DNA of 64,000 nt from a virus. Shown here piece after piece: positions 1 to 64,000 of the stretch (position 1 is its first letter; each line of letters starts with the position of its first letter). The position numbers were made by a program, and so were the translations under genes. A model generated the notes under the pieces. The model saw nothing but the letters and a program-made list of their open reading frames with translations. It searched no databases and was not told the origin of the DNA. The stretch is taken from positions 1 through 64,000 of the IMG/VR virus record IMGVR_UViG_3300030098_007087. One strand, written 5' to 3'.

Positions 1-1
1 C

Positions 2-196
2 GAGAAGAGAGAATATTTATTTGTCTCTAAAGATTGGGGTTTGCTTAGATGGACCCGAGAAAGAATTGCAGAGATAACAAAAAAAGAATACGATATTCTT
101 ACTTGTCAAACAGATGAATATGGATGGGAAGATATAAAAGATGAAGTACCCCATGTTCTCAGCAGAGAAGTAGTAGAGATGCCATTGGATAAGTAG
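2..196 (+). CDS. C-terminal end of a hypothetical protein (5' cut by window)
   Basis: An open frame enters from the left edge and stops at TAG 194-196, giving the last 64 residues of a protein. The piece is charged, with aromatic residues near its start (KDWGLLRW) and an acidic stretch DEYGWEDIKDE. No domain is recognised. It is called because the frame stays open from the edge, codon use matches the neighbouring + strand genes, and the non-coding block begins right after its stop. Function unknown. Confidence 0.55.
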   Translation, partial: EKREYLFVSKDWGLLRWTRERIAEITKKEYDILTCQTDEYGWEDIKDEVPHVLSREVVEMPLDK

Positions 197-629
197 TTCA
201 TAAAGTGGTAAGAAGTGGGGCAAAGTGGGGGGTAAAAGTAATAAAGTGGGAAAGGGTGTTGTAAGTATGCAAGTATAATGAAGAAAAGAAAGCCCCAGAA
301 ATAATAAGGTAGGAGAAAGGGGCTAGAAATGGGGTAAGACCTAACACACTCACGTTAGCCTTGTCAAGTAAAATCGACATTCCCCTGTATTGTCCTACAC
401 TTAGGCAAGCCCTATAAGTTGGCACGGGAATTGCCTAGCACAAAGCATGCCAAGTTTGCCTGTAGAATAAGGCGGAGGGCACAAAACCATCCTTTTTTTA
501 TTGCCAACAATATCAACAACTTAGTTTACAATCCTCTAGGCGGAGATAGAAAAAGGTCGGAGATAACATTAAAATAAGTTGAATAAAAAGGAAAGGCTAC
601 CGTCTAATAAGGGAAGGTAAGGGGAAGAC

Positions 630-713
630 ATGATAGACATACTTGTATTAGGCACAGTGGTATTAGTAATAGGGACAGTAATAGAAGTGCTAATAGACAT
701 AAGAAAGAAGTAA
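630..713 (+). CDS. Possible 27-residue single-pass membrane peptide
   Basis: ATG at 630 is preceded by a purine-rich GGTAAGGGGAAG that can serve as a ribosome binding site, and the frame runs 27 codons to TAA 711-713. The product is almost entirely a hydrophobic helix (ILVLGTVVLVIGTVIEVLI) followed by a basic tail DIRKK, which fits a single-pass membrane peptide with a cytoplasmic C-terminus. It is the only frame in the block with a start, a binding site and protein-like composition. Function unknown; its size makes chance a real alternative. Confidence 0.4.
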   Translation: MIDILVLGTVVLVIGTVIEVLIDIRKK

Positions 714-876
714 GAGAAAGAAAGAGAGCAGACAAGGAGCAGGGGCCACCCCCCTCCCCCCTACTACCGGAATCCCAATCCTATATATAGCATACTGGCA
801 TAGGCTGTGCTAAGGCCGTGCGTGATACGGCTGAAAAATTTCCCAGATTTTAGGTAAAAGCTGAAAATGAAACATA

Positions 877-893
877 CTTAGTAGTATACTAAG
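877..893. promoter_or_regulatory. Perfect inverted repeat upstream of the ParB-like gene
   Basis: CTTAGTA and TACTAAG form a perfect 7-base inverted repeat around a 3-base centre (GTA). It lies 54 bases before the chosen ATG at 947. The short spacer suits a dimeric DNA-binding protein better than an RNA hairpin. An operator role is inferred from symmetry and position only. Confidence 0.35.
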
Positions 894-946
894 GGTTGAA
901 AAACCGCGCAAAAAAATTTCACAGATATACAAGGAACGCAAACACC

Positions 947-2629
947 ATGATAATCAGCAAAGGCATACTTAAGCAGATGATAGCCGAAGAGATGGCTAAG
1001 TTCAACACTATGAGCGAACAAGAAGAAGAACAGGGGCAAGACGAAGCAGGTGAAGCCCAACCATCGGCAGGTGGTATTGATGCGAACAAAGCACTCGATA
1101 TGAACCTACCTCAGTTCGTACAAGCGTTGCAATCTAACCAAGAAGACGTTATCAAGGCTGTATTGGGTGGGCTTACAGACGGTGGAGCGGATGATGATAA
1201 GGTCAACATCGTGCCAACAACAGTGCCCATTGCAGACTTGAAGCCAACTCAAAGCGAAGTGGTTTTCAGCAAGTCAATCCCGTTTGCATTAGAGAACCCA
1301 GAGGTCTTCATGAAGTACCTTTCAGGGAATGGACCTTTCAAGGTAGGACCGCCCGGAAATGACGCAATTATCACATTGAATGGGCAGTTCATTTTGGACG
1401 GTCACCATCGATGGTCGTCTTTGTACTCAATCAACCCAGACGCATCGATGCACACATTTGATATTCAAGTACCGGGATTAGAGCCGTTGGATGCGCTAAA
1501 GCTAATGCAAGCCTCAATCAAGGCACATTCAGGTGCGGTGCCTTCTAATAAAGGTGGAGGGGTAAACCTGTTCCAAATTGATACTGATAATTTGACGAAG
1601 GGCGTGAAAAATTCAGCGACCCCCGAAAACTTGCGAAAATTGATCAATTTAGGTTTTCTAAAAGGAGCGCAGGCTGTTGATGAGCAAGAGGGCAACCAAT
1701 TACAGCAAGCTTTGAGAAAGCTGCTTAAGCTTTACGGAGCAAATATTGCTAGAATGAGAGCTAATAATGCCCCAGTATCCGGCGCTAGTTCTAGAGAGCC
1801 TATGCCGCAAACTGATAAACCATCTGGTTCTCAGGTGACTGCGGGTGGCGATACTCCTGCTGCGCTAGAACCTCTGGAAAAAGGACAAATCGATTTCAAG
1901 AAGCCTTTCGCAGAAGGCGATAAAAAAGGAGAACAAAAAATGCAAGAATCAAAGAAAGACCTACTAAAGCGCATCGTGGCAGAGGAAGTCGCCAAGATGG
2001 AAATTGACGCTGTGCAGAAAGAAGGCATTTTCGACTTTTTCAAGAAAAAGAAAAAAGAAGAGCCTGCACCCGAGCCAGAACCAGAAGCTCCAAGTGAAGA
2101 GGAACTAAAGGCACAAGCAATTCAAAAAATCAAAGATGATATCTTTCTCCCAATGGGCTTCAACGCGACGGTAAGGTACTTTAATAAGTATGGCTTTGGC
2201 GGTGGTCACATGCTGCGTGGCGCTTTTGTGGGAAATAAAATGAAATTTGGTCATTATGCCGCTGATTATGTCGCAGATGAGCTTGCTGGAAAAGATGGCA
2301 AAAAGAGTAAACTTGCTTACCTAGCGGATGAAGATTTGGAACTCGCATTGGCTACAGCAATATATAATCAAAACCCGAAAGCTGTCAATGACAAAAAACG
2401 CAATCAAGAAATTGTGAATACAATGGCTGCTGCTGCCGAAGCCCAATATGAATATATGACGAAAGACACTGGTGGAGGGGGTAGTTCTTCATCATCTAGA
2501 AAGTCTGAATTTGATAAATGGCAATCCGGCGAAGGCGATAACTACAATTATATGACCCGCATGGAAAACCTTAGCAAAGAACAATTAGCTAAAATCGTAA
2601 AAGAAGAATTGGCTCAACTAAAGAAGTAA
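947..2629 (+). CDS. ParB/sulfiredoxin-like domain protein fused to a virion-type tail (560 aa)
   Basis: Start chosen at ATG 947 with AAGGA 931-935 upstream; an in-frame TTG at 896 has no good site. Residues about 95-200 contain ILDGHHRWSSLY (D151-R155), the DGHHR signature of the ParB/sulfiredoxin fold, preceded by a VPIADLKP strand typical of ParB-like domains. The rest is low-complexity linker and helix. The same helical tag occurs three times: residues 1-19 (MIISKGILKQMIAEEMAKF), about 332-351 (MQESKKDLLKRIVAEEVAKM) and at the C-terminus (LSKEQLAKIVKEELAQLKK). A strong internal site (AAGGAG 1926-1931) precedes in-frame ATG 1940, so the C-terminal 229 residues may also be made alone. ParB-like fold confident; catalytic role and virion location inferred. 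Confidence 0.75.
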   Translation: MIISKGILKQMIAEEMAKFNTMSEQEEEQGQDEAGEAQPSAGGIDANKALDMNLPQFVQALQSNQEDVIKAVLGGLTDGGADDDKVNIVPTTVPIADLKPTQSEVVFSKSIPFALENPEVFMKYLSGNGPFKVGPPGNDAIITLNGQFILDGHHRWSSLYSINPDASMHTFDIQVPGLEPLDALKLMQASIKAHSGAVPSNKGGGVNLFQIDTDNLTKGVKNSATPENLRKLINLGFLKGAQAVDEQEGNQLQQALRKLLKLYGANIARMRANNAPVSGASSREPMPQTDKPSGSQVTAGGDTPAALEPLEKGQIDFKKPFAEGDKKGEQKMQESKKDLLKRIVAEEVAKMEIDAVQKEGIFDFFKKKKKEEPAPEPEPEAPSEEELKAQAIQKIKDDIFLPMGFNATVRYFNKYGFGGGHMLRGAFVGNKMKFGHYAADYVADELAGKDGKKSKLAYLADEDLELALATAIYNQNPKAVNDKKRNQEIVNTMAAAAEAQYEYMTKDTGGGGSSSSSRKSEFDKWQSGEGDNYNYMTRMENLSKEQLAKIVKEELAQLKK

Positions 2630-2630
2630 C

Positions 2631-2873
2631 ATGAAAAAGCAACCCTACCGAGAAGGCGAAGATCGCTTATTATTGATAATAGGTGCATTTATCGCCTCTT
2701 TTATTTTATTACTATCAATGTATGCGTATTCGCCTATGGCAACTTCAAAAGGGGATAGTTGCATAAAATATTGCCATTCTGAATATGAAAAAAAGAATAC
2801 ATTGTATAGGATTACTGACATGTTTAGAAAAAATATTGAAATGTCTGAGTGTTTCGAGGAATGTATGAGATAG
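2631..2873 (+). CDS. Small membrane protein with twin CX3C motif (80 aa)
   Basis: Starts one base after the previous stop. Residues about 13-35 form a hydrophobic segment (LLLIIGAFIASFILLLSMYA) that looks like a single membrane span or uncleaved signal anchor. The exposed part has two CX3C pairs, CIKYC and CFEEC, separated by a charged helix. This pattern could form two disulfides linking a helical hairpin, as in CHCH and small-TIM-type folds, but homology is not claimed. Likely exported through the inner membrane. Function unknown. Confidence 0.65.
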   Translation: MKKQPYREGEDRLLLIIGAFIASFILLLSMYAYSPMATSKGDSCIKYCHSEYEKKNTLYRITDMFRKNIEMSECFEECMR

Positions 2874-2881
2874 TTATTAAT

Positions 2882-3004
2882 ATGGAAAAACAACAACAAT
2901 GTGATATGACAAAAGGAGAGAAAGTAACAATAGCACTTTTACAAGTTGTAGCTGTATTCTGCTTTATAGAGCTAGTAGTTACTCTCGTACAATGTTATGG
3001 ATAA
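2882..3004 (+). CDS. Small membrane protein (40 aa)
   Basis: A 40-codon frame opens 8 bases after the preceding stop and its stop overlaps the next start (ATG 2997, TAA 3002-3004). The N-terminal third is polar (MEKQQQCDMTKGEK) and the rest is one hydrophobic helix (IALLQVVAVFCFIELVV). No good ribosome binding site is visible; translation may be coupled to the neighbours. Gene-like packing and a clean membrane segment support it. Function unknown. Confidence 0.5.
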   Translation: MEKQQQCDMTKGEKVTIALLQVVAVFCFIELVVTLVQCYG

Positions 3005-3227
3005 AAAAATTTTTCTCGAAAAACTTCGCAAAACCTTCCCCAATTTTGAACTGCGCGTGGGCGATGCTCGGTTCGCTGACGGCGAATCAATCTTTGTAAA
3101 CGGCAGTTCAATCAAAATCGCATGGTCTCCAACTTTAGACAAATTAGACTCTCAAACTCTTGAAATATTACTACGCGATGTAGAACCCTATATTCAAGAA
3201 ACCTGCCACATCCTATCAAAAGACTAA
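2997..3227 (+). CDS. Hypothetical protein (76 aa)
   Basis: An open frame starting inside the end of the preceding small membrane gene. The product is soluble and mixed alpha/beta: an N-terminal helix (DKKIFLEKLRKTF), a beta-rich middle, and a C-terminal helical part (LEILLRDVEPYIQE). I do not recognise a family. Tight packing between two genes and ordinary codon use support it. Confidence 0.6.
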   Translation: MDKKIFLEKLRKTFPNFELRVGDARFADGESIFVNGSSIKIAWSPTLDKLDSQTLEILLRDVEPYIQETCHILSKD

Positions 3228-3235
3228 TTATATAT

Positions 3236-3445
3236 ATGAAGATAGGCGATCTTGTAAAATGGAAAGAAGACAATTCCACTGTCTCTATGCCCCCCGGTTA
3301 CCATAACTGGGAAGACGTAGGTGTCGTTGTGGATTATTTTGATATTGACACCGTTATTGTAAAATGGTGTAGTGGAGAAGAGTTTACCGTTTGGATGGAA
3401 GATTTAGAAATTATATCCGGAATGGAAGACTTAACAAATCTATAA
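3236..3445 (+). CDS. Small SH3-like barrel protein (69 aa)
   Basis: The product begins MKIGDLVKWKED and continues with alternating hydrophobic strands ending in VIVKWCSGEEFTVWMEDLEII. This layout (GDLV, then VGVVVDY, then VKW, then EDLE) is that of small SH3/KOW-like barrels common in large phages; 22962-23234 and 23326-23559 in this window look similar. The fold is inferred from the pattern. No catalytic residues are evident and the binding partner is unknown. Confidence 0.65.
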   Translation: MKIGDLVKWKEDNSTVSMPPGYHNWEDVGVVVDYFDIDTVIVKWCSGEEFTVWMEDLEIISGMEDLTNL

Positions 3446-3465
3446 ACTGCCTATATACTCGAAGC

Positions 3466-3693
3466 ATGAATAAACAAAGACCACAACTAAATGTAAATAT
3501 CAACCCTGACTTGGTTGAAGATGTAAAGTGTGAAAAGTGTGAATGTCAATCTTTCACTGCTTGCTACATTATAAAAAGGGTACCCGCTCTGGTTTCTCCA
3601 ACAGGAAAAGAAATGATGATGCCTGTTGAGACCTTTTCTTGTTTGGCTTGTGGTCACATCAATAAGGAATTTATGCCTGATCTCAAAAAATAG
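3466..3693 (+). CDS. Zinc-ribbon protein (75 aa)
   Basis: Start set at ATG 3466; a longer frame from 3391 would overlap the previous gene. Two cysteine knuckles, CEKCEC near residue 21 and CLAC near residue 61, flank a beta hairpin (TACYIIKRVPALVSPTGKE), the pattern of a rubredoxin-type zinc ribbon. Related short zinc-ribbon proteins with a similar LxSPTGKE segment occur in marine T4-like phages. Probably binds one zinc; its partner (nucleic acid or protein) cannot be told. Confidence 0.7.
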   Translation: MNKQRPQLNVNINPDLVEDVKCEKCECQSFTACYIIKRVPALVSPTGKEMMMPVETFSCLACGHINKEFMPDLKK

Positions 3694-3703
3694 GTGTTTC
3701 GTT

Positions 3704-3991
3704 ATGAAAAAAATTTTCTCGGTATTTTTAGTTCTTGGTTTAGCAGCTTGGATAATGGCTTTAGCTAGTGTAACCGGTTGTGAAGTTCACAATTATCACG
3801 ATGAGCCTCATAATTATGTATGTTATGAGGAGCCCCCTTTCTACCAAAGCCCTGATTACTGCGACTATTACTTTGCTGGTAAATGTTGCGGCTGGTACGT
3901 GGGCGGCTCTGCAACGACCGATTGTTTCGACGAATGGTGTGTTTGGGACGAGTGGTGCGGATGGGAACCCGGAGGAACTGTTTGTTACTAA
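3704..3991 (+). CDS. Cysteine- and aromatic-rich lipoprotein (95 aa)
   Basis: ATG 3704 is chosen over an upstream in-frame start at 3626 because it puts a signal peptide (MKKIFSVFLVLGLAAWIMA) at the N-terminus, followed by a lipobox SVTGC. After the lipidated Cys26 the mature chain is dominated by Cys, Trp, Tyr and acidic residues, with repeated WC motifs (DEWCVWDEWCGWEPGG), suggesting a disulfide-rich surface domain. It lies just before a second lipoprotein gene. A membrane-anchored role at the infected cell surface, such as superinfection exclusion, is inferred only. Confidence 0.7.
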   Translation: MKKIFSVFLVLGLAAWIMALASVTGCEVHNYHDEPHNYVCYEEPPFYQSPDYCDYYFAGKCCGWYVGGSATTDCFDEWCVWDEWCGWEPGGTVCY

Positions 3992-4088
3992 GATACATCC
4001 GTTTATCTGGGTAACAATTCTCTATATCGCTCAATTTGTTTCAATTTACTTTTTGTTTTATTAGATCTAGTTATGTTATAAACCATGG

Positions 4089-6260
4089 ATGGGTTATGAC
4101 TTGCAAAAAAAATTCTTTTTCTTAAAAATTTTCTTTTTTTTAGCTGCCATTATCGGCTGCTCTGACCTGTTTGAAAATCCTTATCCCTTTCCCGGTCACT
4201 TAGATACGCAAGAAGAGCCGAAGTATGACCTGACCAATGATGCTGTTACAAACCAAGAAAACAGTCCGGGCGAACTAGAGAAAAATAATATCAACAATCT
4301 TTTCGAGTTGCAGAAACAATATCAGCAAGATTGTTACAAAACAGAATATTTTTTCTGTCCTCCATCATTATTCCTTAATGAGGTGTGGGAATTTCAACTA
4401 ATAACTGATACATGTAAAGATCCTGAAGAGGTTGTTTATAAAGGACCTTGCGAACAAAAGTTTGAATGCGATCCCGCTAACACTGAACCAGAAACAGTTA
4501 TGTGCTCTGTTCCTGTCTCAACGGGTGGTAATGCATATGGATCACAAGAAAAATGGTGTGATAAAGGTGTTTGGAAATATACAGACTGTACAATTTGCGA
4601 ACCAGAGGTATGTGACGGCTTAGATAATGATTGCAACGGGGAGATAGATGATTTACCTATTCAAGAATGCGAAAATGAATGTGGTTTAGGTGATCTAGTT
4701 TGTGTTGATGGTGAAGAGATTTGTTTCGGCGATGAACCACAAGAAGAAATTTGCGATTATAAAGATAACGACTGTGATGGTTTAATCGACGAAGGTCAAA
4801 CAAACGCTTGCGATAGTTGCGGAGACGTACCAGAAGAAGTATGTGATGGTTTCGATAACGATTGTGATGGTAAAACAGATGAAGATCTAGAACAGCTTTG
4901 CGAAACTGACTGTGAGTCAGGGCTTGAATTTTGCGTTCTTGGATCTTGGGTTGGATGCACAGCAAAAGTGCCATTCTTAGAAATATGCAATGGGTTGGAT
5001 GATGATTGCGATGGAAGCGTTGATGAGGATTTGGATTGTCTATGTACACAGCAAATGGTTGGCGCTCTTTTCCCGTGTTATGAATCTCCTCTGATTTGCG
5101 GTCAGGGATATAAAACTTGCGAATGTTTTGACGAGGACTGCGAACAAATATTTATGACCGAATGTTTTGCTATGTGTAGCTATGAAAACCCAGTTCCAGA
5201 AAACTGTGATAAATTCAAAGGGATCAATGTTAATGAGATTTGCAATAATCATGATGATAATTGTAATCAAATGATAGACGAAAACCTTTTCAAGAATTGC
5301 TACACAGGAGAACCTCAAACTTTATATGTTGGTATTTGTGTTCCCGGTGAAATGACCTGTGAAAAAGGCTCTTGGGGAAATTATTATGAAGATGGTGAAA
5401 CTTTTATAGGTGACTATTGCATGGGAGAGATTGTACCTAATGAAAAGGATGAATGTAATGGAGAAGACGATAATTGCGATGGCATTGTAGATGATGGCAA
5501 AGAATTGAAAGATACTGATATTCTTTTTATTATCGATGCATCTGGCTCCATGCAGGATGAGATTGATGCTGTGCTTGTGGCGATGAATCAATTTGCAACA
5601 TATTACAAAGACGAAGAAGTTATACAATGGGGATTGGTTATGGGACCATTTGCTCAATCAAAACCAGATACTTGGGGTAGCAATCAGGTTGTTGAGATAG
5701 TTGCAAACTTGTCTCCTTTTAGTGATTTTATTTCTGCTCTTTCTGGCGTTAATGCTGATTGGGCTACAGGTTTAGAGCCCATGTATGATATAATTTATTT
5801 ATCTTTATGGAATCTAGCTCCAACATCAGCGTTGCCATGGCCAATATCAGATTTAAGCTTTTTAGAGAACTTTGGATCTTGGAATGAGGTCTACACAGAT
5901 CCTAATCCACAAAACTTTGAAATCAATTGGAGAGATGATGCACAACATGTAGTAATAGTATTTACAGATGAGGCAGGGCAAAGTTATATATCGATGCTAG
6001 ATCAACTAAATGTACTATCATCTTTGTACCATGAAGGTATTTCTCAAAATGATTTACAGCAATTAATATCAAATTGTATAGACTTAAATGTTTATACTTT
6101 TACAAAGCCAGCACATAAAGGACCAGCATCATACATGGGCGAGCCTGCTGGATTCGAGCCCCTTACAATCTACGGTGGACAATGGTTTGAGTTAGTTAGC
6201 AATCCTGCTCAACTCTATGAGAATCTCATGCAAATTATTGATGACAACGCTTGCGAATAA
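4089..6260 (+). CDS. Lipoprotein with six MopE-type metal-binding repeats and a VWA domain (723 aa)
   Basis: The N-terminus has a basic then hydrophobic signal ending in a lipobox (AAIIGC). Six CxxxDxxCxxxxD units start at about residues 175, 222, 252, 300, 385 and 456, for example CDGFDNDCDGKTDE. This is the MopE-like metal-binding motif found in secreted proteins of Myxococcota and some methanotrophs. From about residue 478 a von Willebrand A domain begins with the MIDAS motif DASGSM and continues to the end, with VVIVFTDEAGQ as a later core strand. A cation-binding surface adhesion protein anchored to a membrane is expected. No other phage component with this build is known to me; host origin is a plausible inference. 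Confidence 0.88.
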   Translation: MGYDLQKKFFFLKIFFFLAAIIGCSDLFENPYPFPGHLDTQEEPKYDLTNDAVTNQENSPGELEKNNINNLFELQKQYQQDCYKTEYFFCPPSLFLNEVWEFQLITDTCKDPEEVVYKGPCEQKFECDPANTEPETVMCSVPVSTGGNAYGSQEKWCDKGVWKYTDCTICEPEVCDGLDNDCNGEIDDLPIQECENECGLGDLVCVDGEEICFGDEPQEEICDYKDNDCDGLIDEGQTNACDSCGDVPEEVCDGFDNDCDGKTDEDLEQLCETDCESGLEFCVLGSWVGCTAKVPFLEICNGLDDDCDGSVDEDLDCLCTQQMVGALFPCYESPLICGQGYKTCECFDEDCEQIFMTECFAMCSYENPVPENCDKFKGINVNEICNNHDDNCNQMIDENLFKNCYTGEPQTLYVGICVPGEMTCEKGSWGNYYEDGETFIGDYCMGEIVPNEKDECNGEDDNCDGIVDDGKELKDTDILFIIDASGSMQDEIDAVLVAMNQFATYYKDEEVIQWGLVMGPFAQSKPDTWGSNQVVEIVANLSPFSDFISALSGVNADWATGLEPMYDIIYLSLWNLAPTSALPWPISDLSFLENFGSWNEVYTDPNPQNFEINWRDDAQHVVIVFTDEAGQSYISMLDQLNVLSSLYHEGISQNDLQQLISNCIDLNVYTFTKPAHKGPASYMGEPAGFEPLTIYGGQWFELVSNPAQLYENLMQIIDDNACE

Positions 6261-6261
6261 C

Positions 6262-6290
6262 TTTACTTATTTTCATCTCTATGATATGAT
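6262..6290 (+). promoter_or_regulatory. Sigma70-type promoter for the purA-like operon
   Basis: TTTACT (6262-6267), a 17-base spacer and TATGAT (6285-6290) precede a GGAGG binding site and ATG 6312. The same spacing and near-identical boxes occur at three other sites in this window. Confidence 0.7.
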
Positions 6291-6311
6291 GTTTTTATTT
6301 ATGGAGGTGAT

Positions 6312-7307
6312 ATGAAGGCTGATATTGTTATTGGCGCTCAATATGGTGACGAAGCAAAAGGTAAAATCGCTCACCATTTATGTAAAACCGGCGGGTACAC
6401 ACATGTTATTCGCTTCAATGGTGGTTGCAACGCTGGTCATACGATTTATCATGGTGGCAAGAAATTTATAACTCATCATATTCCTTGTGGTGTGTTTTAT
6501 GGTATTCCATCAATTATTGGACCCGGATGTGTTATCGACCCAGAAAGGTTCTTCAATGAAATTGAAGAATTAGAAAGTGCTGGAATTGCAGCAGAAACAC
6601 TTGTTTCAATCGCTAGAAATGCACATGTGATCACAAATTCCCACAGAGAAGAAGACGAAAAAGACGAAAAGATCGGCACCACAAAACGAGGAAATGGTCC
6701 AGCTTACCGTGACAAATATGCTAGAAAAGGTGTAAGGGCTGAGACGTTACCACAGTTTGAAGACTACCTTGTTGATATTTATGAAGAACTTCATTCATCT
6801 CCAAATGCTAAAATTCTTTTAGAAGGTGCACAAGGGTTTGGATTAGATATCGATCATGGAGACTACCCTTATGTGACATCATCACATTGTACATCAGCTT
6901 CAGCACTTCTTAGTGGAATTCCACCGCAATCAGTAGATAAAGTTTGGGGTGTTGCAAAGATTTATGAAACTTATGTTGGGGCTAAAAAATTTGAATCTGA
7001 TGAGGAGATTTTCAAAATTATCAGAAACATTGGGAAAGAATATGGTGCTACAACAGGAAGACCTCGACAATGTAATTGGCTGAACTGGGATTTTCTTGAA
7101 AAATCAGTAAAGATGAATGGTGTCACCGATCTTGTCCTTAACAAAATGGATGTTTTACGGCAAATTAATAAATGGTCACTAATTCATAATGACAAAAAAA
7201 TAACTTTTGATACTGAGGATAATATGAAAAAATGGATCGTGCAAAAAGCAAATCTATTACCAACTGTATCAAATGTTTATTTTTCAGGAGATCCAAATGG
7301 CTTGTGA
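6312..7307 (+). CDS. Adenylosuccinate synthetase family enzyme (PurA/PurZ type, 331 aa)
   Basis: Family signatures are clear: GAQYGDEAKGK (residues 8-18), NGGCNAGHT, GTTKRGNGPAYRDKYARKGV, EGAQGFGLDIDHGDYPYVTS, GATTGRPRQCNWL and LNKMDVL. The enzyme class ligates aspartate to IMP using GTP (PurA), or to dGMP in the phage 2-aminoadenine pathway (PurZ). Asp13, the PurA catalytic base, is present here and is replaced in characterised PurZ. The length, about 100 residues below bacterial PurA, matches archaeal PurA and phage PurZ. The start has a strong GGAGGTGAT site. No companion dATP hydrolase is seen in the window. Family certain; PurA versus PurZ-like substrate undecided. Confidence 0.92.
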   Translation: MKADIVIGAQYGDEAKGKIAHHLCKTGGYTHVIRFNGGCNAGHTIYHGGKKFITHHIPCGVFYGIPSIIGPGCVIDPERFFNEIEELESAGIAAETLVSIARNAHVITNSHREEDEKDEKIGTTKRGNGPAYRDKYARKGVRAETLPQFEDYLVDIYEELHSSPNAKILLEGAQGFGLDIDHGDYPYVTSSHCTSASALLSGIPPQSVDKVWGVAKIYETYVGAKKFESDEEIFKIIRNIGKEYGATTGRPRQCNWLNWDFLEKSVKMNGVTDLVLNKMDVLRQINKWSLIHNDKKITFDTEDNMKKWIVQKANLLPTVSNVYFSGDPNGL

Positions 7308-8190
7308 TAGATTGGTAGGAAACACGCCCATGGTAAATGTTGCACCAAACGTTTGGGCGAAAATGGAAGCGTATAATCCTACCGGTAGTATAAAAGATCG
7401 CATGGTAAACTATGTTCTAAAGCGTGTAATAAAAGAAGGTAGAGTAAAAAAGGGCGATACGGTTGTGGAAGCTACTAGCGGAAACACCGGCATCGCTTTA
7501 TCTTTTTTTGGTCAAATTCAAGGCTTGAACGTAAAAATAATTATGCCCTCAAACATGTCCGAAGAAAGAAAGAAAATGATGAAATACTTTGGAGCAGAGA
7601 TTATTGAAGTAGATCCCGGCGATTTTGAGGGGGCTATAGATGTGCGAGATAGAATGGCTACAGAAAACGGATGGTACAATTTCAATCAGTTTCATGAGCC
7701 TTTGAATATCGAATGCCATTATGTTACAACCGGAAATGAAATAGTTAGACAAATAGAAGATATTTTTGGATTCACTGAGTATTGTCCAACCTTGATAGAG
7801 GCTATTGTGCTTGGTACAGGTACAGGTGGCACAATAATGGGCGCTGGAAAAAGAATAAAAGAAAATTATCCTAACGCTAAAATAGTTGCTGTCGAGCCGG
7901 CAGAGTCTGCTGTAATGAGTGGTGGTAAAGAAGGCTTGCATGGTATTCAAGGTATTGGCGATGGATCAAAATTTCTAGTTGATCTAGACAAAGTAGATGA
8001 AATCATTACAATTCCTACCGAAGATGCAAAGGAAAAGGCTAGACAATTAGCTAAAAAAGGTTTCTTTGTAGGAATTAGTTCTGGTGCTAATGTTTTGGCT
8101 GCTGAAAAGTGGGCTAAAAAGAATAATCCGCGAGGCTCTGTTATTACAATTCTTTGTGATCGCGGAGAAAGATATATGAGTATTCTCTAA
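7297..8190 (+). CDS. Cysteine synthase / CBS-type PLP enzyme (297 aa)
   Basis: ATG 7297 is chosen over 7273 because AGGAG (7286-7290) precedes it. Motifs of the O-acetylserine sulfhydrylase group: NTPMV, NPTGSIKDR with the PLP lysine, TSGNTGIAL, the phosphate-binding GTGTGGT, GIQGIG, and SSGANVLAA near the end. The usual reaction makes cysteine from O-acetylserine and sulfide; a relative with another amine substrate is possible. The start overlaps the purA-like gene by 11 bases, so the two are translated together. Length is near the normal 300-310. Confidence 0.88.
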   Translation: MACDRLVGNTPMVNVAPNVWAKMEAYNPTGSIKDRMVNYVLKRVIKEGRVKKGDTVVEATSGNTGIALSFFGQIQGLNVKIIMPSNMSEERKKMMKYFGAEIIEVDPGDFEGAIDVRDRMATENGWYNFNQFHEPLNIECHYVTTGNEIVRQIEDIFGFTEYCPTLIEAIVLGTGTGGTIMGAGKRIKENYPNAKIVAVEPAESAVMSGGKEGLHGIQGIGDGSKFLVDLDKVDEIITIPTEDAKEKARQLAKKGFFVGISSGANVLAAEKWAKKNNPRGSVITILCDRGERYMSIL

Positions 8191-8226
8191 TCATATTTAG
8201 TTAATAGCTATTTAGCAAACAAAATA

Positions 8227-8234
8227 CTATTTAT
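8227..8234 (+). promoter_or_regulatory. CTATTTAT octamer, candidate late promoter
   Basis: CTATTTAT lies 21 bases before ATG 8256 of a virion-type gene, with the GGAG binding site just downstream. It is one of several such octamers placed before late-type genes in this window. Confidence 0.45.
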
Positions 8235-8255
8235 TATGATTTGGAGTCTTTTTTT

Positions 8256-9101
8256 ATGCAAGATCTGAAAAAACACGTCATGTCTTTCTTTCCTTTTGCC
8301 CAAAAACAACTTGGGTTTAAGAGACCACCTAAATTATTTTTTGTTAATGACAAACAAAACGCTGGTGAAATTTTGGGAAAGACTGCTTATTACGAGCCAG
8401 AGACAGAAACTATAAAAATTTATGTTACAAATAGGCACCCCAAAGACGTGCTTAGATCTTTCTCGCATGAACTTGTTCATCATGCCCAAAACTGTCGCGG
8501 AGATTTTGATAACGACACAGTGACAGAAGAAGGGTATGCACAAAACGATCCACATTTGAGAGAGATGGAAAGAGAAGCATACGAAAAGGGAAATATGATA
8601 TTTAGAGACTATTGCGATGGTCTCACTAACAACGGAGGATTAGAACAAATGTCTATGACAGAAGATAAGCTTAGAGAAGCAGTAAGAGCAGCTATTCAAA
8701 GATTAGCAGAAAAAGGTGGTGCAAAACCAGACTTCCTTGATTTGGACAAGGACGGAGATAAAGAAGAGTCTATGAAAGATGCAGCAGCAGACGCCGATGA
8801 TAAGAAGAAAGTTGATGAGGCATCTCTTGCCGATGATCCAACTGCCGCTGAAGAGGCTGAAGCCGCAGAAAGAGCCGCAGAAGGTGGTGAATCTGAAACA
8901 AAAGTGAACGAAGAAGATGAACTGGAAGAGTCCCCATCTCACCCTGCTAGCGACAGATCTCAAGGTCGTGACACTGGTAGGAGAGTAAAGGATGTCAACT
9001 CTGGTGAGAGAAAAGAAGTTGCGGAGTCTGTTGATGAACTCAAAGAATGGTATTTAGGAACACTTTCTGAGAGCTTGATTAAAAAGTTTACACAGAAATA
9101 G
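8256..9101 (+). CDS. Metallopeptidase-like virion protein with acidic tail (281 aa)
   Basis: Start at ATG 8256 (GGAG at 8243) rather than TTG 8241. The N-terminal 110 residues contain HELVHH (71-76), an HExxH zinc-peptidase signature, in a SprT-like setting. Then follow the tag MTEDKLREAVRAAIQRLAEK, a calcium-loop-like DLDKDGDKEE and a long Glu/Ala-rich tail. Similar combinations occur in head-core or scaffold-type proteins of marine T4-like phages. It begins a run of three or four virion-type genes. The peptidase motif is seen; a role in head maturation is inference. Confidence 0.75.
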   Translation: MQDLKKHVMSFFPFAQKQLGFKRPPKLFFVNDKQNAGEILGKTAYYEPETETIKIYVTNRHPKDVLRSFSHELVHHAQNCRGDFDNDTVTEEGYAQNDPHLREMEREAYEKGNMIFRDYCDGLTNNGGLEQMSMTEDKLREAVRAAIQRLAEKGGAKPDFLDLDKDGDKEESMKDAAADADDKKKVDEASLADDPTAAEEAEAAERAAEGGESETKVNEEDELEESPSHPASDRSQGRDTGRRVKDVNSGERKEVAESVDELKEWYLGTLSESLIKKFTQK

Positions 9102-9115
9102 GAGAGACGTAAATA

Positions 9116-11833
9116 ATGGGTGGATTAGCAGGACATATGTCCCATCTTTACGGAAATCCAAATCTAACTTTTAGTCAAATAAAAGATGTTTTGCAAAAGG
9201 CTTCCGAAGGTGAACTACAGGGAACAGAAAAAACAGACGGTCAGAATCTTTACATTTCTTACTCTGTAAAGGATAGTAAAGCCAAGTCTGCCAGAAATAA
9301 AGGCAACATCAAGGGCGGAGGTCTAGATGCTAAGGCTTTAGCTCAAAAATTCTCCGAACATTCAAATCCAAATCTAGTAAAAGCATTTGTAGATGCCTTC
9401 ACCGCATTTGAAAAAGCCGTAAGTATGTTTCCTGAAGAGGTACAAATAAAAATATTTGGACCCGATGCCAATATCTTTTACAATGCTGAAATACAAGATC
9501 CTCGAACAGCCAATGTCATAAACTATGACACTAAAAATCTAAATATTCATCGTGTTGGTCATGCTGAATTTGATCGCGAAACAGGCAAAGTTACTGATAA
9601 AGATGTGTCTAGTAACGCAAAAATGCTTGAAGATGCGCTTGAATCAGTACAAGATCGCATGCAAGCCGAAGAATTTGGCGTTCAAATGAATGCGTTCAAA
9701 AATTTGAAAGGCTTGGCGGACGACAAAGCTCTAAAAAGAGCACTAGATCGATTAGAAAAAGAAATTAGTGCTGAAGGTGTTAGCGACTCTCAATCAATTG
9801 GTGAATATTTGATTAGTAGAGTTGATAATATAATAAAAAACAAGGTAGATTTACCTCAACAAACTCGCAAGGAGCTTGTAAGGCGCATACTAAAGCAAAA
9901 AGGGGCAACCGTTCGTACTGTTTTAGCTACATTGCCCAAGGGGGATGAACGAATTCCTGTGGTCAGGCAGTTTATAAACGACGCCGGAATCATTATTAAG
10001 ACAGCTATTTATCCGATTGAAGACATTATTCATGACTTTTCTGTTGAAATGCTTCGTGGCTTAGAGAGTGCGTTTGTTTTGAATAGCGAAGCGGAAGTCG
10101 AAAGACTAAGAGCGGACGTTACAGATGCAATAGAAAAAATTCAAGCCTCTGGAAATGAAGATGCGATGAAGATTTTACAACAACACTTGATGAAGTTGAA
10201 AGATGTAGAGAACATTAGCACTGCTACTGAGGGCTTTGTGTTTGATTATGACGGTCACACATATAAATTTACCGGAAATTTTGCTCCCGTGAACCAAATC
10301 TTAGGTCTTTTTAAGTACGGAAGGGGTAAAGTTCCACCAATTCAGAACCTAAAAGAAGAAATTAGTAAAAAAGCAGACGTTGCTTTGTACCCCGGTGCGT
10401 TCAAGCCACCTCATAGAGGTCACTTGGCTGTTGTAAAAGCCTTGAAAAAGCAAGCAAAGAGAGTAGTGGTGCTCATTTCTAATCCAATGGGTGCAACAAG
10501 AGCGCTCCCTCTCAGTAAAACAGTAATTACAGCCGAAAAAGCTAAAGAAATGTTTGAAAAAATGCTTGGAGGCATGGCTGGAGTTGAAGTTATTATCTCC
10601 CCTGACCCTACTCCAGTAACTGCTGCCTTTCAGTATGTTGAGAATGAGCCGTCTGATGATCTTTCTGCTGCTCCGGAGGGTTCTACAGTTATTTTAGGGT
10701 GCGGAGATAAGGGAAGTGACATAGATAGATACAAAAACATCAACAAATATGCTCGTGATGACGTTAGAGTCAAGATTTTTGGCTGCCCTCTCGACCAAAA
10801 ACACAGCCCAGAGTACGTTAGATCGCTTGTAGCTGCTCCAAATATCTATAATGAGCTACCAAGTGTCAAAAAAGGGCTTGATCCATCTGATTTTCACGCC
10901 TCTGACATGCGATTAATCGCTGACTTGAGTGCAGAAGACGATGTTGCAGACCTTTTGTTCAAAGATTTTGTCCCCGATGGCGTAAATTACAAAAATATAC
11001 TCTCAACATTAGGTGTGCAAAAAAAAAGTCTTACCATGGAGTACCTATTTTCTTTGGTTGAAGAGATCTTGGATGAAAAAATGCGTACAACTAAGGCTGT
11101 GCAAGACGATTACAAAAAACAATGGCAAAATACCATTGATATGGTCAATAAGGGTCCAAATAAAAACGCTGGTGGTGGGAAAGGTCACACAAAAGGCGAC
11201 CCTGATCTAAAAAGTGCTCCACCCGGCGGCGGGGCGATGGAAGAAGAGATTGAAAACGACGAAGAAATAGTAGACGAAATATCCTCGATGGCTGGCGGTA
11301 ACGTTCAAGGCGCTGTTGGCGCTGGTGGGGGTCCGTGGCAGCACACAAATGTTGAAAAAGAGAACGAAGAAGAGAAAAAGCGTTCACAATTGAAGTTAAA
11401 AAAGGCTTTAGTCGGTGAAAAAAACAAAAAAGACCCTGCAAAAGGGACTGGAAAGAAGCCAAAGGGATCTGGAAGGCGTTTGTATACCGACGAGGACCCT
11501 TCAGATACCGTCTCTGTCAAATTTAGCACTGTTCAAGACATAAAAGACACCTTATCAAAGGCTTCTTTCAAATCAAAGTCACATAAAAGGCAATCACAAA
11601 TCATAAATTTGATTCACCAACGCGCCCGAGCGGCTTATAACAATGCAAAAGACCCAAAAGTAAAAGCTAGACTAAAAAAAGCTTATGATTACGCTAAAGA
11701 AAGGAAAGAGGCGTCAAAAAAGAAGACTCAAGCAATGAAAAACAAGAATGAAGCAGTTGATCAGTATGTTGACGAAATTCTAAACTATTTATCGGTGAAA
11801 GATACCTTTTTAGGAGAAAAAAATGCAAATTAA
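9116..11833 (+). CDS. Ligase-like nucleotidyltransferase fused to HxGH cytidylyltransferase domain (905 aa)
   Basis: The N-terminus, GGLAGHMSHLY, matches an uncharacterised family (DUF6267-like) of marine phages. K39-G42 in EKTDGQN fits motif I (KxDG) of RNA/DNA ligases, and EGFVFDYDGHTYKFTG from residue 372 fits motifs IV and V. A second domain starts about residue 420 with YPGAFKPPHRGHL, the HxGH motif (433-436) of nicotinamide or phosphopantetheine adenylyltransferases and cytidylyltransferases. The C-terminal 280 residues are basic and acidic low complexity with GTGKKPKGSGRRLYTDEDP, a segment common in phage virion proteins (DUF5872-like). Two nucleotide-transfer folds in one probable structural protein is unusual. 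Activities unproven. Confidence 0.8.
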   Translation: MGGLAGHMSHLYGNPNLTFSQIKDVLQKASEGELQGTEKTDGQNLYISYSVKDSKAKSARNKGNIKGGGLDAKALAQKFSEHSNPNLVKAFVDAFTAFEKAVSMFPEEVQIKIFGPDANIFYNAEIQDPRTANVINYDTKNLNIHRVGHAEFDRETGKVTDKDVSSNAKMLEDALESVQDRMQAEEFGVQMNAFKNLKGLADDKALKRALDRLEKEISAEGVSDSQSIGEYLISRVDNIIKNKVDLPQQTRKELVRRILKQKGATVRTVLATLPKGDERIPVVRQFINDAGIIIKTAIYPIEDIIHDFSVEMLRGLESAFVLNSEAEVERLRADVTDAIEKIQASGNEDAMKILQQHLMKLKDVENISTATEGFVFDYDGHTYKFTGNFAPVNQILGLFKYGRGKVPPIQNLKEEISKKADVALYPGAFKPPHRGHLAVVKALKKQAKRVVVLISNPMGATRALPLSKTVITAEKAKEMFEKMLGGMAGVEVIISPDPTPVTAAFQYVENEPSDDLSAAPEGSTVILGCGDKGSDIDRYKNINKYARDDVRVKIFGCPLDQKHSPEYVRSLVAAPNIYNELPSVKKGLDPSDFHASDMRLIADLSAEDDVADLLFKDFVPDGVNYKNILSTLGVQKKSLTMEYLFSLVEEILDEKMRTTKAVQDDYKKQWQNTIDMVNKGPNKNAGGGKGHTKGDPDLKSAPPGGGAMEEEIENDEEIVDEISSMAGGNVQGAVGAGGGPWQHTNVEKENEEEKKRSQLKLKKALVGEKNKKDPAKGTGKKPKGSGRRLYTDEDPSDTVSVKFSTVQDIKDTLSKASFKSKSHKRQSQIINLIHQRARAAYNNAKDPKVKARLKKAYDYAKERKEASKKKTQAMKNKNEAVDQYVDEILNYLSVKDTFLGEKNAN
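11785..11792 (+). promoter_or_regulatory. CTATTTAT octamer inside the end of 9116-11833
   Basis: CTATTTAT lies 30 bases before ATG 11823, inside the last codons of the upstream gene, with AGGAG at 11812-11816 between them. Position fits a late promoter for 11823-12596, but it is coding sequence and could be chance. Confidence 0.35.
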
Positions 11834-12596
11834 CAGAAAAGAGTTCGCTGAAGAACTAAAACTTAGAAAATATATAAGGAAAGCTATCCAAATTGTCGAA
11901 AATAAAAGAAAAAATGCTAAAAATGAAGTAAAAAAACAAGAAGAAGCGCTTAGAGGCTTTATTAGGCAACTTATCAGCGAAGCCGGTGTTTCGGACGCTG
12001 AAGATGCGCCTCATAAGTCCACCGGTATCAATATATTAGAAGATTTGTTGAAAAAGATTATCCCGATCATTGAAATTGACTTCAAAAAGCTTACAACAAG
12101 TGAAGAACAAAGAGGCTCATACCGAGCACACTTCCTCCAAGGTATCAAGAACCTTTTAGCTCCAGCGGCTGCGGTCGATCAGGCAGATCAGGACGGTGAA
12201 GCGGTTCAAGATGAATTTATATCTGTAAATGAGCAAGATGATGAAATCGAAATCAATATTGGAGGAGACTCTGATCCTGAAGAGTTCATTGATGTTCGTG
12301 GAGACAACAAAGAAGACGAAAAATCAAAAGAGGACATAGAGAAAGACACATTTTCGATCTCTGGTCAAGATGAAACTGGTCGTGACATGTCTTATTCAAC
12401 TTTTAAGAAAGTCCAAGGGTCCATGTTGGATTCTTGGGAAGTTTTATCAAACGCAGATGACAAAGAGTTATTTTATGACTACTTATTAACAAACCTAAAA
12501 CTGTATTTTGACAAGTTTGAGGACGAACTAAAGGCAAACCTTCCCGAGCCTACGACACCTGAATACGAGAAAGCAAAAGGGGAAGACGAATTATAA
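11823..12596 (+). CDS. Probable virion protein, helical with acidic linker (257 aa)
   Basis: Starts within the end of the ligase-like fusion gene (11-base overlap) behind AGGAG. The N-terminal 70 residues are a charged helix (EFAEELKLRKYIRKAIQIVE), then about 120-185 is an acidic linker, then a helical C-terminal domain (TFKKVQGSMLDSWEVL and ELFYDYLLTNLKLYFDKF). The order after the ligase-like gene and before a beta-rich structural gene suggests a head or scaffold part. No enzyme motif. Function inferred from context. Confidence 0.6.
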   Translation: MQINRKEFAEELKLRKYIRKAIQIVENKRKNAKNEVKKQEEALRGFIRQLISEAGVSDAEDAPHKSTGINILEDLLKKIIPIIEIDFKKLTTSEEQRGSYRAHFLQGIKNLLAPAAAVDQADQDGEAVQDEFISVNEQDDEIEINIGGDSDPEEFIDVRGDNKEDEKSKEDIEKDTFSISGQDETGRDMSYSTFKKVQGSMLDSWEVLSNADDKELFYDYLLTNLKLYFDKFEDELKANLPEPTTPEYEKAKGEDEL

Positions 12597-12619
12597 CTCA
12601 TATGGGAGACATATAGAAA

Positions 12620-13453
12620 ATGGCAAAAAAGACACCACCTAGAACTAAAAGAGAGATTAAAGCTGCATTATCTGCATCAAAGGCTTCCAGCGTTGAAGTG
12701 GCTAATTCAAATTGCAGTAAAAGTGATACGCTTGAAGCAATAATGGATTACAACGCATTTGGATTCGGAAAAACCGGTCAAACCTATGTCGTTGGCTCTG
12801 TGCATGATTTTGCATCGAATGCAGATCAGGCAAAACAAACCACAGGAAAAAAACCAGATGGTTCACAGGCAAACATAAAAGACGCCTCTGATTTGATCAG
12901 CAGATCACTAAGCAATAACTTGGCAACCAATACTGCTGCTCATTACTATTTTAGTGCGACTGGCACTGGTGTTACCGGTTCTGTCAGCCCTCAGTGTTTT
13001 GTTTTTGGTCAATCAGGTCCACAAGCTGCCTATATTCCACAACTTGTTTACGGATCACAAGGTTTGGAAGCAACCCAAGAGTACGTTTTTCATCTGCCTT
13101 CATCCATTACGGGTGCCGCAGGAGCTAATATGCCACCTCTTCATAGCCGATCTTTTGAGGTGACAATCGCAGGTGCTGTAGCCCCCGGCGAAAGCGTTCA
13201 GGTTTACACTGCTAGTGCGGCTGGTGTGAGAGTAGCCACTGGATCTGCGTTTACATTTAGCTCTTCGTTCTGCACTGCTCCTAACTTTACACACCAAACC
13301 ATGCACATCCCCACTTCTAGTTTGGATGGCACAGGCGGGGGTGGAATCACTATTATTTACACCGCGTCTTATGCATCAGAGGATAATAAAGAAAATACAC
13401 CTTACGCCGGCTTGGTGGTCAATATTTCACCATCAGCGATTGAAGGTAGCTAA
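12620..13453 (+). CDS. Beta-rich probable virion surface protein (277 aa)
   Basis: The chain is rich in Ser, Thr, Gly and Ala with many short beta strands (SFEVTIAGAVAPGESVQVYT, GGGITIIYTASYASE), typical of phage decoration, neck or head-fibre proteins. The N-terminal 25 residues are basic (KKTPPRTKREIKAAL). GGGAG binding site 12604-12608. It is the last gene of the 8256-13453 group and is followed by an AT-rich hairpin at 13472-13509. No family recognised. Confidence 0.6.
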   Translation: MAKKTPPRTKREIKAALSASKASSVEVANSNCSKSDTLEAIMDYNAFGFGKTGQTYVVGSVHDFASNADQAKQTTGKKPDGSQANIKDASDLISRSLSNNLATNTAAHYYFSATGTGVTGSVSPQCFVFGQSGPQAAYIPQLVYGSQGLEATQEYVFHLPSSITGAAGANMPPLHSRSFEVTIAGAVAPGESVQVYTASAAGVRVATGSAFTFSSSFCTAPNFTHQTMHIPTSSLDGTGGGGITIIYTASYASEDNKENTPYAGLVVNISPSAIEGS

Positions 13454-13471
13454 AAAGTAAATTAGTAAAAT

Positions 13472-13509
13472 AAAATACCTACATATGCTATTGTGTGTGT
13501 AGGTATTTT
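13472..13509 (+). terminator. 12-bp AT-rich hairpin ending at the next start codon
   Basis: AAAATACCTACA (13472-13483) and TGTAGGTATTTT (13498-13509) are perfect complements around a 14-base loop. As a terminator it would end transcription from 12620-13453. The right arm also holds the only AGG ribosome-binding candidate (13501-13503) of the next gene, whose ATG is at 13511, so the hairpin could mask that start. Confidence 0.6.
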
Positions 13510-13510
13510 T

Positions 13511-13849
13511 ATGTCTAAAAAACAAAACAACAGAATTGGCGCTAATAGTAATTTTAGCATCTCTAGAAAACTTAAGAATGATGGCAAGACATCTGAAGAA
13601 TTTGAAGTTATGTTGAACAACCTTTCGTTGGAAGAAATAATTTCTCTAAAATTAGAGCTTGCATCAAAAATAATGAGAGGTAATCTTTTTGGTTTTCCAA
13701 TTATAAAAGCAATGCCCAACATTGTTAGGGACGCCCTTATAACTTTTGCACTGTCAGCCACAAAAAACCAGTCAGAAGCTGCATCTTTGTTGGGAATTAC
13801 CGTTCAAGAATTAAAAAAATATAATTTAGACTCTATAATGAATAAGTGA
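13511..13849 (+). CDS. Small Fis-like helix-turn-helix protein (112 aa)
   Basis: ATG 13511 (MSKKQNN) is preferred to an upstream in-frame GTG at 13493, which lies inside the hairpin loop. The C-terminal 40 residues, ALSATKNQSEAASLLGITVQ followed by ELKKYNLDSI, match the Fis-family HTH pattern (N-Q-S-E-A-A-x-L-L-G-I). The first 75 residues are helical with no clear domain. It sits between a hairpin that overlaps its binding site and a structured RNA that begins at its stop codon, so its expression may be controlled post-transcriptionally. Likely DNA-binding regulator; target unknown. Confidence 0.65.
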   Translation: MSKKQNNRIGANSNFSISRKLKNDGKTSEEFEVMLNNLSLEEIISLKLELASKIMRGNLFGFPIIKAMPNIVRDALITFALSATKNQSEAASLLGITVQELKKYNLDSIMNK

Positions 13850-13973
13850 TCATGGAAATTGTAAACTACCAACTTTCACCTTCCATGCCTCTAACGAAGG
13901 TCGTAATGTGTTGACGAGAGGCTAGTAATGCAACCAACGAGGGGGTTGTACCTTTTTCATGATCACTTTTTTT
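13844..13973 (+). ncRNA. Structured RNA element: long closing stem, pseudoknot, hairpin and U-tail
   Basis: A 15-bp stem (13844-13858 with 13954-13968, one G-U) starts at the stop codon of the Fis-like gene and ends in a T-run (13967-13973). Inside, ACCTTC 13878-13883 pairs with GAAGGT 13896-13901, and GCCTCT 13887-13892 pairs with AGAGGC 13917-13922. The strands are interleaved, so the two 6-bp helices form an H-type pseudoknot. CAACC 13931-13935 and GGTTG 13944-13948 form a further hairpin. All listed inner pairs are Watson-Crick. It may be a terminator with added structure, a processed small RNA or a cis-regulator. I recognise no known RNA family. Confidence 0.6.
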
Positions 13974-13974
13974 C

Positions 13975-14003
13975 TTTACTTTTCAAACATAAATCTATAT
14001 AAT
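13975..14003 (+). promoter_or_regulatory. Sigma70-type promoter for the lipoprotein pair
   Basis: TTTACT (13975-13980), a 17-base spacer and TATAAT (13998-14003) stand directly after the U-tail of the structured RNA and 38 bases before ATG 14041. Confidence 0.75.
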
Positions 14004-14040
14004 AGTCGCACTTTACTCATAACTAAAAGGAGAATATATT

Positions 14041-14430
14041 ATGAGAAATTTATTTATTGCAACAATGCTGGTTTTCAGCGTAGTTGGGTGTCATGAAGAT
14101 GACTGTGATGAGGCAGTAGTTGCCGAAGAAGAGGTTGCTGAAGAGGAATCTGAAGAAGCCGAAGAGGATGCTGACGCTGAAGAAGAAGCTGACACTGAAG
14201 AAGAAGCAGAAGAAGAAGCAGAAGAGTCTGAAGAAGAGGAAGCTGAAGAAGAGGAAGCTGAAGAAGAAGCCGAGGAAGAGGTGGAAGAAGAAGCTGACGA
14301 AGAAGAAGCTGACGAAGAAGAGGTAGAAGAGGAAGTCTCCGAGGAAGAGGCTGAAGAGTCCGAAGAATCTGAAGAAGATGCCGAAGAGGTTGAAGAAGAA
14401 GAGGAAGAGGACGAAGAGGAAGAAGAGTAA
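14041..14430 (+). CDS. Lipoprotein with extreme poly-glutamate tail (129 aa)
   Basis: AAGGAG site upstream of ATG. The signal MRNLFIATMLVFSVVGC ends in a lipobox, with the lipidated residue at Cys17. From residue 18 on the chain is almost only Glu with Ala, Asp, Ser and Val, giving a very high negative charge and no expected fold. The DNA is a GAA/GAG low-complexity tract that may change length by slippage. The signal resembles that of the next gene (MRNFIIVSMIAFGLIAC), suggesting duplication of the leader. Possibly a membrane-tethered polyanion that binds cations or repels rivals; this is speculation. Confidence 0.75.
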   Translation: MRNLFIATMLVFSVVGCHEDDCDEAVVAEEEVAEEESEEAEEDADAEEEADTEEEAEEEAEESEEEEAEEEEAEEEAEEEVEEEADEEEADEEEVEEEVSEEEAEESEESEEDAEEVEEEEEEDEEEEE

Positions 14431-14453
14431 TTCATTTTAACAAAGGAGAATAA

Positions 14454-16145
14454 ATGAGAAACTTTATTATTGTATCGATGATTGCTTTTGGTTTGATTGC
14501 TTGTGAAAATACAACTGACACAACAACTGAGACTGAAGGTAAAACGACAACAACAACTTTCACAGGAGCTAGTGATAATACAACTACTACTACACCACCA
14601 GCTACTGATGAAACAACGTCTACTCCATCTACAACAACGGAAGAAAGTGGTACAAGTGCGCCCACTGAAACTGAAGGTGTAGAGGAGAATAATGAAACCA
14701 ATACGGTTCCTACTGAGACTGAGGAGGAGACCCCCCAACAGGGGTCAAATCCTTCAGACCCAGTGGAGGTAGATCCCACCAGTGATGAAGTAACCCTTGA
14801 TGATTTGACAGCAGAAGATCTTGCAGATATTGAAATTTTGCGTGACAATATTTTTTCTGGTTTAGATGTAGGCAAAGAGTTGTACTTATCACAGGTGAAT
14901 TTAGCTTTGGAAGACATCGGCTTTGATCCTGTTTATCAGTCTCTAGACAATAACCAAGAACTACCAGAAGTTTCCGATTGTCCTTATGTTGAGTTTTACA
15001 ATAATCAAGTTACAGTTGATGGGTATGAATGTGAATATCTTGTTGATAAAGCAAGGTCTGAAGCGTATTCTAAACTTTATGGAACATTAGTGGCTAATCG
15101 AGAAAACTATGACCCGGATCTTAGTGAGCAAGATTTTTGGTTTGAACAGGGCGCAGTTAGCGGTCTAGAAGAAGCAAGAGTTCTTTTTCGTGTTGATTTA
15201 AAAGCAAAACAATTTTGTAATCAAGTTCCAACACCGGTAAAAAGCTCGGAAGAAAAAGGATTGATTGTTGGACGTCAACATTTTATTAATTCTATGAACA
15301 ATTGGTTGACCACAAATGGGTATGCAGCAGATTATCCAATTATGTCCGATCCAATTGAAGTTTGCCAAGCCAACGAATCTTTATTGGACCCTGTTTATGA
15401 CGATGCTTTGAATTCCATCAGCCAAGCGATGCAAGAAAATCCACTTTGTGAAGACTATATTCCAATGGACGGTGATGATGAAATTATGTTTGCACAAGCA
15501 CAGACAGATTATAGCAACGCACTAAAAGTTGGTATTGAAGATGAGTTTGCATTAGCAGCAGTGAAAATTTTCAAAGTCGTTCCTTGCAATGTATCAGATC
15601 CATTGATTGTTGATGTAAATAAAAATGGAAAATTTGATGTCACTACTATTGAAAATGGCGTCAATTTTAGCTTTACCGGGACTCGTTCACAAGCAACTGC
15701 TTGGCTAAGTGGTGATGGATTTCTTTTTCATGATAGGAACTCAAATGGTGTTGTTGATAATGGCACCGAGCTTTTTGGAACAGATCGATCTTTCAATGGT
15801 GGCTTTACACATTTAGCTCATTTCGATTCAGATAAAAATGGAGTAATTGATCATAAAGATGATGTATACAAGAGTCTTTTTGTTTGGGTTGACACAAACA
15901 TGGACGGCGTTTCAACTAAAGACGAGGTGACAACCTTGCTCAAAGTTGGCGTTATGAATATTGATGTTGTGGCACAAAGTTACAATAAAAGTGTAAATGG
16001 TAATTTAATTAAGAAAGTTTCATATGGTACATTTAATAACGTAACTAAACAAACCCTTATTGGGGATGTGGATTTACGAACCGGTGTTTGGAATAAGCAG
16101 GGCACCGATCTTACCCCCTCTACTACAGAGGAAGAGCGAAACTAA
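14454..16145 (+). CDS. Lipoprotein with Thr-rich linker and EF-hand-like calcium loops (563 aa)
   Basis: AAGGAG site before ATG. Signal with lipobox GLIAC (Cys17), then a Thr/Glu linker to about residue 110, then a domain of unknown type (about 120-370) with several Cys. From about 385 on there are four DxDxDG-type loops: DVNKNGKFD, DRNSNGVVD, DSDKNGVID and DTNMDGVSTKDE. This arrangement, with a TELFG segment, matches the calcium-binding region of bacterial RTX/hemolysin-type proteins. Membrane-anchored and calcium-dependent by inference. Shares a promoter with 14041-14430 and ends at a strong terminator. Confidence 0.8.
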   Translation: MRNFIIVSMIAFGLIACENTTDTTTETEGKTTTTTFTGASDNTTTTTPPATDETTSTPSTTTEESGTSAPTETEGVEENNETNTVPTETEEETPQQGSNPSDPVEVDPTSDEVTLDDLTAEDLADIEILRDNIFSGLDVGKELYLSQVNLALEDIGFDPVYQSLDNNQELPEVSDCPYVEFYNNQVTVDGYECEYLVDKARSEAYSKLYGTLVANRENYDPDLSEQDFWFEQGAVSGLEEARVLFRVDLKAKQFCNQVPTPVKSSEEKGLIVGRQHFINSMNNWLTTNGYAADYPIMSDPIEVCQANESLLDPVYDDALNSISQAMQENPLCEDYIPMDGDDEIMFAQAQTDYSNALKVGIEDEFALAAVKIFKVVPCNVSDPLIVDVNKNGKFDVTTIENGVNFSFTGTRSQATAWLSGDGFLFHDRNSNGVVDNGTELFGTDRSFNGGFTHLAHFDSDKNGVIDHKDDVYKSLFVWVDTNMDGVSTKDEVTTLLKVGVMNIDVVAQSYNKSVNGNLIKKVSYGTFNNVTKQTLIGDVDLRTGVWNKQGTDLTPSTTEEERN

Positions 16146-16167
16146 CCCACCTTTATAGAAAACTTTT

Positions 16168-16200
16168 AGCGGGGGAGTCCTTCCCCCGCTTTTTCTTTTT
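16168..16200 (+). terminator. Rho-independent terminator
   Basis: AGCGGGGGA (16168-16176) pairs with TCCCCCGCT (16182-16190) around a 5-base loop, followed by TTTTCTTTTT. It closes the lipoprotein operon. Confidence 0.9.
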
Positions 16201-16232
16201 AAGAATATAAAAATTTTGATTATAATTATTTT

Positions 16233-16715
16233 ATGAGCAACTTCCCACAGAAATGGAATTCGGGCAGCGGTCAAAAAACTTCTTTTGAAGACATCATAAA
16301 TATAGTAAAACAACACTCCAAAAACAATGGCACTGTCTATGTCGGTACAGATTCTTTTTTTATAAAGGATCAATGCATATTTTCTAATGCAATTTGTCTT
16401 TATGGAGCCGATGGGCAAAAGGGTGGGCGATACTTCTTTATAAAGAAAAAAGTACCTAAAAAAGCCTTTTCTAACTTAGCTATTCGTATGTTGAAAGAAG
16501 CAGAAGAAACAATAGAGATAGCTAAGATAATTTCTCAGGCTAGTCCCTCAACAAAATTAGAACTTCACCTCGATGTCAGCAGTGCTGATAAAAAAGAAAA
16601 AACAAGCCACTTGGCTAAAATGTTAGTTGGGTATGTGAAAGGATCTGGATATGAATGTAAAATCAAACCTCACGCATTTGCCGCTAACTCCATTGCAGAC
16701 AGGCATTCAAAATGA
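16233..16715 (+). CDS. RNase H-like protein, YkuK/DUF458 type (160 aa)
   Basis: The pattern NGTVYVGTDSFF (about 32-43), then NAICLY, GGRYFFIKKK and LELHLDVSS matches the YkuK (DUF458) branch of the RNase H fold, in which GTDS supplies the first acidic residue and LDVS another. Length fits. It may act on RNA-DNA hybrids but activity is unproven for the family. A TATAAT-like box at 16221-16226 lies very close to the start. Its stop overlaps the next ATG (ATGA at 16712). Confidence 0.7.
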   Translation: MSNFPQKWNSGSGQKTSFEDIINIVKQHSKNNGTVYVGTDSFFIKDQCIFSNAICLYGADGQKGGRYFFIKKKVPKKAFSNLAIRMLKEAEETIEIAKIISQASPSTKLELHLDVSSADKKEKTSHLAKMLVGYVKGSGYECKIKPHAFAANSIADRHSK

Positions 16716-17002
16716 AAAAAGATTTACAAAAAGCAAAAAAATTGTGTGAAGAGGCATGTGATGAAGTATACATGAAATACGATGCTGATCTCTCGTATGA
16801 CCATTATGACCCTGAAGTACAAACTTTTTATTTATTTCAAGCTGATCACACTCACAACCAAGCCGAGTTCTATATGCTTGAGGAATTGACAAAAAAAATA
16901 AAAAAGATAAACAAAAGATGGCAGGTTGGTATAAAATACGATGACTTAGAAAAATACGAGGCAGATGTGCATGCCAGTAAAGTCAAAAACAAAGAATTAT
17001 AA
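16712..17002 (+). CDS. Hypothetical protein (96 aa)
   Basis: Coupled to the RNase H-like gene by an ATGA overlap. The product is charged and mostly helical: KAKKLCEEACDEVYMKYD, a short aromatic strand (VQTFYLFQADH) and EELTKKIKKINKRWQVGIKY. No membrane segment or known motif. Coupling suggests a partner of the preceding protein. Function unknown. Confidence 0.6.
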   Translation: MKKDLQKAKKLCEEACDEVYMKYDADLSYDHYDPEVQTFYLFQADHTHNQAEFYMLEELTKKIKKINKRWQVGIKYDDLEKYEADVHASKVKNKEL

Positions 17003-17042
17003 AATAGCGCCTAATTAGAAGGTCAATATAAGGAGAAAAAAA

Positions 17043-18185
17043 ATGGAAGATTTAGACATACCATCATTAGATATTGAAGATTTTGATATGGAAGAAGCTG
17101 CCGCAGCAAAAACAGATGAAATTGAAGATGAATCAGGAGGTGCACTAACATACGCAATTATTGGTTCTGGGCAAGGTGGTGGTCGTATCGCCAAAGCATT
17201 TTATGATTTGGGATATAAAAAGACTGTTGCTATTAATACAGCCAAATCAGATTTAGCGCTGCTGGATCTTCCTGATAATCATAAGTTCCATTTGGATTGT
17301 TTCGGTCAGCAAGGGGCTGGTAAAAATCAGGAAAAATCAAAAGAGGCGTTTGAGCTAAAGGGTCAAGAAATTTTCAATAAACTCAGAGAAGTGTTTGGCG
17401 AAAAAATTGATCGTATTTTGATTTGTGTTGGAGCCGCAGGAGGAACCGGGGGAGGAAGTGTATTGCCCTTGGTTGATATTGCAAAAAGATATTTTACATA
17501 TGTAGGAAAAGAGGATGCATCTGAGCGTGTTGGCGTCATCGCATCGTTGCCAACCAGTGGAGAGTGTGCGTCACCAGTTGTGGCAAACAATGCATATAAT
17601 AGAATTCAATCTCTCTGTGCTAGTGCTGCTAATGGTGATTTTGCTCCCCTTGTAATGATTGATAACGATAAGATTAAAAAACTATATCCCAAATTGACTG
17701 TGAAGAAGTTCTGGCCTACGCTAAATAACACAATCGCTGGTTTGTTTCATGTCTTCAATCTTCTTGCAACTAAAAACTCTGATTATACTACTTTTGACCC
17801 AGCAGACTATGACACTGTTATGAAAACAAAAGGTTGTATGATTTTTGGCGTTACAACAGTAAAGGATGTTGAGCATGAAACTTCTATCGCGACAGCTTTG
17901 AAGAGTAACCTTGAAAAGACTCTTTTGGCAACCGGGTTCGATTTGACAACCGCTCAAGGCACAGCCTGTGTTGTTGTTGGAGGAACAACCATTTATGAAG
18001 AGGTTGCAGGTCTCATGGACTCTATCGAATATGGCTTTGATACGCTGGCAGCTATTACTGGTGGCGCAGTTGTTCATAGGGGTATATACGAAGACCCAAA
18101 AAAGGATAAATTAGTCGCTTATACAATGGTAGGTGGGCTAGATGCACCGGCAAAAAGACTAGAAGAACTGCGTAAGTTTCTATAA
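17043..18185 (+). CDS. Tubulin/FtsZ-family GTPase (380 aa)
   Basis: After an acidic leader of about 35 residues, YAIIGSGQGGGRIAKAF gives the first nucleotide loop and GAAGGTGGGS (about 130-139) is the tubulin/FtsZ signature. TTFDPADYDTVM (about 248-259) aligns with the FtsZ T7 loop and keeps both acidic residues needed for GTP hydrolysis across the subunit contact. The C-terminal domain (GTACVVVGGTT, YTMVGGL) is FtsZ-like; no conserved FtsZ C-terminal peptide is seen. Jumbo phages use a tubulin (PhuZ) to position DNA. This protein is closer in pattern to FtsZ and may build filaments or disturb host division. AAGGAG site upstream. Confidence 0.88.
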   Translation: MEDLDIPSLDIEDFDMEEAAAAKTDEIEDESGGALTYAIIGSGQGGGRIAKAFYDLGYKKTVAINTAKSDLALLDLPDNHKFHLDCFGQQGAGKNQEKSKEAFELKGQEIFNKLREVFGEKIDRILICVGAAGGTGGGSVLPLVDIAKRYFTYVGKEDASERVGVIASLPTSGECASPVVANNAYNRIQSLCASAANGDFAPLVMIDNDKIKKLYPKLTVKKFWPTLNNTIAGLFHVFNLLATKNSDYTTFDPADYDTVMKTKGCMIFGVTTVKDVEHETSIATALKSNLEKTLLATGFDLTTAQGTACVVVGGTTIYEEVAGLMDSIEYGFDTLAAITGGAVVHRGIYEDPKKDKLVAYTMVGGLDAPAKRLEELRKFL

Positions 18186-18194
18186 GGAGAAAAA

Positions 18195-18410
18195 ATGAAT
18201 CCAAGGAAAAGAAAATTAGTGAGGGATGGACGTATGAACAATATGGTTCAAGAAGTAGGCAAACAAGATAAATCCACTTCAAAACATGAAGTTTCAAAAA
18301 ATGATCAAGTTCCAATGGATCCTTTTATTGCTAAAGAGTTAGAGGAAATCGAAAGAATTCCGTCGAACGAAAAAAAAACTACAACTAAAAAGAAAAAAGG
18401 TGGCAAATGA
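18195..18410 (+). CDS. Small basic hypothetical protein (71 aa)
   Basis: Starts behind AAGGAG, 10 bases after the GTPase gene, and its stop overlaps the ClpP-like start (ATGA at 18407). The ends are Lys/Arg-rich (MNPRKRKLVRDGR and TTTKKKKGGK) and the middle is polar, so it is probably disordered. Position between the GTPase and the protease suggests an adaptor or substrate, which is speculation. Confidence 0.55.
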   Translation: MNPRKRKLVRDGRMNNMVQEVGKQDKSTSKHEVSKNDQVPMDPFIAKELEEIERIPSNEKKTTTKKKKGGK

Positions 18411-19033
18411 AGAAAAATTGGCATTTGAACGCTGCTGAAGAAGAAGGCGAATACGAGGGTCCTACTTTGGCTGCCGGTAATTCAGACGATAGCAAAGTGT
18501 CATCGGAATACAATAAAATTTATTTTTATTCTGGAGTGACACGACAAGACAACCTGCAATTAAATAAGCTAATATTGAACACCGGTCAAAAAATGAAAAG
18601 CATAGAGTTGTGCTATAAATTGCCAGAGCCGCCAAAAGTATATTTACACATCAATTCTTATGGTGGGTCTGTCTTTGCAGGCTTTTCGTCAGTGGATTAC
18701 ATCAAAAACTGCCCTGCACCAGTCACATCTGTGATTGATGGCTGCGCTGCCTCGGCTGCAACAATTATGAGTGTAGTCGCCAAAGAAAGATATATTCACG
18801 AGCATGCCTTTATGCTTATTCATCAACTATCTTCGGGTATGTGGGGTAAGTTTGAAGACATGAAAGACGACATGAAGAATAATGAACTTTTGATGAAAAA
18901 GATTATTGGCATTTATGAAGAGCACACAAAACTTCCAAAATCAAAAATCACACAAATTCTAAAACGAGACCTTTGGTGGGACGCCAAGACCTGCTTAAAG
19001 TATGGGCTGGTCGATGATATCATCACCTCATGA
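18407..19033 (+). CDS. ClpP-type serine protease (208 aa)
   Basis: Belongs to the S14 (ClpP) family. The catalytic triad can be placed: Ser116 in GCAASAATIM, His139 in MLIHQLS and Asp188 in RDLWWDA. HINSYGGSVFAG is the family oxyanion strand, and YGLVDDI near the end is the usual C-terminal motif. About 30 extra residues precede the fold. Phage ClpP-like enzymes often act as head-maturation proteases, but the neighbours here are a GTPase and a cytidylyltransferase and not capsid genes, so a Clp-like quality-control or takeover role is possible. Confidence 0.88.
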   Translation: MKKNWHLNAAEEEGEYEGPTLAAGNSDDSKVSSEYNKIYFYSGVTRQDNLQLNKLILNTGQKMKSIELCYKLPEPPKVYLHINSYGGSVFAGFSSVDYIKNCPAPVTSVIDGCAASAATIMSVVAKERYIHEHAFMLIHQLSSGMWGKFEDMKDDMKNNELLMKKIIGIYEEHTKLPKSKITQILKRDLWWDAKTCLKYGLVDDIITS

Positions 19034-19527
19034 ATTTAGATAAAGAAAATAAAACAACCATTCTAGTCAGTGGGGGATTTGATGTCCCTCATCTAGGTCA
19101 TTTATTATTATTGAAGCATGCCAGTTCTTATGGTAAGGTATATGTTGCCTTGAACAGTGACGAGTGGATCTTGAAAAATAAGGGATATCTACTTTTTGAT
19201 TATGAAAGTAGAAAAATGAATTTGGAGGACATCCCATATGTGCACAGTGTGGTGGATTTTAGTGACAAAGACGGCACCGTTTGTGACGCACTTGATAAAG
19301 TAAAACCAACTTTTTTTGGAAATGGTGGAGCAGCAAAGAATTCTACTATACCAGAAAAAGAACTTGATCTTTGTTTAGAATTAGATATTGAACCAATATT
19401 TGGTTTGGGTGAATGTGCAGATACAATAGAACAAAAATATCTTATTCTAGTTCAAGGAACTATCTTGAGAGAGTCTATTAAGGAAGTTGATAGATTGCAG
19501 AAATTTAGACAACTTTATAAAAATTAG
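19030..19527 (+). CDS. Cytidylyltransferase-like nucleotidyltransferase (165 aa)
   Basis: SGGFDVPHLGHLLLLKHASS holds the HxGH motif (HLGH, about residues 21-24), as in glycerol-3-phosphate cytidylyltransferase and the HldE/RfaE C-terminal domain. VYVALNSDEWILKNKG and FGNGGAAKNSTIPE fit the substrate and nucleotide loops of the HldE-like group. ATGA coupling to the ClpP-like gene. The substrate is probably a phosphorylated sugar or polyol; exact one unknown. The last 4 bases overlap the end of a convergent minus-strand gene. Confidence 0.82.
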   Translation: MNLDKENKTTILVSGGFDVPHLGHLLLLKHASSYGKVYVALNSDEWILKNKGYLLFDYESRKMNLEDIPYVHSVVDFSDKDGTVCDALDKVKPTFFGNGGAAKNSTIPEKELDLCLELDIEPIFGLGECADTIEQKYLILVQGTILRESIKEVDRLQKFRQLYKN

Positions 19528-20354
19528 TCTTTATCTGGAGGGAGTGAAATCTCTTTCTTTTTGATTAGTTGCTTCATCAATACATCAACCATGTGATCTC
19601 CTATATGTTTAGTTGTTTTGCTATAAATAAAATCAGTTAGATCATCATAAGTTGGTGATAAAGAAACATGATTGAAATTTCTATAAACTGAGTGAATCAT
19701 TCCAACTAACTCACCTTTGTGGTTGACTATTGGAGAGCCGGAACTACCCCCTATCGCTGGTATAGAATAGATATCCGCATTTCTTTTTTGACCATTATAT
19801 AGTCCTTCTTGTAATGGAATCATGCCGGGATGATAGATACCAAGAGGCGCAGCCATATTATATACTTTATCTCCAATTTCTGGAGGTTGAGGCGAGACAT
19901 TTAGTGCTTTCTTGTATAAATCTTTCACCCAAACAATGCAAATGTCATTTTTTGCATCCTGAGCAACAATATTTATATTATACTTCGTGCCGTCTAACGT
20001 CTTCCCTATAAAGACTAGCTCTTTCTTTACATCTTTGATTAGTTCTGGAGCTTCTGACTTGAAAAAGCTATCAATATAGTTTTGAATTCCTGAGTCGTCA
20101 CAAACGTGAGCAGCAGTTAATACATAAGAACCATCAAATTGATTTCTAATTACAGCACCTGAAGCTGTGGAGCCTAACTCCGTGAAAGGTTTACATTCTC
20201 CGTCTTTGCATAAAGAAACAACAAGTGTTTTCTCCAATTTTATGAACGAGTCTCTATATAGAATATCTTTTTGGCTATTTTGGTTTAGACTAGTGCAAGA
20301 TACTGGGATGATGCAAAGAAAAAATAAAAAAAGCCGCATTAGTTTGTTTTTCAT
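19524..20354 (-). CDS. Trypsin-like serine protease lipoprotein (276 aa)
   Basis: The only clear minus-strand gene. Signal MRLFLFFLCIIPVSC gives a lipobox with Cys20. The chymotrypsin-fold triad is present: His83 in VLTAAHVC, Asp137 in AKNDICIVWV and Ser205 in GGSSGSPIV. The closest build is the secreted trypsin-like/DegP protease domain without PDZ. It would work outside the inner membrane. GAGG site before ATG. Convergent with 19030-19527 and divergent from lipoprotein 20431-20700. Being on the other strand with its own promoter suggests a recently acquired accessory gene. Confidence 0.85.
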   Translation of the reverse strand: MKNKLMRLFLFFLCIIPVSCTSLNQNSQKDILYRDSFIKLEKTLVVSLCKDGECKPFTELGSTASGAVIRNQFDGSYVLTAAHVCDDSGIQNYIDSFFKSEAPELIKDVKKELVFIGKTLDGTKYNINIVAQDAKNDICIVWVKDLYKKALNVSPQPPEIGDKVYNMAAPLGIYHPGMIPLQEGLYNGQKRNADIYSIPAIGGSSGSPIVNHKGELVGMIHSVYRNFNHVSLSPTYDDLTDFIYSKTTKHIGDHMVDVLMKQLIKKKEISLPPDKD

Positions 20355-20430
20355 CTTTTATCCTCAGTAATAACTAGACTTATCTAAAATAATGATCTAC
20401 TTATAGAGTGAATTAGGAGTTATATTACAA

Positions 20431-20700
20431 ATGTTTAAACAATATATTTTACTGACAGTGTTATTCATGTTGCTATCTTTTACCTTGATATCTGGTTGTG
20501 TTAAAGAAAAAATTAGTATTAAAAAAGACATCATTGTAGATGTTTTAGAGAGGGTACCTGAAAAAAATGAAAATGTAAAGCCCTCTTATACAGAAAACAA
20601 TTTCGATATCCATATATTTACTAATGAAGATGTGAGAAATAAAACAGTTCCTTGCTATTTCTGGACAGTTAAAAATACTCAACTTGAGATTTTGAAATAG
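20431..20700 (+). CDS. Small lipoprotein (89 aa)
   Basis: Signal YILLTVLFMLLSFTLISGC with a classical lipobox (ISGC, Cys23), then 66 polar residues with no known motif. AGGAG site at 20411-20415, somewhat far from ATG. It is divergently arranged with the protease lipoprotein. May act in the periplasm or outer membrane of the infected cell. Function unknown. Confidence 0.65.
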   Translation: MFKQYILLTVLFMLLSFTLISGCVKEKISIKKDIIVDVLERVPEKNENVKPSYTENNFDIHIFTNEDVRNKTVPCYFWTVKNTQLEILK

Positions 20701-20726
20701 TCCAGCATTGAAACAGAGAGTCGTGA

Positions 20727-22037
20727 ATGAAAAAAGTATATGTTCTGGACACTAGTGTTTGCCTCACCGATGCAGACTGCATAACTTCCTTTGAAAACAA
20801 TGACATAGTTGTTCCCCTCAAAGTCTTGGAAGAAATCGATCATAATAAAAAAAGACAAGATGGTGCTGGTATCAACGCCAGAAAAACCATAAGAATGTTA
20901 GATTCTTATAGAGAAAAGGGTAGTCTTCATAAAGGTGTGCGTATTGCAAAAGGCAAAGGTATTATCCAAGTGAAGGGATACGATGCTGATGTACTGCCTA
21001 AAGAATACGATCCAAACACTCCTGATAATCAAATTATTGCTACTGCTCTTACAGAGAGGACACTTCATAAAAAAAGAAAAGTAATTGTTGTATCCAGAGA
21101 CATCAACATGAGAGTCAAGTGTGATTCTATTGGACTCCTCTCAGAAGACTATATTGAAGGTCAGGTGGTAAAAGACATGAGCTATGTCTATACTGGTACA
21201 ACCTCTCATTTAGTTGATGAGCAAGTAATCGATAAATTCTATTCCAGAGAAGATGTTATGTTGGAGAAGGATGAAATAAAGCTTTATCCAAACCAATTTG
21301 TGATGCTAGTATCTAATTCAAACGAAAAAAAGACGGCTTTAGCTAGATTTGTAAATTATTCTACACCTCTTCAGAGAATACCGCAGAAAAAAGATGGAAT
21401 CTGGGGTGTGCATGCAAAAAACAAAGAACAAGCATTTGCCCTAGATTTACTAATGAACCCAGATATTGACATCATCACACTAGTTGGTAAAGCTGGGTCT
21501 GGTAAAACTCTTTGTGCAATTGCTGCTGCTTTAGAGCAAACAATGGAAGGCGATAACATTTATAAAAGAGTAATTGTCTCCAGACCCATACAGCCCATGG
21601 GTAAAGATATTGGATACTTGCCGGGAACAATGGAAGAGAAAATGAACCCATGGCTGGCTCCTATAGAAGATAATCTTAGGTTTTTGATGGGAAATGATAA
21701 AGAAACACTACAAATGTACATGGATAGTGGTACAATTGAGATCGAAGCCCTAACATATATCCGTGGTAGATCGATAGCAAACGCCTTTATTATTATTGAT
21801 GAGGCTCAGAATCTTACAATACATGAGCTAAAAACTATTGTTACCCGTGTTGGCGAGGGGACAAAGATCGTATTAACTGGCGATATCGAACAAATTGACA
21901 ATGTGTACACAGATGAGACATCTAATGGATTGACTCATGCTGTTGAAAAATTCAAAGATTATGAATTAGCAGGTCATATCATTCTGCAAAAGGGTGAGAG
22001 ATCAAAGGTTGCAACCCTTGCAGCCAAAGTTTTATAA
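20727..22037 (+). CDS. phoH: PIN-PhoH ATPase (436 aa)
   Basis: N-terminal PIN nuclease domain (about 1-150): VYVLDTSV with the first acidic residue, VLEEID, and VIVVSRDINMRVK near the end. The C-terminal PhoH domain has Walker A GKAGSGKT (about 254-261) and Walker B FIIIDEAQN (about 355), followed by TGDIEQID. This is the PhoH2/YlaK build, an ATP-dependent RNA helicase linked to a ribonuclease. PhoH genes are very common in marine phages. Length is normal. Confidence 0.92.
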   Translation: MKKVYVLDTSVCLTDADCITSFENNDIVVPLKVLEEIDHNKKRQDGAGINARKTIRMLDSYREKGSLHKGVRIAKGKGIIQVKGYDADVLPKEYDPNTPDNQIIATALTERTLHKKRKVIVVSRDINMRVKCDSIGLLSEDYIEGQVVKDMSYVYTGTTSHLVDEQVIDKFYSREDVMLEKDEIKLYPNQFVMLVSNSNEKKTALARFVNYSTPLQRIPQKKDGIWGVHAKNKEQAFALDLLMNPDIDIITLVGKAGSGKTLCAIAAALEQTMEGDNIYKRVIVSRPIQPMGKDIGYLPGTMEEKMNPWLAPIEDNLRFLMGNDKETLQMYMDSGTIEIEALTYIRGRSIANAFIIIDEAQNLTIHELKTIVTRVGEGTKIVLTGDIEQIDNVYTDETSNGLTHAVEKFKDYELAGHIILQKGERSKVATLAAKVL

Positions 22038-22043
22038 CTTTAC

Positions 22044-22072
22044 TTGACAAACAAAAATCATTATTATATTAT
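22044..22072 (+). promoter_or_regulatory. Sigma70-type promoter for the tRNA pair
   Basis: TTGACA (22044-22049), 17-base spacer, TATTAT (22067-22072), 12 bases before the first tRNA. Identical boxes and spacing precede tRNA-Leu at 27376-27404. Confidence 0.8.
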
Positions 22073-22084
22073 AGCAAACAACAT

Positions 22085-22161
22085 GGACCTCTAGCTCAAT
22101 AGGTTAGAGCATCCGGCTCATAACCGGCAGGTTCTCGGTTCAAGTCCGAGGGGGTCCACCA
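22085..22161 (+). tRNA. tRNA with CAT anticodon (Met or Ile2), CCA encoded
   Basis: Complete cloverleaf. Acceptor GGACCTC/GGGGTCC, anticodon stem CCGGC/ACCGG-type with loop CTCATAA, T-arm CTCGG TTCAAGT CCGAG, discriminator A and genomic CCA (22159-22161). The G1-C72 pair rules out initiator tRNA. Elongator Met and lysidine-modified Ile2 share this anticodon and cannot be separated by eye. Confidence 0.93.
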
Positions 22162-22164
22162 AAT

Positions 22165-22238
22165 GCGCCCGTAGCTCAGTTGGATAGAGCAACGGCCTTC
22201 TAAGCCGTAGGTCATAGGTTCGAGTCCTATCGGGCGTA
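22165..22238 (+). tRNA. tRNA-Arg(TCT), no encoded CCA
   Basis: Acceptor GCGCCCG/CGGGCGT (G-U at the end pair), D-arm AGCTCAGTTGGATAGAGC, anticodon loop CTTCTAA, T-arm ATAGG TTCGAGT CCTAT. Only 3 bases separate it from the preceding tRNA. TCT reads AGA, a codon frequent in these AT-rich genes. Confidence 0.93.
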
Positions 22239-22257
22239 CTAAATTGTATTTTATGGA

Positions 22258-22265
22258 CTATTTAT
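22258..22265 (+). promoter_or_regulatory. CTATTTAT octamer 4 bases before ATG 22270
   Basis: CTATTTAT followed by TTGC and ATG. The same 4-base spacing occurs at 49483-49497. If it is a late promoter, the transcript would have almost no leader. Confidence 0.4.
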
Positions 22266-22269
22266 TTGC

Positions 22270-22965
22270 ATGAGCGATTATCATAAAAATTGGCAAACAT
22301 TTCTTATAAACGAGGCTGGGTTAGCAAAGATTAGGCAGGATATGCTTGATTTTGATACAGCCTTCATAACAGCTTTTCGTGGAGACATAAATGATAAATC
22401 TATGTGTGCATACACTCCACCCCCTAAAGATGTCTCTGAGAGATCTAGAATGGGTAGAAAGGGCGTCACAAACCGCAGAAACAATAAAGATCTTTCAGCT
22501 TATATATTGAGCCGAGGATACGGATTGAAAAATGTCCAAGGCTCTTACATTGAGAACTTTGGCTCAATAGATCCAGAAAAGATCCCAAGAGAAGTAAAGG
22601 AAAACAGCTTTTTTGTTGTTAACCTAAACAACGACCCCCAATTTTTTGATGAAATCATCGATTTAGGTAAAAGGTATTGTCAGGATTCTGTTATACTAGT
22701 ACCAAAAGGGGGTGAGGCGTTTTTATACGGTACAAACAATACTTATCCCGGCTTGGACCAAAAGGAAACTGTTGGTAAATTCATGGGTGGAGAAACAGGT
22801 GAATTTATGTCAAGGATTGGGGGTCGTCCCTTTATTATGAAAGAAGACGAGGAAACCAAAATTTATAATGACTACTCTGGTAAGCAGCGACAAGCAATAA
22901 AATTGATGTCAAAAAGAGTATTAGGTGAAATTGAAGAAATGCGTTTAGCATTGGAGGATAAATGA
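22270..22965 (+). CDS. Hypothetical protein, DUF3293-like pattern (231 aa)
   Basis: Starts just after a CTATTTAT element. The middle carries ITAFRGD, LSRGYGLKNVQGSYIEN, ENSFFVVNLNND and LGKRYCQDSVILVPKGGEAF. This spaced pattern recalls small DUF3293-type proteins seen in bacteria and marine phages, though I cannot confirm the family. The C-terminus is helical (GKQRQAIKLMSKRVLGEIEE). No signal or membrane segment. ATGA overlap with the next gene. Confidence 0.6.
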   Translation: MSDYHKNWQTFLINEAGLAKIRQDMLDFDTAFITAFRGDINDKSMCAYTPPPKDVSERSRMGRKGVTNRRNNKDLSAYILSRGYGLKNVQGSYIENFGSIDPEKIPREVKENSFFVVNLNNDPQFFDEIIDLGKRYCQDSVILVPKGGEAFLYGTNNTYPGLDQKETVGKFMGGETGEFMSRIGGRPFIMKEDEETKIYNDYSGKQRQAIKLMSKRVLGEIEEMRLALEDK

Positions 22966-23224
22966 GAGTTGGAGATTTTGTTAGGAACGAACATCACGGA
23001 TTACAAAGATATGGTAAAATTAAAAAAGTTCTAAAAAATCCAAAAGGAGATAATTGGACTTACTTTATTGTTGATTTTGTTGATGACAAAAGATATCAAA
23101 AAGCGGTAGAGCATATAAGAAAAACATCCAAACGAGATTACGAGCCGGAATTTTACAGAGCCGATCAAATCCACTCTCTTGATATCAATCAAACAATTCA
23201 AACCCTTCTAAAATTACAAAATAA

Positions 23225-23234
<10 letters not shown>
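22962..23234 (+). CDS. Small SH3-like protein whose stop lies in a tRNA gene (90 aa)
   Basis: Begins MRVGDFVRNEHHGLQRYGKI with later strands WTYFIVDFVDD, the pattern of a small SH3-like barrel, then a helical tail (IDQ-type: DINQTIQTLLKLQNN). ATGA coupling to the preceding gene. Its last three codons and TAG (23232-23234) lie inside the 5' acceptor arm of tRNA-Asn. Processing of that tRNA would cut this mRNA at its 3' end. Confidence 0.65.
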
Positions 23235-23299
<65 letters not shown>

Positions 23300-23300
23300 C

Positions 23301-23308
23301 CTATTTAT
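23301..23308 (+). promoter_or_regulatory. CTATTTAT octamer, candidate late promoter
   Basis: CTATTTAT directly follows tRNA-Asn and lies 17 bases before the TTG start at 23326. Confidence 0.4.
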
Positions 23309-23325
23309 GATAGAGGTAATATGTA

Positions 23326-23559
23326 TTGTCAAATGATGAATACGAAATAGGAGAGTTGGTGAAGGTAAGGCTTTTTGGAACTAGAATTCACAAAGCGCAC
23401 TATCTAGCTTATCCTTACTTCTCATACGGCGTGGTCATTGCAAAAGGAATTTCAAGTTACGATGACAAAGAAGGGTATTTTGTTTTTGTCCAAAAATTAG
23501 AAAAAGTAGAATTTTTCAAAATTGAATGGATGAAAAAAGTAGTAGGAGAAAAAAAATGA
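23326..23559 (+). CDS. Small SH3-like protein with TTG start (77 aa)
   Basis: The TTG at 23326 is used because GAGGT (23313-23317) is well placed and nearby ATGs at 23321 and 23335 are in other frames. The product begins MSNDEYEIGELVKVRLFGTR and alternates strands (FSYGVVIAKG, GYFVFVQKLEKVEFFKIEW), like the other small barrels in this window. Stop overlaps the next ATG (23556). Function unknown. Confidence 0.6.
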   Translation: MSNDEYEIGELVKVRLFGTRIHKAHYLAYPYFSYGVVIAKGISSYDDKEGYFVFVQKLEKVEFFKIEWMKKVVGEKK

Positions 23560-23777
23560 ATCAGATGTATAAAGCTTTATTGGCACACTTTCAAGCTCAA
23601 AGAGAGGAAGCATTGGCACTTCTTGCATTGTATATGGGCAGCCCACAAGCGGTCGCAGATCATTCAAACATTTTAGAAGAAATGATCAAGTGGACAAAAA
23701 AACTTTCTGAAGCTGAAGAAGCACTTGAGTGCTTGAAAAGAAACATTAATTTCCAAAACACCTCCGACCAAGATTAG
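23556..23777 (+). CDS. Small helical protein (73 aa)
   Basis: ATG 23556 behind AGGAG, overlapping the previous TGA; the longer frame from 23526 is not needed. The product is two predicted helices: AHFQAQREEALALLALYMGS and ADHSNILEEMIKWTKKLSEA, the second probably a coiled coil. Similar small helical proteins sit beside structural genes in marine T4-like phages. Function unknown. Confidence 0.65.
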   Translation: MNQMYKALLAHFQAQREEALALLALYMGSPQAVADHSNILEEMIKWTKKLSEAEEALECLKRNINFQNTSDQD

Positions 23778-23817
23778 ACAATCTTACAAAAATAATTTCT
23801 AAAAGACTTGCTGCTTA

Positions 23818-23825
23818 CTATTTAT
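23818..23825 (+). promoter_or_regulatory. CTATTTAT octamer, candidate late promoter of the tail fibre
   Basis: CTATTTAT at 23818-23825 is followed by about 155 bases of untranslated leader before ATG 23981. Flanking bases (ACTATTTATAGT) make it a short palindrome. Confidence 0.45.
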
Positions 23826-23980
23826 AGTCGAGAAAACCGTACAACAGGGCGTGTTTTCTAACGACAACCATTTCTTACAATGCCCAATTTTACAGGGCAA
23901 CGCAATCTAAAATAAAATAAATAAAATTCACAACTGTTGAAGTGTTTTCTCAGCTATAACTTTATAGGAGGAAATTTATT
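23826..23980 (+). other. Structured leader of the tail-fibre gene
   Basis: No gene is seen. AGAAAAC (23831-23837) pairs with GTTTTCT (23853-23859). TGCCC (23881-23885) can pair with GGGCA (23895-23899) or with the GGGC of an identical ACAGGGC copy upstream (23844-23850), so two folds compete. The leader ends with a strong AGGAGG site before ATG 23981. Confidence 0.45.
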
Positions 23981-26900
23981 ATGGCTAATTTTAGTGTTTC
24001 CGATTACGGAAAATACGTGTCCTTGCAGAACGTTTCTGGTTCTGGTGATCCATCCGATGCCCCGAACGGAGGTATTTACCTTTTCGCTTCAGGTTCCGGT
24101 GGATCTGCGAAACTTTACTTACAAAATGAAGGCGTCTCATCTCCATTCGACATTGCCGGTGGTGGTACGCTTACAGTCAAAGGTGACAGCGGTTCAGACC
24201 AAACAGTCAACTTGGACTCAGAAGATGTCACCTTTTCAGGTGGTCAGGGTCTTACAACTGTGATGACTGACGACACTGTTACTATCAATCTTGATATTGA
24301 TGGAATGACTTCAGCTACAACTGCTGTTGTTGATGCCGACCTTCTCATCATTGATGATGGTGCAAACGGAACAAATCAGAAGATTACTCGTGGTAACTTG
24401 CTTGGGTCTGCTCTTGCTGCATTTAGCAATGGCTTGACTTCAACAACCATGTCCGGATCATCTACACTTGCAGTTGGTGGAGTAGCGACTTTTGGTGCAA
24501 ACGTTTTACCACTTGCTGATGGTGGAGTGGATCTTGGTTCTTCTTCAAAAGAGTGGAAAGACCTTTACATCGACGGCGTTGCATATGTTGATGAGCTTCA
24601 AGCTGATCAATTGGGTGCTGCTCTTGATGCTAATAATCAAGCAATCACAAACGTAGACATCAATTCTGGTGCTATGGACGGTGTTGTAATTGGTGCTGCT
24701 TCACAAGCTGCTGGTTCTTTCACAACTGTTTCTGGATCATCCACACTTGCAGTTGGCGGAGTAGCAACTTTTGGTGCTAATGTTCTGCCACTTGCAGATG
24801 GCGGCATGGATCTTGGTTCTTCCAGTGCTGAATGGAAAGACCTTTACATCGATGGGGTTGCTTACATCGATGACCTTCGTGCTGATGCACTTGGTGCTGC
24901 ACTAAATTGTGCAAGTCAAGCAATGACCAATGTGAACATTGACTCAGGCGCTATTGATGGTGCTGTCATTGGTGCTAACGATCAGGCTGCTGCTGAGTTT
25001 ACAACTGTATCTGGTTCTGGCAACTTCTCTGTTGGTGGAACTTTAACTTCTGCTGGCAATGTTTTACCACTCGCAGATGGAGCAGTTGATCTTGGTTCTT
25101 CTTTAAAAGAGTTCAAGGATCTTTACATTGACGGAGTTGCATATGTTGATGAGCTTCAAGCTGATCAGTTAGGTGCCGCTCTTGACGCAAACGACCAAGC
25201 TATCACAAATGTTAACATTGACAGTGGTGCTATCGATGGTGTAAATATTGGTTCTAACTCTGCGGTAACATTCCTTACTGCTTCTAACGCATTGATCACA
25301 AACCTCGATGTCGTAACAATCAACAGCGTTTCTCAAACAGAAACAACTCTTGAAGTTTCTGATAAATTGATCGTTGCTGCTCTTTCTGCTTCTTCTGCAA
25401 ACGCCTCAGATGGTGGTCTTAAGATTGGTGGTGGTGCTAGCTCTGATGGTCACGCTTCCATTCTTTGGGATCATGCAAACGGCGCACTTGACTTCAATGT
25501 TGCTGGATCAACTGTAGTCCGCGTTTCTGGCAGTGTATTCCGCCCAGAAAATGATAATGAAGTTGATCTTGGTGCTTCCGGTGCTGAGTTCAAAGATCTT
25601 TACATTGATGGTGTTGCTTACATTGATAGTCTTCAGGCTGATCAATTGGGTGCTGCACTTGATGCAAACAACCAAGCTATCACAAATGTAGACATCAATA
25701 GTGGTGCTATTGACGGAACTACAATTGGTGCCGCATCGCAAGCCGCTGGTCAGTTCACAACTGTATCTGGCTCTGGCGCTGCAACTTTTGCTTCAACAGT
25801 GACTGCACAAGGGAATGTTTTGCCTTTGAACGACAATGGTGCTGACCTTGGTTCTAGCTCCAAAGAGTGGAAAGACCTCTACATTGACGGTGTTGCTTAT
25901 GTTGATGAGCTTCAGGCTGATGCACTCGGCGCTGCACTAAATTGTGCAAGCCAAGCAATGACTAATGTGAACATTGACTCAGGCGCTATTGATGGTGTAA
26001 ATATTGGTTCTAACTCTGCGGTGACATTCTTGACTGCTTCCAGTGCACTGATAACAACCCTACAGATTGCTAATAGAGCGCTCCCAGACGCAGCAGGCGG
26101 TGCCAACATTGGCTCAACCTCTCTACCATTTGGCGATTTTTTCATTGCTGATGATAAAAAAATCAAATTCGGAAACGATCAAGATGCTTCTATTGAATAC
26201 GATGCAGACGGCACAAGCGAACTTCGCTTCGCTGGCGCTGCTGTAACATTCGAGCAAAACGTTTCTTTTGATGAGGACGTAACCCTTGGCTTATCCAATG
26301 CTGATGTTATCAATGTTGCAGGTATGTTTACTGCTTCTTCGGGACTTCTGGTAACTGGAAACCCACTCTACGTTGCTTCCAGAGCAATCGCCGACGATGG
26401 TGCTCTTGCAATAACTTTTGACGGAAGTGGAAACACAGCCATTCAAAATAACATTACCGGTCCAGCAGGCTATGCATCCGGGGACTTCGCTATCTCAAGC
26501 GGTACTGGAAGTTTTGCAGGTAACCTTGTTGTTGGTCTTAGCTCAAACAATCACGGTGGTGATGCTACATTCCACGGCGACGCGACTGGAGAAAAAGCAT
26601 TCTACTCAAGTGAAAACAACATCTTCCAAGTAACTGGATCTTCCACTGGTCTTCAAGTAAGCATTGGTGGTGACGCTACTAGTGAGTATGCTGTTGACGT
26701 TGTAAATGGATCTAACAACAACAATAAGATCCGTGCTGCCGCATTCGTTACTTACTCGGACGAAAGCCTCAAGAGTGATGTTCAGGTAATGAACTCAGCA
26801 CTTGATACTGTTATGTCCTTGGAAGGTGTGGAGTTTACTTGGAACGATTCTGGTCAGAGAGACTTCGGTTTCATCGCTCAGAATGTTGAAAAAGTAATTC

Positions 26901-27040
26901 CAAATGCTGTTCACACAGCAACAAACGGAGTGCAAGGGGTTGACTATTCAAGACTTACTTCTGTTCTCGTGGAGGCTGTAAAGGCTCAACAAGTTCAAAT
27001 CGAAGACTTGAAGAAAACTATTACGAACCTTAAGAAGTAA
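23981..27040 (+). CDS. Repetitive tail fibre with S74 chaperone domain (1019 aa)
   Basis: The central part (about 165-700) has five copies of a roughly 93-residue unit containing DLGSSSKEWKDLYIDGVAYV, typical of trimeric beta-helical fibre shafts. The C-terminus, from about 920, is an intramolecular chaperone of the peptidase S74 type: YSDESLKSDVQ with the Ser-Asp dyad, then GVEFTWNDSGQRDFGFIAQN and a final coiled coil (VEAVKAQQVQIEDLKKTI). Such domains guide trimer folding and cut themselves off. It is probably the host-recognition fibre. Strong AGGAGG site and its own terminator. Confidence 0.9.
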   Translation: MANFSVSDYGKYVSLQNVSGSGDPSDAPNGGIYLFASGSGGSAKLYLQNEGVSSPFDIAGGGTLTVKGDSGSDQTVNLDSEDVTFSGGQGLTTVMTDDTVTINLDIDGMTSATTAVVDADLLIIDDGANGTNQKITRGNLLGSALAAFSNGLTSTTMSGSSTLAVGGVATFGANVLPLADGGVDLGSSSKEWKDLYIDGVAYVDELQADQLGAALDANNQAITNVDINSGAMDGVVIGAASQAAGSFTTVSGSSTLAVGGVATFGANVLPLADGGMDLGSSSAEWKDLYIDGVAYIDDLRADALGAALNCASQAMTNVNIDSGAIDGAVIGANDQAAAEFTTVSGSGNFSVGGTLTSAGNVLPLADGAVDLGSSLKEFKDLYIDGVAYVDELQADQLGAALDANDQAITNVNIDSGAIDGVNIGSNSAVTFLTASNALITNLDVVTINSVSQTETTLEVSDKLIVAALSASSANASDGGLKIGGGASSDGHASILWDHANGALDFNVAGSTVVRVSGSVFRPENDNEVDLGASGAEFKDLYIDGVAYIDSLQADQLGAALDANNQAITNVDINSGAIDGTTIGAASQAAGQFTTVSGSGAATFASTVTAQGNVLPLNDNGADLGSSSKEWKDLYIDGVAYVDELQADALGAALNCASQAMTNVNIDSGAIDGVNIGSNSAVTFLTASSALITTLQIANRALPDAAGGANIGSTSLPFGDFFIADDKKIKFGNDQDASIEYDADGTSELRFAGAAVTFEQNVSFDEDVTLGLSNADVINVAGMFTASSGLLVTGNPLYVASRAIADDGALAITFDGSGNTAIQNNITGPAGYASGDFAISSGTGSFAGNLVVGLSSNNHGGDATFHGDATGEKAFYSSENNIFQVTGSSTGLQVSIGGDATSEYAVDVVNGSNNNNKIRAAAFVTYSDESLKSDVQVMNSALDTVMSLEGVEFTWNDSGQRDFGFIAQNVEKVIPNAVHTATNGVQGVDYSRLTSVLVEAVKAQQVQIEDLKKTITNLKK
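24503..26050 (+). repeat. Five near-identical repeats of about 280 bp inside the fibre gene
   Basis: Units begin near 24503, 24782, 25061, 25535 and 25817. The first three are exactly 279 bases apart and the last two 282 apart. The most conserved DNA encodes KDLYIDGVAY and LGAALDAN. High DNA identity makes copy-number change by recombination likely. Confidence 0.85.
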
Positions 27041-27063
27041 TAAAAAATAAATTTACGAAACCG

Positions 27064-27092
27064 AGAGGGGGGATTCGTCCCCCCTCTTTATA
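27064..27092 (+). terminator. Rho-independent terminator with UUCG loop
   Basis: AGAGGGGGGA (27064-27073), loop TTCG, TCCCCCCTCT (27078-27087), then TTATATTT. A 10-bp perfect stem ending the tail-fibre transcript. Confidence 0.92.
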
Positions 27093-27100
27093 TTTAATAT

Positions 27101-27367
27101 ATGAACAACTCCACAAAAGAACATAATAAGAAAGTTATATTAACCTACCTAAAACAAAGCGGCGCTTTCCACACTATTGGCAATACCTGTCATGCACAAA
27201 AAGCTTTTATAATAAACAGTGTTCTGAAATGGGTATTAGAAAAAGTAGATTCTGGCGAGTATAGCTATAATGATGTCACATTTTATTTGGAATCCATGAA
27301 TGATTTTTTAGATGGAAATCTTAGAATATACTGGTCAGATGACGGAAGTTTAGTTATTGGCGCATAA
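27101..27367 (+). CDS. Hypothetical protein (88 aa)
   Basis: Begins just after the fibre terminator. A soluble, mostly helical product: KEHNKKVILTYLKQSGAFH, AQKAFIINSVLKWVLEKVDS and a C-terminal beta pair (LRIYWSDDGSLVIG). No recognised family. No strong binding site is visible. Confidence 0.55.
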   Translation: MNNSTKEHNKKVILTYLKQSGAFHTIGNTCHAQKAFIINSVLKWVLEKVDSGEYSYNDVTFYLESMNDFLDGNLRIYWSDDGSLVIGA

Positions 27368-27375
27368 AAAAGTAG

Positions 27376-27404
27376 TTGACATGTGTTATAATATAGCCTA
27401 TTAT
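27376..27404 (+). promoter_or_regulatory. Sigma70-type promoter for tRNA-Leu
   Basis: TTGACA (27376-27381), 17-base spacer, TATTAT (27399-27404), 15 bases before the tRNA. Same boxes and spacing as at 22044-22072. Confidence 0.78.
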
Positions 27405-27419
27405 CTATGTGCCCTTTTT

Positions 27420-27502
27420 GTCGGGGTGGTGGAATAGGTAGACACGACAGACTTAAAATCTGTTGCTCTTTGAGCGTGGGGGTTCAAGTCCCCCTCCCGA
27501 TA
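27420..27502 (+). tRNA. tRNA-Leu(TAA), no encoded CCA
   Basis: Class II tRNA with a variable arm (TTGCTCTTTGAGCG). Acceptor GTCGGGG/TCCCGAT with G-U at both ends, anticodon stem ACAGA/TCTGT with loop CTTAAAA, T-arm GGGGG TTCAAGT CCCCC, discriminator A followed by CTA. TAA reads TTA/TTG, frequent here. Confidence 0.92.
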
Positions 27503-27524
27503 CTAACTTTAGCAAAAGGAAGAA

Positions 27525-28511
27525 ATGATAAATCCCGGTAAAAAAGATTTTCACATTGAAGATGAAGAAGTAAAAGAATTAGAAGATTATCTAAGCACTT
27601 TACAAGGCATGAAATATGAAATGAAAGACTGCTTGGAGTTTCTGAAGTCGTTGCCTGATGAGTCTGTAGATTTAGCTATTTTAGACCCTCCCTATTTTGA
27701 GATCATAAAAGATGACTGGGATAATCAATGGAAAACTGAGCAAGAATATCTTGATTGGTGCATGGAATGGACTAAAGAGTCATTTCGTGTGCTAAAGCCC
27801 GGACGTTGCCTTTATGTTTGGGGAACCACCAAACATGATACATTTCTTCGCTACAAATTGGATGTGCTGAACAACATCCAAGGCGCACATTACCAAAACT
27901 GGATCATTTGGCATTATGATTGGGGTGGGAGAACAAAGAAGAACTTTGCTCGAAAGCACGAAGACCTTATTATGTATTCAAAAGGCAAAGATTTTCTTTT
28001 CAATGCAGATGATGTTTTGGAAGAACGCGCAGTCAAAACCAATATGGCACTCCAGCGAAAAATGAAATTGCTGAAAAATAAAATAGAAATGCCTTATGAA
28101 GTTCAAACTGAAAAAGACATGAAATCTTGGAATACATATAGATTTGACAAACTGAAATCTGATGAATGGAGAGCAAAGCTTGAGGAATTGCAAGCAAAGA
28201 ACATCAAATTTGAGAAAGGCAAAATACCAACTGATGTTTGGAAAAAGAACAACCATACAACAAGTAAAGAATATGCAGGTTGGCACCCCACACAGAAACC
28301 AGTTTCTCTTTTGGAACGTGTTATTAAGGCAAATTCCAATGAGGGTGACGTTGTTCTTGATGTTTTTAATGGGTCAGGATCTACAACAATTGCATGCATG
28401 AAAACAAATAGAACTTTTTTCGGATGTGAGAGAGATAGATCATATTTTTACCCCTCTTTACAAAGAATGAAAGATATGCAAAAATACTACGAGGAGTTAG
28501 AAAATGTTTGA
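27525..28511 (+). CDS. DNA adenine-N6 or cytosine-N4 methyltransferase, beta class (328 aa)
   Basis: DPPY (residues 54-57) is the catalytic motif IV and FNGSGS (281-286) the AdoMet-binding motif I. The order, IV first and I last, defines the beta class. GWHPTQKPVSLLERVI just before motif I is typical. The region between (about 110-250) is the target-recognition part. No restriction enzyme is beside it, so it probably protects phage DNA or alters regulation. AAGGAAG site; directly after tRNA-Leu. Confidence 0.88.
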   Translation: MINPGKKDFHIEDEEVKELEDYLSTLQGMKYEMKDCLEFLKSLPDESVDLAILDPPYFEIIKDDWDNQWKTEQEYLDWCMEWTKESFRVLKPGRCLYVWGTTKHDTFLRYKLDVLNNIQGAHYQNWIIWHYDWGGRTKKNFARKHEDLIMYSKGKDFLFNADDVLEERAVKTNMALQRKMKLLKNKIEMPYEVQTEKDMKSWNTYRFDKLKSDEWRAKLEELQAKNIKFEKGKIPTDVWKKNNHTTSKEYAGWHPTQKPVSLLERVIKANSNEGDVVLDVFNGSGSTTIACMKTNRTFFGCERDRSYFYPSLQRMKDMQKYYEELENV

Positions 28512-28938
28512 TATAGTAGTTTTGAGTGGAGGATTTGATCCGATCCACATCGGGCATGCCCGAATGATCATTGCAGCTTCTAAGCTAGGAGCAGAAGTTG
28601 TTGTAGGGGTCAATTCTGATAATTGGTTGGAAAGAAAAAAAGGATATGCCTTTATGCCATGGTCTGAAAGGGCTGAGATGGTTGAATCAATCAAAGGCGT
28701 GACAAAAGCAGTTCCTTTTGATGATTCTGATAATTCAGCTTGCGATCTACTTAGAAAAGTTAGGGAAGAAAATCCAACTGCCAGTATTGCTTTTGCTAAT
28801 GGTGGTGATAGAAACACTAATAATATTCCCGAAAACGATGTTGCAAAACAACTTGGAATTTCGCTAGTTTGGAGTGTTGGTGGGGGAAAAATTCAAAGTT
28901 CTAGCGATTTAGTCGAAAAAATTAAAGGAAAGGAGTAA
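28504..28938 (+). CDS. Cytidylyltransferase-like nucleotidyltransferase (144 aa)
   Basis: LSGGFDPIHIGHARMIIAAS has the HxGH motif (HIGH) and VGVNSDNWLERKKGYAFMPW the substrate loop of the HldE/RfaE group. NGGDRNTNNIPE is the later nucleotide motif. It is a paralogue of 19030-19527, sharing SGGFD, NSDxW and NxNxIPE patterns. Probably activates a sugar or polyol phosphate with a nucleotide. Start overlaps the methyltransferase by 8 bases. Confidence 0.82.
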   Translation: MFDIVVLSGGFDPIHIGHARMIIAASKLGAEVVVGVNSDNWLERKKGYAFMPWSERAEMVESIKGVTKAVPFDDSDNSACDLLRKVREENPTASIAFANGGDRNTNNIPENDVAKQLGISLVWSVGGGKIQSSSDLVEKIKGKE

Positions 28939-28940
28939 AC

Positions 28941-29246
28941 ATGAAAGTTACATTTGACGACACGGTACATGATATTGAAAAAAATGAGGAATTGACAAAA
29001 GAAATCGAAACAAATTCAGAACTAAAAGATATAATTGTCAGTTATGTCGGTACAAAAAAACAACCAGAAAATGATGAGGTCACACTTCAACTAGTGCTAG
29101 ACACTTTTAGTGAAGAATTTCCAGAATTTGTTTTACCTTTAGCAGAAGAAAATTTTATCAGAGGTTATAATCAAGCTTTGTTTGATATTGATGAGGGTAA
29201 TAAAGCCATGCAGGAAATAGAAAATCAAACAAATGACCAAGATTAA
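28941..29246 (+). CDS. Hypothetical acidic protein (101 aa)
   Basis: Strong AAGGAG site. Strongly acidic; the C-terminal half (LQLVLDTFSEEFPEFVLPLA and ENFIRGYNQALFDID) resembles a short conserved protein of marine T4-like phages. The N-terminal half is variable. Probably a protein-binding factor. Overlaps the next gene by 14 bases. Confidence 0.6.
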   Translation: MKVTFDDTVHDIEKNEELTKEIETNSELKDIIVSYVGTKKQPENDEVTLQLVLDTFSEEFPEFVLPLAEENFIRGYNQALFDIDEGNKAMQEIENQTNDQD

Positions 29247-29916
29247 AGAATATCTAAAAAATAAAAAAACTATTCATGAGGAGCAAAATATCTTTTTGCA
29301 CGGTTCTGTTCCTGTTTACGTCAAAGATAAATTGCTAAACGATGGAATAAGCTTATCAAGTGTCATCGCTAAGGTTAGTCAAATTGTACCACAATTTTTC
29401 GTGCATGGCTTGGATTCTATCTATGTTGGAGACTTTCAACAATTTAGAGAAAGGGGTATAAATGCCTTTTACGATGATGGATCACTTTACATTTCCAATG
29501 TTCAAGATGATGAAGATGATATGATTGATGATATTGTTCATGAGATTGCTCATCATGTTGAAGAAAATCATGGGATGGACATTTATGGAGATGGGCGTCT
29601 TGAACGAGAGTTTTTAGGCAAGAGAAAAAAACTTTATTTTTTATTGGATGCCGAGGGATATGATGTCCGAATGACAGACTTCCTAAACGCAGATTTTTCT
29701 AGAGAGTTTGATGAATTTTTATCTCAAGATGTTGGTTATGTAAACTTAAGAGGTGTCACCCAAGGTCTTTTCTATTCTCCCTACGCTGCCACCTCCCTTC
29801 GAGAGTATTTCGCAAATGGTTTCGAGAACTTTCACATAAAAAAAGATTATAATTACTTGCAAATCATGTCCCCTGTGTTGTATAATAAGATAGAAAACTT
29901 ATTAGACAAGGCATAA
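29233..29916 (+). CDS. HExxH metallopeptidase (227 aa)
   Basis: HEIAHH (103-108) within DDIVHEIAHHVEENHG is a gluzincin/SprT-like zinc site. A third ligand may be the Glu in SLREYFANGFENF (about 195-205), as in some clan MA enzymes where an E follows downstream. No signal peptide, so cytoplasmic or virion. Distinct from the peptidase-like protein at 8256-9101. Substrate unknown. Confidence 0.75.
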   Translation: MTKIKEYLKNKKTIHEEQNIFLHGSVPVYVKDKLLNDGISLSSVIAKVSQIVPQFFVHGLDSIYVGDFQQFRERGINAFYDDGSLYISNVQDDEDDMIDDIVHEIAHHVEENHGMDIYGDGRLEREFLGKRKKLYFLLDAEGYDVRMTDFLNADFSREFDEFLSQDVGYVNLRGVTQGLFYSPYAATSLREYFANGFENFHIKKDYNYLQIMSPVLYNKIENLLDKA

Positions 29917-29917
29917 A

Positions 29918-30694
29918 ATGACACACATTTCGTATTCTGAGTTGAAAAACTGGTGGACATGCCCCCACAAGCATAAGCTAACTTATATAGATAAAATTGA
30001 TGGCTTTCAAGGGAATCAATACACTGCCTTTGGGACTGCGCTCCATGACGTGTGCGAAAGTATGCTTTTAGATCCAAAAGTCGAGAGCGAAGCTGTAAAG
30101 CTTTTTGAATCAAATTTCTTTGATCAGATCAAGTCCCTAAAAGAAAAAGACATCTCATTCGATAAAGAAATGACTAGGGATATGTATACTCAAGGAAAAG
30201 ACATTATCCCAGAGATAATGCCAGCAGTTGAAGACTATTTTGAAGAATATGAAGTTTTTTCAACCGAAGAAAAGATATATGAAGATATTGAGGATGTTGA
30301 GGGCGATTATAAGTTCAAAGGCTATATTGATCTCGTAATCAAAACTAGTGATAACAAGTACCATATCATTGATTGGAAAACTTGCTCATGGGGTTGGAAT
30401 GCCAAGAAGCGAGCAGATCCTCAAATTACTTATCAATTGACATTCTACAAACACTTTTTTGCCAAAAAACATGGCATTGACCCTAATATGATTGAGACTC
30501 ATTTTGCTTTACTAAAAAGAACTGCGAAAAAAAATAGAGTTGAGATATTTAGAATCACGAGTGGTAATATAAAAACCAAGAATGCCCTTAACATATTGCA
30601 CAAGGCAATACATAATATTGGCAGAAAGGTTTTTATAAAAAACCGCTTATCCTGTAAATACTGTGAGTTTTATGGGACAAAACATTGTACATGA
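29918..30694 (+). CDS. Cas4/RecB-like PD-(D/E)XK nuclease with iron-sulfur cysteines (258 aa)
   Basis: GYIDLVI supplies Asp138, and IIDWKT supplies Asp152 and Lys154; YQLTFY follows as the QxxxY-type motif IV. FGTALHDVCES near 40-50 holds the early helix His. Four cysteines, Cys15 (WWTCPH) and Cys246/249/257 (CKYC...HC), are placed to bind a 4Fe-4S cluster, as in Cas4 and AddB. Expected to be a 5'-3' exonuclease for phage DNA processing or recombination. No CRISPR array is present. Confidence 0.85.
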   Translation: MTHISYSELKNWWTCPHKHKLTYIDKIDGFQGNQYTAFGTALHDVCESMLLDPKVESEAVKLFESNFFDQIKSLKEKDISFDKEMTRDMYTQGKDIIPEIMPAVEDYFEEYEVFSTEEKIYEDIEDVEGDYKFKGYIDLVIKTSDNKYHIIDWKTCSWGWNAKKRADPQITYQLTFYKHFFAKKHGIDPNMIETHFALLKRTAKKNRVEIFRITSGNIKTKNALNILHKAIHNIGRKVFIKNRLSCKYCEFYGTKHCT

Positions 30695-30701
30695 GGTAAA
30701 C

Positions 30702-31970
30702 GTGAGCGATAAAAAAACGATCCTAGTCCTTAGTGATCACCCCTTAAGTCCTTCGGGCGTCGGAATTCAAACAAAATATATGATAGAAGCAATGCTAAAA
30801 ACAGGAAAGTATAGATTTTTCTGTCTTGGAGGTGCAATCAAACATGAGGATTATCGTCTTGTAAAGACGGAACAATGGGGAGATGATTGGATAATTCAAC
30901 CTATTGACGGCTATGGGACTCCCGATATGATCAGGTCGATCATTAGGAATGAAAAGCCGTGCATGTTATGGTTTATGACAGACCCTAGATTTTGGGGATG
31001 GCTGTGGCAGATGGAGGATGAGATTAGACCTTTGGTGCCAATGATTTATTATCATGTTTGGGATAACTTCCCAGCACCAATCTATAATAAGCCATGGTAT
31101 GAGTCAACTGATTCCATCGCTTGCATATCAAAAGTTACGGAACAAGTCGTCAATGAGGTTGTGCCAGACCACAAAGATGTTTGTTATTTACCACACACAG
31201 TAGATACAAATATTTTTCAAAAGCTAGATGATAAAGAGATACAAGAGCGTAAAGAAAATGGGTTCTCTGCTCTAGACAACGTGAAAGATAGAGTTGTTTT
31301 CTTTTGGAATAATAGAAACGCTAGGCGTAAGCAAAGCGGGTCGCTAATATATTGGTTCAAAGCATTTTTAGATGAAGTGGGGCATGATAAGGCAACATTA
31401 TTGATGCATACAGATCCTAAAGATGTCCATGGACAAGATCTTGAATACATCATTCACCATTTAGGATTGGATGATGGGCAAGTATTTCTTTCAAGACAAA
31501 AAATTGGACCAGAGGAATTAGCTATAATGTATAACATCTCTGACTGTACAATTAGTGTGTCAGATGCAGAAGGTTTTGGTCTTGCAACTTTAGAGTCTCT
31601 TGCATGTGAAACGCCCATTGTGGTCACTATGACAGGTGGACTTCAAGAGCAGGTAACTGATGGAGAAAATTGGTTTGGAATTGGATTAGAGCCAACCTCA
31701 AAAGCAATTATTGGATCACAAGAAATCCCGTTCATTTATGAAGATAGGCTATCACAAGAGGTCGTGGTAGATGCCCTAAAGAAAATTTACAATATGTCAA
31801 AGCAAGACAGGGCAAAGCTGGGCAAAGCCGGAAGAGATCACGTATTAAAAAACTACAGCCCAGAAAAATACGCCAAAGAATGGGAAGAGACTTTAGATAG
31901 AGTTATTGAAAAGCACGGCTCTTGGGATACGAGAAAAGGCTACAAAGCATGGGAGTTGATCGAGGTATAA
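30702..31970 (+). CDS. GT4-type glycosyltransferase (422 aa)
   Basis: GTG 30702 has a GAGGT site; the longer frame from 30663 overlaps the nuclease end. N-terminal domain opens ILVLSDHPLSPSGVGIQTKY. The C-terminal GT-B domain has the family motif DAEGFGLATLESLACETPIV and GRDHVLKNYS near the end. A retaining glycosyltransferase using an NDP-sugar is expected. First gene of the glycan island, paired with the similar enzyme that follows. Confidence 0.85.
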   Translation: MSDKKTILVLSDHPLSPSGVGIQTKYMIEAMLKTGKYRFFCLGGAIKHEDYRLVKTEQWGDDWIIQPIDGYGTPDMIRSIIRNEKPCMLWFMTDPRFWGWLWQMEDEIRPLVPMIYYHVWDNFPAPIYNKPWYESTDSIACISKVTEQVVNEVVPDHKDVCYLPHTVDTNIFQKLDDKEIQERKENGFSALDNVKDRVVFFWNNRNARRKQSGSLIYWFKAFLDEVGHDKATLLMHTDPKDVHGQDLEYIIHHLGLDDGQVFLSRQKIGPEELAIMYNISDCTISVSDAEGFGLATLESLACETPIVVTMTGGLQEQVTDGENWFGIGLEPTSKAIIGSQEIPFIYEDRLSQEVVVDALKKIYNMSKQDRAKLGKAGRDHVLKNYSPEKYAKEWEETLDRVIEKHGSWDTRKGYKAWELIEV

Positions 31971-31971
31971 A

Positions 31972-33243
31972 ATGAAAAAAAAGATTTTAGTGAAAGGACC
32001 AATATTGTCTAGAAGTGGATACGGAGAGCAAACAAGGTTTGCGATAAGATCTCTCCGAAGTTATGAAAAATATCTTGATATTTTTATTATTCCTACTTCG
32101 TGGGGAAAAACTGGCTGGGTGTGGGAAGAGAGCGAAGAGAGAGAGTGGATAGATGAGAGGATCAAACAAACTGCGTTTTATATCAATCAAGGAGGCAGCT
32201 TTGACATCTCCTTACAAGTTACAATTCCAAACGAGTGGGAAAAGCTAGCTCCTATAAACATCGGATACACTGCTGGAATTGAAACAACAAAGGTAGCACC
32301 TCATTGGATTGAAAAGTCTTACTTGATGGATAAAATCATCGTGGTATCTAATCACGCAAAAGAGGTTTATGAAAACACCAGCTATACCGCCCATGATAAA
32401 AGCACCGGAAAAGTTGTCAATGATTTCAAATGCCAAACACCAATCGAAGTTGTAAACTATCCAGTTCGAGAACTAGGCAGTCCTGATGGCTTAGACATCG
32501 AATTAGAGACAGATTTTAACTTCCTAGTTTCATCTCAATGGGGTCCAAGAAAAAATATAGAGAACACAATTAAGTGGTTTGTTGAAGAATTTCATGATCA
32601 AGAAGTTGGTCTTGTTGCTAAATTGAATTGGCACAATGATTCTCTGAATGATAGAATCGGCACCACAACTAGACTTAAGCGCCTTCTATCCACGTATGAA
32701 GGTAGGAAGTGTAAGGTGTATCTCTTGCATGGATCTTTCAAAGATCAGGAAATGGCTAATCTTTATGTCCACCCAAAAATCAAGGCTTATGTTTCCCTAA
32801 CTCATGGTGAAGGGTACGGATTGCCCCTTTTTGAAGCAGCATATCACGGGTTACCAATTATCGCACCAGATTGGAGTGGACATTTAGACTTTCTCTATAT
32901 GCCAGTAAAAGATAAGAAAACTAAAAAAGAAAAAATGAAATCAATGTTTACAAAGGTTGATTACAAACTTGCTCCAATTCCACAAGAAGCTGTTTGGGAC
33001 GGCGTTCTTCAAGAAGATTCTATGTGGTGCTATTCGGACCAAGGTTCTTATAAAATGAAATTGCGAGAGATGAGAAACAAATACACTCACAAAAAGAAGC
33101 AAGCTGAAAAGTTACAACAATGGATTTTAGAAAATTTTGAAGCCTCTAGGATGTATGATAAATTTGCTAATGCTGTTGTTCCATTCAAAGAGTTTGAAGA
33201 AGCTGAAAAAGAAATCGACTCTCTTCTAGAGGGTATTATATGA
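31972..33243 (+). CDS. GT4-type glycosyltransferase (423 aa)
   Basis: Opens ILVKGPILSRSGYGEQTRFA, similar in design to the preceding enzyme. GT-B catalytic region: VSSQWGPRKNIENTI, and HGEGYGLPLFEAAYHGLPII followed by DWSGHLDF. A lysine-rich insertion (DKKTKKEKMKS) lies near residues 315-325. One base separates it from the preceding stop, and its stop overlaps the next start. Donor and acceptor unknown. Confidence 0.85.
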   Translation: MKKKILVKGPILSRSGYGEQTRFAIRSLRSYEKYLDIFIIPTSWGKTGWVWEESEEREWIDERIKQTAFYINQGGSFDISLQVTIPNEWEKLAPINIGYTAGIETTKVAPHWIEKSYLMDKIIVVSNHAKEVYENTSYTAHDKSTGKVVNDFKCQTPIEVVNYPVRELGSPDGLDIELETDFNFLVSSQWGPRKNIENTIKWFVEEFHDQEVGLVAKLNWHNDSLNDRIGTTTRLKRLLSTYEGRKCKVYLLHGSFKDQEMANLYVHPKIKAYVSLTHGEGYGLPLFEAAYHGLPIIAPDWSGHLDFLYMPVKDKKTKKEKMKSMFTKVDYKLAPIPQEAVWDGVLQEDSMWCYSDQGSYKMKLREMRNKYTHKKKQAEKLQQWILENFEASRMYDKFANAVVPFKEFEEAEKEIDSLLEGII

Positions 33244-34100
33244 GTAAAAAATATATTTTCATAGCCGATATGTTTTCCAGTGATTATATCGGCGGCGCTG
33301 AATTATCTACTGAAGCTTTGATGCAAAAGGCAATCAACTCTAAACTGCCGGTATTTAAAATCCATTCGCATAAAGTTACTAAAGATTTTTTAGAGGAAAA
33401 TAAAGATTATCATTTTGTAGTTTGCAATTTTTCTAATTTAGGCGACCTAGAAAAAGTGCATATGTGTAAAAACAATTCATATTCAATAGTTGAATATGAT
33501 TATAAGTTTTGTAAATATAGATCTATAGAAAAACACTTTGCAGCAGAAAACAAAGAGTGTGACTGTATCTCTGATAATGCTATGAAATCGAACATTGCAC
33601 TGTACGCATATGCAGAGAAAATTTGGTTTATGAGCGCAAAACAAAGAGAGATTTTTATTGAAAGAATGAAGTTTCTATCTGACAGAGAATCCGAGGTGCT
33701 TAGTTCTATTTTTCACGATGGAGACATTAGATTCATAGAATCTTTATCTCATAATGAAAAAAATAATAAATATATCATTTTAGATTCGGATTCTTGGATC
33801 AAAAACACCAAAAAAACTATTGAATTTGCTAAACAAAACAATATAGATTATGAGTTGGTAAAAAACCTCCCTTACCATGAATTGCTCATTAAATTATCCA
33901 CCTCAAAGGGACTCATATTTTTACCATCAGGCGGTGACACTTGCCCCAGAATAACGATAGAGGCAAGATTGTTAGGTGCTGATGTTATTGTAAATGATAA
34001 TGTTCAACATGCAAAAGAAGATTGGTATCAAACAAGTGAATCATGCTTAGAGTATGTAAAAAATACTTCACAAAGGTTTTGGGATTTTTATGAAAAATAA
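33240..34100 (+). CDS. Probable GT-B glycosyltransferase (286 aa)
   Basis: Opens YIFIADMFSSDYIGGAELST, the pattern of a GT-B N-terminal domain. Later LIFLPSGGDTCPRITIEARL fits the nucleotide-sugar site of GT4-like enzymes in reduced form (E in IEARLLGA). It is about 130 residues shorter than its two neighbours. Cys-rich segment ECDC in the middle. Overlaps both neighbours. Function assigned from fold pattern and context. Confidence 0.65.
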   Translation: MSKKYIFIADMFSSDYIGGAELSTEALMQKAINSKLPVFKIHSHKVTKDFLEENKDYHFVVCNFSNLGDLEKVHMCKNNSYSIVEYDYKFCKYRSIEKHFAAENKECDCISDNAMKSNIALYAYAEKIWFMSAKQREIFIERMKFLSDRESEVLSSIFHDGDIRFIESLSHNEKNNKYIILDSDSWIKNTKKTIEFAKQNNIDYELVKNLPYHELLIKLSTSKGLIFLPSGGDTCPRITIEARLLGADVIVNDNVQHAKEDWYQTSESCLEYVKNTSQRFWDFYEK

Positions 34101-34788
34101 AACAATAGTTGTTATGGGAAATGGTCCATCTCTAAAAGATGTTGATTTTAACATGCTGGACGGTTTTGACACCTTTGGACTCAATTCGGCTTACCGCGCT
34201 TATGAGAGAATGAATTGGTGGCCGACTTATCACGGGTGTTTTGATTATCGCGTAACAGATAACCATAAAGAAAGTTTTCAAAACTTAATAAACAATAGTC
34301 CAATAAAAAAATGTTTTTATATAAGAGATTATTTTGGTCCACATGAAAAGTTTCAACACATAAATTTACAAGAATTTGGATCTACAAATAAAATAAATCA
34401 AAGCCCCCAAGATTTTCCATTGTTTCACGATAATGGAAACTCTGGAGCCAATGCAAGCTCTGTGTCAATTTGTATGGGGTATAATAAAATTATCTTACTT
34501 GGGGTTGATTGCAACTATGTTGAATTTATTGATGGTTGCGAAAAAGACGGGGTAGGGCTGAAAATAAAAGAAACACCAAAAGAAAACCCGAATTATTGGT
34601 TTGATGATTATCAACAAGCTGGCGACGAATACAATGTTCCAAGAGGGTTGGATTTTCACTTGCCAACTTGGAACATGTTCGCTTATCGCGCAGCTTATGC
34701 CGGAATAGAGGTTGTAAATTGCAGTCCAGTCACAACTCTCAGATGTTTCAGGAGGCAGGACCTAAAAGAGGCGTTGAATATCTCATGA
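34090..34788 (+). CDS. GNGPS-motif glycosyltransferase, GT42/DUF115-like (232 aa)
   Basis: TIVVMGNGPSLKDVDF at the N-terminus is the nucleotide-binding motif of GT42 sialyltransferases (Cst-I/II) and of DUF115-type proteins. GNSGANASSVSICMGYNKII and LLGVDCNYV match the later conserved region (in GT42, ITSGVYMxxxAxALGYKEIYLxGID). Expected to transfer a CMP-linked nonulosonic acid, consistent with the two CMP-sugar synthetase-like genes nearby. The family choice between GT42 and DUF115 is uncertain. Confidence 0.7.
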   Translation: MKNKTIVVMGNGPSLKDVDFNMLDGFDTFGLNSAYRAYERMNWWPTYHGCFDYRVTDNHKESFQNLINNSPIKKCFYIRDYFGPHEKFQHINLQEFGSTNKINQSPQDFPLFHDNGNSGANASSVSICMGYNKIILLGVDCNYVEFIDGCEKDGVGLKIKETPKENPNYWFDDYQQAGDEYNVPRGLDFHLPTWNMFAYRAAYAGIEVVNCSPVTTLRCFRRQDLKEALNIS

Positions 34789-35207
34789 GTGTTATAGAGA
34801 TTTATTCTAAAATTGAAGAAGACAAACTTCTTCATAAGATAGTAAAAAAAAGTTTATTCGATGAAACTTCTAGACTTGATGTTATTGAAGGCGACAATTT
34901 TTTGCAACTCGCTGTATTGAAAATGGATGAGGGAAAGACTTTTATTCCTCATAAACACATTTACAAGGATTTTGATGATCAAATCATCGCCCAAGAGTCT
35001 TGGGTTGTTGTTAGAGGATCAGTAGAAGTCATATACTATGATTTGGACGACACCATCATATACAAAGAGGTGATAAGGGAAGGAGACTGCTCAATAACTC
35101 TTTTTGGCGGTCACAACTATAAAGTTTTGGAGAATGATACTTGCGTCTACGAGTTCAAAACTGGACCTTATTTTGGTCAAAAGCTGGATAAACAATTTAT
35201 AGAGTAA
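34785..35207 (+). CDS. Cupin-fold protein (140 aa)
   Basis: ATG 34785 overlaps the previous TGA; the longer frame from 34668 is out of context. FIPHKHIYKD and AQESWVVVRGSVEVIYYDLD are the first cupin motif, and EGDCSITLFGGHNYKVL the second. This resembles the WbuC/FdtA-like cupins found in O-antigen loci, which act as sugar epimerases/isomerases or as regulators. Metal-binding His residues are present in the first motif. Substrate unknown. Confidence 0.72.
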   Translation: MSVIEIYSKIEEDKLLHKIVKKSLFDETSRLDVIEGDNFLQLAVLKMDEGKTFIPHKHIYKDFDDQIIAQESWVVVRGSVEVIYYDLDDTIIYKEVIREGDCSITLFGGHNYKVLENDTCVYEFKTGPYFGQKLDKQFIE

Positions 35208-35211
35208 TGTT

Positions 35212-35751
35212 ATGAAAATAAATATGGGTTGTGGCTGGAGAGATTTTGGTGCTGAATGGATACACATCGATGGGGGTGATTATCCTCATTTAGATTATAA
35301 AGATGTCAATGACCTGCAACAGATTAACGATGAAACAATCGAACTTATATATGCTTCTCACGTCATAGAATACTTCGACCGCAATGAAGTAATTGATTTA
35401 TTGAAAGAGTGGAAAAGAGTGCTCAAGAAGGGCGGCATACTGAGAGTGGCTGTGCCAAACTTTGAGATAATCGCAGACCTCTATAATAGCGGAGCATATG
35501 AGTTAGATAGTTTCATTGGACCCTTGTATGGCAAAATGGAAATGGATGGTAAAAGCATATTTCACAAAACGGTTTATGACTTTAGATCGATTGAAAAAGT
35601 GCTAAAAAGTGTTGGATTTACAAATATAAAAAAATACGATTGGAGACACACCGAGCACAGCCACCACGATGACCACTCACAGGCATACTTGCCTCATATG
35701 GACAAGGACAATGGAACTTTGATAAGTTTGAACGTGGAGTGTATAAAATGA
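35212..35751 (+). CDS. Class I SAM-dependent methyltransferase (179 aa)
   Basis: KINMGCGWRDF is the AdoMet-binding motif I (GCGxxxxG type), followed by WIHIDGGDYP (acidic residue for ribose), IELIYASHVIEYFDRNEV and WKRVLKKGGILRVAVPNFE, the type-11 methyltransferase pattern. His-rich C-terminus (HTEHSHHDDHSQ). Probably methylates a sugar in the island. Its stop overlaps the next start (ATGA at 35748). Confidence 0.82.
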   Translation: MKINMGCGWRDFGAEWIHIDGGDYPHLDYKDVNDLQQINDETIELIYASHVIEYFDRNEVIDLLKEWKRVLKKGGILRVAVPNFEIIADLYNSGAYELDSFIGPLYGKMEMDGKSIFHKTVYDFRSIEKVLKSVGFTNIKKYDWRHTEHSHHDDHSQAYLPHMDKDNGTLISLNVECIK

Positions 35752-36350
35752 GCTTTGAATTAGTTAGAGAGTTTGAAAAGCAAATTGCTTCTTTTTTTGG
35801 TTCTCCATATGCTGTTGCCGTGGATTGTTGCACACACGGGCTAGAGCTTTGCTTGCGATACCAAAAAGTGAAGTCTATAACTGTTCCAAAGAGAACATAT
35901 CTTTCTGTTCCAATGTTGGCAAATAAGCTAAATATCGAATTGAAGTGGAAAGATGAGAATTGGGAAAGCTTTTATTATCTAGGTGACACAAACATTATAG
36001 ACGCCGCAGTTTTATGGCAACAAGACAGTTATATCAAAGACACCTTTATGTGTGTTAGTTTTCAATTCAAGAAGCACCTTAGTCTTGGTCGTGGCGGAAT
36101 TATCTTGACAGATAATGAAAAAGCATCTAAAATTTTAAAGAAAATGAGTTATGATGGTAGAGAGGTAAATGACGTGCCTTGGGTGAAACAAGATATAGAA
36201 ATGATGGGCTATCACTATTACATGACTCCCGAGACAGCAAAATTGGGATTAGAAAAGCTACCAGACGCAATTGCAAGCCCAGCAAGGATCTGGGACATTA
36301 ATGAATGGGCTGATCTGACACAAATGAAAATTTTCAAGGAAAACAAATGA
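35748..36350 (+). CDS. Short DegT/DnrJ/EryC1-type aminotransferase-like protein (200 aa)
   Basis: ATG 35748 is used over GTG 35739. VDCCTHGLELCLRY matches the PLP-phosphate turn, and SFQFKKHLSLGRGGIILTDN the PLP-lysine region of sugar aminotransferases. Full-length relatives have about 370 residues; here the C-terminal half is missing and several internal segments are shortened. No frameshift is evident because the gene ends cleanly at an ATGA junction. It may be a minimal active form or a sugar-binding relic. Confidence 0.72.
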   Translation: MSFELVREFEKQIASFFGSPYAVAVDCCTHGLELCLRYQKVKSITVPKRTYLSVPMLANKLNIELKWKDENWESFYYLGDTNIIDAAVLWQQDSYIKDTFMCVSFQFKKHLSLGRGGIILTDNEKASKILKKMSYDGREVNDVPWVKQDIEMMGYHYYMTPETAKLGLEKLPDAIASPARIWDINEWADLTQMKIFKENK

Positions 36351-37315
36351 GTAAAAAAGCTTTGATCACAGGTATATCCGGACAAGACGGTAGTTACCTA
36401 ACTGAATTATTACTATCCAAAGGCTATGAAGTGCATGGTCTTGTCAGGAGGCATTCGGTTGCAGAAAATCAGGATGCCAGACTTCAAAAAATTGAAGGTG
36501 AAGTAAATTGTCATTATGGTGATCTTTTAGACTATCCATCCCTACACAGAGTCATTTCTGATGTAATGCCGGATGAGATATATAACTTGGGGGCTATGAG
36601 TCATGTTAGAATTAGTTTTGATATGCCATCATTCACTATACAAACAAATGCTCTAGGCGTGTTGAACATGCTAGAAGTGTATAGAACAACATGCCCAGAT
36701 GCAAAATTTTATCAAGCTAGCTCTTCTGAGATGTTTGGAAATTCTGTCGATGATGATGGGGTACAGCGCCTGTCAACACCGATGACACCAGTTAGCCCAT
36801 ATGGATGTGCAAAAGTGATGGGCTTCAACCTTGTTCGCCACTACAGAGTTGCTTATGGTCTGCATGCGTGTAATGGCATTTTATTCAACCACGAGTCACC
36901 CCGGAGGGGGTCAAACTTTGTGACAAACAAAGTCGTCAAAGGTGCCGTCGCAATTAAAAAAGGGTTGCAAGACAAGTTGGAACTTGGCAATATGGATTCA
37001 TATAGAGACTGGGGTCATTCCAAGGACTACGTTAGAGCCATGCACATGATTATCAATCATGATAAAGCTGACGAGTTTATTGTTTCTACTGGAGAAACAC
37101 ATTCAGTTAGAGAATTATGTGAAGTTGTTTTCTCAAAACTTGGAATGAATTACGAAGATTATATTGTTCAAAATCCAAAGTTTATGAGACCTGAAGAGTT
37201 GAAGTATCTGAAAGGAGACTCAAGTAAGGCAAGAGAAATATTGGGATGGAAGCCTGAGTACACTTTTGAATCAATGATGGAAGAAATGATAGAAAGATGG
37301 CAAAAAGAATTATAA
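36347..37315 (+). CDS. gmd: GDP-mannose 4,6-dehydratase (322 aa)
   Basis: Extended short-chain dehydrogenase. GISGQDGSYL (residues 9-18) binds NADP, ASSSEMFG gives the catalytic Ser-Glu, and YGCAK gives Tyr152 and Lys156. FNHESPRRG and YRDWGHSKDYV are diagnostic of GMD. It makes GDP-4-keto-6-deoxymannose, the precursor of GDP-fucose, GDP-rhamnose and GDP-perosamine. The DegT-type aminotransferase just upstream would fit perosamine formation. Normal length. Confidence 0.95.
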   Translation: MSKKALITGISGQDGSYLTELLLSKGYEVHGLVRRHSVAENQDARLQKIEGEVNCHYGDLLDYPSLHRVISDVMPDEIYNLGAMSHVRISFDMPSFTIQTNALGVLNMLEVYRTTCPDAKFYQASSSEMFGNSVDDDGVQRLSTPMTPVSPYGCAKVMGFNLVRHYRVAYGLHACNGILFNHESPRRGSNFVTNKVVKGAVAIKKGLQDKLELGNMDSYRDWGHSKDYVRAMHMIINHDKADEFIVSTGETHSVRELCEVVFSKLGMNYEDYIVQNPKFMRPEELKYLKGDSSKAREILGWKPEYTFESMMEEMIERWQKEL

Positions 37316-39222
37316 GAAAAAGGCTTTGTGTTTTACAAGTAGCGCCTGAATTTCCAAATCAGGACCATGTAGAGTATTTTAAGGATAAAGAGGACTGTGA
37401 CTTTTATTTTGTCACCCACGACGCTGAACATGAGGATGCGCTAAAATTTTGCCCTGATACAAAATGGGCACAGACTAGAGATACACTGTGCGAGTTGGTT
37501 CCTAAAGAATATGATTATTACGCATTCATAGATTATGATTATATTTTACGACCACAAAGAAACCTTAGTGTCAAAGAACAGATAATAGAAGATCTTGAAT
37601 ACAACCCAGCAATTCTGACTTATTATCCCGGCAAAAACCTTCAAACTCCGTATGCAACTGATAAAAAGTATTATGAGAGTAGAGATTATTCTTGTATTCC
37701 TTTTACGCACTTTGGATTAAAGGTAATTCACCACTCATTGTTGCAATGGTTTTTCCCTCTTTGTACAAACTTTTCTGTTGATGTTGATTCTTGCCATATG
37801 TTCAATATACAAGAACTGCCATTCATGAAAAATGTAATATGCAGCCACAAAATGATCTACGACAACGGATACAGTAATGAGGAGTCCGAATACAACAAGG
37901 ATGGGGCGTATAGTAAATACAAAATGGATGAAATGTGGAAGTGGATAAAACCTTCTTTCAAAAAACAGAAAGTGTTGAGCATGTTCGCATCACTGCCCCA
38001 AGAGTATAATGACAGCTTGCTTATAAAAAAAGCTTTTGTAAATATCTTTAGAGACAAAGATGTAACACCAGCCTCTTCTCCGCCCGATGTAAATTATTTC
38101 AATAAAGAAAAAATAGAGAACGTTTTTGATCTAGAGCATGAATTCTTTTCAAATAAAGAATTTGATATTGAAAAACAATTCATGGACTTGCATCCAGAGT
38201 TTAGGAGCAAGGTTGAAAATATATTGCGAAGGGATGTTACTTTTGAAACTCTGAAAACCAAAGAAGACCCATGGATAAACATAGTAAAAAATATAAATGA
38301 TGAATTAGGAGAATATAGAAATATAAGTGCGAATGAGTGTGTTGACATTTATCAAACGATGGAAAACAACAATTCTTTATTTATAAAGAATGCACAAACC
38401 AACAAAGATCTGCAAGAATACCTTAGAGGCAAAAGAGTCGCTTTTGTAGGACCTGCGCCGTGTCTTTCTGGGAAAGGCAAAGGAAAGCTAATAGATAGTT
38501 ACGATGTTGTGGTCAGAGTCCAACCAGAAATATGGGACACAAATGATTTTGGAAGCAGGACTGATATTGTTCAAAGTTGCCTAAATTCTAGCTACAGCCC
38601 CAAAGTCGCCAAATTTCTTGAGAGCACCGCTATCGACGAAAGACCAAAATTTATTATTTGCAATGACACTGTTGCGAGAGAATATCCCCACCCCGGCAGC
38701 GGAAATTGGTATTCTGTTGTTAAGGAATACAATGATTATTTAAAAAAATATGGCGTACCTTTAGCACACTTGGAAAATAAAGATGGTACGTGGGAAAGAT
38801 GGGCTTTATACTGGGAGGTATATGCAAAGCCGCATATTGAAAAAGTTGGCAAAAACATGTACACTCATTATAGCGGCAATTTCAACTCAGGTTATGGAGC
38901 ACTAAATATGTTATTAAGTTGCCCACTGAAGGAATTAGCTGTGTTTGGAGTGAATTTTTATAATTTTGGAGTTGTAAAAGACATAAAAGACAAGTATAAT
39001 CCAGCATACATTAACGCGCAAGGAAATGATGGTGCTTATTTAGGACCAGACAAGATCTTGCATGATCAAATATCCCAAATCATGCATTGTGTAAATGTTT
39101 TAGAAAAGGATGATAGATTTATAATGGACCCCGATGTGAAGGGGGGATTGTACGATGATGAATTACACAAGAGAATAAATAAGTTCAAAAAATTACCAAA
39201 AATTTTACACACTACACAATAA
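37297..39222 (+). CDS. Two-domain glycosyltransferase with sialyltransferase-like C-terminus (641 aa)
   Basis: Overlaps gmd by 19 bases. The N-terminal domain (about 1-230) has FIDYDYILRP, possibly the metal-binding DxD of a GT-A enzyme. From about residue 377, RVAFVGPAPCLSGKGKGKLI and DSYDVVVRV match sialylmotif L of GT29 (VGxxxxLxGxxxGxxIDxxDxVxRx), and SGNFNSGYGALNMLL fits motif S. GT29 is mostly eukaryotic, with bacterial and viral relatives. Expected CMP-sialic-acid-type transferase. Linker of about 150 residues unassigned. Confidence 0.75.
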   Translation: MAKRIIRKRLCVLQVAPEFPNQDHVEYFKDKEDCDFYFVTHDAEHEDALKFCPDTKWAQTRDTLCELVPKEYDYYAFIDYDYILRPQRNLSVKEQIIEDLEYNPAILTYYPGKNLQTPYATDKKYYESRDYSCIPFTHFGLKVIHHSLLQWFFPLCTNFSVDVDSCHMFNIQELPFMKNVICSHKMIYDNGYSNEESEYNKDGAYSKYKMDEMWKWIKPSFKKQKVLSMFASLPQEYNDSLLIKKAFVNIFRDKDVTPASSPPDVNYFNKEKIENVFDLEHEFFSNKEFDIEKQFMDLHPEFRSKVENILRRDVTFETLKTKEDPWINIVKNINDELGEYRNISANECVDIYQTMENNNSLFIKNAQTNKDLQEYLRGKRVAFVGPAPCLSGKGKGKLIDSYDVVVRVQPEIWDTNDFGSRTDIVQSCLNSSYSPKVAKFLESTAIDERPKFIICNDTVAREYPHPGSGNWYSVVKEYNDYLKKYGVPLAHLENKDGTWERWALYWEVYAKPHIEKVGKNMYTHYSGNFNSGYGALNMLLSCPLKELAVFGVNFYNFGVVKDIKDKYNPAYINAQGNDGAYLGPDKILHDQISQIMHCVNVLEKDDRFIMDPDVKGGLYDDELHKRINKFKKLPKILHTTQ

Positions 39223-39237
39223 AAAGAGGTTATAAAA

Positions 39238-40377
39238 TTGTCAAAAATAGTAGCAATGATTCCCGCTCGAATGGGAAGCAAAAGAATTCCAAAGAAAAAC
39301 ATACGCCTTTTGAATGGCAAGCCACTGATCCAGTATGCTATTGATGCCGCTAAAGAGGCGGGATGTTTCGATGAGATCTGGGTCAACTCAGAGTCAGATA
39401 TTATTAAAGAGATAGCATTAGAGTCTGATGTCAATTTCTACAAAAGACCAGATGAATTTGCTTCTGATACAGCTAGCAATGATCAATTTACAGAGGATTT
39501 TTTCAACAACGTTGATTGTGATATTGTGATACAAATATTGCCAACATCTCCGTTTATCTCTACGGAAGAGATACAGCAATTTGTACAACAATTTGTCTAC
39601 AACGGCTTAGACACTCTTATATCTATGATTGATGTACAGATTGAGGCGATGTATGATGGTTCGCCAATCAACTTTTTCCAGAAAAAGCAAACACCACCAT
39701 CACAAACTCTAACACCCATCAAGGCATACGGGTGCTCTTTAATGGGGTGGAGAAAAGATAACTATTTGGAAAATATTGAAAAATATGGCGCTGCCTACCA
39801 CGGCGGCGATGGAAAAATAGACTTTTTTACTCTCAAAGGGTATTCGACTGTTGACATCGATAATGAGGAAGAGTTTCAATTAGCTGAAACCGTAGCTCGC
39901 AGCCTTTCTAAAAATAGAAGTTTTGCAAAGCGATACTATGGTCAAGAACACACCGAGGTTGACGTACCAGAAATTTTGTCAAAAGACGGTGTTAAATCAG
40001 CCAGCTATAATTTGGCTAATCAAAAAATTGTAAATATAAAGGATATTGTTGGATCAAACGATGCAAACTCCAGTTGGTGCTACAGGGCGATCAATACGGA
40101 AAACAATAGCGCCACCTTGATTGCTCAAATGCCCGGAGAGGGGAACAGAAGACACTACCATCCAGATTGGAATGAGTGGTGGTATATTCTCAAAGGAGAG
40201 TGGGAGTGGGAGATCGACGGAGAAGTATCTATCGTGAAGGAAGGTGATTTTGTTTTTATACCAAAAGGTGTTGTGCATAAAATCACTGGTCATGGGAAGG
40301 AACAATCTATCCGTTTGGCTGTGAGTCGAGACGATGTTGAGCATACCTATCCGGAAGGAGATCACCACAATGAATAA
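39238..40377 (+). CDS. CMP-nonulosonate cytidylyltransferase (NeuA-like) fused to cupin (379 aa)
   Basis: TTG 39238 with AGAGG upstream. IPARMGSKRIPKKNI (about 8-22) is the CTP-binding loop of acylneuraminate cytidylyltransferase, GKPLIQYAIDAA follows, and VDIDNEEEFQLAE matches the NeuA C-terminal metal site. Residues about 270-370 form a cupin: HYHPDWNEWWYILKGEWEWE and EGDFVFIPKGVVHKI. The fusion couples sugar activation to a probable sugar-modifying or sensing domain. Overlaps the next gene. Confidence 0.85.
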   Translation: MSKIVAMIPARMGSKRIPKKNIRLLNGKPLIQYAIDAAKEAGCFDEIWVNSESDIIKEIALESDVNFYKRPDEFASDTASNDQFTEDFFNNVDCDIVIQILPTSPFISTEEIQQFVQQFVYNGLDTLISMIDVQIEAMYDGSPINFFQKKQTPPSQTLTPIKAYGCSLMGWRKDNYLENIEKYGAAYHGGDGKIDFFTLKGYSTVDIDNEEEFQLAETVARSLSKNRSFAKRYYGQEHTEVDVPEILSKDGVKSASYNLANQKIVNIKDIVGSNDANSSWCYRAINTENNSATLIAQMPGEGNRRHYHPDWNEWWYILKGEWEWEIDGEVSIVKEGDFVFIPKGVVHKITGHGKEQSIRLAVSRDDVEHTYPEGDHHNE

Positions 40378-41554
40378 TATAGCTAGGGGTAGCATTTTCA
40401 ATATAAAAATTGATTTTGAAAGAAGCTCTGGCGCATACATATATGATAAGAATTCTGATAGAAAATATCTAGATTTTTTTGGTATGTATGCATCCTTGCC
40501 TCTTGGATATAATCATAAAGTTTTTAAGTCTGAACAATTTCAAGATGAGATAAGCAGATGCTCGCACGTAAAAGTTACTAATTGTGAATTCATTTCTGAT
40601 GAAACAGAAGAGTTCGACAAGCAGTTTAGCTCCTACTGCTCTTTGGATAACACGTTTTCTAATTTTCATTATTGTTCTACAGGGGCTTTGGCAGTGGAGG
40701 CGGCAATAAAAATAAGCCTTCACTATAAGAACTATAAAAACCTCAATGTCCTATCTTTCAACAACAGCTTTCATGGTGTGAATAGTTATGGAGGCTTCAT
40801 AACAGGAAGATTTTCAACTTCTCTAAAAAGATTAAAGGGGCTTCCGGAACTCTTTTCAACAAAATGCAATTACGACATACAGGAAGTTGAAAAAATAATG
40901 AGCAACAAGGACAACCCTGTAACTTGTATCGTTGTTGAGCCAATACAGTGCACTGCGGGTGACATTCATCATGATAGGGAGTTCTTTTCCAAACTTAGAG
41001 ATCTGTGCAATACATATGATGTGCCAATGGTGTTCGATGAGATTCAGGTAGGATTCGGAGCCACAGGGAAGTTATGGTATTTCGAGCATCTCGGAATAAC
41101 CCCAGATATAGTTGTGTTTGGTAAAAAGACACAGGTCTCTGGGTTGATGGTGACCAAAAAATTTAGCGATATTTTCAACAGAGATGATGTGCCCCGATTG
41201 GAAGTCACTTGGAATTCAGACACGCTCGACATGATTCGGTGCAAATATATTATTCAAGAATTTCAAGAAAGCTCTGTATTAGAGAATGTCAATAAAAGAG
41301 GAGAGCAAATAAAAAATTTGTTATCGAATGTTTCTGGGATTGATAATTTTAGATCTAAAGGGCTAATAATAGGGTTTGATCTAAAAAATACCGAAACTAG
41401 AGATAGATTGATGAAAGTTCTTTACAACAAAGGCATGATTTGCAACTCAACAGGGGCAAATTCAATACGCCTAAGACCAAATCTTGCTTTGAGTGAGCAG
41501 GACGCAATTGTAGGCTGTAACATGATCAAGGAAGCCCTGCAAGAAATAGAATGA
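40370..41554 (+). CDS. Class III PLP aminotransferase (394 aa)
   Basis: ATG 40370 follows AAGGAG and is used in place of 40334. HYCSTGALAVEAAIKIS binds the PLP phosphate, VFDEIQVGFGATGKLW includes the Asp that pairs with the pyridine, and VVFGKKTQVSG the PLP lysine. The overall pattern is closest to L-lysine 6-aminotransferase and 4-aminobutyrate-type enzymes. In this island it may make an amino sugar precursor or amino-acid decoration. Length slightly short of the usual 420-450. Confidence 0.85.
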   Translation: MNNIARGSIFNIKIDFERSSGAYIYDKNSDRKYLDFFGMYASLPLGYNHKVFKSEQFQDEISRCSHVKVTNCEFISDETEEFDKQFSSYCSLDNTFSNFHYCSTGALAVEAAIKISLHYKNYKNLNVLSFNNSFHGVNSYGGFITGRFSTSLKRLKGLPELFSTKCNYDIQEVEKIMSNKDNPVTCIVVEPIQCTAGDIHHDREFFSKLRDLCNTYDVPMVFDEIQVGFGATGKLWYFEHLGITPDIVVFGKKTQVSGLMVTKKFSDIFNRDDVPRLEVTWNSDTLDMIRCKYIIQEFQESSVLENVNKRGEQIKNLLSNVSGIDNFRSKGLIIGFDLKNTETRDRLMKVLYNKGMICNSTGANSIRLRPNLALSEQDAIVGCNMIKEALQEIE

Positions 41555-42198
41555 AAATATTCGTACCTATAAAACACAACTCTCAGCGTGTCCCCCAAAA
41601 GAATTTTAGAATTTTCAAAGGCGAACCTTTATACAAGTATTCTCTCTTGAAATATAAGGGTCTAGAAGTCTATGTTGATACCGATAGTGATGAAATATAT
41701 GAAAGTATCAACAGCGATGCGCGGTTTTCAAATGTCAGTGTTTTCATGAGAGATAAAAAATTAGTGGGAGATTCCGTATCAGTGTGCGATCTAATCCTAA
41801 ATTTTATTAAGAAATATAATGTAACAGTGCCAATCGCTCAGGTGCACGTAACAAGCCCTTTTTTGAATGCAAGCATTATAAAGGATGCCTATAAGTATAT
41901 GAGCAAGCACGATTCAGTTATTTCTTGCAATACTTATAATTCTAGATTTTGGAGAAAAGAAAAATATGGCTTTTGCCCAGTTAACCACAACCCTCTAAAG
42001 TTGGAACAAACTCAAGATTTGCCAATTATTTATGAGGAGAATTCTGCGTTTTACATATTTAAACCTTCTGTGGTATTATCAACGTCTAGTAGAATTGGTC
42101 AAAACCCATATTTTTATTCTATATCTAAGCCGTATAATATGGACATAGACACGGAAAGCGACTGGGAAGATGTTCTAAAGGAGGCTGATAATAAATGA
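41551..42198 (+). CDS. Second NeuA-like cytidylyltransferase (215 aa)
   Basis: IFVPIKHNSQRVPQKNFRIF is a CTP-binding loop with the spacing of acylneuraminate cytidylyltransferase; VDTDSDEIYE, QVHVTSPFLNASII and NMDIDTESDWEDV are the remaining family motifs. Differs enough from 39238-40377 to suggest a different sugar substrate. ATGA overlap with both neighbours. Confidence 0.85.
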   Translation: MKIFVPIKHNSQRVPQKNFRIFKGEPLYKYSLLKYKGLEVYVDTDSDEIYESINSDARFSNVSVFMRDKKLVGDSVSVCDLILNFIKKYNVTVPIAQVHVTSPFLNASIIKDAYKYMSKHDSVISCNTYNSRFWRKEKYGFCPVNHNPLKLEQTQDLPIIYEENSAFYIFKPSVVLSTSSRIGQNPYFYSISKPYNMDIDTESDWEDVLKEADNK

Positions 42199-43124
42199 AA
42201 AATATAAAAATATATATTGTTACCTACAGAAGAACAGAAATCTTAAATAAAACTTTGGATACCCTTTTCAACAAAACAGACTTCCCATCTATAGAGAATA
42301 CAGAGGTAAACATAATCAATAACCACTCAGAATTTTCTATAGAGGACCGCTTTAAGGACAGGGTAAACGTCATACACAACAATGCACGACCCGATTGGGA
42401 TACTGGCAACTTAGCAAGAAACTGGAATCAAGCTTTAGTTCATGGATTTGTTGACTTGAACAACCCTGATAGCAAAATTGTAGTCACTATGCAAAACGAT
42501 ATTGTTTTAGATTCAAATTGGGCTACAAATTTACTAAAAATGCATCAAAAGTATACCTTCATTACAGGTCGTTTGGGAGATAACATTGTCAGCTATCGAC
42601 CCGATGCAGTGAAAAAGATTGGCATGTGGGATGAAAGATTTTTGACTCCCGGCAATAAGGAAGCCGACTATTATATCAGGGCTCTTATTTATAATAAAGA
42701 ACACTCTCTGATCAACGATATAGTTCATGGAAGGTTGCTAAATGAAGCCGATGCGCTGCCATTGGACACCCCAGAATACCAAGGAGGAAACAGTGATTGG
42801 CTAGAGATAAAGTCTAATCCACTTTGGGATGAAGCTTGGTATCACACCACGCAAATATTTTACTGGAAATGGAAAGACACATGGAAAACACAGCCATCCT
42901 ACCTCGGATGGCTGACTAAGTGGTCTAAAGATTTTGTTGATAATCCCCCTTCTCCTCCAAAGGTGCCAAACTTTGTTCAATATTATTATTTTGAAAAAGA
43001 TATACAACTAAAAGACAAAAATTACATTGGTTGGAATGAGGGTGATATTTGGCTAGATTTGGGCAAACAGGGGGATATTGACCAGCACCCAATAAATAAA
43101 GAGGAGCGTTTTAGAAGTGATTAA
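42195..43124 (+). CDS. GT2-like glycosyltransferase (309 aa)
   Basis: IYIVTYRRTEILNKTLDTLF is the GT-A start, NIINNHS a central strand, and VVTMQNDIVLDSNWATNLL places QND at the metal-binding DxD position. The C-terminal third is Trp-rich (WYHTTQIFYWKWKDTW) and unassigned. GTs of this type transfer from NDP-sugars with inversion. Starts at an ATGA junction. Confidence 0.75.
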   Translation: MKNIKIYIVTYRRTEILNKTLDTLFNKTDFPSIENTEVNIINNHSEFSIEDRFKDRVNVIHNNARPDWDTGNLARNWNQALVHGFVDLNNPDSKIVVTMQNDIVLDSNWATNLLKMHQKYTFITGRLGDNIVSYRPDAVKKIGMWDERFLTPGNKEADYYIRALIYNKEHSLINDIVHGRLLNEADALPLDTPEYQGGNSDWLEIKSNPLWDEAWYHTTQIFYWKWKDTWKTQPSYLGWLTKWSKDFVDNPPSPPKVPNFVQYYYFEKDIQLKDKNYIGWNEGDIWLDLGKQGDIDQHPINKEERFRSD

Positions 43125-44484
43125 ATTTGTTGTTTTTGATTTAGACGGAGTTTTAGTAAACGCTAGAGAGATTCACTATGAAGCTCTCAACGCAGCCTTG
43201 GCAGATGTTGATGAAAAATATGTAATAAATAAAAAAGAACATTTATCAATTTTTGATGGTCTTTCTACCACAAAAAAACTGAATTTATTGTCTGAAAGAA
43301 AAGGTTTAGACAAAAACTTGCATAATATCATATGGAAGACTAAACAAAAAAAGACAATTGAGATAATTGATAATTTCTCTAGAGATGAGAGAGTTTGCAA
43401 AATACTGAAAAAAATAAAATCTCAAGGTTTGATGGTAGCATGTGCCACAAATTCAATTAGAGAAACTGCAAAACTTCAACTCTTAAGGAAGGGCTTTTTT
43501 GAACACATTGATTTTTTGTATTCAAATCAAGATGTGCAGAGACCAAAGCCAAGTTCAGAGATATATCTAAAATGCATGCTAAGAGCTAATGTGGACCCTC
43601 ATGAGACGCTAGTTATAGAAGATTCTCATCATGGTAGAACAGCAGCTATTAATAGCGGTGCACATTTACATGCTGTAAAAAATTGTGAAGATGTACAATA
43701 CGACAAAATAATCAATCATATAAAAAGAATAGATAAACAAAACAATACAAAACCAAAGTGGCAAGGAGGAAAAATGAATGTTCTTATACCGATGGCTGGA
43801 GCAGGATCTAGATTTCAACAAGCTGGATACACATTCCCAAAACCTTTGATTGAGGTAAATGGAAAGCCAATGATACAGGTTGTTGTTGAAAACCTAAACA
43901 TAGATGCAAAACACATTTTTGTGGTTCAAAAAGAGCATTATGAGCAGTACAATTTGAAACACCTTTTGAATTTGATATCACCAGATTGTGAAGTCGTTCA
44001 AGTTGATGGAATGACTGAAGGCGCAGCATGCACCACACTATTAGCTAAAGAATTCATCGACAATGATGAGCCCCTATTATATGCGAATTCTGATCAATTT
44101 TTGGACTGGGATAGTAATGAATTTATGTATTCTATGGAGGCTGATGAAATCGACGGGGGAATGCTAACTTTTACAGCGACTCATCCCAAGTGGAGCTTTG
44201 CCAAACTAGACTCAGATGGGTATGTGACTGAGGTAGCTGAAAAAAAGCCAATTAGTGATATTGCGACCACTGGTATTTATTATTGGAAAAAAGGTTCTGA
44301 TTATGTAAAATATGCAGAACAAATGATTGAAAATAATACTAGAGTAAATAATGAATTTTATGTTTGTCCGGTTTTCAATGAGGCTATAACAGATGGTAAA
44401 AAAATAAAAACTTTTCACTTTGATGGAATGTGGGGGATTGGAACGCCTGAAGATCTAAGAAATTTCTTGGAGAACCACAAGTGA
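43117..44484 (+). CDS. HAD phosphatase fused to sugar-1-phosphate nucleotidyltransferase (455 aa)
   Basis: GTG 43117 with GAGGAG upstream. N-terminal HAD: VVFDLDGVLVNAREIHYEAL, CATNS, KPSSEIYLKC and VIEDSHHGRTAA, like beta-phosphoglucomutase/phosphatase types. From residue 220 the second domain has NVLIPMAGAGSRFQQAGYTF and PKPLIEVNGKPMI, the RmlA/HddC-type nucleotidyltransferase signature, then YANSDQFLDW. A perfect AAGGAGG lies 5 bases before in-frame ATG 43774, exactly at the domain border, so the transferase may also be produced alone (236 aa). Confidence 0.85.
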   Translation: MIKFVVFDLDGVLVNAREIHYEALNAALADVDEKYVINKKEHLSIFDGLSTTKKLNLLSERKGLDKNLHNIIWKTKQKKTIEIIDNFSRDERVCKILKKIKSQGLMVACATNSIRETAKLQLLRKGFFEHIDFLYSNQDVQRPKPSSEIYLKCMLRANVDPHETLVIEDSHHGRTAAINSGAHLHAVKNCEDVQYDKIINHIKRIDKQNNTKPKWQGGKMNVLIPMAGAGSRFQQAGYTFPKPLIEVNGKPMIQVVVENLNIDAKHIFVVQKEHYEQYNLKHLLNLISPDCEVVQVDGMTEGAACTTLLAKEFIDNDEPLLYANSDQFLDWDSNEFMYSMEADEIDGGMLTFTATHPKWSFAKLDSDGYVTEVAEKKPISDIATTGIYYWKKGSDYVKYAEQMIENNTRVNNEFYVCPVFNEAITDGKKIKTFHFDGMWGIGTPEDLRNFLENHK

Positions 44485-44924
44485 TTCTTATATCTCATAG
44501 GGGTAATATTGATGGCAAAAAACCATTGCTTGAAAATAGCCCACCCTATATTGAGAAAGCTTTGAAAAAAGGATTTGATGTCGAAATAGATGTGTGGTAT
44601 CATAGTAATCAATGGTTTTTAGGTCATGACGAACCTCAACATTTAGTGAAAAGTGATTTTCTAACCAATGATAAGCTTTGGTGTCACGCAAAAAACTTAC
44701 AGGCGCTTGAACAGTTATTGAAACTTGGCGCTCATTGTTTTTGGCACCAAGAAGACGACTATACTCTGACCAGTCGAGGGGTTATATGGGCTTATCCGGG
44801 CAAAGATCTAGTAAAGAATTCAATCTGCGTCATGCCAGAAAGATGTGAATTCAAAATCGAAATCGAATGTTTAGGGATTTGCTCAGATATAATAGAGGAA
44901 TATAGGAAGAAATATGGCAGTTGA
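44481..44924 (+). CDS. Glycerophosphodiester phosphodiesterase-like protein (147 aa)
   Basis: GTG start overlapping the previous stop. ISHRGNIDG, GFDVEIDVW and LGHDEPQ match the catalytic HRG, ExD and HD motifs of the GDPD/PI-PLC-like family. At 147 residues it is shorter than typical 230-residue GDPD, lacking much of the C-terminal barrel. It may cleave or form a phosphodiester in glycan substituents such as glycerol phosphate. Confidence 0.75.
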   Translation: MILISHRGNIDGKKPLLENSPPYIEKALKKGFDVEIDVWYHSNQWFLGHDEPQHLVKSDFLTNDKLWCHAKNLQALEQLLKLGAHCFWHQEDDYTLTSRGVIWAYPGKDLVKNSICVMPERCEFKIEIECLGICSDIIEEYRKKYGS

Positions 44925-45615
44925 ATTAAAGAATTTGGAAATTATAAGTCAAAGTCAGGACTTATACGACAGCTTCAACAATTTTATACTAAGTTCAGAT
45001 ACGAAAGTTTTTGGCAAGTTATTGGCTCGATCCTTACTATTTGATAAAGTAAAAGATATCCCCGGAGACATCGTTGAATGTGGAGTTTTCAAGGGGACTG
45101 GTATAATGACATTTCTAAAAATAAAGAAATATCTCGCTCCCAACTCTGGTAAAAAGGTTATTGGTTTTGATTTTTTTGATACTGATTCTTTACTAGAAAG
45201 CTTATCCGATCAGGATCAAGAGGCTATGGAAGTTCTCTTCAAGGATAGAGGATTCTCCCACAGTGATTCTTTTTGCGAATATTTGAAAAACTTGATTTCT
45301 GAGTCTGGATTTCAAAATCATGAATATGATCTGGTAAAAGGGAATGTTTCTGAAACTTCACATGAGTACGTCTCTTCTCGACCGGGAATGAAAATATCCC
45401 TTTTATATCTAGATTTAGATGTTGCAGAACCAACTTACGATGTGCTATGCGCCATGTGGGATAGGGTATCAAAAGGAGGCATTGTTGTTTTTGATGAATA
45501 CGCATTTCACGAGTGGTCGGAATCAAAAGGGGTTGATAAGTTCTTTTTAGATAAAGAAGTAGAAATAAGAAGCTTAAATTACATTTGCCCATCCGCGTAC
45601 ATTATAAAAAAATAA
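44914..45615 (+). CDS. TylF-type methyltransferase (233 aa)
   Basis: IPGDIVECGVFKGTGIM is the AdoMet motif of TylF/macrocin O-methyltransferases; VIGFDFFD follows, and SLLYLDLDVAEPTYDVL plus GGIVVFDEYA carry the metal-binding acidic residues. Such enzymes methylate sugar hydroxyls. Overlaps the phosphodiesterase gene by 11 bases. Confidence 0.82.
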   Translation: MAVELKNLEIISQSQDLYDSFNNFILSSDTKVFGKLLARSLLFDKVKDIPGDIVECGVFKGTGIMTFLKIKKYLAPNSGKKVIGFDFFDTDSLLESLSDQDQEAMEVLFKDRGFSHSDSFCEYLKNLISESGFQNHEYDLVKGNVSETSHEYVSSRPGMKISLLYLDLDVAEPTYDVLCAMWDRVSKGGIVVFDEYAFHEWSESKGVDKFFLDKEVEIRSLNYICPSAYIIKK

Positions 45616-45626
45616 AGGAAATTATT

Positions 45627-46373
45627 ATGGACATAAAATCTTTACGAAAGATGAAAAAAAACTTAAAGTTTGATAACGCAATGACTTTTCATTTTAACTG
45701 CAAAACAAAAGACCAAGAAAAGTATTATGACGAATACAGTATTCCAGATGAAATAGAAAAAAATGTTTGCATAGATCTGGGGTGTAACATTGGGCTTTTT
45801 ACTTTGGATCACTGCGATAAATTCAAAAATGTTTATGCAATTGACGCCAGTTATCAAAATTTTCTTATAACAACAAGAAAAGTAATTTATGAGGCAATTC
45901 GCAATAAAAGGGCGGAAAATGTTACATGCTTTAATTTTGCTGCCGCCAAAGAAAATGGACAAATAATAAAAATTTATAAACATGAACGCAATGGCGAATC
46001 TGTTAGCCCTGTAACAGTCAAAGAGATATTAGAAACACAGCATGAAGATTGGAATGAATCAGAGGAAACTTTCCATAATGTTTTTACAATTTCCCTAGAA
46101 GGATTGTATGAATTTTTTAATACAGATTACATTGACTACTTGAAGATGGATGTTGAAGGGGCGGAGTATGATTTTCTTTTAGATAAAGATCTAAGCCGAG
46201 TTGGATGTCTAGCTCTTGAAATGCACGGCACTTTAGGTGCTGAAAAAAAAGAGCAAATGAAAAAACACTTAAAAAAGTATTTCAACATATACCACGTTAC
46301 ATACGATAACCCTGCGCCCGACCATTCCGTTATAACTTATATAAATAAAAGCTATAAATGGTCACCCGCATGA
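45627..46373 (+). CDS. FkbM-family methyltransferase (248 aa)
   Basis: ATG 45627 behind AAGGA; the longer frame from 45585 overlaps the previous gene without need. VCIDLGCNIGLFTL is AdoMet motif I, VYAIDASYQNF motif II, and IDYLKMDVEGAEYDFLL the FkbM signature. Expected O-methylation of a glycan. Its TGA overlaps the next ATG at 46370. Confidence 0.85.
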   Translation: MDIKSLRKMKKNLKFDNAMTFHFNCKTKDQEKYYDEYSIPDEIEKNVCIDLGCNIGLFTLDHCDKFKNVYAIDASYQNFLITTRKVIYEAIRNKRAENVTCFNFAAAKENGQIIKIYKHERNGESVSPVTVKEILETQHEDWNESEETFHNVFTISLEGLYEFFNTDYIDYLKMDVEGAEYDFLLDKDLSRVGCLALEMHGTLGAEKKEQMKKHLKKYFNIYHVTYDNPAPDHSVITYINKSYKWSPA

Positions 46374-47047
46374 TACTATCGTGGCAACAAATACCCTCAC
46401 CATTAGTGAGTGAATTGCTTTGTATAAATTCAAAAGGGGTTGTTCTAGATACAGAACATGGATGGTATAATAATGAAACGCTTTTTTCTTGTATACAAGT
46501 TATAAAGTCCAAAAATAAACTATGCCTTGTTAGGCTGACAGACGTAGACAAGAAGTCAATTAGGTATTGTTTAGATTCTGGTGTTGATGGTATTATATTT
46601 TCAACAATTGAAAACGAGAAGCAGTGTGAAAAAATAAATGATTATTGTTTTTATGCTCCGAAGGGAAAGCGAGGGTTGGGTCTAGTGAGACAAAATATGT
46701 GGGGATGCGAAGATCTTATAAAAGACAATCCAATTATCATACCTCAGATAGAGACAAAAGAGGGAATCAGCAATATAGAGAAGATTTTTTCATTTGGATT
46801 TGACTTTTATCTAATTGGTCCGTATGATCTTAGTATGAGTGTTGGAGAACCGGGTAATTTTGAGAATGATGATTTTTGTTTACAAATAGAAAAATTTAAT
46901 GATATCATTCCAGAAGAAAAAAGAGCAATACACATACCCAATGACGTAAAAGCTAATATAAAAAGGTATGAAAATTACGGTATAAAATGCTTAGGAATGG
47001 ACACGGTGTCGATTATTGAATACCACAGAGAGGTTAATAAATGTTAG
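46370..47047 (+). CDS. HpcH/HpaI-type aldolase (225 aa)
   Basis: ATG 46370 (ATGA junction) is preferred to 46358. VVLDTEHGWYNNETL, LDSGVDGIIFSTIENEKQ, IIPQIETKEGISNIE and LIGPYDLSMSVG are the class II pyruvate aldolase motifs, with Glu and Asp metal ligands in the last two. Family members join or split pyruvate and aldehydes. In a nonulosonate context this may make or break a 2-keto acid sugar, which is inference. Confidence 0.83.
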   Translation: MILSWQQIPSPLVSELLCINSKGVVLDTEHGWYNNETLFSCIQVIKSKNKLCLVRLTDVDKKSIRYCLDSGVDGIIFSTIENEKQCEKINDYCFYAPKGKRGLGLVRQNMWGCEDLIKDNPIIIPQIETKEGISNIEKIFSFGFDFYLIGPYDLSMSVGEPGNFENDDFCLQIEKFNDIIPEEKRAIHIPNDVKANIKRYENYGIKCLGMDTVSIIEYHREVNKC

Positions 47048-48030
47048 ATTTTGAAAATATTGGTGAGTTATTTACACAAGTAGTACACTCTAAAGAATGG
47101 GAGGAATTGCAGACAAAATTCAATGACTGCAATGACATATACGTTTTAGGGCACGGAGGAAATTTAGCAATTGCTGATCATGCAGCCGTAGATATCACAA
47201 GGTTGTCAAACGGGAGTAAGAACGCAATGTGCCCCGGCTCTGCCGTCGTTGCAACGTCACTAATCAATGACACTAATTTTGATCAATGGATGGTAAGCTG
47301 GCTATCAGCAGTAACTTCTACAAGAACTAAAAGTCAAATGAAAAAGTCTCTAGTTCTTGGCGTATCATCTTCGGGAGGATCAAAAGATGTGATAAAAGCA
47401 CTTCAATGGGCGGCTGATCACGACATGCAGATAGCTGTTATCTCTTCTAATGATATTTCAACGGATATAAAGGGGTTGACTAAAGTTCTGTTAGGAGCAA
47501 AATATTACCACACAGCAGAGGTGGCAACACTCTTACTATCATATGAACTCACCCATGGCTCTGGAAATATCTGTCCGCCAATCGGATCAAACTCACCAGA
47601 AGATCTAGAGAAGCTAAATTGGAAAGGCGGAAAGATAAGAAAGCATAGTTACCCAGACGAGAAAATCAATGTTGGAGTTGATTTTGATGGAGTCATACAT
47701 AAGAACTCAAAAGGATATTTTGATGGAACTATATACGACGACCCAATTGAAGGAGCGCGAGAGTTTCTAAAAAAGCTGTCATCTAAGTATACAGTGATCA
47801 TCCATACATGCAAGGCAAAATCAGATAGAGGTCTTGTTAGTGGAAAAACTGGAACTGAATTAGTTTGGGAATGGCTAAAGAAACACAATCTAAACGAGTA
47901 TGTTAGCAAAGTTACAGCGGAAAAGCCTCGTGCTTTGTGTTATATTGATGATAAATCTGTCAAATTTGATGGCGATTGGAACAAATTGAAAAATGAAATT
48001 CACAACTTTGGAGTAAACTTAAATGACTAA
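47041..48030 (+). CDS. SIS-domain sugar-phosphate isomerase fused to HAD-type phosphatase (329 aa)
   Basis: N-terminal SIS domain: IYVLGHGGNLAIADHAAVDI, then LGVSSSGGSKDVIKALQWA, as in GmhA (sedoheptulose-7-phosphate isomerase). From about residue 210, INVGVDFDGVIHKNSKG opens a HAD-like domain with VIIHTCKAKS and CYIDDKSVKF as later motifs. Fusion of isomerase and phosphatase recalls the GmhA and GmhB steps of heptose activation; the HldE-like and HddC-like genes elsewhere in the window support that reading. Confidence 0.8.
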   Translation: MLDFENIGELFTQVVHSKEWEELQTKFNDCNDIYVLGHGGNLAIADHAAVDITRLSNGSKNAMCPGSAVVATSLINDTNFDQWMVSWLSAVTSTRTKSQMKKSLVLGVSSSGGSKDVIKALQWAADHDMQIAVISSNDISTDIKGLTKVLLGAKYYHTAEVATLLLSYELTHGSGNICPPIGSNSPEDLEKLNWKGGKIRKHSYPDEKINVGVDFDGVIHKNSKGYFDGTIYDDPIEGAREFLKKLSSKYTVIIHTCKAKSDRGLVSGKTGTELVWEWLKKHNLNEYVSKVTAEKPRALCYIDDKSVKFDGDWNKLKNEIHNFGVNLND

Positions 48031-48235
48031 TGAAGATAAAAACATGTACATGAACGACCAAGCAGTGGGAGCAGTAATGATGGCTCTGCAAAAAAGCCTA
48101 ATGGAGCAATCTGACATTGTTCCAGTCTTGAAGGGCTTTCAATTTAGATTATCTGAGGCAGGACTTGTTGTTATGAACCCACCTCTTGTGAGAGCCGATA
48201 GCGACACGACAACGGAAACCACCGAGGATGCCTAG
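48023..48235 (+). CDS. Small conserved phage-type protein (70 aa)
   Basis: Overlaps both neighbours by 8 bases. Helical N-terminus (AVGAVMMALQKSLMEQSDIV) and a short GFQFRLSEAGLVVMNPP segment, a pattern common in small proteins near gp55 in marine T4-like phages. Thr-rich acidic tail. Function unknown. Confidence 0.65.
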   Translation: MTNEDKNMYMNDQAVGAVMMALQKSLMEQSDIVPVLKGFQFRLSEAGLVVMNPPLVRADSDTTTETTEDA

Positions 48236-48491
48236 ATACACTTATTCATGTGAAGCGTGTGAAGAAACTTTTGAGTCAACACACTCCATGAACATCAAGC
48301 TAGAGGATTGTATCGTATGCGAGGCGACAGGTTCCGTAACCAGAGTGCCAAGCACAACCTTTATAACAACTACCACAATTTCAACTAAAAACAATAAAAA
48401 AGTTGGAGATGTTGTAAAAGGGCATATTGAAGAGTCAAAAAAAGAACTCAAGGCTGAACAGCAAAAGCTGAAAGGTATAGAATATAAATGA
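48228..48491 (+). CDS. FmdB-like zinc-ribbon protein (87 aa)
   Basis: MPRYTYSCEACEETFESTHS and CIVC form the two CxxC knuckles of the FmdB/regulatory zinc ribbon. A Thr-rich strand (TTFITTTTIST) and a charged helix (IEESKKELKAEQQKLKG) follow. FmdB-like proteins are frequent next to tail genes in marine phages. Probably binds zinc; partner unknown. Confidence 0.78.
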   Translation: MPRYTYSCEACEETFESTHSMNIKLEDCIVCEATGSVTRVPSTTFITTTTISTKNNKKVGDVVKGHIEESKKELKAEQQKLKGIEYK

Positions 48492-48802
48492 TGATTTGGA
48501 TAATCGTAGCCCTAATACTGAGTTTGGCACTAAATGCTTTGTTGTTTTGGTATATAAGACAAACCTTGAAGAAGCTTCTTTTTGCATCTGAAAATTTTGG
48601 ATGGCTTGCAGATTCACTGAAAAACTTTAGCAACCATGTACAAAAATTGCATGAGCTAGAAGTGTTTTACGGAGATGCAACTTTAGGACACTTGATAGAG
48701 CACTCTAAACAATTGGTTGAGGATATGAAAAATTTTGAAGACATATACACATTATTGGAAGACGAATTAGAAGATGGAGAAGAAAAAAAAGAAGCGGAAT
48801 AA
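48488..48802 (+). CDS. Membrane-anchored protein (104 aa)
   Basis: ATGA junction with the FmdB-like gene. Residues 3-23 (IWIIVALILSLALNALLFWY) form a single span; the rest is a charged amphipathic helix (SLKNFSNHVQKLHELEVFYG) and acidic end. Similar small membrane proteins directly precede gp55 in related phages. Function unknown. Confidence 0.7.
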   Translation: MMIWIIVALILSLALNALLFWYIRQTLKKLLFASENFGWLADSLKNFSNHVQKLHELEVFYGDATLGHLIEHSKQLVEDMKNFEDIYTLLEDELEDGEEKKEAE

Positions 48803-49466
48803 AAATTATTATTTTACAAAGATTCATGAAGAAGCAGTTGTAAAATACGCATCGACAGACGATCTAAAGATTAGAACAGATCTTTACATCGAATTGATCG
48901 AACCAGCCTTCAGCGAACTAGTTGATAAAATTATATATACATATAAATTTACAACCCTTCCAAATATAGAAGTATTAAAAGATGAGTGCAAGATATGGCT
49001 TACAACCATCTTAGACAAATATGATCCAAACAAGGGCTCAAAAGCCTTTTCATATTTTTCAGTTATTACTAAAAACTGGTTTATTCATCGCGTAAAAAAG
49101 AACTCACAAAAGACAAGGCGCGAAATAAATTATGATGATATTACAAAAGATCTAGAACAAGAGCATCTTTCAGCCAGAAACCCTTATGAAACTAGAAGGG
49201 AGGACGCAGAGTTTTGGCACTATCTGTGGAAAGAGATAGAAGATTGGGAAAAAGAAGATCTTAAGCCAAATGAAAAAAAAGTTCTTATGGCTGTCCGAGT
49301 TCTTCTAGAAAAGTCAAATGAAATAGAGATTTTCAATAAAAAAGCTGTTTACCTCTACCTAAGAGAACTTACCGGTCTAAACACCAAACAAGTGGTAAAC
49401 AACCTCAATAAATTGCGTTCTAGATACCGTGTTTTCAAAAAAACATGGAATGATGGAAAGATATAA
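48774..49466 (+). CDS. Late transcription sigma factor, T4 gp55 type (230 aa)
   Basis: NYYFTKIHEEAVVKYASTDD followed by RTDLYIELIEPAFSELVDKI is the conserved gp55 start. GSKAFSYFSVITKNWFIHRV is the sigma region 2-like part that opens late promoters. KNSQKTRREINYDD and a C-terminal helical domain follow. gp55 directs host polymerase to late promoters together with a sliding clamp. Its presence supports a phage-specific late promoter such as the CTATTTAT element. Overlaps the membrane-protein gene by 29 bases. Confidence 0.85.
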   Translation: MEKKKKKRNKNYYFTKIHEEAVVKYASTDDLKIRTDLYIELIEPAFSELVDKIIYTYKFTTLPNIEVLKDECKIWLTTILDKYDPNKGSKAFSYFSVITKNWFIHRVKKNSQKTRREINYDDITKDLEQEHLSARNPYETRREDAEFWHYLWKEIEDWEKEDLKPNEKKVLMAVRVLLEKSNEIEIFNKKAVYLYLRELTGLNTKQVVNNLNKLRSRYRVFKKTWNDGKI

Positions 49467-49482
49467 AAAAAAAGCGCATTCG

Positions 49483-49490
49483 CTATTTAT
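49483..49490 (+). promoter_or_regulatory. CTATTTAT octamer 4 bases before ATG 49495
   Basis: CTATTTAT followed by AGGT and ATG, the same spacing as at 22258-22270. It is the first candidate late promoter upstream of the baseplate genes. Confidence 0.42.
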
Positions 49491-49494
49491 AGGT

Positions 49495-49791
49495 ATGAAG
49501 AAAGACCTTGAAAACTTAGATAAATATTTACTCGATGCTATAGAGAATATCAACAATGATAGGGCAGTTACAAAAATGCTCTTGTTAGATGTTATTGAAC
49601 TAATAAAAAAAACCAAAGAAAATCATAAAGATGTAGGTGCAATTGCCGCTAAATATGTTGAAACATTGCAAAGATCAAATGAACAATTGGTAAAAATCGC
49701 ATCTCTCATGCAAAAAAAGAGTAATGAGAACGCCAATTTGACTGAGAACGATAAAAAGGAGCTTTTTGATATAATAAAGGAGGCTTCATGA
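49495..49791 (+). CDS. Small helical hypothetical protein (98 aa)
   Basis: The frame is open from 49429, but ATG 49495 avoids a long overlap with gp55 and follows the CTATTTAT element. All-helical: KDLENLDKYLLDAIENINND, LLDVIELIKKTKENHK, YVETLQRSNEQLVKIASLMQ. Its end abuts the tail-lysozyme gene start. It may be a tail or baseplate accessory coiled coil. Start uncertain. Confidence 0.6.
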   Translation: MKKDLENLDKYLLDAIENINNDRAVTKMLLLDVIELIKKTKENHKDVGAIAAKYVETLQRSNEQLVKIASLMQKKSNENANLTENDKKELFDIIKEAS

Positions 49792-49792
49792 G

Positions 49793-52408
49793 ATGGCAGA
49801 CAACCAAAATATTGATCCAACTAAAATACCGTTTAACACATTAAATGATGTAAGCCAACCTATTGGTGGCAAAAGAGAGAGAATGGATGCCGGCACCGAT
49901 TTTATGGATGCCGTAGTAAATGCTTCTCAAAATCAATTCATATCTGACGCTCTCCAAAACACCGGTCCTTACAAAGCAATCGTTCTTAGGGTTGAAAAAA
50001 ATAAAACAACACCTGAGCCGGGAAGCTGGCTGTCAAATACTTTTAGTTCGTTTTTTGGTGATCCCCCTGAGTTTGTAAAAATCAAAGCAAGAATTCCAGA
50101 AATCCACGCAGCATTGCCAATACCAGACAGGGTTGGCAGCGATGAAGGTCCACACCAACCAATAATTGACCTGTATCCAACATTCATAGCAGAAACTGCT
50201 CCTATGGAGGAACCCAAACCGGGAGATATCGTAAACGTAGATTTTGGTAATAAAAATACCTATTCTGACCCAATCTACTTGGGTCCACTCATAAATAATT
50301 CCGGATTTCCCGGCGCACTTGGACCCCAAAGCGGAGCAGACCTTTTTGGGGACTGTGGAGCTTCAGTGCCCGTGCCTCCGGTGACTTTACCGCAGCCAAC
50401 TGCTTCACCAACAACGCAGATTACCGGAACACTTGATCCAAACGCTGAATTGCTTATTGATCCATTTACTGGGCTACCAACAAACGCTAATAATCCAGAT
50501 GCAGAATTAATAACAATTGAAGAATTCACTGGTTCTGTGCTTGCTCGTACTCCTGAATTTATTTTTGGATTTCAAGGAGGTGTTTCAGACCCTGACCTCA
50601 TATCTGCCGAGGGCGTCCCTAAACTTGGAAGTGTTTATGTTTTTGGAGATTCCAATACACAGGGTCAACATGACGCCATGGGTACCTACTTTTCCAGCCG
50701 TGGGTTTGAATTTTATCTCAACTCTTGGTATGGGGGCGCTTATAGGATGGCATATACTGACACTCCCGAAGAAAAAGTGAAGGGTGAGAACTTAGGAAAG
50801 TCAATTGAGTCCTACAAAGATCAATTTCAATACGGTGACACTATTATTATAGGTTCCATCGGAGGAAATGCCTCTTTCAACGCGAGAGATAAATACTCAT
50901 CTACAGTGCCAATTGAAGAACTCGCATCACCATTGTTTGGACCTGTGGAGGAGCCTTTGCTTGGACCCGTGGAGGAGCCTAAACACCCAAAAGAAGCAAG
51001 TGAGTACAACTTACAAAAAATAATTTCAGATGAAGAGAACACTTTTGAAAAATTTTGTGAGACATTACTAGAGCTAAAAATGATAGGTGTCAATGTAATC
51101 ATATTTGGATTACCTTATGGTGGGAGCGAAGGAAGACAAGAAGATAGAGAGTGGTTTGATTATGTTCAATTAGCTAGCCTTTCTGCTTTTGGGCTTGGTC
51201 AAAATTATGTTTCAGTGATGCAACTTTCAAAGTTGGTGCAAGCTGGTGAGAATGATGTGCATTATTTTACTGGCAACGGAGGCTCAGGGTATCAAACATA
51301 TTTTGACCTACTATTACGACCTTATTTAGATAGCTATTACCAGCTATACGAAGAAATGATAGCAGCAGCGTCTCCTATACCTTTTTTTCTGCTTGAAGAT
51401 CCTTCCGAAACAGGATTTGAACTATCCTTACCAGACACTGAGAAACCGTCTGAAAACACAGATGCAGCACTTAAAAACCTTCTTAAAGAGATTCAAGACT
51501 CTAATGCCGCACCAGCCACTCCTCCTACATCTCCAGCGGTACCGTCTCAAGCTTGCATCGGTCCTGTCGGCGGAGCCGGCGGCGCAGGCAATAGCACAGC
51601 CGGCGGAAGCGGAGGAAGCGGATTTACTGGCGGCGGAGGCTCTGTTGGCAAAGCAACTAACTTCTCTACAGAGCCTTTCAATGGTGGCAAAACTGATGTA
51701 ATTGTTCTGAATGGCGTTGAATACGCTTTTTCAGGAATTCGCGGCGCAGACCAGTTCAAGACTAACGGCAGGAAAGAGCCCGTAAAATATTTAGTTATAC
51801 ACAATTCAGTTACGCCTTATTATAGCATGATGGTACACTGCTTGAGATATAAAAAAGATACAGATGAAGAGTCTCCAACATTTGGGCAGACACTTTTAAG
51901 GGGTCTAGGAGTGCACTTTACAGTGGATACTGATGGTTATATGTTTCAACATGCAGACCCGATGACTCACATGGTTAGCCACGGTACCCCTCTAAACGCA
52001 AAAAGTGTTGGGATAGAAACAATAACATCTTTTTATTGGAAAGACGGCGTGAAAAAGGGAAGCAAAGCTCCATGGCACGAAAAACATCAAGTAGGAAAGG
52101 GCTTTACACCAAGTGAGCCACACTGGTGGATGGGCACCAATAAAGGTTATTTGTACGCCCGACCACCGGAAGTGATGATCCAATCTTGTAATAGGCTAAT
52201 GGATTTCTTGTTCAACCATATGCCAGACTTGCAATTACAATATCCATCAAAGGACCTCCCACGCACTGATGATAATTCAAAAGTATCAGGCGATCCGGGC
52301 GCAGGTCTTTTATCCCATAGAGATTATGTGGCTAAGTCAGATGGCAGGTATTTCATGGAAAGATACATAGAGCATAGAACAGGACAAAAATTATTAGAAT
52401 TTCACTAA
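49793..52408 (+). CDS. gp5-like tail spike/lysozyme: OB-fold, SGNH-like and amidase domains (871 aa)
   Basis: N-terminal 190 residues contain an OB-fold pattern (TGPYKAIVLRVEKNK, PEFVKIKARIPEIH, PGDIVNVDFGNKN) as in gp5-type hub proteins. From about residue 280, VYVFGDSNTQGQHD resembles the SGNH hydrolase first block and IIIGSIGGNASFN the third. After a Gly-rich linker, about residue 665 begins an amidase_2-type domain: YLVIHNSV, GVHFTVDTDG, SVGIETI and LLSHRDYVAKSDG, with zinc-ligand His residues. It should pierce the envelope and cut peptidoglycan. Strong AAGGAGG site. Confidence 0.82.
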   Translation: MADNQNIDPTKIPFNTLNDVSQPIGGKRERMDAGTDFMDAVVNASQNQFISDALQNTGPYKAIVLRVEKNKTTPEPGSWLSNTFSSFFGDPPEFVKIKARIPEIHAALPIPDRVGSDEGPHQPIIDLYPTFIAETAPMEEPKPGDIVNVDFGNKNTYSDPIYLGPLINNSGFPGALGPQSGADLFGDCGASVPVPPVTLPQPTASPTTQITGTLDPNAELLIDPFTGLPTNANNPDAELITIEEFTGSVLARTPEFIFGFQGGVSDPDLISAEGVPKLGSVYVFGDSNTQGQHDAMGTYFSSRGFEFYLNSWYGGAYRMAYTDTPEEKVKGENLGKSIESYKDQFQYGDTIIIGSIGGNASFNARDKYSSTVPIEELASPLFGPVEEPLLGPVEEPKHPKEASEYNLQKIISDEENTFEKFCETLLELKMIGVNVIIFGLPYGGSEGRQEDREWFDYVQLASLSAFGLGQNYVSVMQLSKLVQAGENDVHYFTGNGGSGYQTYFDLLLRPYLDSYYQLYEEMIAAASPIPFFLLEDPSETGFELSLPDTEKPSENTDAALKNLLKEIQDSNAAPATPPTSPAVPSQACIGPVGGAGGAGNSTAGGSGGSGFTGGGGSVGKATNFSTEPFNGGKTDVIVLNGVEYAFSGIRGADQFKTNGRKEPVKYLVIHNSVTPYYSMMVHCLRYKKDTDEESPTFGQTLLRGLGVHFTVDTDGYMFQHADPMTHMVSHGTPLNAKSVGIETITSFYWKDGVKKGSKAPWHEKHQVGKGFTPSEPHWWMGTNKGYLYARPPEVMIQSCNRLMDFLFNHMPDLQLQYPSKDLPRTDDNSKVSGDPGAGLLSHRDYVAKSDGRYFMERYIEHRTGQKLLEFH

Positions 52409-52429
52409 ACATAAGAAAGAGGTTACTAG

Positions 52430-53362
52430 ATGTCAAACTTTAAAAAACCAATATCATTCAAAGGTGCAAACAAAAAAGTTCAAGATTTTTTGGGGAAGCA
52501 GAGCGAAATAGCAAAAGCTGCTGCAAAAGGCATCGCTGGCGACAAACTATACGAGGCTGTGCCTAACTTTCTATCAACTCCGTCCGAAAACGTGATGACA
52601 AACGAGAATAACTCATGGATTATTCTTGGTCGTGATAGGAATGCTAGCAGGATGAGTGGGTATGGAGGAAAAGGGGATACACAATGTGCCTCTATTGATA
52701 TTGTCGCAGGTCGTATGGGCAGCGAAGTTGAAGCTTATAACGACAACGGAGATAGCCTCTTTATCAATCCAAGCTTCAAGAAAGATGCTGCAAGAATATA
52801 CCTAAGCCAAAAGACTGACATTGATAAATACTTTGATTTAGCTGCTGGAAAAGTTGGCAACGCGGTAACAAAATCTGGAGTTGGAATAAAAGCAGACAAT
52901 GTAAGAATAATTGGTAGAGAGAGCATTAAGCTTGTGACGACAACAGATAAGAAAAACTCCCAAGGCGGCGAAATTAAAAGTGTCATTGGCATTGATTTAA
53001 TTGCCGGAAATGATGATTCAGACCTCCAGTCTATGGTCAAAGGTGAAAATTTAGTAGATGGTCTAAGTGAACTTGTAGATCATATGGATAATCTTACAGG
53101 AGTTGTTGACACTTTGCTAATGGCTCAATTTGAATTCAATGAGGCAATAACATCACACTTTCACACATCACCCTATTTTGCAGCACCTACCACACCATCA
53201 ACAGTTTTGATGTCAAAAGGCATAAGAACAATGATTAGTCATTTGCAAAAAACAAAAGCTTCATTATTGAAACAAAAAATCAATTTAGGATTGTTCAAGC
53301 AAAACTATTTAAGTAAATCTGGTGGTAAATATATCAACAGTAGATTCAACAGTGTAAACTAG
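52430..53362 (+). CDS. Baseplate spike-associated structural protein (310 aa)
   Basis: Between the tail lysozyme and the giant baseplate gene. WIILGRDRNASRMSGYGGKG, CASIDIVAGRMG and KADNVRIIGRESIKLVTT are regular beta-strand repeats like those of a spike or tip beta-helix in related phages. HFHTSPYFAAP lies before a C-terminal helix. Probably forms the central spike tip. Function inferred from order and composition. Confidence 0.7.
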   Translation: MSNFKKPISFKGANKKVQDFLGKQSEIAKAAAKGIAGDKLYEAVPNFLSTPSENVMTNENNSWIILGRDRNASRMSGYGGKGDTQCASIDIVAGRMGSEVEAYNDNGDSLFINPSFKKDAARIYLSQKTDIDKYFDLAAGKVGNAVTKSGVGIKADNVRIIGRESIKLVTTTDKKNSQGGEIKSVIGIDLIAGNDDSDLQSMVKGENLVDGLSELVDHMDNLTGVVDTLLMAQFEFNEAITSHFHTSPYFAAPTTPSTVLMSKGIRTMISHLQKTKASLLKQKINLGLFKQNYLSKSGGKYINSRFNSVN

Positions 53363-53375
53363 GTAGAGGATAATA

Positions 53376-56300
53376 ATGGCTACAAACTTTGATGATCAAA
53401 ATCCAACGTCAAAAATTTACAAGAGTAGTGGTGGCTACATTCCCGGCATACCTGACTCTACTTGGTATGGGGTTCCAAAAGAACTTTTTGAAAAAGTTGT
53501 AACAGTAACCACCAATGAAACAGCCGTATATACCAGTTTTATTGATCCCGATGGCACACAGTATAATGGAAATCATGCCCTGCAAAATAAAGGAACAGCA
53601 GAACCCCCACCAACAATAACAACAGCAGTTCTAGGTCCAGACGGTGAGCCAATGTACACCGAGAAAAAATTAGTTTCACTAGACGAAGCAGGCACTGGAT
53701 TTGTAGTAAATCAAGATATCGAGCCAATCTTCACATGCAAGTCACGAGGGTGGGGAGAACTTTACGCAGGGTACGGTGGTTCCCCCGATTTGTATGGCAC
53801 CACCACAGAGCAGCTAGCAGAAGCTGGCTTGGCTGATATCAGTGCCGAGGTAAACCCGACAACCACTGCTGCTAAAAGGGCTCTAGTCAATGCTTCGATG
53901 GCAATGTATGCTAGTGAAGAATTTTATGTTTATATGTTGTCGAAAGGATATGTTTATAAAGATGTTCCATCATATGCAACCGAACCACCGATAAACTGGG
54001 TAGAGTCAGTTAGACAAGAAATTGAAGAAGAATTTGATGTACCATCAGCTATAATTGATAATGTTGAGCAGCTAGTAATAGTAGATAAACCAATAACAGA
54101 CGGCTTTGGAAATCCAGACACCGTACCAGAGGGCGAAACTATAATTAGAGATGTTTTACTTCCAGAAAAACACCCTGCATATGGAACAAAATATGATCCG
54201 AGTTCTCAATCTGCATTAGCTACTCAAGAAGGCTATTATGAAAAGCTTGAACAAGGAGTGCTCCAATCAGTCGGCGGCTTTCAACCACAAGATTTCCCTA
54301 GTCAAAAAGCCCCATGGGCGCAGACATGGAAGGCTGTGTGGACAGAGGACATCTCTATAGGGGTAAATCAAGAAGAATTTAACAATGATAATTCTAGCGC
54401 CAATTTGGAAGCACCCGTTTATGCAGGGGAAATAAAAATACATGCAGAGCAATTTATTGTTAATTTCTTAGAGCCCAAGGGCTTAGTGGAACATCATAAT
54501 GGAAAAGCTTTGATCGCGTATAACGAATTTATAAATACGCTGCCAAAGTTCAACCCAGAAACTGGAGAAACAATTACTAATGCTCCCCCTCTGCTGATTA
54601 TTCCCGGTAGTGCGAAATCAAAACCACTACAGAATTTTGTAGACATGGAGGGAGAACCAGAAGTCGATATATTTGCTTTTGCTAAATTGGATCAAATAGC
54701 AAAAAATTTACAAACTAACATAGCAGAATTTGAACCTGATAAAAAGGAGCCTTTTGAAATTGGTCAAATATTCCCCGGATCAACGCATTATGCTAACAAT
54801 TTGGCGATAGATAAAGTGCTCAATGGTGATTTTGACGAGAGGCAATTTTATGCTAGCTTTTTACAGCAAAATAAAATAAAAATTCTAAAAAAACCAATTG
54901 AAAGTTCAAATTCTGAGGACGTTGCTACCGTGTTGGAGATAGGGGAGACTGTAAAAGTTTTTGAAGAGTATATTGCCCGAGGAAAGGGGAAATACCACAG
55001 GGTGCAAATTACAAACCCCGCTTCAAAGTATTATCAATCAAAAACACCACTTTTTGTGCGAGCATGCAATCTTAGCAAACTGGCAAATCAGCCCCCATCC
55101 CTAAAAAGGGTTTACAAAGAATACCAATCAGCAGAAAAACCAGTGAATTGGACAAAGATGGATGATGAGACAATATTTTTTGACAACTATCATAAAGCAT
55201 ATTCGATAGTTGTAGAGCCCATAGACCCCACTACAGGACAAAAAATAACATCTTTAGGTAACAAAGATTGCCCCATCAAAGTGCAAGACTTAGAGCCCAT
55301 CGCAGTGCGCCATGGCTTGGAGGCGATGTTAAAATGCCATAATAAAGCCCCGCTATTTGAAAATGATGAAGATCTTACAAAAACTTTAGATTTTATAACA
55401 AGCGGAGTTTTTCAGACTGCGTACAGCAAATCAAAAACAGTTTTTACAAATCAACCAAATTGGTACTTAGGAACAAGACCGGAATCCAAACTGAGAATGA
55501 TTGTGAGAATGCCAGCAAAATATTTTGATGCGCTTTTAGAAAATTCGGTCCTTACAAATCAAATATTTGCTCCCAAAGCAATAACACTTCTAACTTGCAA
55601 CCTTGAGCACAAAATAGCAAAAGCTATAGAGGTTATGAGAGTGCACAAGCAACAAATTGACAGGTTTAGTGGCACTATAGAGTTCCTCAATTTAGATAAA
55701 GAGATACAAAGACTTAAGAAGTTTCCACTAACTTTAGAAAAGTTTATTGAGGAAAATAACGTCAAATATAACAGAGCCGCAGAGGATGAGATAGAAATAG
55801 GAATCGTCCCCAATAATTACTCAGTTTTGTATGTGGAATATTCTACGGCAGGCATGCCAATTCGGATGCGTAAATGTTTTAATAAGTTTGTTAAATCTGA
55901 TCCAATACGATTTTCTCGTACAATAGCGTATATATCCTTTTTAGATGAAATAATCGAACTAGGAAAACCTAACACCTCACAAAGCAATGGTTGGATAACA
56001 TTGGCTGAACAGTATACTTACCCAACTCCGATTATTAAGTCAGCCGCACCAGTGTCAGTTGGGGAGATAATAAGTAAAAAAACCCCCGATGAATTAGCAG
56101 CAAAGCTCGATCTGCTAGACGTATTGACATCAGTAGGTAAATTTTCACAAGATAAAGAAATAAGCATTCCAGAACTCAAACTAAGGTTTGCCTCTATGAG
56201 GTTGAAACAGAGGGATTTTATTGGTGACCCCTTTGTTGGATCCATACCAGATTTATTAGATTTAATTGGCGACTTGCCAAGAAATAAAACTGGATTACTA

Positions 56301-59300
56301 GAACTGTTTTCTTTGGTATTTGATAAAATTGATATACCCACGTTAGGATCAATTGGGTCTAGCTCGCTGATGAAAGACATGCCTTTTGCAAACATGGAGG
56401 CATCATTCGCCCTAGCTTCTTTAGATTCCCCTGACTTTGGTGAACTTAGTCTTGGAAAACTGTTCTCTTCACTTCCATCACCATTACAGGGAAAAATTGA
56501 ATTGGCAGAAGGCTTCTTAAACGGCGATATAGATATCGATGGCTTAGAGGGCTTTTCTGACTCTGTTGTTGACCAACTTTTAGATTATTTTGATATAAAT
56601 TTACAAATACCATCAAATGAAAAACAACAGCCGGCGAATGACACCAAATACACAACAATGCCTGTTGAAGATGCTAAGTGCCTTAGTGAAAAAAATCCAC
56701 AACAATTCCCGGCAGAAAAAAACACTTTGACAAAGGATAGCTCAAAAAGATTAGACCTAATAAAAATTATAGCATCAGGCGAAGAACTGCTTGGGGCAGT
56801 AAAAGAAGCGGTGCCTGAAATATTTGATGCAGTTAGCGCAATAGGCTCTGCCGATAGTATTGACATGCCAACCCCCGGAGGTTTATCTCTAACAATTCCA
56901 GCAGTAAAAATGCCAAAACCGCCAACGTTATCATTGCCTAGTTTAAAGATAGACGACACGATGCCCGGAATAACACAGGATTTGACGTCATCGTTAGAAG
57001 AGATATTAGCAACTGTTTTTATTGAACTAACTTCAGGGCTTTTGGAATCAGTTTATGATTCTATTTTTTCTACCTCGTTAGATGTCGGTCAAAATGGAAC
57101 TGATGGTCCCTCAATAGATTTTGGCGGTCAAGATATAAATGACATTATACAAGACGGAGTTACTGATTTATTTTCTTCTGTTGGAATTCCACTTCCAATA
57201 ATAAAAGAAAACCCACCAAAAGAAGTGGTAACAAAAGTATCAGAAGTTATTACTCCCTTAGAGGCATTCGATTTATTAGAGGGCAGAGCTAGAAAAGAAA
57301 CAATTGATGCAGTCGAGCAAAAAATAAATGAAATTAATCCCAAAATGCTTCAGGCGATAAACACTAATTCATCCACTAGTGATCTCTTTCGAGGAATGGG
57401 AAAGCTAGCAGACCCAAGCACGTTGGAAACCGCAAGAGCCGCTTTGACACAAATACTGCCAAATGTTACTGGTTTATTATGTGAGGACGAAAAAGAAACA
57501 TTTATAGGCAGAGAAGGAATTACATCATCTCGTTCAGCAAGGGAAACAGTGTTGGCAGAGAAGCTAGATGACGAATGTATCAATACACAACTAAATGATC
57601 AAGAAAGAATTAATAAAGAAAAATTAGCTGAATTATTGAGTTACGCTCAGGGAGCGAATATTTTAGATGGAAAAATACCAAATCCCATAGACAATTGTGG
57701 AATTGCTGCCAAATCTGATCCGAGCGGCGGGTCTATTCCAACAAGCGGAATTATAAACAAAAACCATGAAACGGTAGACTATCTCAATAAAAAAATAGTC
57801 AAAGCTATATTTGACCCAATTAAGATGAATTTTTCCGAAGAAGCAAATTCAATTATGAGCATATATTCGGAGCAAGAATTTAGAAATCCATTTGAGGGTG
57901 AAGAACAATATGAACTAATAAAGCAGCAATTGGACATTAACAGTTTTGAAGGTGATTTTGCCAAGGGGCTTTTAGGAGAACTGGATAGCAACCTCCAGTC
58001 GCAATTTGATCAGATTGCCGCACCACTAAGAAGATTAGATATTCAAGTTGCTCCAAAAATAAAAAAGCTTTTGAGTAGTAGGACAGCACTCACATATGAA
58101 CAGGAATCGCTTTCACCGGCGCTTCAAAATAAAGGGTTAAAGATCGTTCCAAGCGCCACAGGGTCCGTAAAATCAGAAAATTTTGAAGCTCTAGAAACTG
58201 CACAGAGAGAGTTAAGCTCTCTAAAGCAAACAGCACAGACTTTGAAAAACAAGATAAATTTCATAGAGAGTAACCCGTCATCTCCGTTTTCAATTGATTT
58301 TGATAATATCAAAAAAGAGTTCGACGAGTTGTCAGGAGTCGGAGGACTAATAACCATCGCAGAAAACAATGTGAAAGTGGCAAATGAAGCCTTTGATGAC
58401 ATTGCAGAAACAGTTGCTGCTGGAGCCCTCCCCGGAGCAACTCCCCAACCACAAGAATACCCTTTTTATTACTTTTCTAAAAAATATCCTGAAAATTTGA
58501 GTAGTGAAAATTTCACACTTAGTGACACTTGGACATTTGTTGTACCACAATCAACCGCTAGAGGACTCATAAATATAGACACTCGGACAACAAACACCGA
58601 TCCAAATTTCTCAATGTTATCGGACATATCAACTAAAGATACAGCGCAGTTGAGCAAAATAGCCGCCAACTCCCTCCTAGATGTGCAAGAAATCCCAATG
58701 GGAATTCAAAAGGAACAGTGTGAAGATGATCCATCTGAGCCAACATTCTCTATAATGCCCGTAGGGACTCTTCCCCCTGTAACTGGAAGAGATACAGGTG
58801 AAGACACTTCGGAGCCAACATTTTCCACTATGCCCGTAGGACAAGGCGCTTCGGAGCCAACATTTTCTACGATGCCTGTAGGAGGTAATAATAGCTCGTT
58901 CAATCCACAAGGGGATGCTCTTGGCGGCGCACTAGATGTTATAGGCACTATAGGCGGTAATAATGTTATTATACAGGGCAGTTCAGATATTGATCCTGCT
59001 ATAAGCGAAATGGTAGAAAATTTTGTTTTCTTTCCTAACTTCACTGAGAGAGATCAAGTTTTCGCAAACCTGTTCAAAGAAAAATGGGAGTCTGTAAATT
59101 CAAACATGAACGTAGATTATGATTCTGTCGCCGGACAAAAGTTTTTTACTTTCTTTAGAAATAAAAGACCACTATATTTTTCAGCTTTAGTAAACATGCT
59201 TGGTGCACAAATAACTCAATCAAAACTTTTTGATATAAACAACTTTGCAAATCTAGAGTTTGGAGAAAGCATGCAACTGAAAAAAGATTTGTGTGATAAT

Positions 59301-61439
59301 TTATTAGTGCTTGAAGACCTCAAAGATTCAGCTAATAAACAATACGACAATACATGCGATGACAATCAATCCTCTTCAAAGCCGGGGGCAATAGAAGAGG
59401 CAAATATAGCGAACCTAATCAAAGCTTCTATCAGAACAATTATAATTCAGCTAGTATCAAAATCAATTTTCTTATTTAGTCAGTATAGCTTTGAAAAATG
59501 CCTCAAAGATTCAGCATTAATTCAATTTGTTGTAGAGTTCGTAATTCACGATTTGCAAAAACAAGGCGAAGAGTATTATGTTGAAACAATGAAATATAAT
59601 GAAGAGTATCTTGTAAAAAGAAGAGAAAAGGGGGAAACACTTGTGGATCCTTTTTCAGATTCTAGTGACACAGACCCTATGTTAGAAGGGCAGGCGATTG
59701 CACCAATAACTTATTTACAATATACAATAAAAGAGGAGTTGAAAAAGCTAGCACCGCTAATAGATAAAAAAATAAACCCACCAACGGACGAGTTGGAAGA
59801 TATATTTTTGAATAACGTTGTACCCAATATTGATGTTGCTTACCACAAAGACCAAAATAGGTTTCAAACAATTGTGCCACTTGAAGTTAATGAAGAGGGA
59901 GAAGAGTCAATAACAACTAAAGCAGAGGCTCGAAAACAATTTAGCTTCTTAGACCCTAAAGATCCACTCTTTAATAATTCTGGGGGCTTTGTCCTAGAGA
60001 GATACATTAGGATTGAAGATTCTGATTTAGTTCTAGAGAATAACGACTTTTTGAATGAAAAAGAAAAAGCTTTTGGAGAATTATGGTTCAACAGAGAGGG
60101 AGGGAGGGACAATAAAGAAATAGATGCTACAATATCTGAATCAATAGTGTTTGGTGAAGAACCGCCAACGCCTGAAAGCTTCTCCTATACTTCAGGAGCA
60201 GTGAATAAAACTGCACTGATACAAAAAATAAGCAGCATTATGGAACAGACAGGGTTGGAAGTTGATGATGTGAATTTTGCTAAATTTGTAAAAAATTTCA
60301 AATTCGGCATAAGACTTGTTTATATCCCACCCGCCAGCGGAGACAAATACCAAGCAGGAACTGAAGCTGCCACAGGATGGTTTGATGTTGCTAAAAAAAG
60401 CAATTCGGAAAAGACTCTACTTTTTGATGATGCGGCACTAGAAGATTTAAAAGCACAGGCAGCAGATACTTTGTCTGATATAGAGCAAATAACAGATTTT
60501 GAAACTGTCTATAATGAATCTATCTCAACGCCGGCTTTTCCCGAAATAAAAGAAGAAGTTGTAGATGCTGTGGCGAGAAGAGAAAAACTGTATAAAATAA
60601 ATGAAACTGTAGGCAGCATTGAACCCGACGAACAAAATGAGGGAGTAGCTACAATAATTGGAAACTCAGTCGATTTATATCCTGTTGCGCTAATAGAGAT
60701 AGAGGAAGACATGGGATTCTTTGAAGCAGTTTCAGGAAACAGCAATCAAGCACCGCTAGCTCCTTTGCTTCTCGGTCTTGAATCGCAGTTTATTGATAAC
60801 ATTATCTTTACTGCGTTGAAAAAAAAGCTTGTAAAATCAAAAAAGTTCAAGCTTTTATTTGATTATGACATTCCCTTAAAAAGAGTTATGACACTTTTGT
60901 TTACTCACAACGTTATAGGGGCTGCAAAAAATTACCCAGAACTTTCAAAGTCATATGATCAGACAAAAGAGTTGATTAGAGCAAACTTCTTCAATATGAT
61001 TCCCGGTGACCCATGGTGGTCAAAGCAGGACAAAGAAATTGAAGAAGCAGGTGGCAACGCTGGCTTGATGGCAGATGCAAATAATTCAATGACATCAACT
61101 GGTCCAAGCGGAAGCGCAATAGCAGCCAAAATTGCATTCAAAGCAGCACTAATATTAGTAAAAGCATATGCAGAAAAAACAGATCCTCATTATGGTCTGA
61201 TGAAAAAGTTAGATGATTTTGGTCTTACAATTGATGGAATGACATGGAAGTCTGTACCAGCTTTGTATCCTGTCAACTTTCCACCCCTCTTTGGTCTCCC
61301 CGGCTGGGGTCCCCCAATGACACCAACTGGCATGTTAGCATATAGCTTACCACTATTGCCCGGAGAGATCAAAAAGAAAAAGAAAAAACAAAAAGAAGAA
61401 GGCAAAAGCACTGATGATTCAAGTTGTAAAGATGAATAA
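53376..61439 (+). CDS. Giant baseplate/tail structural protein (2687 aa)
   Basis: The longest gene in the window, placed between the spike and gp25. GGYIPGIPDSTWYGVPKELF opens it. There is a pattern of structured blocks split by Pro/Ser-rich and helical linkers (for example FEALETAQRELSSLKQTAQT at about 1605). Three SEPTFSTMPVG-type repeats occur near 1787-1830, and a Lys-rich end KKKKKKQKEEGKS is preceded by NFPPLFGLPGWGPPMTPTG. No enzyme motif seen. Very large proteins at this position occur in marine T4-like phages and are thought to form the outer baseplate. Confidence 0.78.
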   Translation: MATNFDDQNPTSKIYKSSGGYIPGIPDSTWYGVPKELFEKVVTVTTNETAVYTSFIDPDGTQYNGNHALQNKGTAEPPPTITTAVLGPDGEPMYTEKKLVSLDEAGTGFVVNQDIEPIFTCKSRGWGELYAGYGGSPDLYGTTTEQLAEAGLADISAEVNPTTTAAKRALVNASMAMYASEEFYVYMLSKGYVYKDVPSYATEPPINWVESVRQEIEEEFDVPSAIIDNVEQLVIVDKPITDGFGNPDTVPEGETIIRDVLLPEKHPAYGTKYDPSSQSALATQEGYYEKLEQGVLQSVGGFQPQDFPSQKAPWAQTWKAVWTEDISIGVNQEEFNNDNSSANLEAPVYAGEIKIHAEQFIVNFLEPKGLVEHHNGKALIAYNEFINTLPKFNPETGETITNAPPLLIIPGSAKSKPLQNFVDMEGEPEVDIFAFAKLDQIAKNLQTNIAEFEPDKKEPFEIGQIFPGSTHYANNLAIDKVLNGDFDERQFYASFLQQNKIKILKKPIESSNSEDVATVLEIGETVKVFEEYIARGKGKYHRVQITNPASKYYQSKTPLFVRACNLSKLANQPPSLKRVYKEYQSAEKPVNWTKMDDETIFFDNYHKAYSIVVEPIDPTTGQKITSLGNKDCPIKVQDLEPIAVRHGLEAMLKCHNKAPLFENDEDLTKTLDFITSGVFQTAYSKSKTVFTNQPNWYLGTRPESKLRMIVRMPAKYFDALLENSVLTNQIFAPKAITLLTCNLEHKIAKAIEVMRVHKQQIDRFSGTIEFLNLDKEIQRLKKFPLTLEKFIEENNVKYNRAAEDEIEIGIVPNNYSVLYVEYSTAGMPIRMRKCFNKFVKSDPIRFSRTIAYISFLDEIIELGKPNTSQSNGWITLAEQYTYPTPIIKSAAPVSVGEIISKKTPDELAAKLDLLDVLTSVGKFSQDKEISIPELKLRFASMRLKQRDFIGDPFVGSIPDLLDLIGDLPRNKTGLLELFSLVFDKIDIPTLGSIGSSSLMKDMPFANMEASFALASLDSPDFGELSLGKLFSSLPSPLQGKIELAEGFLNGDIDIDGLEGFSDSVVDQLLDYFDINLQIPSNEKQQPANDTKYTTMPVEDAKCLSEKNPQQFPAEKNTLTKDSSKRLDLIKIIASGEELLGAVKEAVPEIFDAVSAIGSADSIDMPTPGGLSLTIPAVKMPKPPTLSLPSLKIDDTMPGITQDLTSSLEEILATVFIELTSGLLESVYDSIFSTSLDVGQNGTDGPSIDFGGQDINDIIQDGVTDLFSSVGIPLPIIKENPPKEVVTKVSEVITPLEAFDLLEGRARKETIDAVEQKINEINPKMLQAINTNSSTSDLFRGMGKLADPSTLETARAALTQILPNVTGLLCEDEKETFIGREGITSSRSARETVLAEKLDDECINTQLNDQERINKEKLAELLSYAQGANILDGKIPNPIDNCGIAAKSDPSGGSIPTSGIINKNHETVDYLNKKIVKAIFDPIKMNFSEEANSIMSIYSEQEFRNPFEGEEQYELIKQQLDINSFEGDFAKGLLGELDSNLQSQFDQIAAPLRRLDIQVAPKIKKLLSSRTALTYEQESLSPALQNKGLKIVPSATGSVKSENFEALETAQRELSSLKQTAQTLKNKINFIESNPSSPFSIDFDNIKKEFDELSGVGGLITIAENNVKVANEAFDDIAETVAAGALPGATPQPQEYPFYYFSKKYPENLSSENFTLSDTWTFVVPQSTARGLINIDTRTTNTDPNFSMLSDISTKDTAQLSKIAANSLLDVQEIPMGIQKEQCEDDPSEPTFSIMPVGTLPPVTGRDTGEDTSEPTFSTMPVGQGASEPTFSTMPVGGNNSSFNPQGDALGGALDVIGTIGGNNVIIQGSSDIDPAISEMVENFVFFPNFTERDQVFANLFKEKWESVNSNMNVDYDSVAGQKFFTFFRNKRPLYFSALVNMLGAQITQSKLFDINNFANLEFGESMQLKKDLCDNLLVLEDLKDSANKQYDNTCDDNQSSSKPGAIEEANIANLIKASIRTIIIQLVSKSIFLFSQYSFEKCLKDSALIQFVVEFVIHDLQKQGEEYYVETMKYNEEYLVKRREKGETLVDPFSDSSDTDPMLEGQAIAPITYLQYTIKEELKKLAPLIDKKINPPTDELEDIFLNNVVPNIDVAYHKDQNRFQTIVPLEVNEEGEESITTKAEARKQFSFLDPKDPLFNNSGGFVLERYIRIEDSDLVLENNDFLNEKEKAFGELWFNREGGRDNKEIDATISESIVFGEEPPTPESFSYTSGAVNKTALIQKISSIMEQTGLEVDDVNFAKFVKNFKFGIRLVYIPPASGDKYQAGTEAATGWFDVAKKSNSEKTLLFDDAALEDLKAQAADTLSDIEQITDFETVYNESISTPAFPEIKEEVVDAVARREKLYKINETVGSIEPDEQNEGVATIIGNSVDLYPVALIEIEEDMGFFEAVSGNSNQAPLAPLLLGLESQFIDNIIFTALKKKLVKSKKFKLLFDYDIPLKRVMTLLFTHNVIGAAKNYPELSKSYDQTKELIRANFFNMIPGDPWWSKQDKEIEEAGGNAGLMADANNSMTSTGPSGSAIAAKIAFKAALILVKAYAEKTDPHYGLMKKLDDFGLTIDGMTWKSVPALYPVNFPPLFGLPGWGPPMTPTGMLAYSLPLLPGEIKKKKKKQKEEGKSTDDSSCKDE
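58734..58890 (+). repeat. Short tandem-type repeats (SEPTFSxMPVG) inside the giant gene
   Basis: Three copies of a roughly 33-base unit encoding SEPTFS[IT]MPVG begin near 58734, 58809 and 58851 with different spacers. A fourth related piece, TTMPVEDAK, lies far upstream near 56650. DNA identity between copies is high. Confidence 0.75.
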
Positions 61440-61451
61440 TCAAACTAAATA

Positions 61452-61459
61452 ATATTTAT
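61452..61459 (+). promoter_or_regulatory. ATATTTAT, variant of the late-promoter octamer
   Basis: Differs from CTATTTAT at the first base only. It lies 16 bases before ATG 61476 of the gp25 homologue, with GAGG between. Confidence 0.38.
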
Positions 61460-61475
61460 AATCGAGGAAAATAAA

Positions 61476-61883
61476 ATGGCTCGCGGACTAACCCCTAAAT
61501 TACCAATTGCTTTAGATGAAGTTGATGGCATAAAATTAATCAAAAACTTTCCGGATTTGGTCGAACAAAATTTGAAAAACTTAATTTTGACAATGCCCGG
61601 AGAAAGAATCATGGATCCACTTTTCGGAGTTGGTCTGCCAAGTTTCTTATTTCAGCCGAACAACGCTACAACATTCGCTGAGATAAGGGCTAAAGTGATA
61701 CAGCAAGTTAATAAATACATGCCTTTTGTTCGCATAGATGGCATAGAATTTTCAACCGAGTCAACTGAAGAACCAGATGGGTTCCTTGCAGTTCCCGGCA
61801 CCAATTCAGATCCCAATTTTGTTGGCATGAAAATAACTTATACCATAGTGCCACTAAAAGCTACAAGGAATCTAAAATTATAA
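61476..61883 (+). CDS. Baseplate wedge protein, gp25/GPW type (135 aa)
   Basis: VEQNLKNLILTMPGERIMDP is the conserved gp25 core, where the EN/EQNLKNLLLTxxGER motif joins the sheath or wedge; GVGLPSFLFQPNN, VNKYMPFVRIDGIEF and MKITYTIVP complete the fold. gp25 caps the wedge core next to gp6. Length and neighbour order match. GAGG site. Confidence 0.92.
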   Translation: MARGLTPKLPIALDEVDGIKLIKNFPDLVEQNLKNLILTMPGERIMDPLFGVGLPSFLFQPNNATTFAEIRAKVIQQVNKYMPFVRIDGIEFSTESTEEPDGFLAVPGTNSDPNFVGMKITYTIVPLKATRNLKL

Positions 61884-61891
61884 AAATACAC

Positions 61892-61899
61892 CTATTTAT
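61892..61899 (+). promoter_or_regulatory. CTATTTAT octamer, candidate late promoter of gp6
   Basis: Lies in the 35-base gap between gp25 and gp6, 19 bases before ATG 61919. Confidence 0.45.
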
Positions 61900-61918
61900 T
61901 TGAAGAGGGCACTCCAAC

Positions 61919-63727
61919 ATGGCAAAAAAGAGAGACAATCGATTAGTACCGATTAAATACACTAGCAGAGAATTTGATACAATCAAAAATGATTTAGTCG
62001 AATATGCAAAAAGATATTATCCAGAAAGTTTTCAAGATTTCAATGAAGCTGGCGTAGGTGCTATGTTACTCGATACAGTAGCTTATATTGGCGACATTCT
62101 GTCTTTTTATACCGACTTTCAGGCAAATGAATCATTTTTACCAACAGCGCTGGAATACGACAACATAATAAAGCTAGGAAAACAGATGGGTTATAGATTT
62201 AGAGGCAACCCAACATCTTCAGGAGTTGCAGCTTTCTTTGTAATAGTACCAGTTGCTCCAACAGGAATTGGACCAGACACTAGGTACATGCCAATTCTCA
62301 GAAAGGGTAGTGAATTCAGAACAGTGCAGAATGTTGGGTTTATTTTAGATGAGGATGTTAATTTTGGAGACTCTAATAATCAAGTCATCGTAGCACAGGT
62401 GGACGACACGACAGGGAGTCCAACTTCTTACGCGGTAAAAGCTTATGGCAATGTTGTTTCTGGCGAGCTAAGTAGAGATATTGTAAATGTCCCCGGTTAT
62501 CAAAAGTTCCTAAGAATCGAATTATCATCTGACAGGGTGACAGAAATTATATCAGTCATTGATCAAGAAGGTCACACGTATTACGAAGTCGATAATTTAT
62601 CACAAAATGTTATATACAAGCCAGTAACAAATAGAAATTCTGATACCGATAAAGTTGGTGCACTAATGAGACCATTTGTGGTTCCTAGAAGGTTTGTAGT
62701 TGAGCAAGATAGTAGAAACAGCACATTTTTGCAATTTGGCTTTGGATCTGAAACAGAACTAAAAACAGAATCTGTGCTTGATCCAAGAACTGTAACATTA
62801 CAAAGAAATGGAAAAAATTATGTCACTGATCCCTCTTTTGACCCCGGAAAGCTAACCGAATCTGATAAGTTGGGAATTTCACCAGCGAACACAAGACTGA
62901 CAATAATCTATAGAACTAATACTAGAAATAATGTAAATGTAGCAACAGGAAGATTGACAAAACCTTCCAGAGCTATTTTAGATTTTGATAATATAATCGA
63001 ACTGAATCAAGACACAATTAGGACAGTTAGGCAATCTATTGAGGTGAATAATGAATCTCCAATAATAGGAGATGTAAGCTCGCCGTCTTCTGAAGAGTTG
63101 AAGAGGAGGATATATGACCACTATGCTTCTCAAAATAGAGCAGTCACTAAATTAGACTACATTTCAACAATCTATTCAATGCCTCCACAATTTGGCGCAA
63201 TAAAAAGAGCCATGGTCGTAAGAGATGACGATTCTTTCAAGAGAAATTTGAACATATATGTTATCGCCGAAGGCTCAGGGGGCAAATTAGCTCAGGCTAG
63301 CACAAACTTGAAAAGAAATGTAAAAACATGGCTTAACAAGAATAGGATGATAAATGATACAATAGATATTCTGAATGCTAGAATTTTAAATATTAGCATT
63401 GATTTTGCAATAGTAGCAGATCAGGAAACAAATAAATTCGACATACTTGCTAGTTGCATAACAAAACTTAGAGAAAGATTTGCTGTATTACCTGATATTG
63501 GCGAGGCTTTTTATATTACAGACATATACAAGACAATTAACGATGTGGATGGTGTTGTTGATACAAAAAGAGTAACAGTGAAACAGAAAAGCGGAACTGG
63601 TTATGCTGATCTAAGTTATAACATACATGAAAATATGTCTGCTGATGGACGCTACTTTGTAGTGCCTGAAGATGTAATTGTAGAAATAAAATTTCCCCTA
63701 GAGGATATAAAAGGAGTCATTTTATAA
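61919..63727 (+). CDS. Baseplate wedge protein, gp6/baseplate J type (602 aa)
   Basis: YTSREFDTIKNDLVEYAKRY followed by DFNEAGVGAMLLDTVAYIGD is diagnostic of gp6-like proteins; VAFF-type strands and LDYISTIYSMPPQFGAIKRA mark the baseplate J region. C-terminal beta domain LNISIDFAIVADQETNK. gp6 forms the iris-like ring of the baseplate. Length matches T4 gp6 (660) roughly. Immediately downstream of gp25. Confidence 0.93.
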   Translation: MAKKRDNRLVPIKYTSREFDTIKNDLVEYAKRYYPESFQDFNEAGVGAMLLDTVAYIGDILSFYTDFQANESFLPTALEYDNIIKLGKQMGYRFRGNPTSSGVAAFFVIVPVAPTGIGPDTRYMPILRKGSEFRTVQNVGFILDEDVNFGDSNNQVIVAQVDDTTGSPTSYAVKAYGNVVSGELSRDIVNVPGYQKFLRIELSSDRVTEIISVIDQEGHTYYEVDNLSQNVIYKPVTNRNSDTDKVGALMRPFVVPRRFVVEQDSRNSTFLQFGFGSETELKTESVLDPRTVTLQRNGKNYVTDPSFDPGKLTESDKLGISPANTRLTIIYRTNTRNNVNVATGRLTKPSRAILDFDNIIELNQDTIRTVRQSIEVNNESPIIGDVSSPSSEELKRRIYDHYASQNRAVTKLDYISTIYSMPPQFGAIKRAMVVRDDDSFKRNLNIYVIAEGSGGKLAQASTNLKRNVKTWLNKNRMINDTIDILNARILNISIDFAIVADQETNKFDILASCITKLRERFAVLPDIGEAFYITDIYKTINDVDGVVDTKRVTVKQKSGTGYADLSYNIHENMSADGRYFVVPEDVIVEIKFPLEDIKGVIL

Positions 63728-63728
63728 A

Positions 63729-64000
63729 ATGCCAATACACAGATTTACAGCCAGTTTAGACAACACAATAACCAACGCACTCAAGCTCGGCTTACAGACC
63801 AGAGCTACTGGCTCCAACCAAGGGGCAGCGGATTCATTGCAAGTATTTTCTATTTACGGGCAGGCTAGTGGATCTGATGTTGGGAACAGGACTGTGGAGA
63901 AGTCAAGAATCCTAATACAATTTCCGGTGGACGAAATTAGTGCCGCAAGAGACAACGGCACTATCCCTGCCTCTGGAAGTGTAAACTTTTTTCTTAGAAT
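63729..64000 (+). CDS. Tail/baseplate structural protein, 3' cut by window
   Basis: ATG 63729 follows the gp6 stop by one base, and the frame stays open to the edge (90 codons). RFTASLDNTITNALKLGLQT, SLQVFSIYGQASGSD and SRILIQFPVDEISAARDNG match the start of DNRLRE-like beta proteins found after gp6 in related phages. Likely a wedge or tail-associated protein. C-terminus not seen. Confidence 0.7.
   Translation, partial: MPIHRFTASLDNTITNALKLGLQTRATGSNQGAADSLQVFSIYGQASGSDVGNRTVEKSRILIQFPVDEISAARDNGTIPASGSVNFFLR

What the first reader, a model, noticed from the sequence alone, without database searches (positions are those of the whole stretch)
13844..13973. New candidate structured RNA with an H-type pseudoknot
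A 15-bp closing stem, interleaved perfect 6-bp helices and an extra hairpin occupy the whole spacer between the regulator stop and a sigma70 promoter. A plain terminator does not need an inner pseudoknot. I match it to no known phage RNA family.
Basis: partly seen in the sequence, partly recalled or inferred. Interest (0 to 1): 0.75.

Follow-up and report, generated by a model that had tools for sequence, protein, structure and literature searches.

The report
New conserved pseudoknotted phage RNA family
The 130 bases encode a real small RNA with a conserved knot-like fold, belonging to a previously unlisted family found in many uncultured phages, usually next to their ribosome-rescue RNA (tmRNA) or tRNA genes, and probably working as a free RNA during infection.

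Summary
The window lies in an uncultured virus record (119.6 kb). The spacer after a small Fis-like gene holds a roughly 125-nt RNA gene. A sigma70-like promoter places the start at the foot of a 15-bp outer stem. An H-type pseudoknot (P1, P2) and a hairpin (P4) follow, and the outer stem runs into a U-run terminator.

At least 34 other loci in uncultured viruses carry the same architecture. P1 and P2 both covary (91% of cells paired; 68 double-changed cells versus 22 in shuffles). One P2 pair is A-U, C-G or G-C in 8 sequences each. P0 and P4 differ in sequence but pair everywhere. A model built without the window finds the window RNA as the only hit in its record.

No Rfam family matches. It is not tmRNA, a glutamine riboswitch or T4 rnaC/rnaD. 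Records with the RNA usually also carry tmRNA (20 of 22, versus 11 of 28 without it). It also stands alone here, and lies about 42 kb from tmRNA in another phage, which argues for a trans-acting RNA. A role beside tmRNA or translation is inferred, not shown. Novelty: a new family of phage structured ncRNA, function unproven.

The parts
13811..13839 (+). promoter-like site of the RNA gene: TTAAAA-17-TATAAT, inside the 3' end of the upstream gene
   Evidence: the start it implies (about 13846) is the foot of the outer stem; many relatives have TTGACA-17-TA(G/T)(A/T)AT 8-20 bases before theirs
13844..13858 (+). P0, 5' arm of the outer stem (overlaps the TGA stop 13847-13849 of the upstream gene)
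   Evidence: 0 of 40 shuffles score as high; all seven innermost pairs vary by double changes across 35 loci
13878..13883 (+). P1, 5' strand (ACCTTC)
   Evidence: covariation
13884..13886 (+). L1 (CAT; mostly AAT in relatives)
   Evidence: alignments A2/A4
13887..13892 (+). P2, 5' strand (GCCTCT)
   Evidence: covariation
13893..13895 (+). L2 (AAC); in the larger subgroup the first base pairs into P2 and the base before it is bulged
   Evidence: column 16-68 is AU 8, CG 8, GC 8, GU 1
13896..13901 (+). P1, 3' strand (GAAGGT)
   Evidence: covariation
13902..13916 (+). L3, length about 10-60 in relatives, often with its own small hairpin (here CGT/ACG); ends in a conserved (G)UUGAAR-like stretch
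13917..13922 (+). P2, 3' strand (AGAGGC)
   Evidence: covariation
13923..13928 (+). conserved joiner TAGTAA (TAGYNT)
13929..13950 (+). P4 hairpin TGCAACC-AACGAGGG-GGTTGTA; the loop resembles the GYGARRA loops of relatives; abuts P0 in nearly all relatives
13954..13968 (+). P0, 3' arm of the outer stem
13967..13973 (+). T7 run after the outer stem: intrinsic-terminator-like end of the RNA
   Evidence: other stand-alone copies (L110, L117, L119) also have T-runs here
13523..13849 (+). upstream gene: small protein (about 108 aa) with a Fis-like HTH; lies directly upstream of the RNA in 32 of 35 loci
   Evidence: HTH_8 weak, Fis by profile and fold, weak

Best explanation
It is the gene of a free-standing, trans-acting small RNA of about 125 nt. 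Shown by sequence and comparison: a conserved fold of outer stem P0, pseudoknot P1/P2, optional hairpin in L3, hairpin P4 abutting P0, and a strong promoter-like site placed at the start of P0 in many relatives. Inferred: transcription starts at the foot of P0; P0 plus the U-run ends it here, whereas in most relatives the transcript runs on into a tRNA-Gly or tmRNA gene and is presumably cut out. The compact RNA is then stable and acts in trans, most likely by binding a protein or the ribosome through the conserved pseudoknot face, the UAGYNU joiner and the GYGARRA loop. It probably supports the phage's translation or ribosome-rescue programme, with which it is co-expressed and co-inherited.
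For: Fold: P1 and P2 covary in 17 sequences found through the neighbouring protein gene and in 35 in all. P0 and P4 pair in all 35 with about 30 different P0 sequences. A model without the window finds the window as the only hit, 31.5 bits, E about 1e-4. RNA gene rather than leader: promoter positions; downstream is usually tmRNA or tRNA. Trans: it stands alone before a U-run here and in L110, L117, L119; in record G023 it lies about 42 kb from regulator plus tmRNA. No tmRNA was found in the window's 119.6-kb record. Link to tmRNA: 20 of 22 records with the RNA have one, against 11 of 28 without it (Fisher p 0.0003, or 0.0006 with the window's record counted as a negative).
Against: No expression data. 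The tmRNA association is not corrected for relatedness, and the records are fragments. The window's own record lacks tmRNA in the part held. In L035, L054, L099 and L115 a protein gene follows within about 20-40 bases, so a leader role is possible there. Some relatives lack a clear promoter near P0. No target or partner was identified.
Confidence: 0.62

Rival explanations
1. A cis-acting element of the tRNA/tmRNA operon: a processing, folding or 5'-protection module that sets the 5' end of the downstream tmRNA or tRNA precursor.
For: Most copies lie 3-60 bases before tRNA-Gly or tmRNA on the same strand.
Against: Copies with no tRNA/tmRNA next to them (window, L110, L117, L119, L037) keep the full fold, and one is about 42 kb from the phage's tmRNA. 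Several phages have tmRNA directly after the regulator with no such RNA (L018, L021, L022, L027).
Confidence: 0.17
2. A riboswitch or attenuator-type leader that senses a ligand and controls the downstream gene.
For: Compact pseudoknots are typical of small riboswitches; a glutamine riboswitch lies with a tmRNA in the marine phage Melnitz (PMC9004378); in the window a promoter and lipoprotein gene lie downstream.
Against: Downstream genes are mostly tRNA or tmRNA, or in the window a terminator followed by a separate promoter. No Rfam riboswitch matches. No alternative terminator/antiterminator pairing was seen.
Confidence: 0.1
3. Only a long transcription terminator of the regulator gene, with a decorated loop.
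For: P0 followed by T7 looks like a terminator here and in other stand-alone copies.
Against: The inner pseudoknot covaries and is the best-conserved part, while a terminator needs only the stem. Most relatives lack a long U-run after P0 and read on into tRNA/tmRNA.
Confidence: 0.04
4. A decoy or mimic of a cellular RNA (rRNA, tmRNA domain) that titrates a host factor.
For: The stretch GCUAGUAAU also occurs in 16S rRNA; P4 abutting P0 recalls a tRNA minihelix (inspection only).
Against: Similarity to E. coli 16S, 23S and 5S rRNA is no better than shuffles; no tmRNA or tRNA model hits the RNA.
Confidence: 0.07

Closest known systems
Phage T4 stable RNAs rnaC and rnaD (species 1 and 2)
   Same: Small RNAs of about 120-140 nt of unknown function encoded beside phage tRNA genes
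   Different: No match to the model (best 9.9 bits, none in rnaC/rnaD) and a different predicted fold
tmRNA (RF00023) and permuted tmRNA (RF04321)
   Same: Contains pseudoknots; encoded next door in many of these phages
   Different: No tRNA-like domain or tag reading frame; tmRNA is a separate gene downstream
Glutamine riboswitches (glnA RNA / Downstream-peptide RNA)
   Same: Pseudoknotted RNA reported beside a tmRNA in marine phage Melnitz (PMC9004378)
   Different: No Rfam match to either family even at E up to 10; no regulated protein gene here
Large phage-associated ncRNAs such as GOLLD and ROOL
   Same: Structured noncoding RNAs carried by phages, near tRNA genes for GOLLD (own knowledge)
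   Different: Those are several hundred nt and oligomeric; this is about 125 nt; no Rfam match
Intrinsic (rho-independent) terminators
   Same: Outer stem plus U-run in the window copy
   Different: Covarying inner pseudoknot; most relatives have no long U-run

Membership tests
The RNA family described here | P1/P2 H-type pseudoknot with 3-nt L1 and 2-4-nt L2 | tested here: met
   window 51.3 bits with R1, 31.5 bits with window-free R3; covariation
The RNA family described here | outer stem P0 enclosing the core and P4 hairpin next to P0 | tested here: met
Any Rfam 15 family | score above the family's gathering threshold | tested here: not met
   only tRNAs and tmRNAs reach threshold; nothing relevant at E up to 10
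Glutamine riboswitch (glnA / Downstream-peptide) | match to its covariance model | tested here: not met
   E up to 10; E up to 5
tmRNA | tRNA-like domain and tag reading frame | tested here: not met
   ARAGORN and RF00023 find tmRNA only downstream in relatives; none in the window record
T4 rnaC / rnaD | sequence and structure homology | tested here: not met
   filters off: no hit in rnaC/rnaD
Intrinsic terminator | stable stem directly followed by a U-run | tested here: met
   13844-13973; explains the outer stem only, and only in stand-alone copies
Self-cleaving ribozyme | cleavage activity | not testable with these tools
   no Rfam ribozyme match; activity needs an assay
Trans-acting sRNA | discrete stable transcript acting in trans | not testable with these tools
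   only promoter and terminator positions and context support it

The most novel reading that the evidence does not exclude
A new class of phage ncRNA that works together with phage tmRNA (or phage tRNAs and the small Fis-like protein) in a phage-encoded ribosome-rescue or translation-takeover module, the pseudoknot RNA being a separate partner component without a bacterial counterpart.
Probability: 0.25. Interest if true: 0.85.

Novelty: new variant of a known kind. Interest (0 to 1): 0.64.

Why it matters
It adds an RNA family with strong covariation support, an unusual pseudoknot core and a clear genomic setting, absent from Rfam. Phages that carry their own tmRNA are poorly understood. A conserved companion RNA and a companion protein gene give a concrete, testable handle on why phages bring ribosome-rescue genes, and on phage stable RNAs of unknown function in general (an open question since T4 rnaC/rnaD).

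Tried and rejected
Rfam search in gathering and permissive modes on the window and five relatives: nothing for this RNA. T4 rnaC/rnaD: not related. Similarity to 16S/23S/5S rRNA: no better than shuffles. Cultured phages: no blastn or tblastn relative of RNA or regulator; L103 hits cultured phages only through its tRNA-Gly. Bacterial and archaeal genomes: the pattern scan gave two chance hits inside coding sequence (18.6 and 14.6 bits). Pattern hits L097, L136, L137, L140-L142 are also coding and chance. SmpB: none in 50 records. Model R2 was given one unintended extra pair (columns 94/103); it was used only for a secondary search. It weakly picks up L049 and L016 at the expected place (14.2 and 13.3 bits), alongside equally weak hits elsewhere. 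L030, L063 and L072 look like divergent members by eye only.

Full report
What was checked. The outer stem pairs 13844-13858 with 13954-13968 (11 perfect pairs, one G-U, three A-U) and is followed by T7. P1 (ACCTTC/GAAGGT) and P2 (GCCTCT/AGAGGC) interleave with loops of 3 and 3 nt, and a third loop of 15 nt. A further hairpin (13929-13950) sits between P2 and the outer stem. Shuffled versions of the stretch rarely hold such a pseudoknot (16 of 2000) or such an outer stem (2 of 2000), but the window as a whole has about 30 comparable pseudoknots by pattern, so conservation had to decide.

Finding relatives. The window belongs to an IMG/VR record of 119,587 bases. The protein encoded just upstream (13523-13849) has relatives only in uncultured virus contigs; nothing in cultured phages. 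Reading the spacer behind that gene in those contigs showed the same RNA architecture with different sequences. Further copies were found by DNA patterns and a covariance model. One pattern scan of 85,000 bacterial and archaeal genomes gave only two chance hits, consistent with a phage-borne RNA.

Structure evidence. In the first alignment (17 sequences, found through the neighbouring protein gene, though rows were picked by eye), 88.9% of P1/P2 cells pair against 76.6% in shuffles. Sliding the partner by one to three columns drops this to 35-62%. In 35 sequences the figure is 89-91%, with 54-68 double-changed cells against 19-22 in shuffles. In the larger subgroup one U of P2 is bulged and the next base pairs instead: A-U 8, C-G 8, G-C 8, G-U 1. 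P0 and P4 can be drawn in all 35; P0 has 30 different 5' arms and its seven innermost pairs all show several pair types. Because P0 and P4 were found by maximising complementarity, their counts lean towards pairing; the P0 score beats all 40 shuffles in the window and about half the loci, but not in every locus. A model built without the window (R3) finds it as the only match in the 119.6-kb record, at 31.5 bits.

Gene organisation. In the window a TTAAAA-17-TATAAT site ends at 13839, so a transcript would begin at about 13846, the foot of P0. A large group of relatives has TTGACA-17-TAGAAT/TATTAT 8-20 bases before P0. Downstream lies, in most relatives, tRNA-Gly(TCC) or a tmRNA within 3-60 bases. 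In the window and in L110, L117 and L119 the RNA stands alone and P0 runs into a T-run. In record G023 the RNA is at 106.6 kb while regulator and tmRNA are at 64 kb. The RNA is therefore a movable unit and not an obligatory part of the tmRNA gene.

Link to tmRNA. Of 50 records searched whole, 22 have the RNA (one clear copy each; one record has a second, weak match), and 20 of these have tmRNA above threshold. Of 28 without a model hit, 11 do (Fisher p about 0.0003, or 0.0006 with the window's own record counted as a negative). The records are fragments and related to each other, so this is suggestive only. No SmpB gene was found in them, so phage tmRNA probably relies on host SmpB. The small protein upstream of the RNA is predicted helical with a Fis-like C-terminal HTH, by weak profile and fold matches, and also sits directly before tmRNA in phages that lack the RNA.

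Interpretation. The best-supported mechanism is a trans-acting, compactly folded small RNA expressed from its own promoter. A role beside tmRNA or tRNAs in phage translation is inferred from context and co-occurrence and remains unproven. Cis-acting processing, riboswitch and plain-terminator readings explain less, as listed under rivals.

Comparison with what is known. No Rfam family matches. Glutamine riboswitches occur near a permuted tmRNA in marine phage Melnitz (PMC9004378), but their models do not match here. T4's rnaC/rnaD are analogous in setting, not homologous. Five literature searches aimed at this RNA or its setting found no description of it, but most subscription papers, and supplementary files, were not searched.

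Noticed in passing
L042, L051, L032, L119 upstream of the RNA: Strong ribosome-binding-site-like sequence followed by a mini-ORF of 2-8 codons (for example GGAGGCATCCTATGTATTCGTGA in L051) between promoter and RNA.
   Followed up: partly
L018, L021, L022, L027, L062, L075, L086, L088: The Fis-like small protein gene is directly followed by (or overlaps) a tmRNA gene even where the pseudoknot RNA is absent: a conserved protein-tmRNA gene pair in phages.
   Followed up: partly
window 13472-13509: 12-bp perfect inverted repeat (AAAATACCTACA/TGTAGGTATTTTT) with a T-run: likely terminator of the preceding gene, overlapping the start region of the regulator ORF.
   Followed up: no
window 14041-14430: Lipoprotein-like ORF made almost wholly of Glu/Asp-rich repeats, directly downstream of the RNA, with its own promoter-like site.
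   Followed up: no
window 17043-18185: Tubulin/FtsZ-family (TubZ-like) protein in this phage and in six of the relatives near the RNA.
   Followed up: partly
G026:C1:161814-161912: Second, weak match to the RNA model (23.3 bits) in a record that has a strong copy at 8731: possible diverged paralogue.
   Followed up: no
L009 8069-8277: Group I intron match (RF00028, 59.7 bits) in a relative that lacks the RNA.
   Followed up: no
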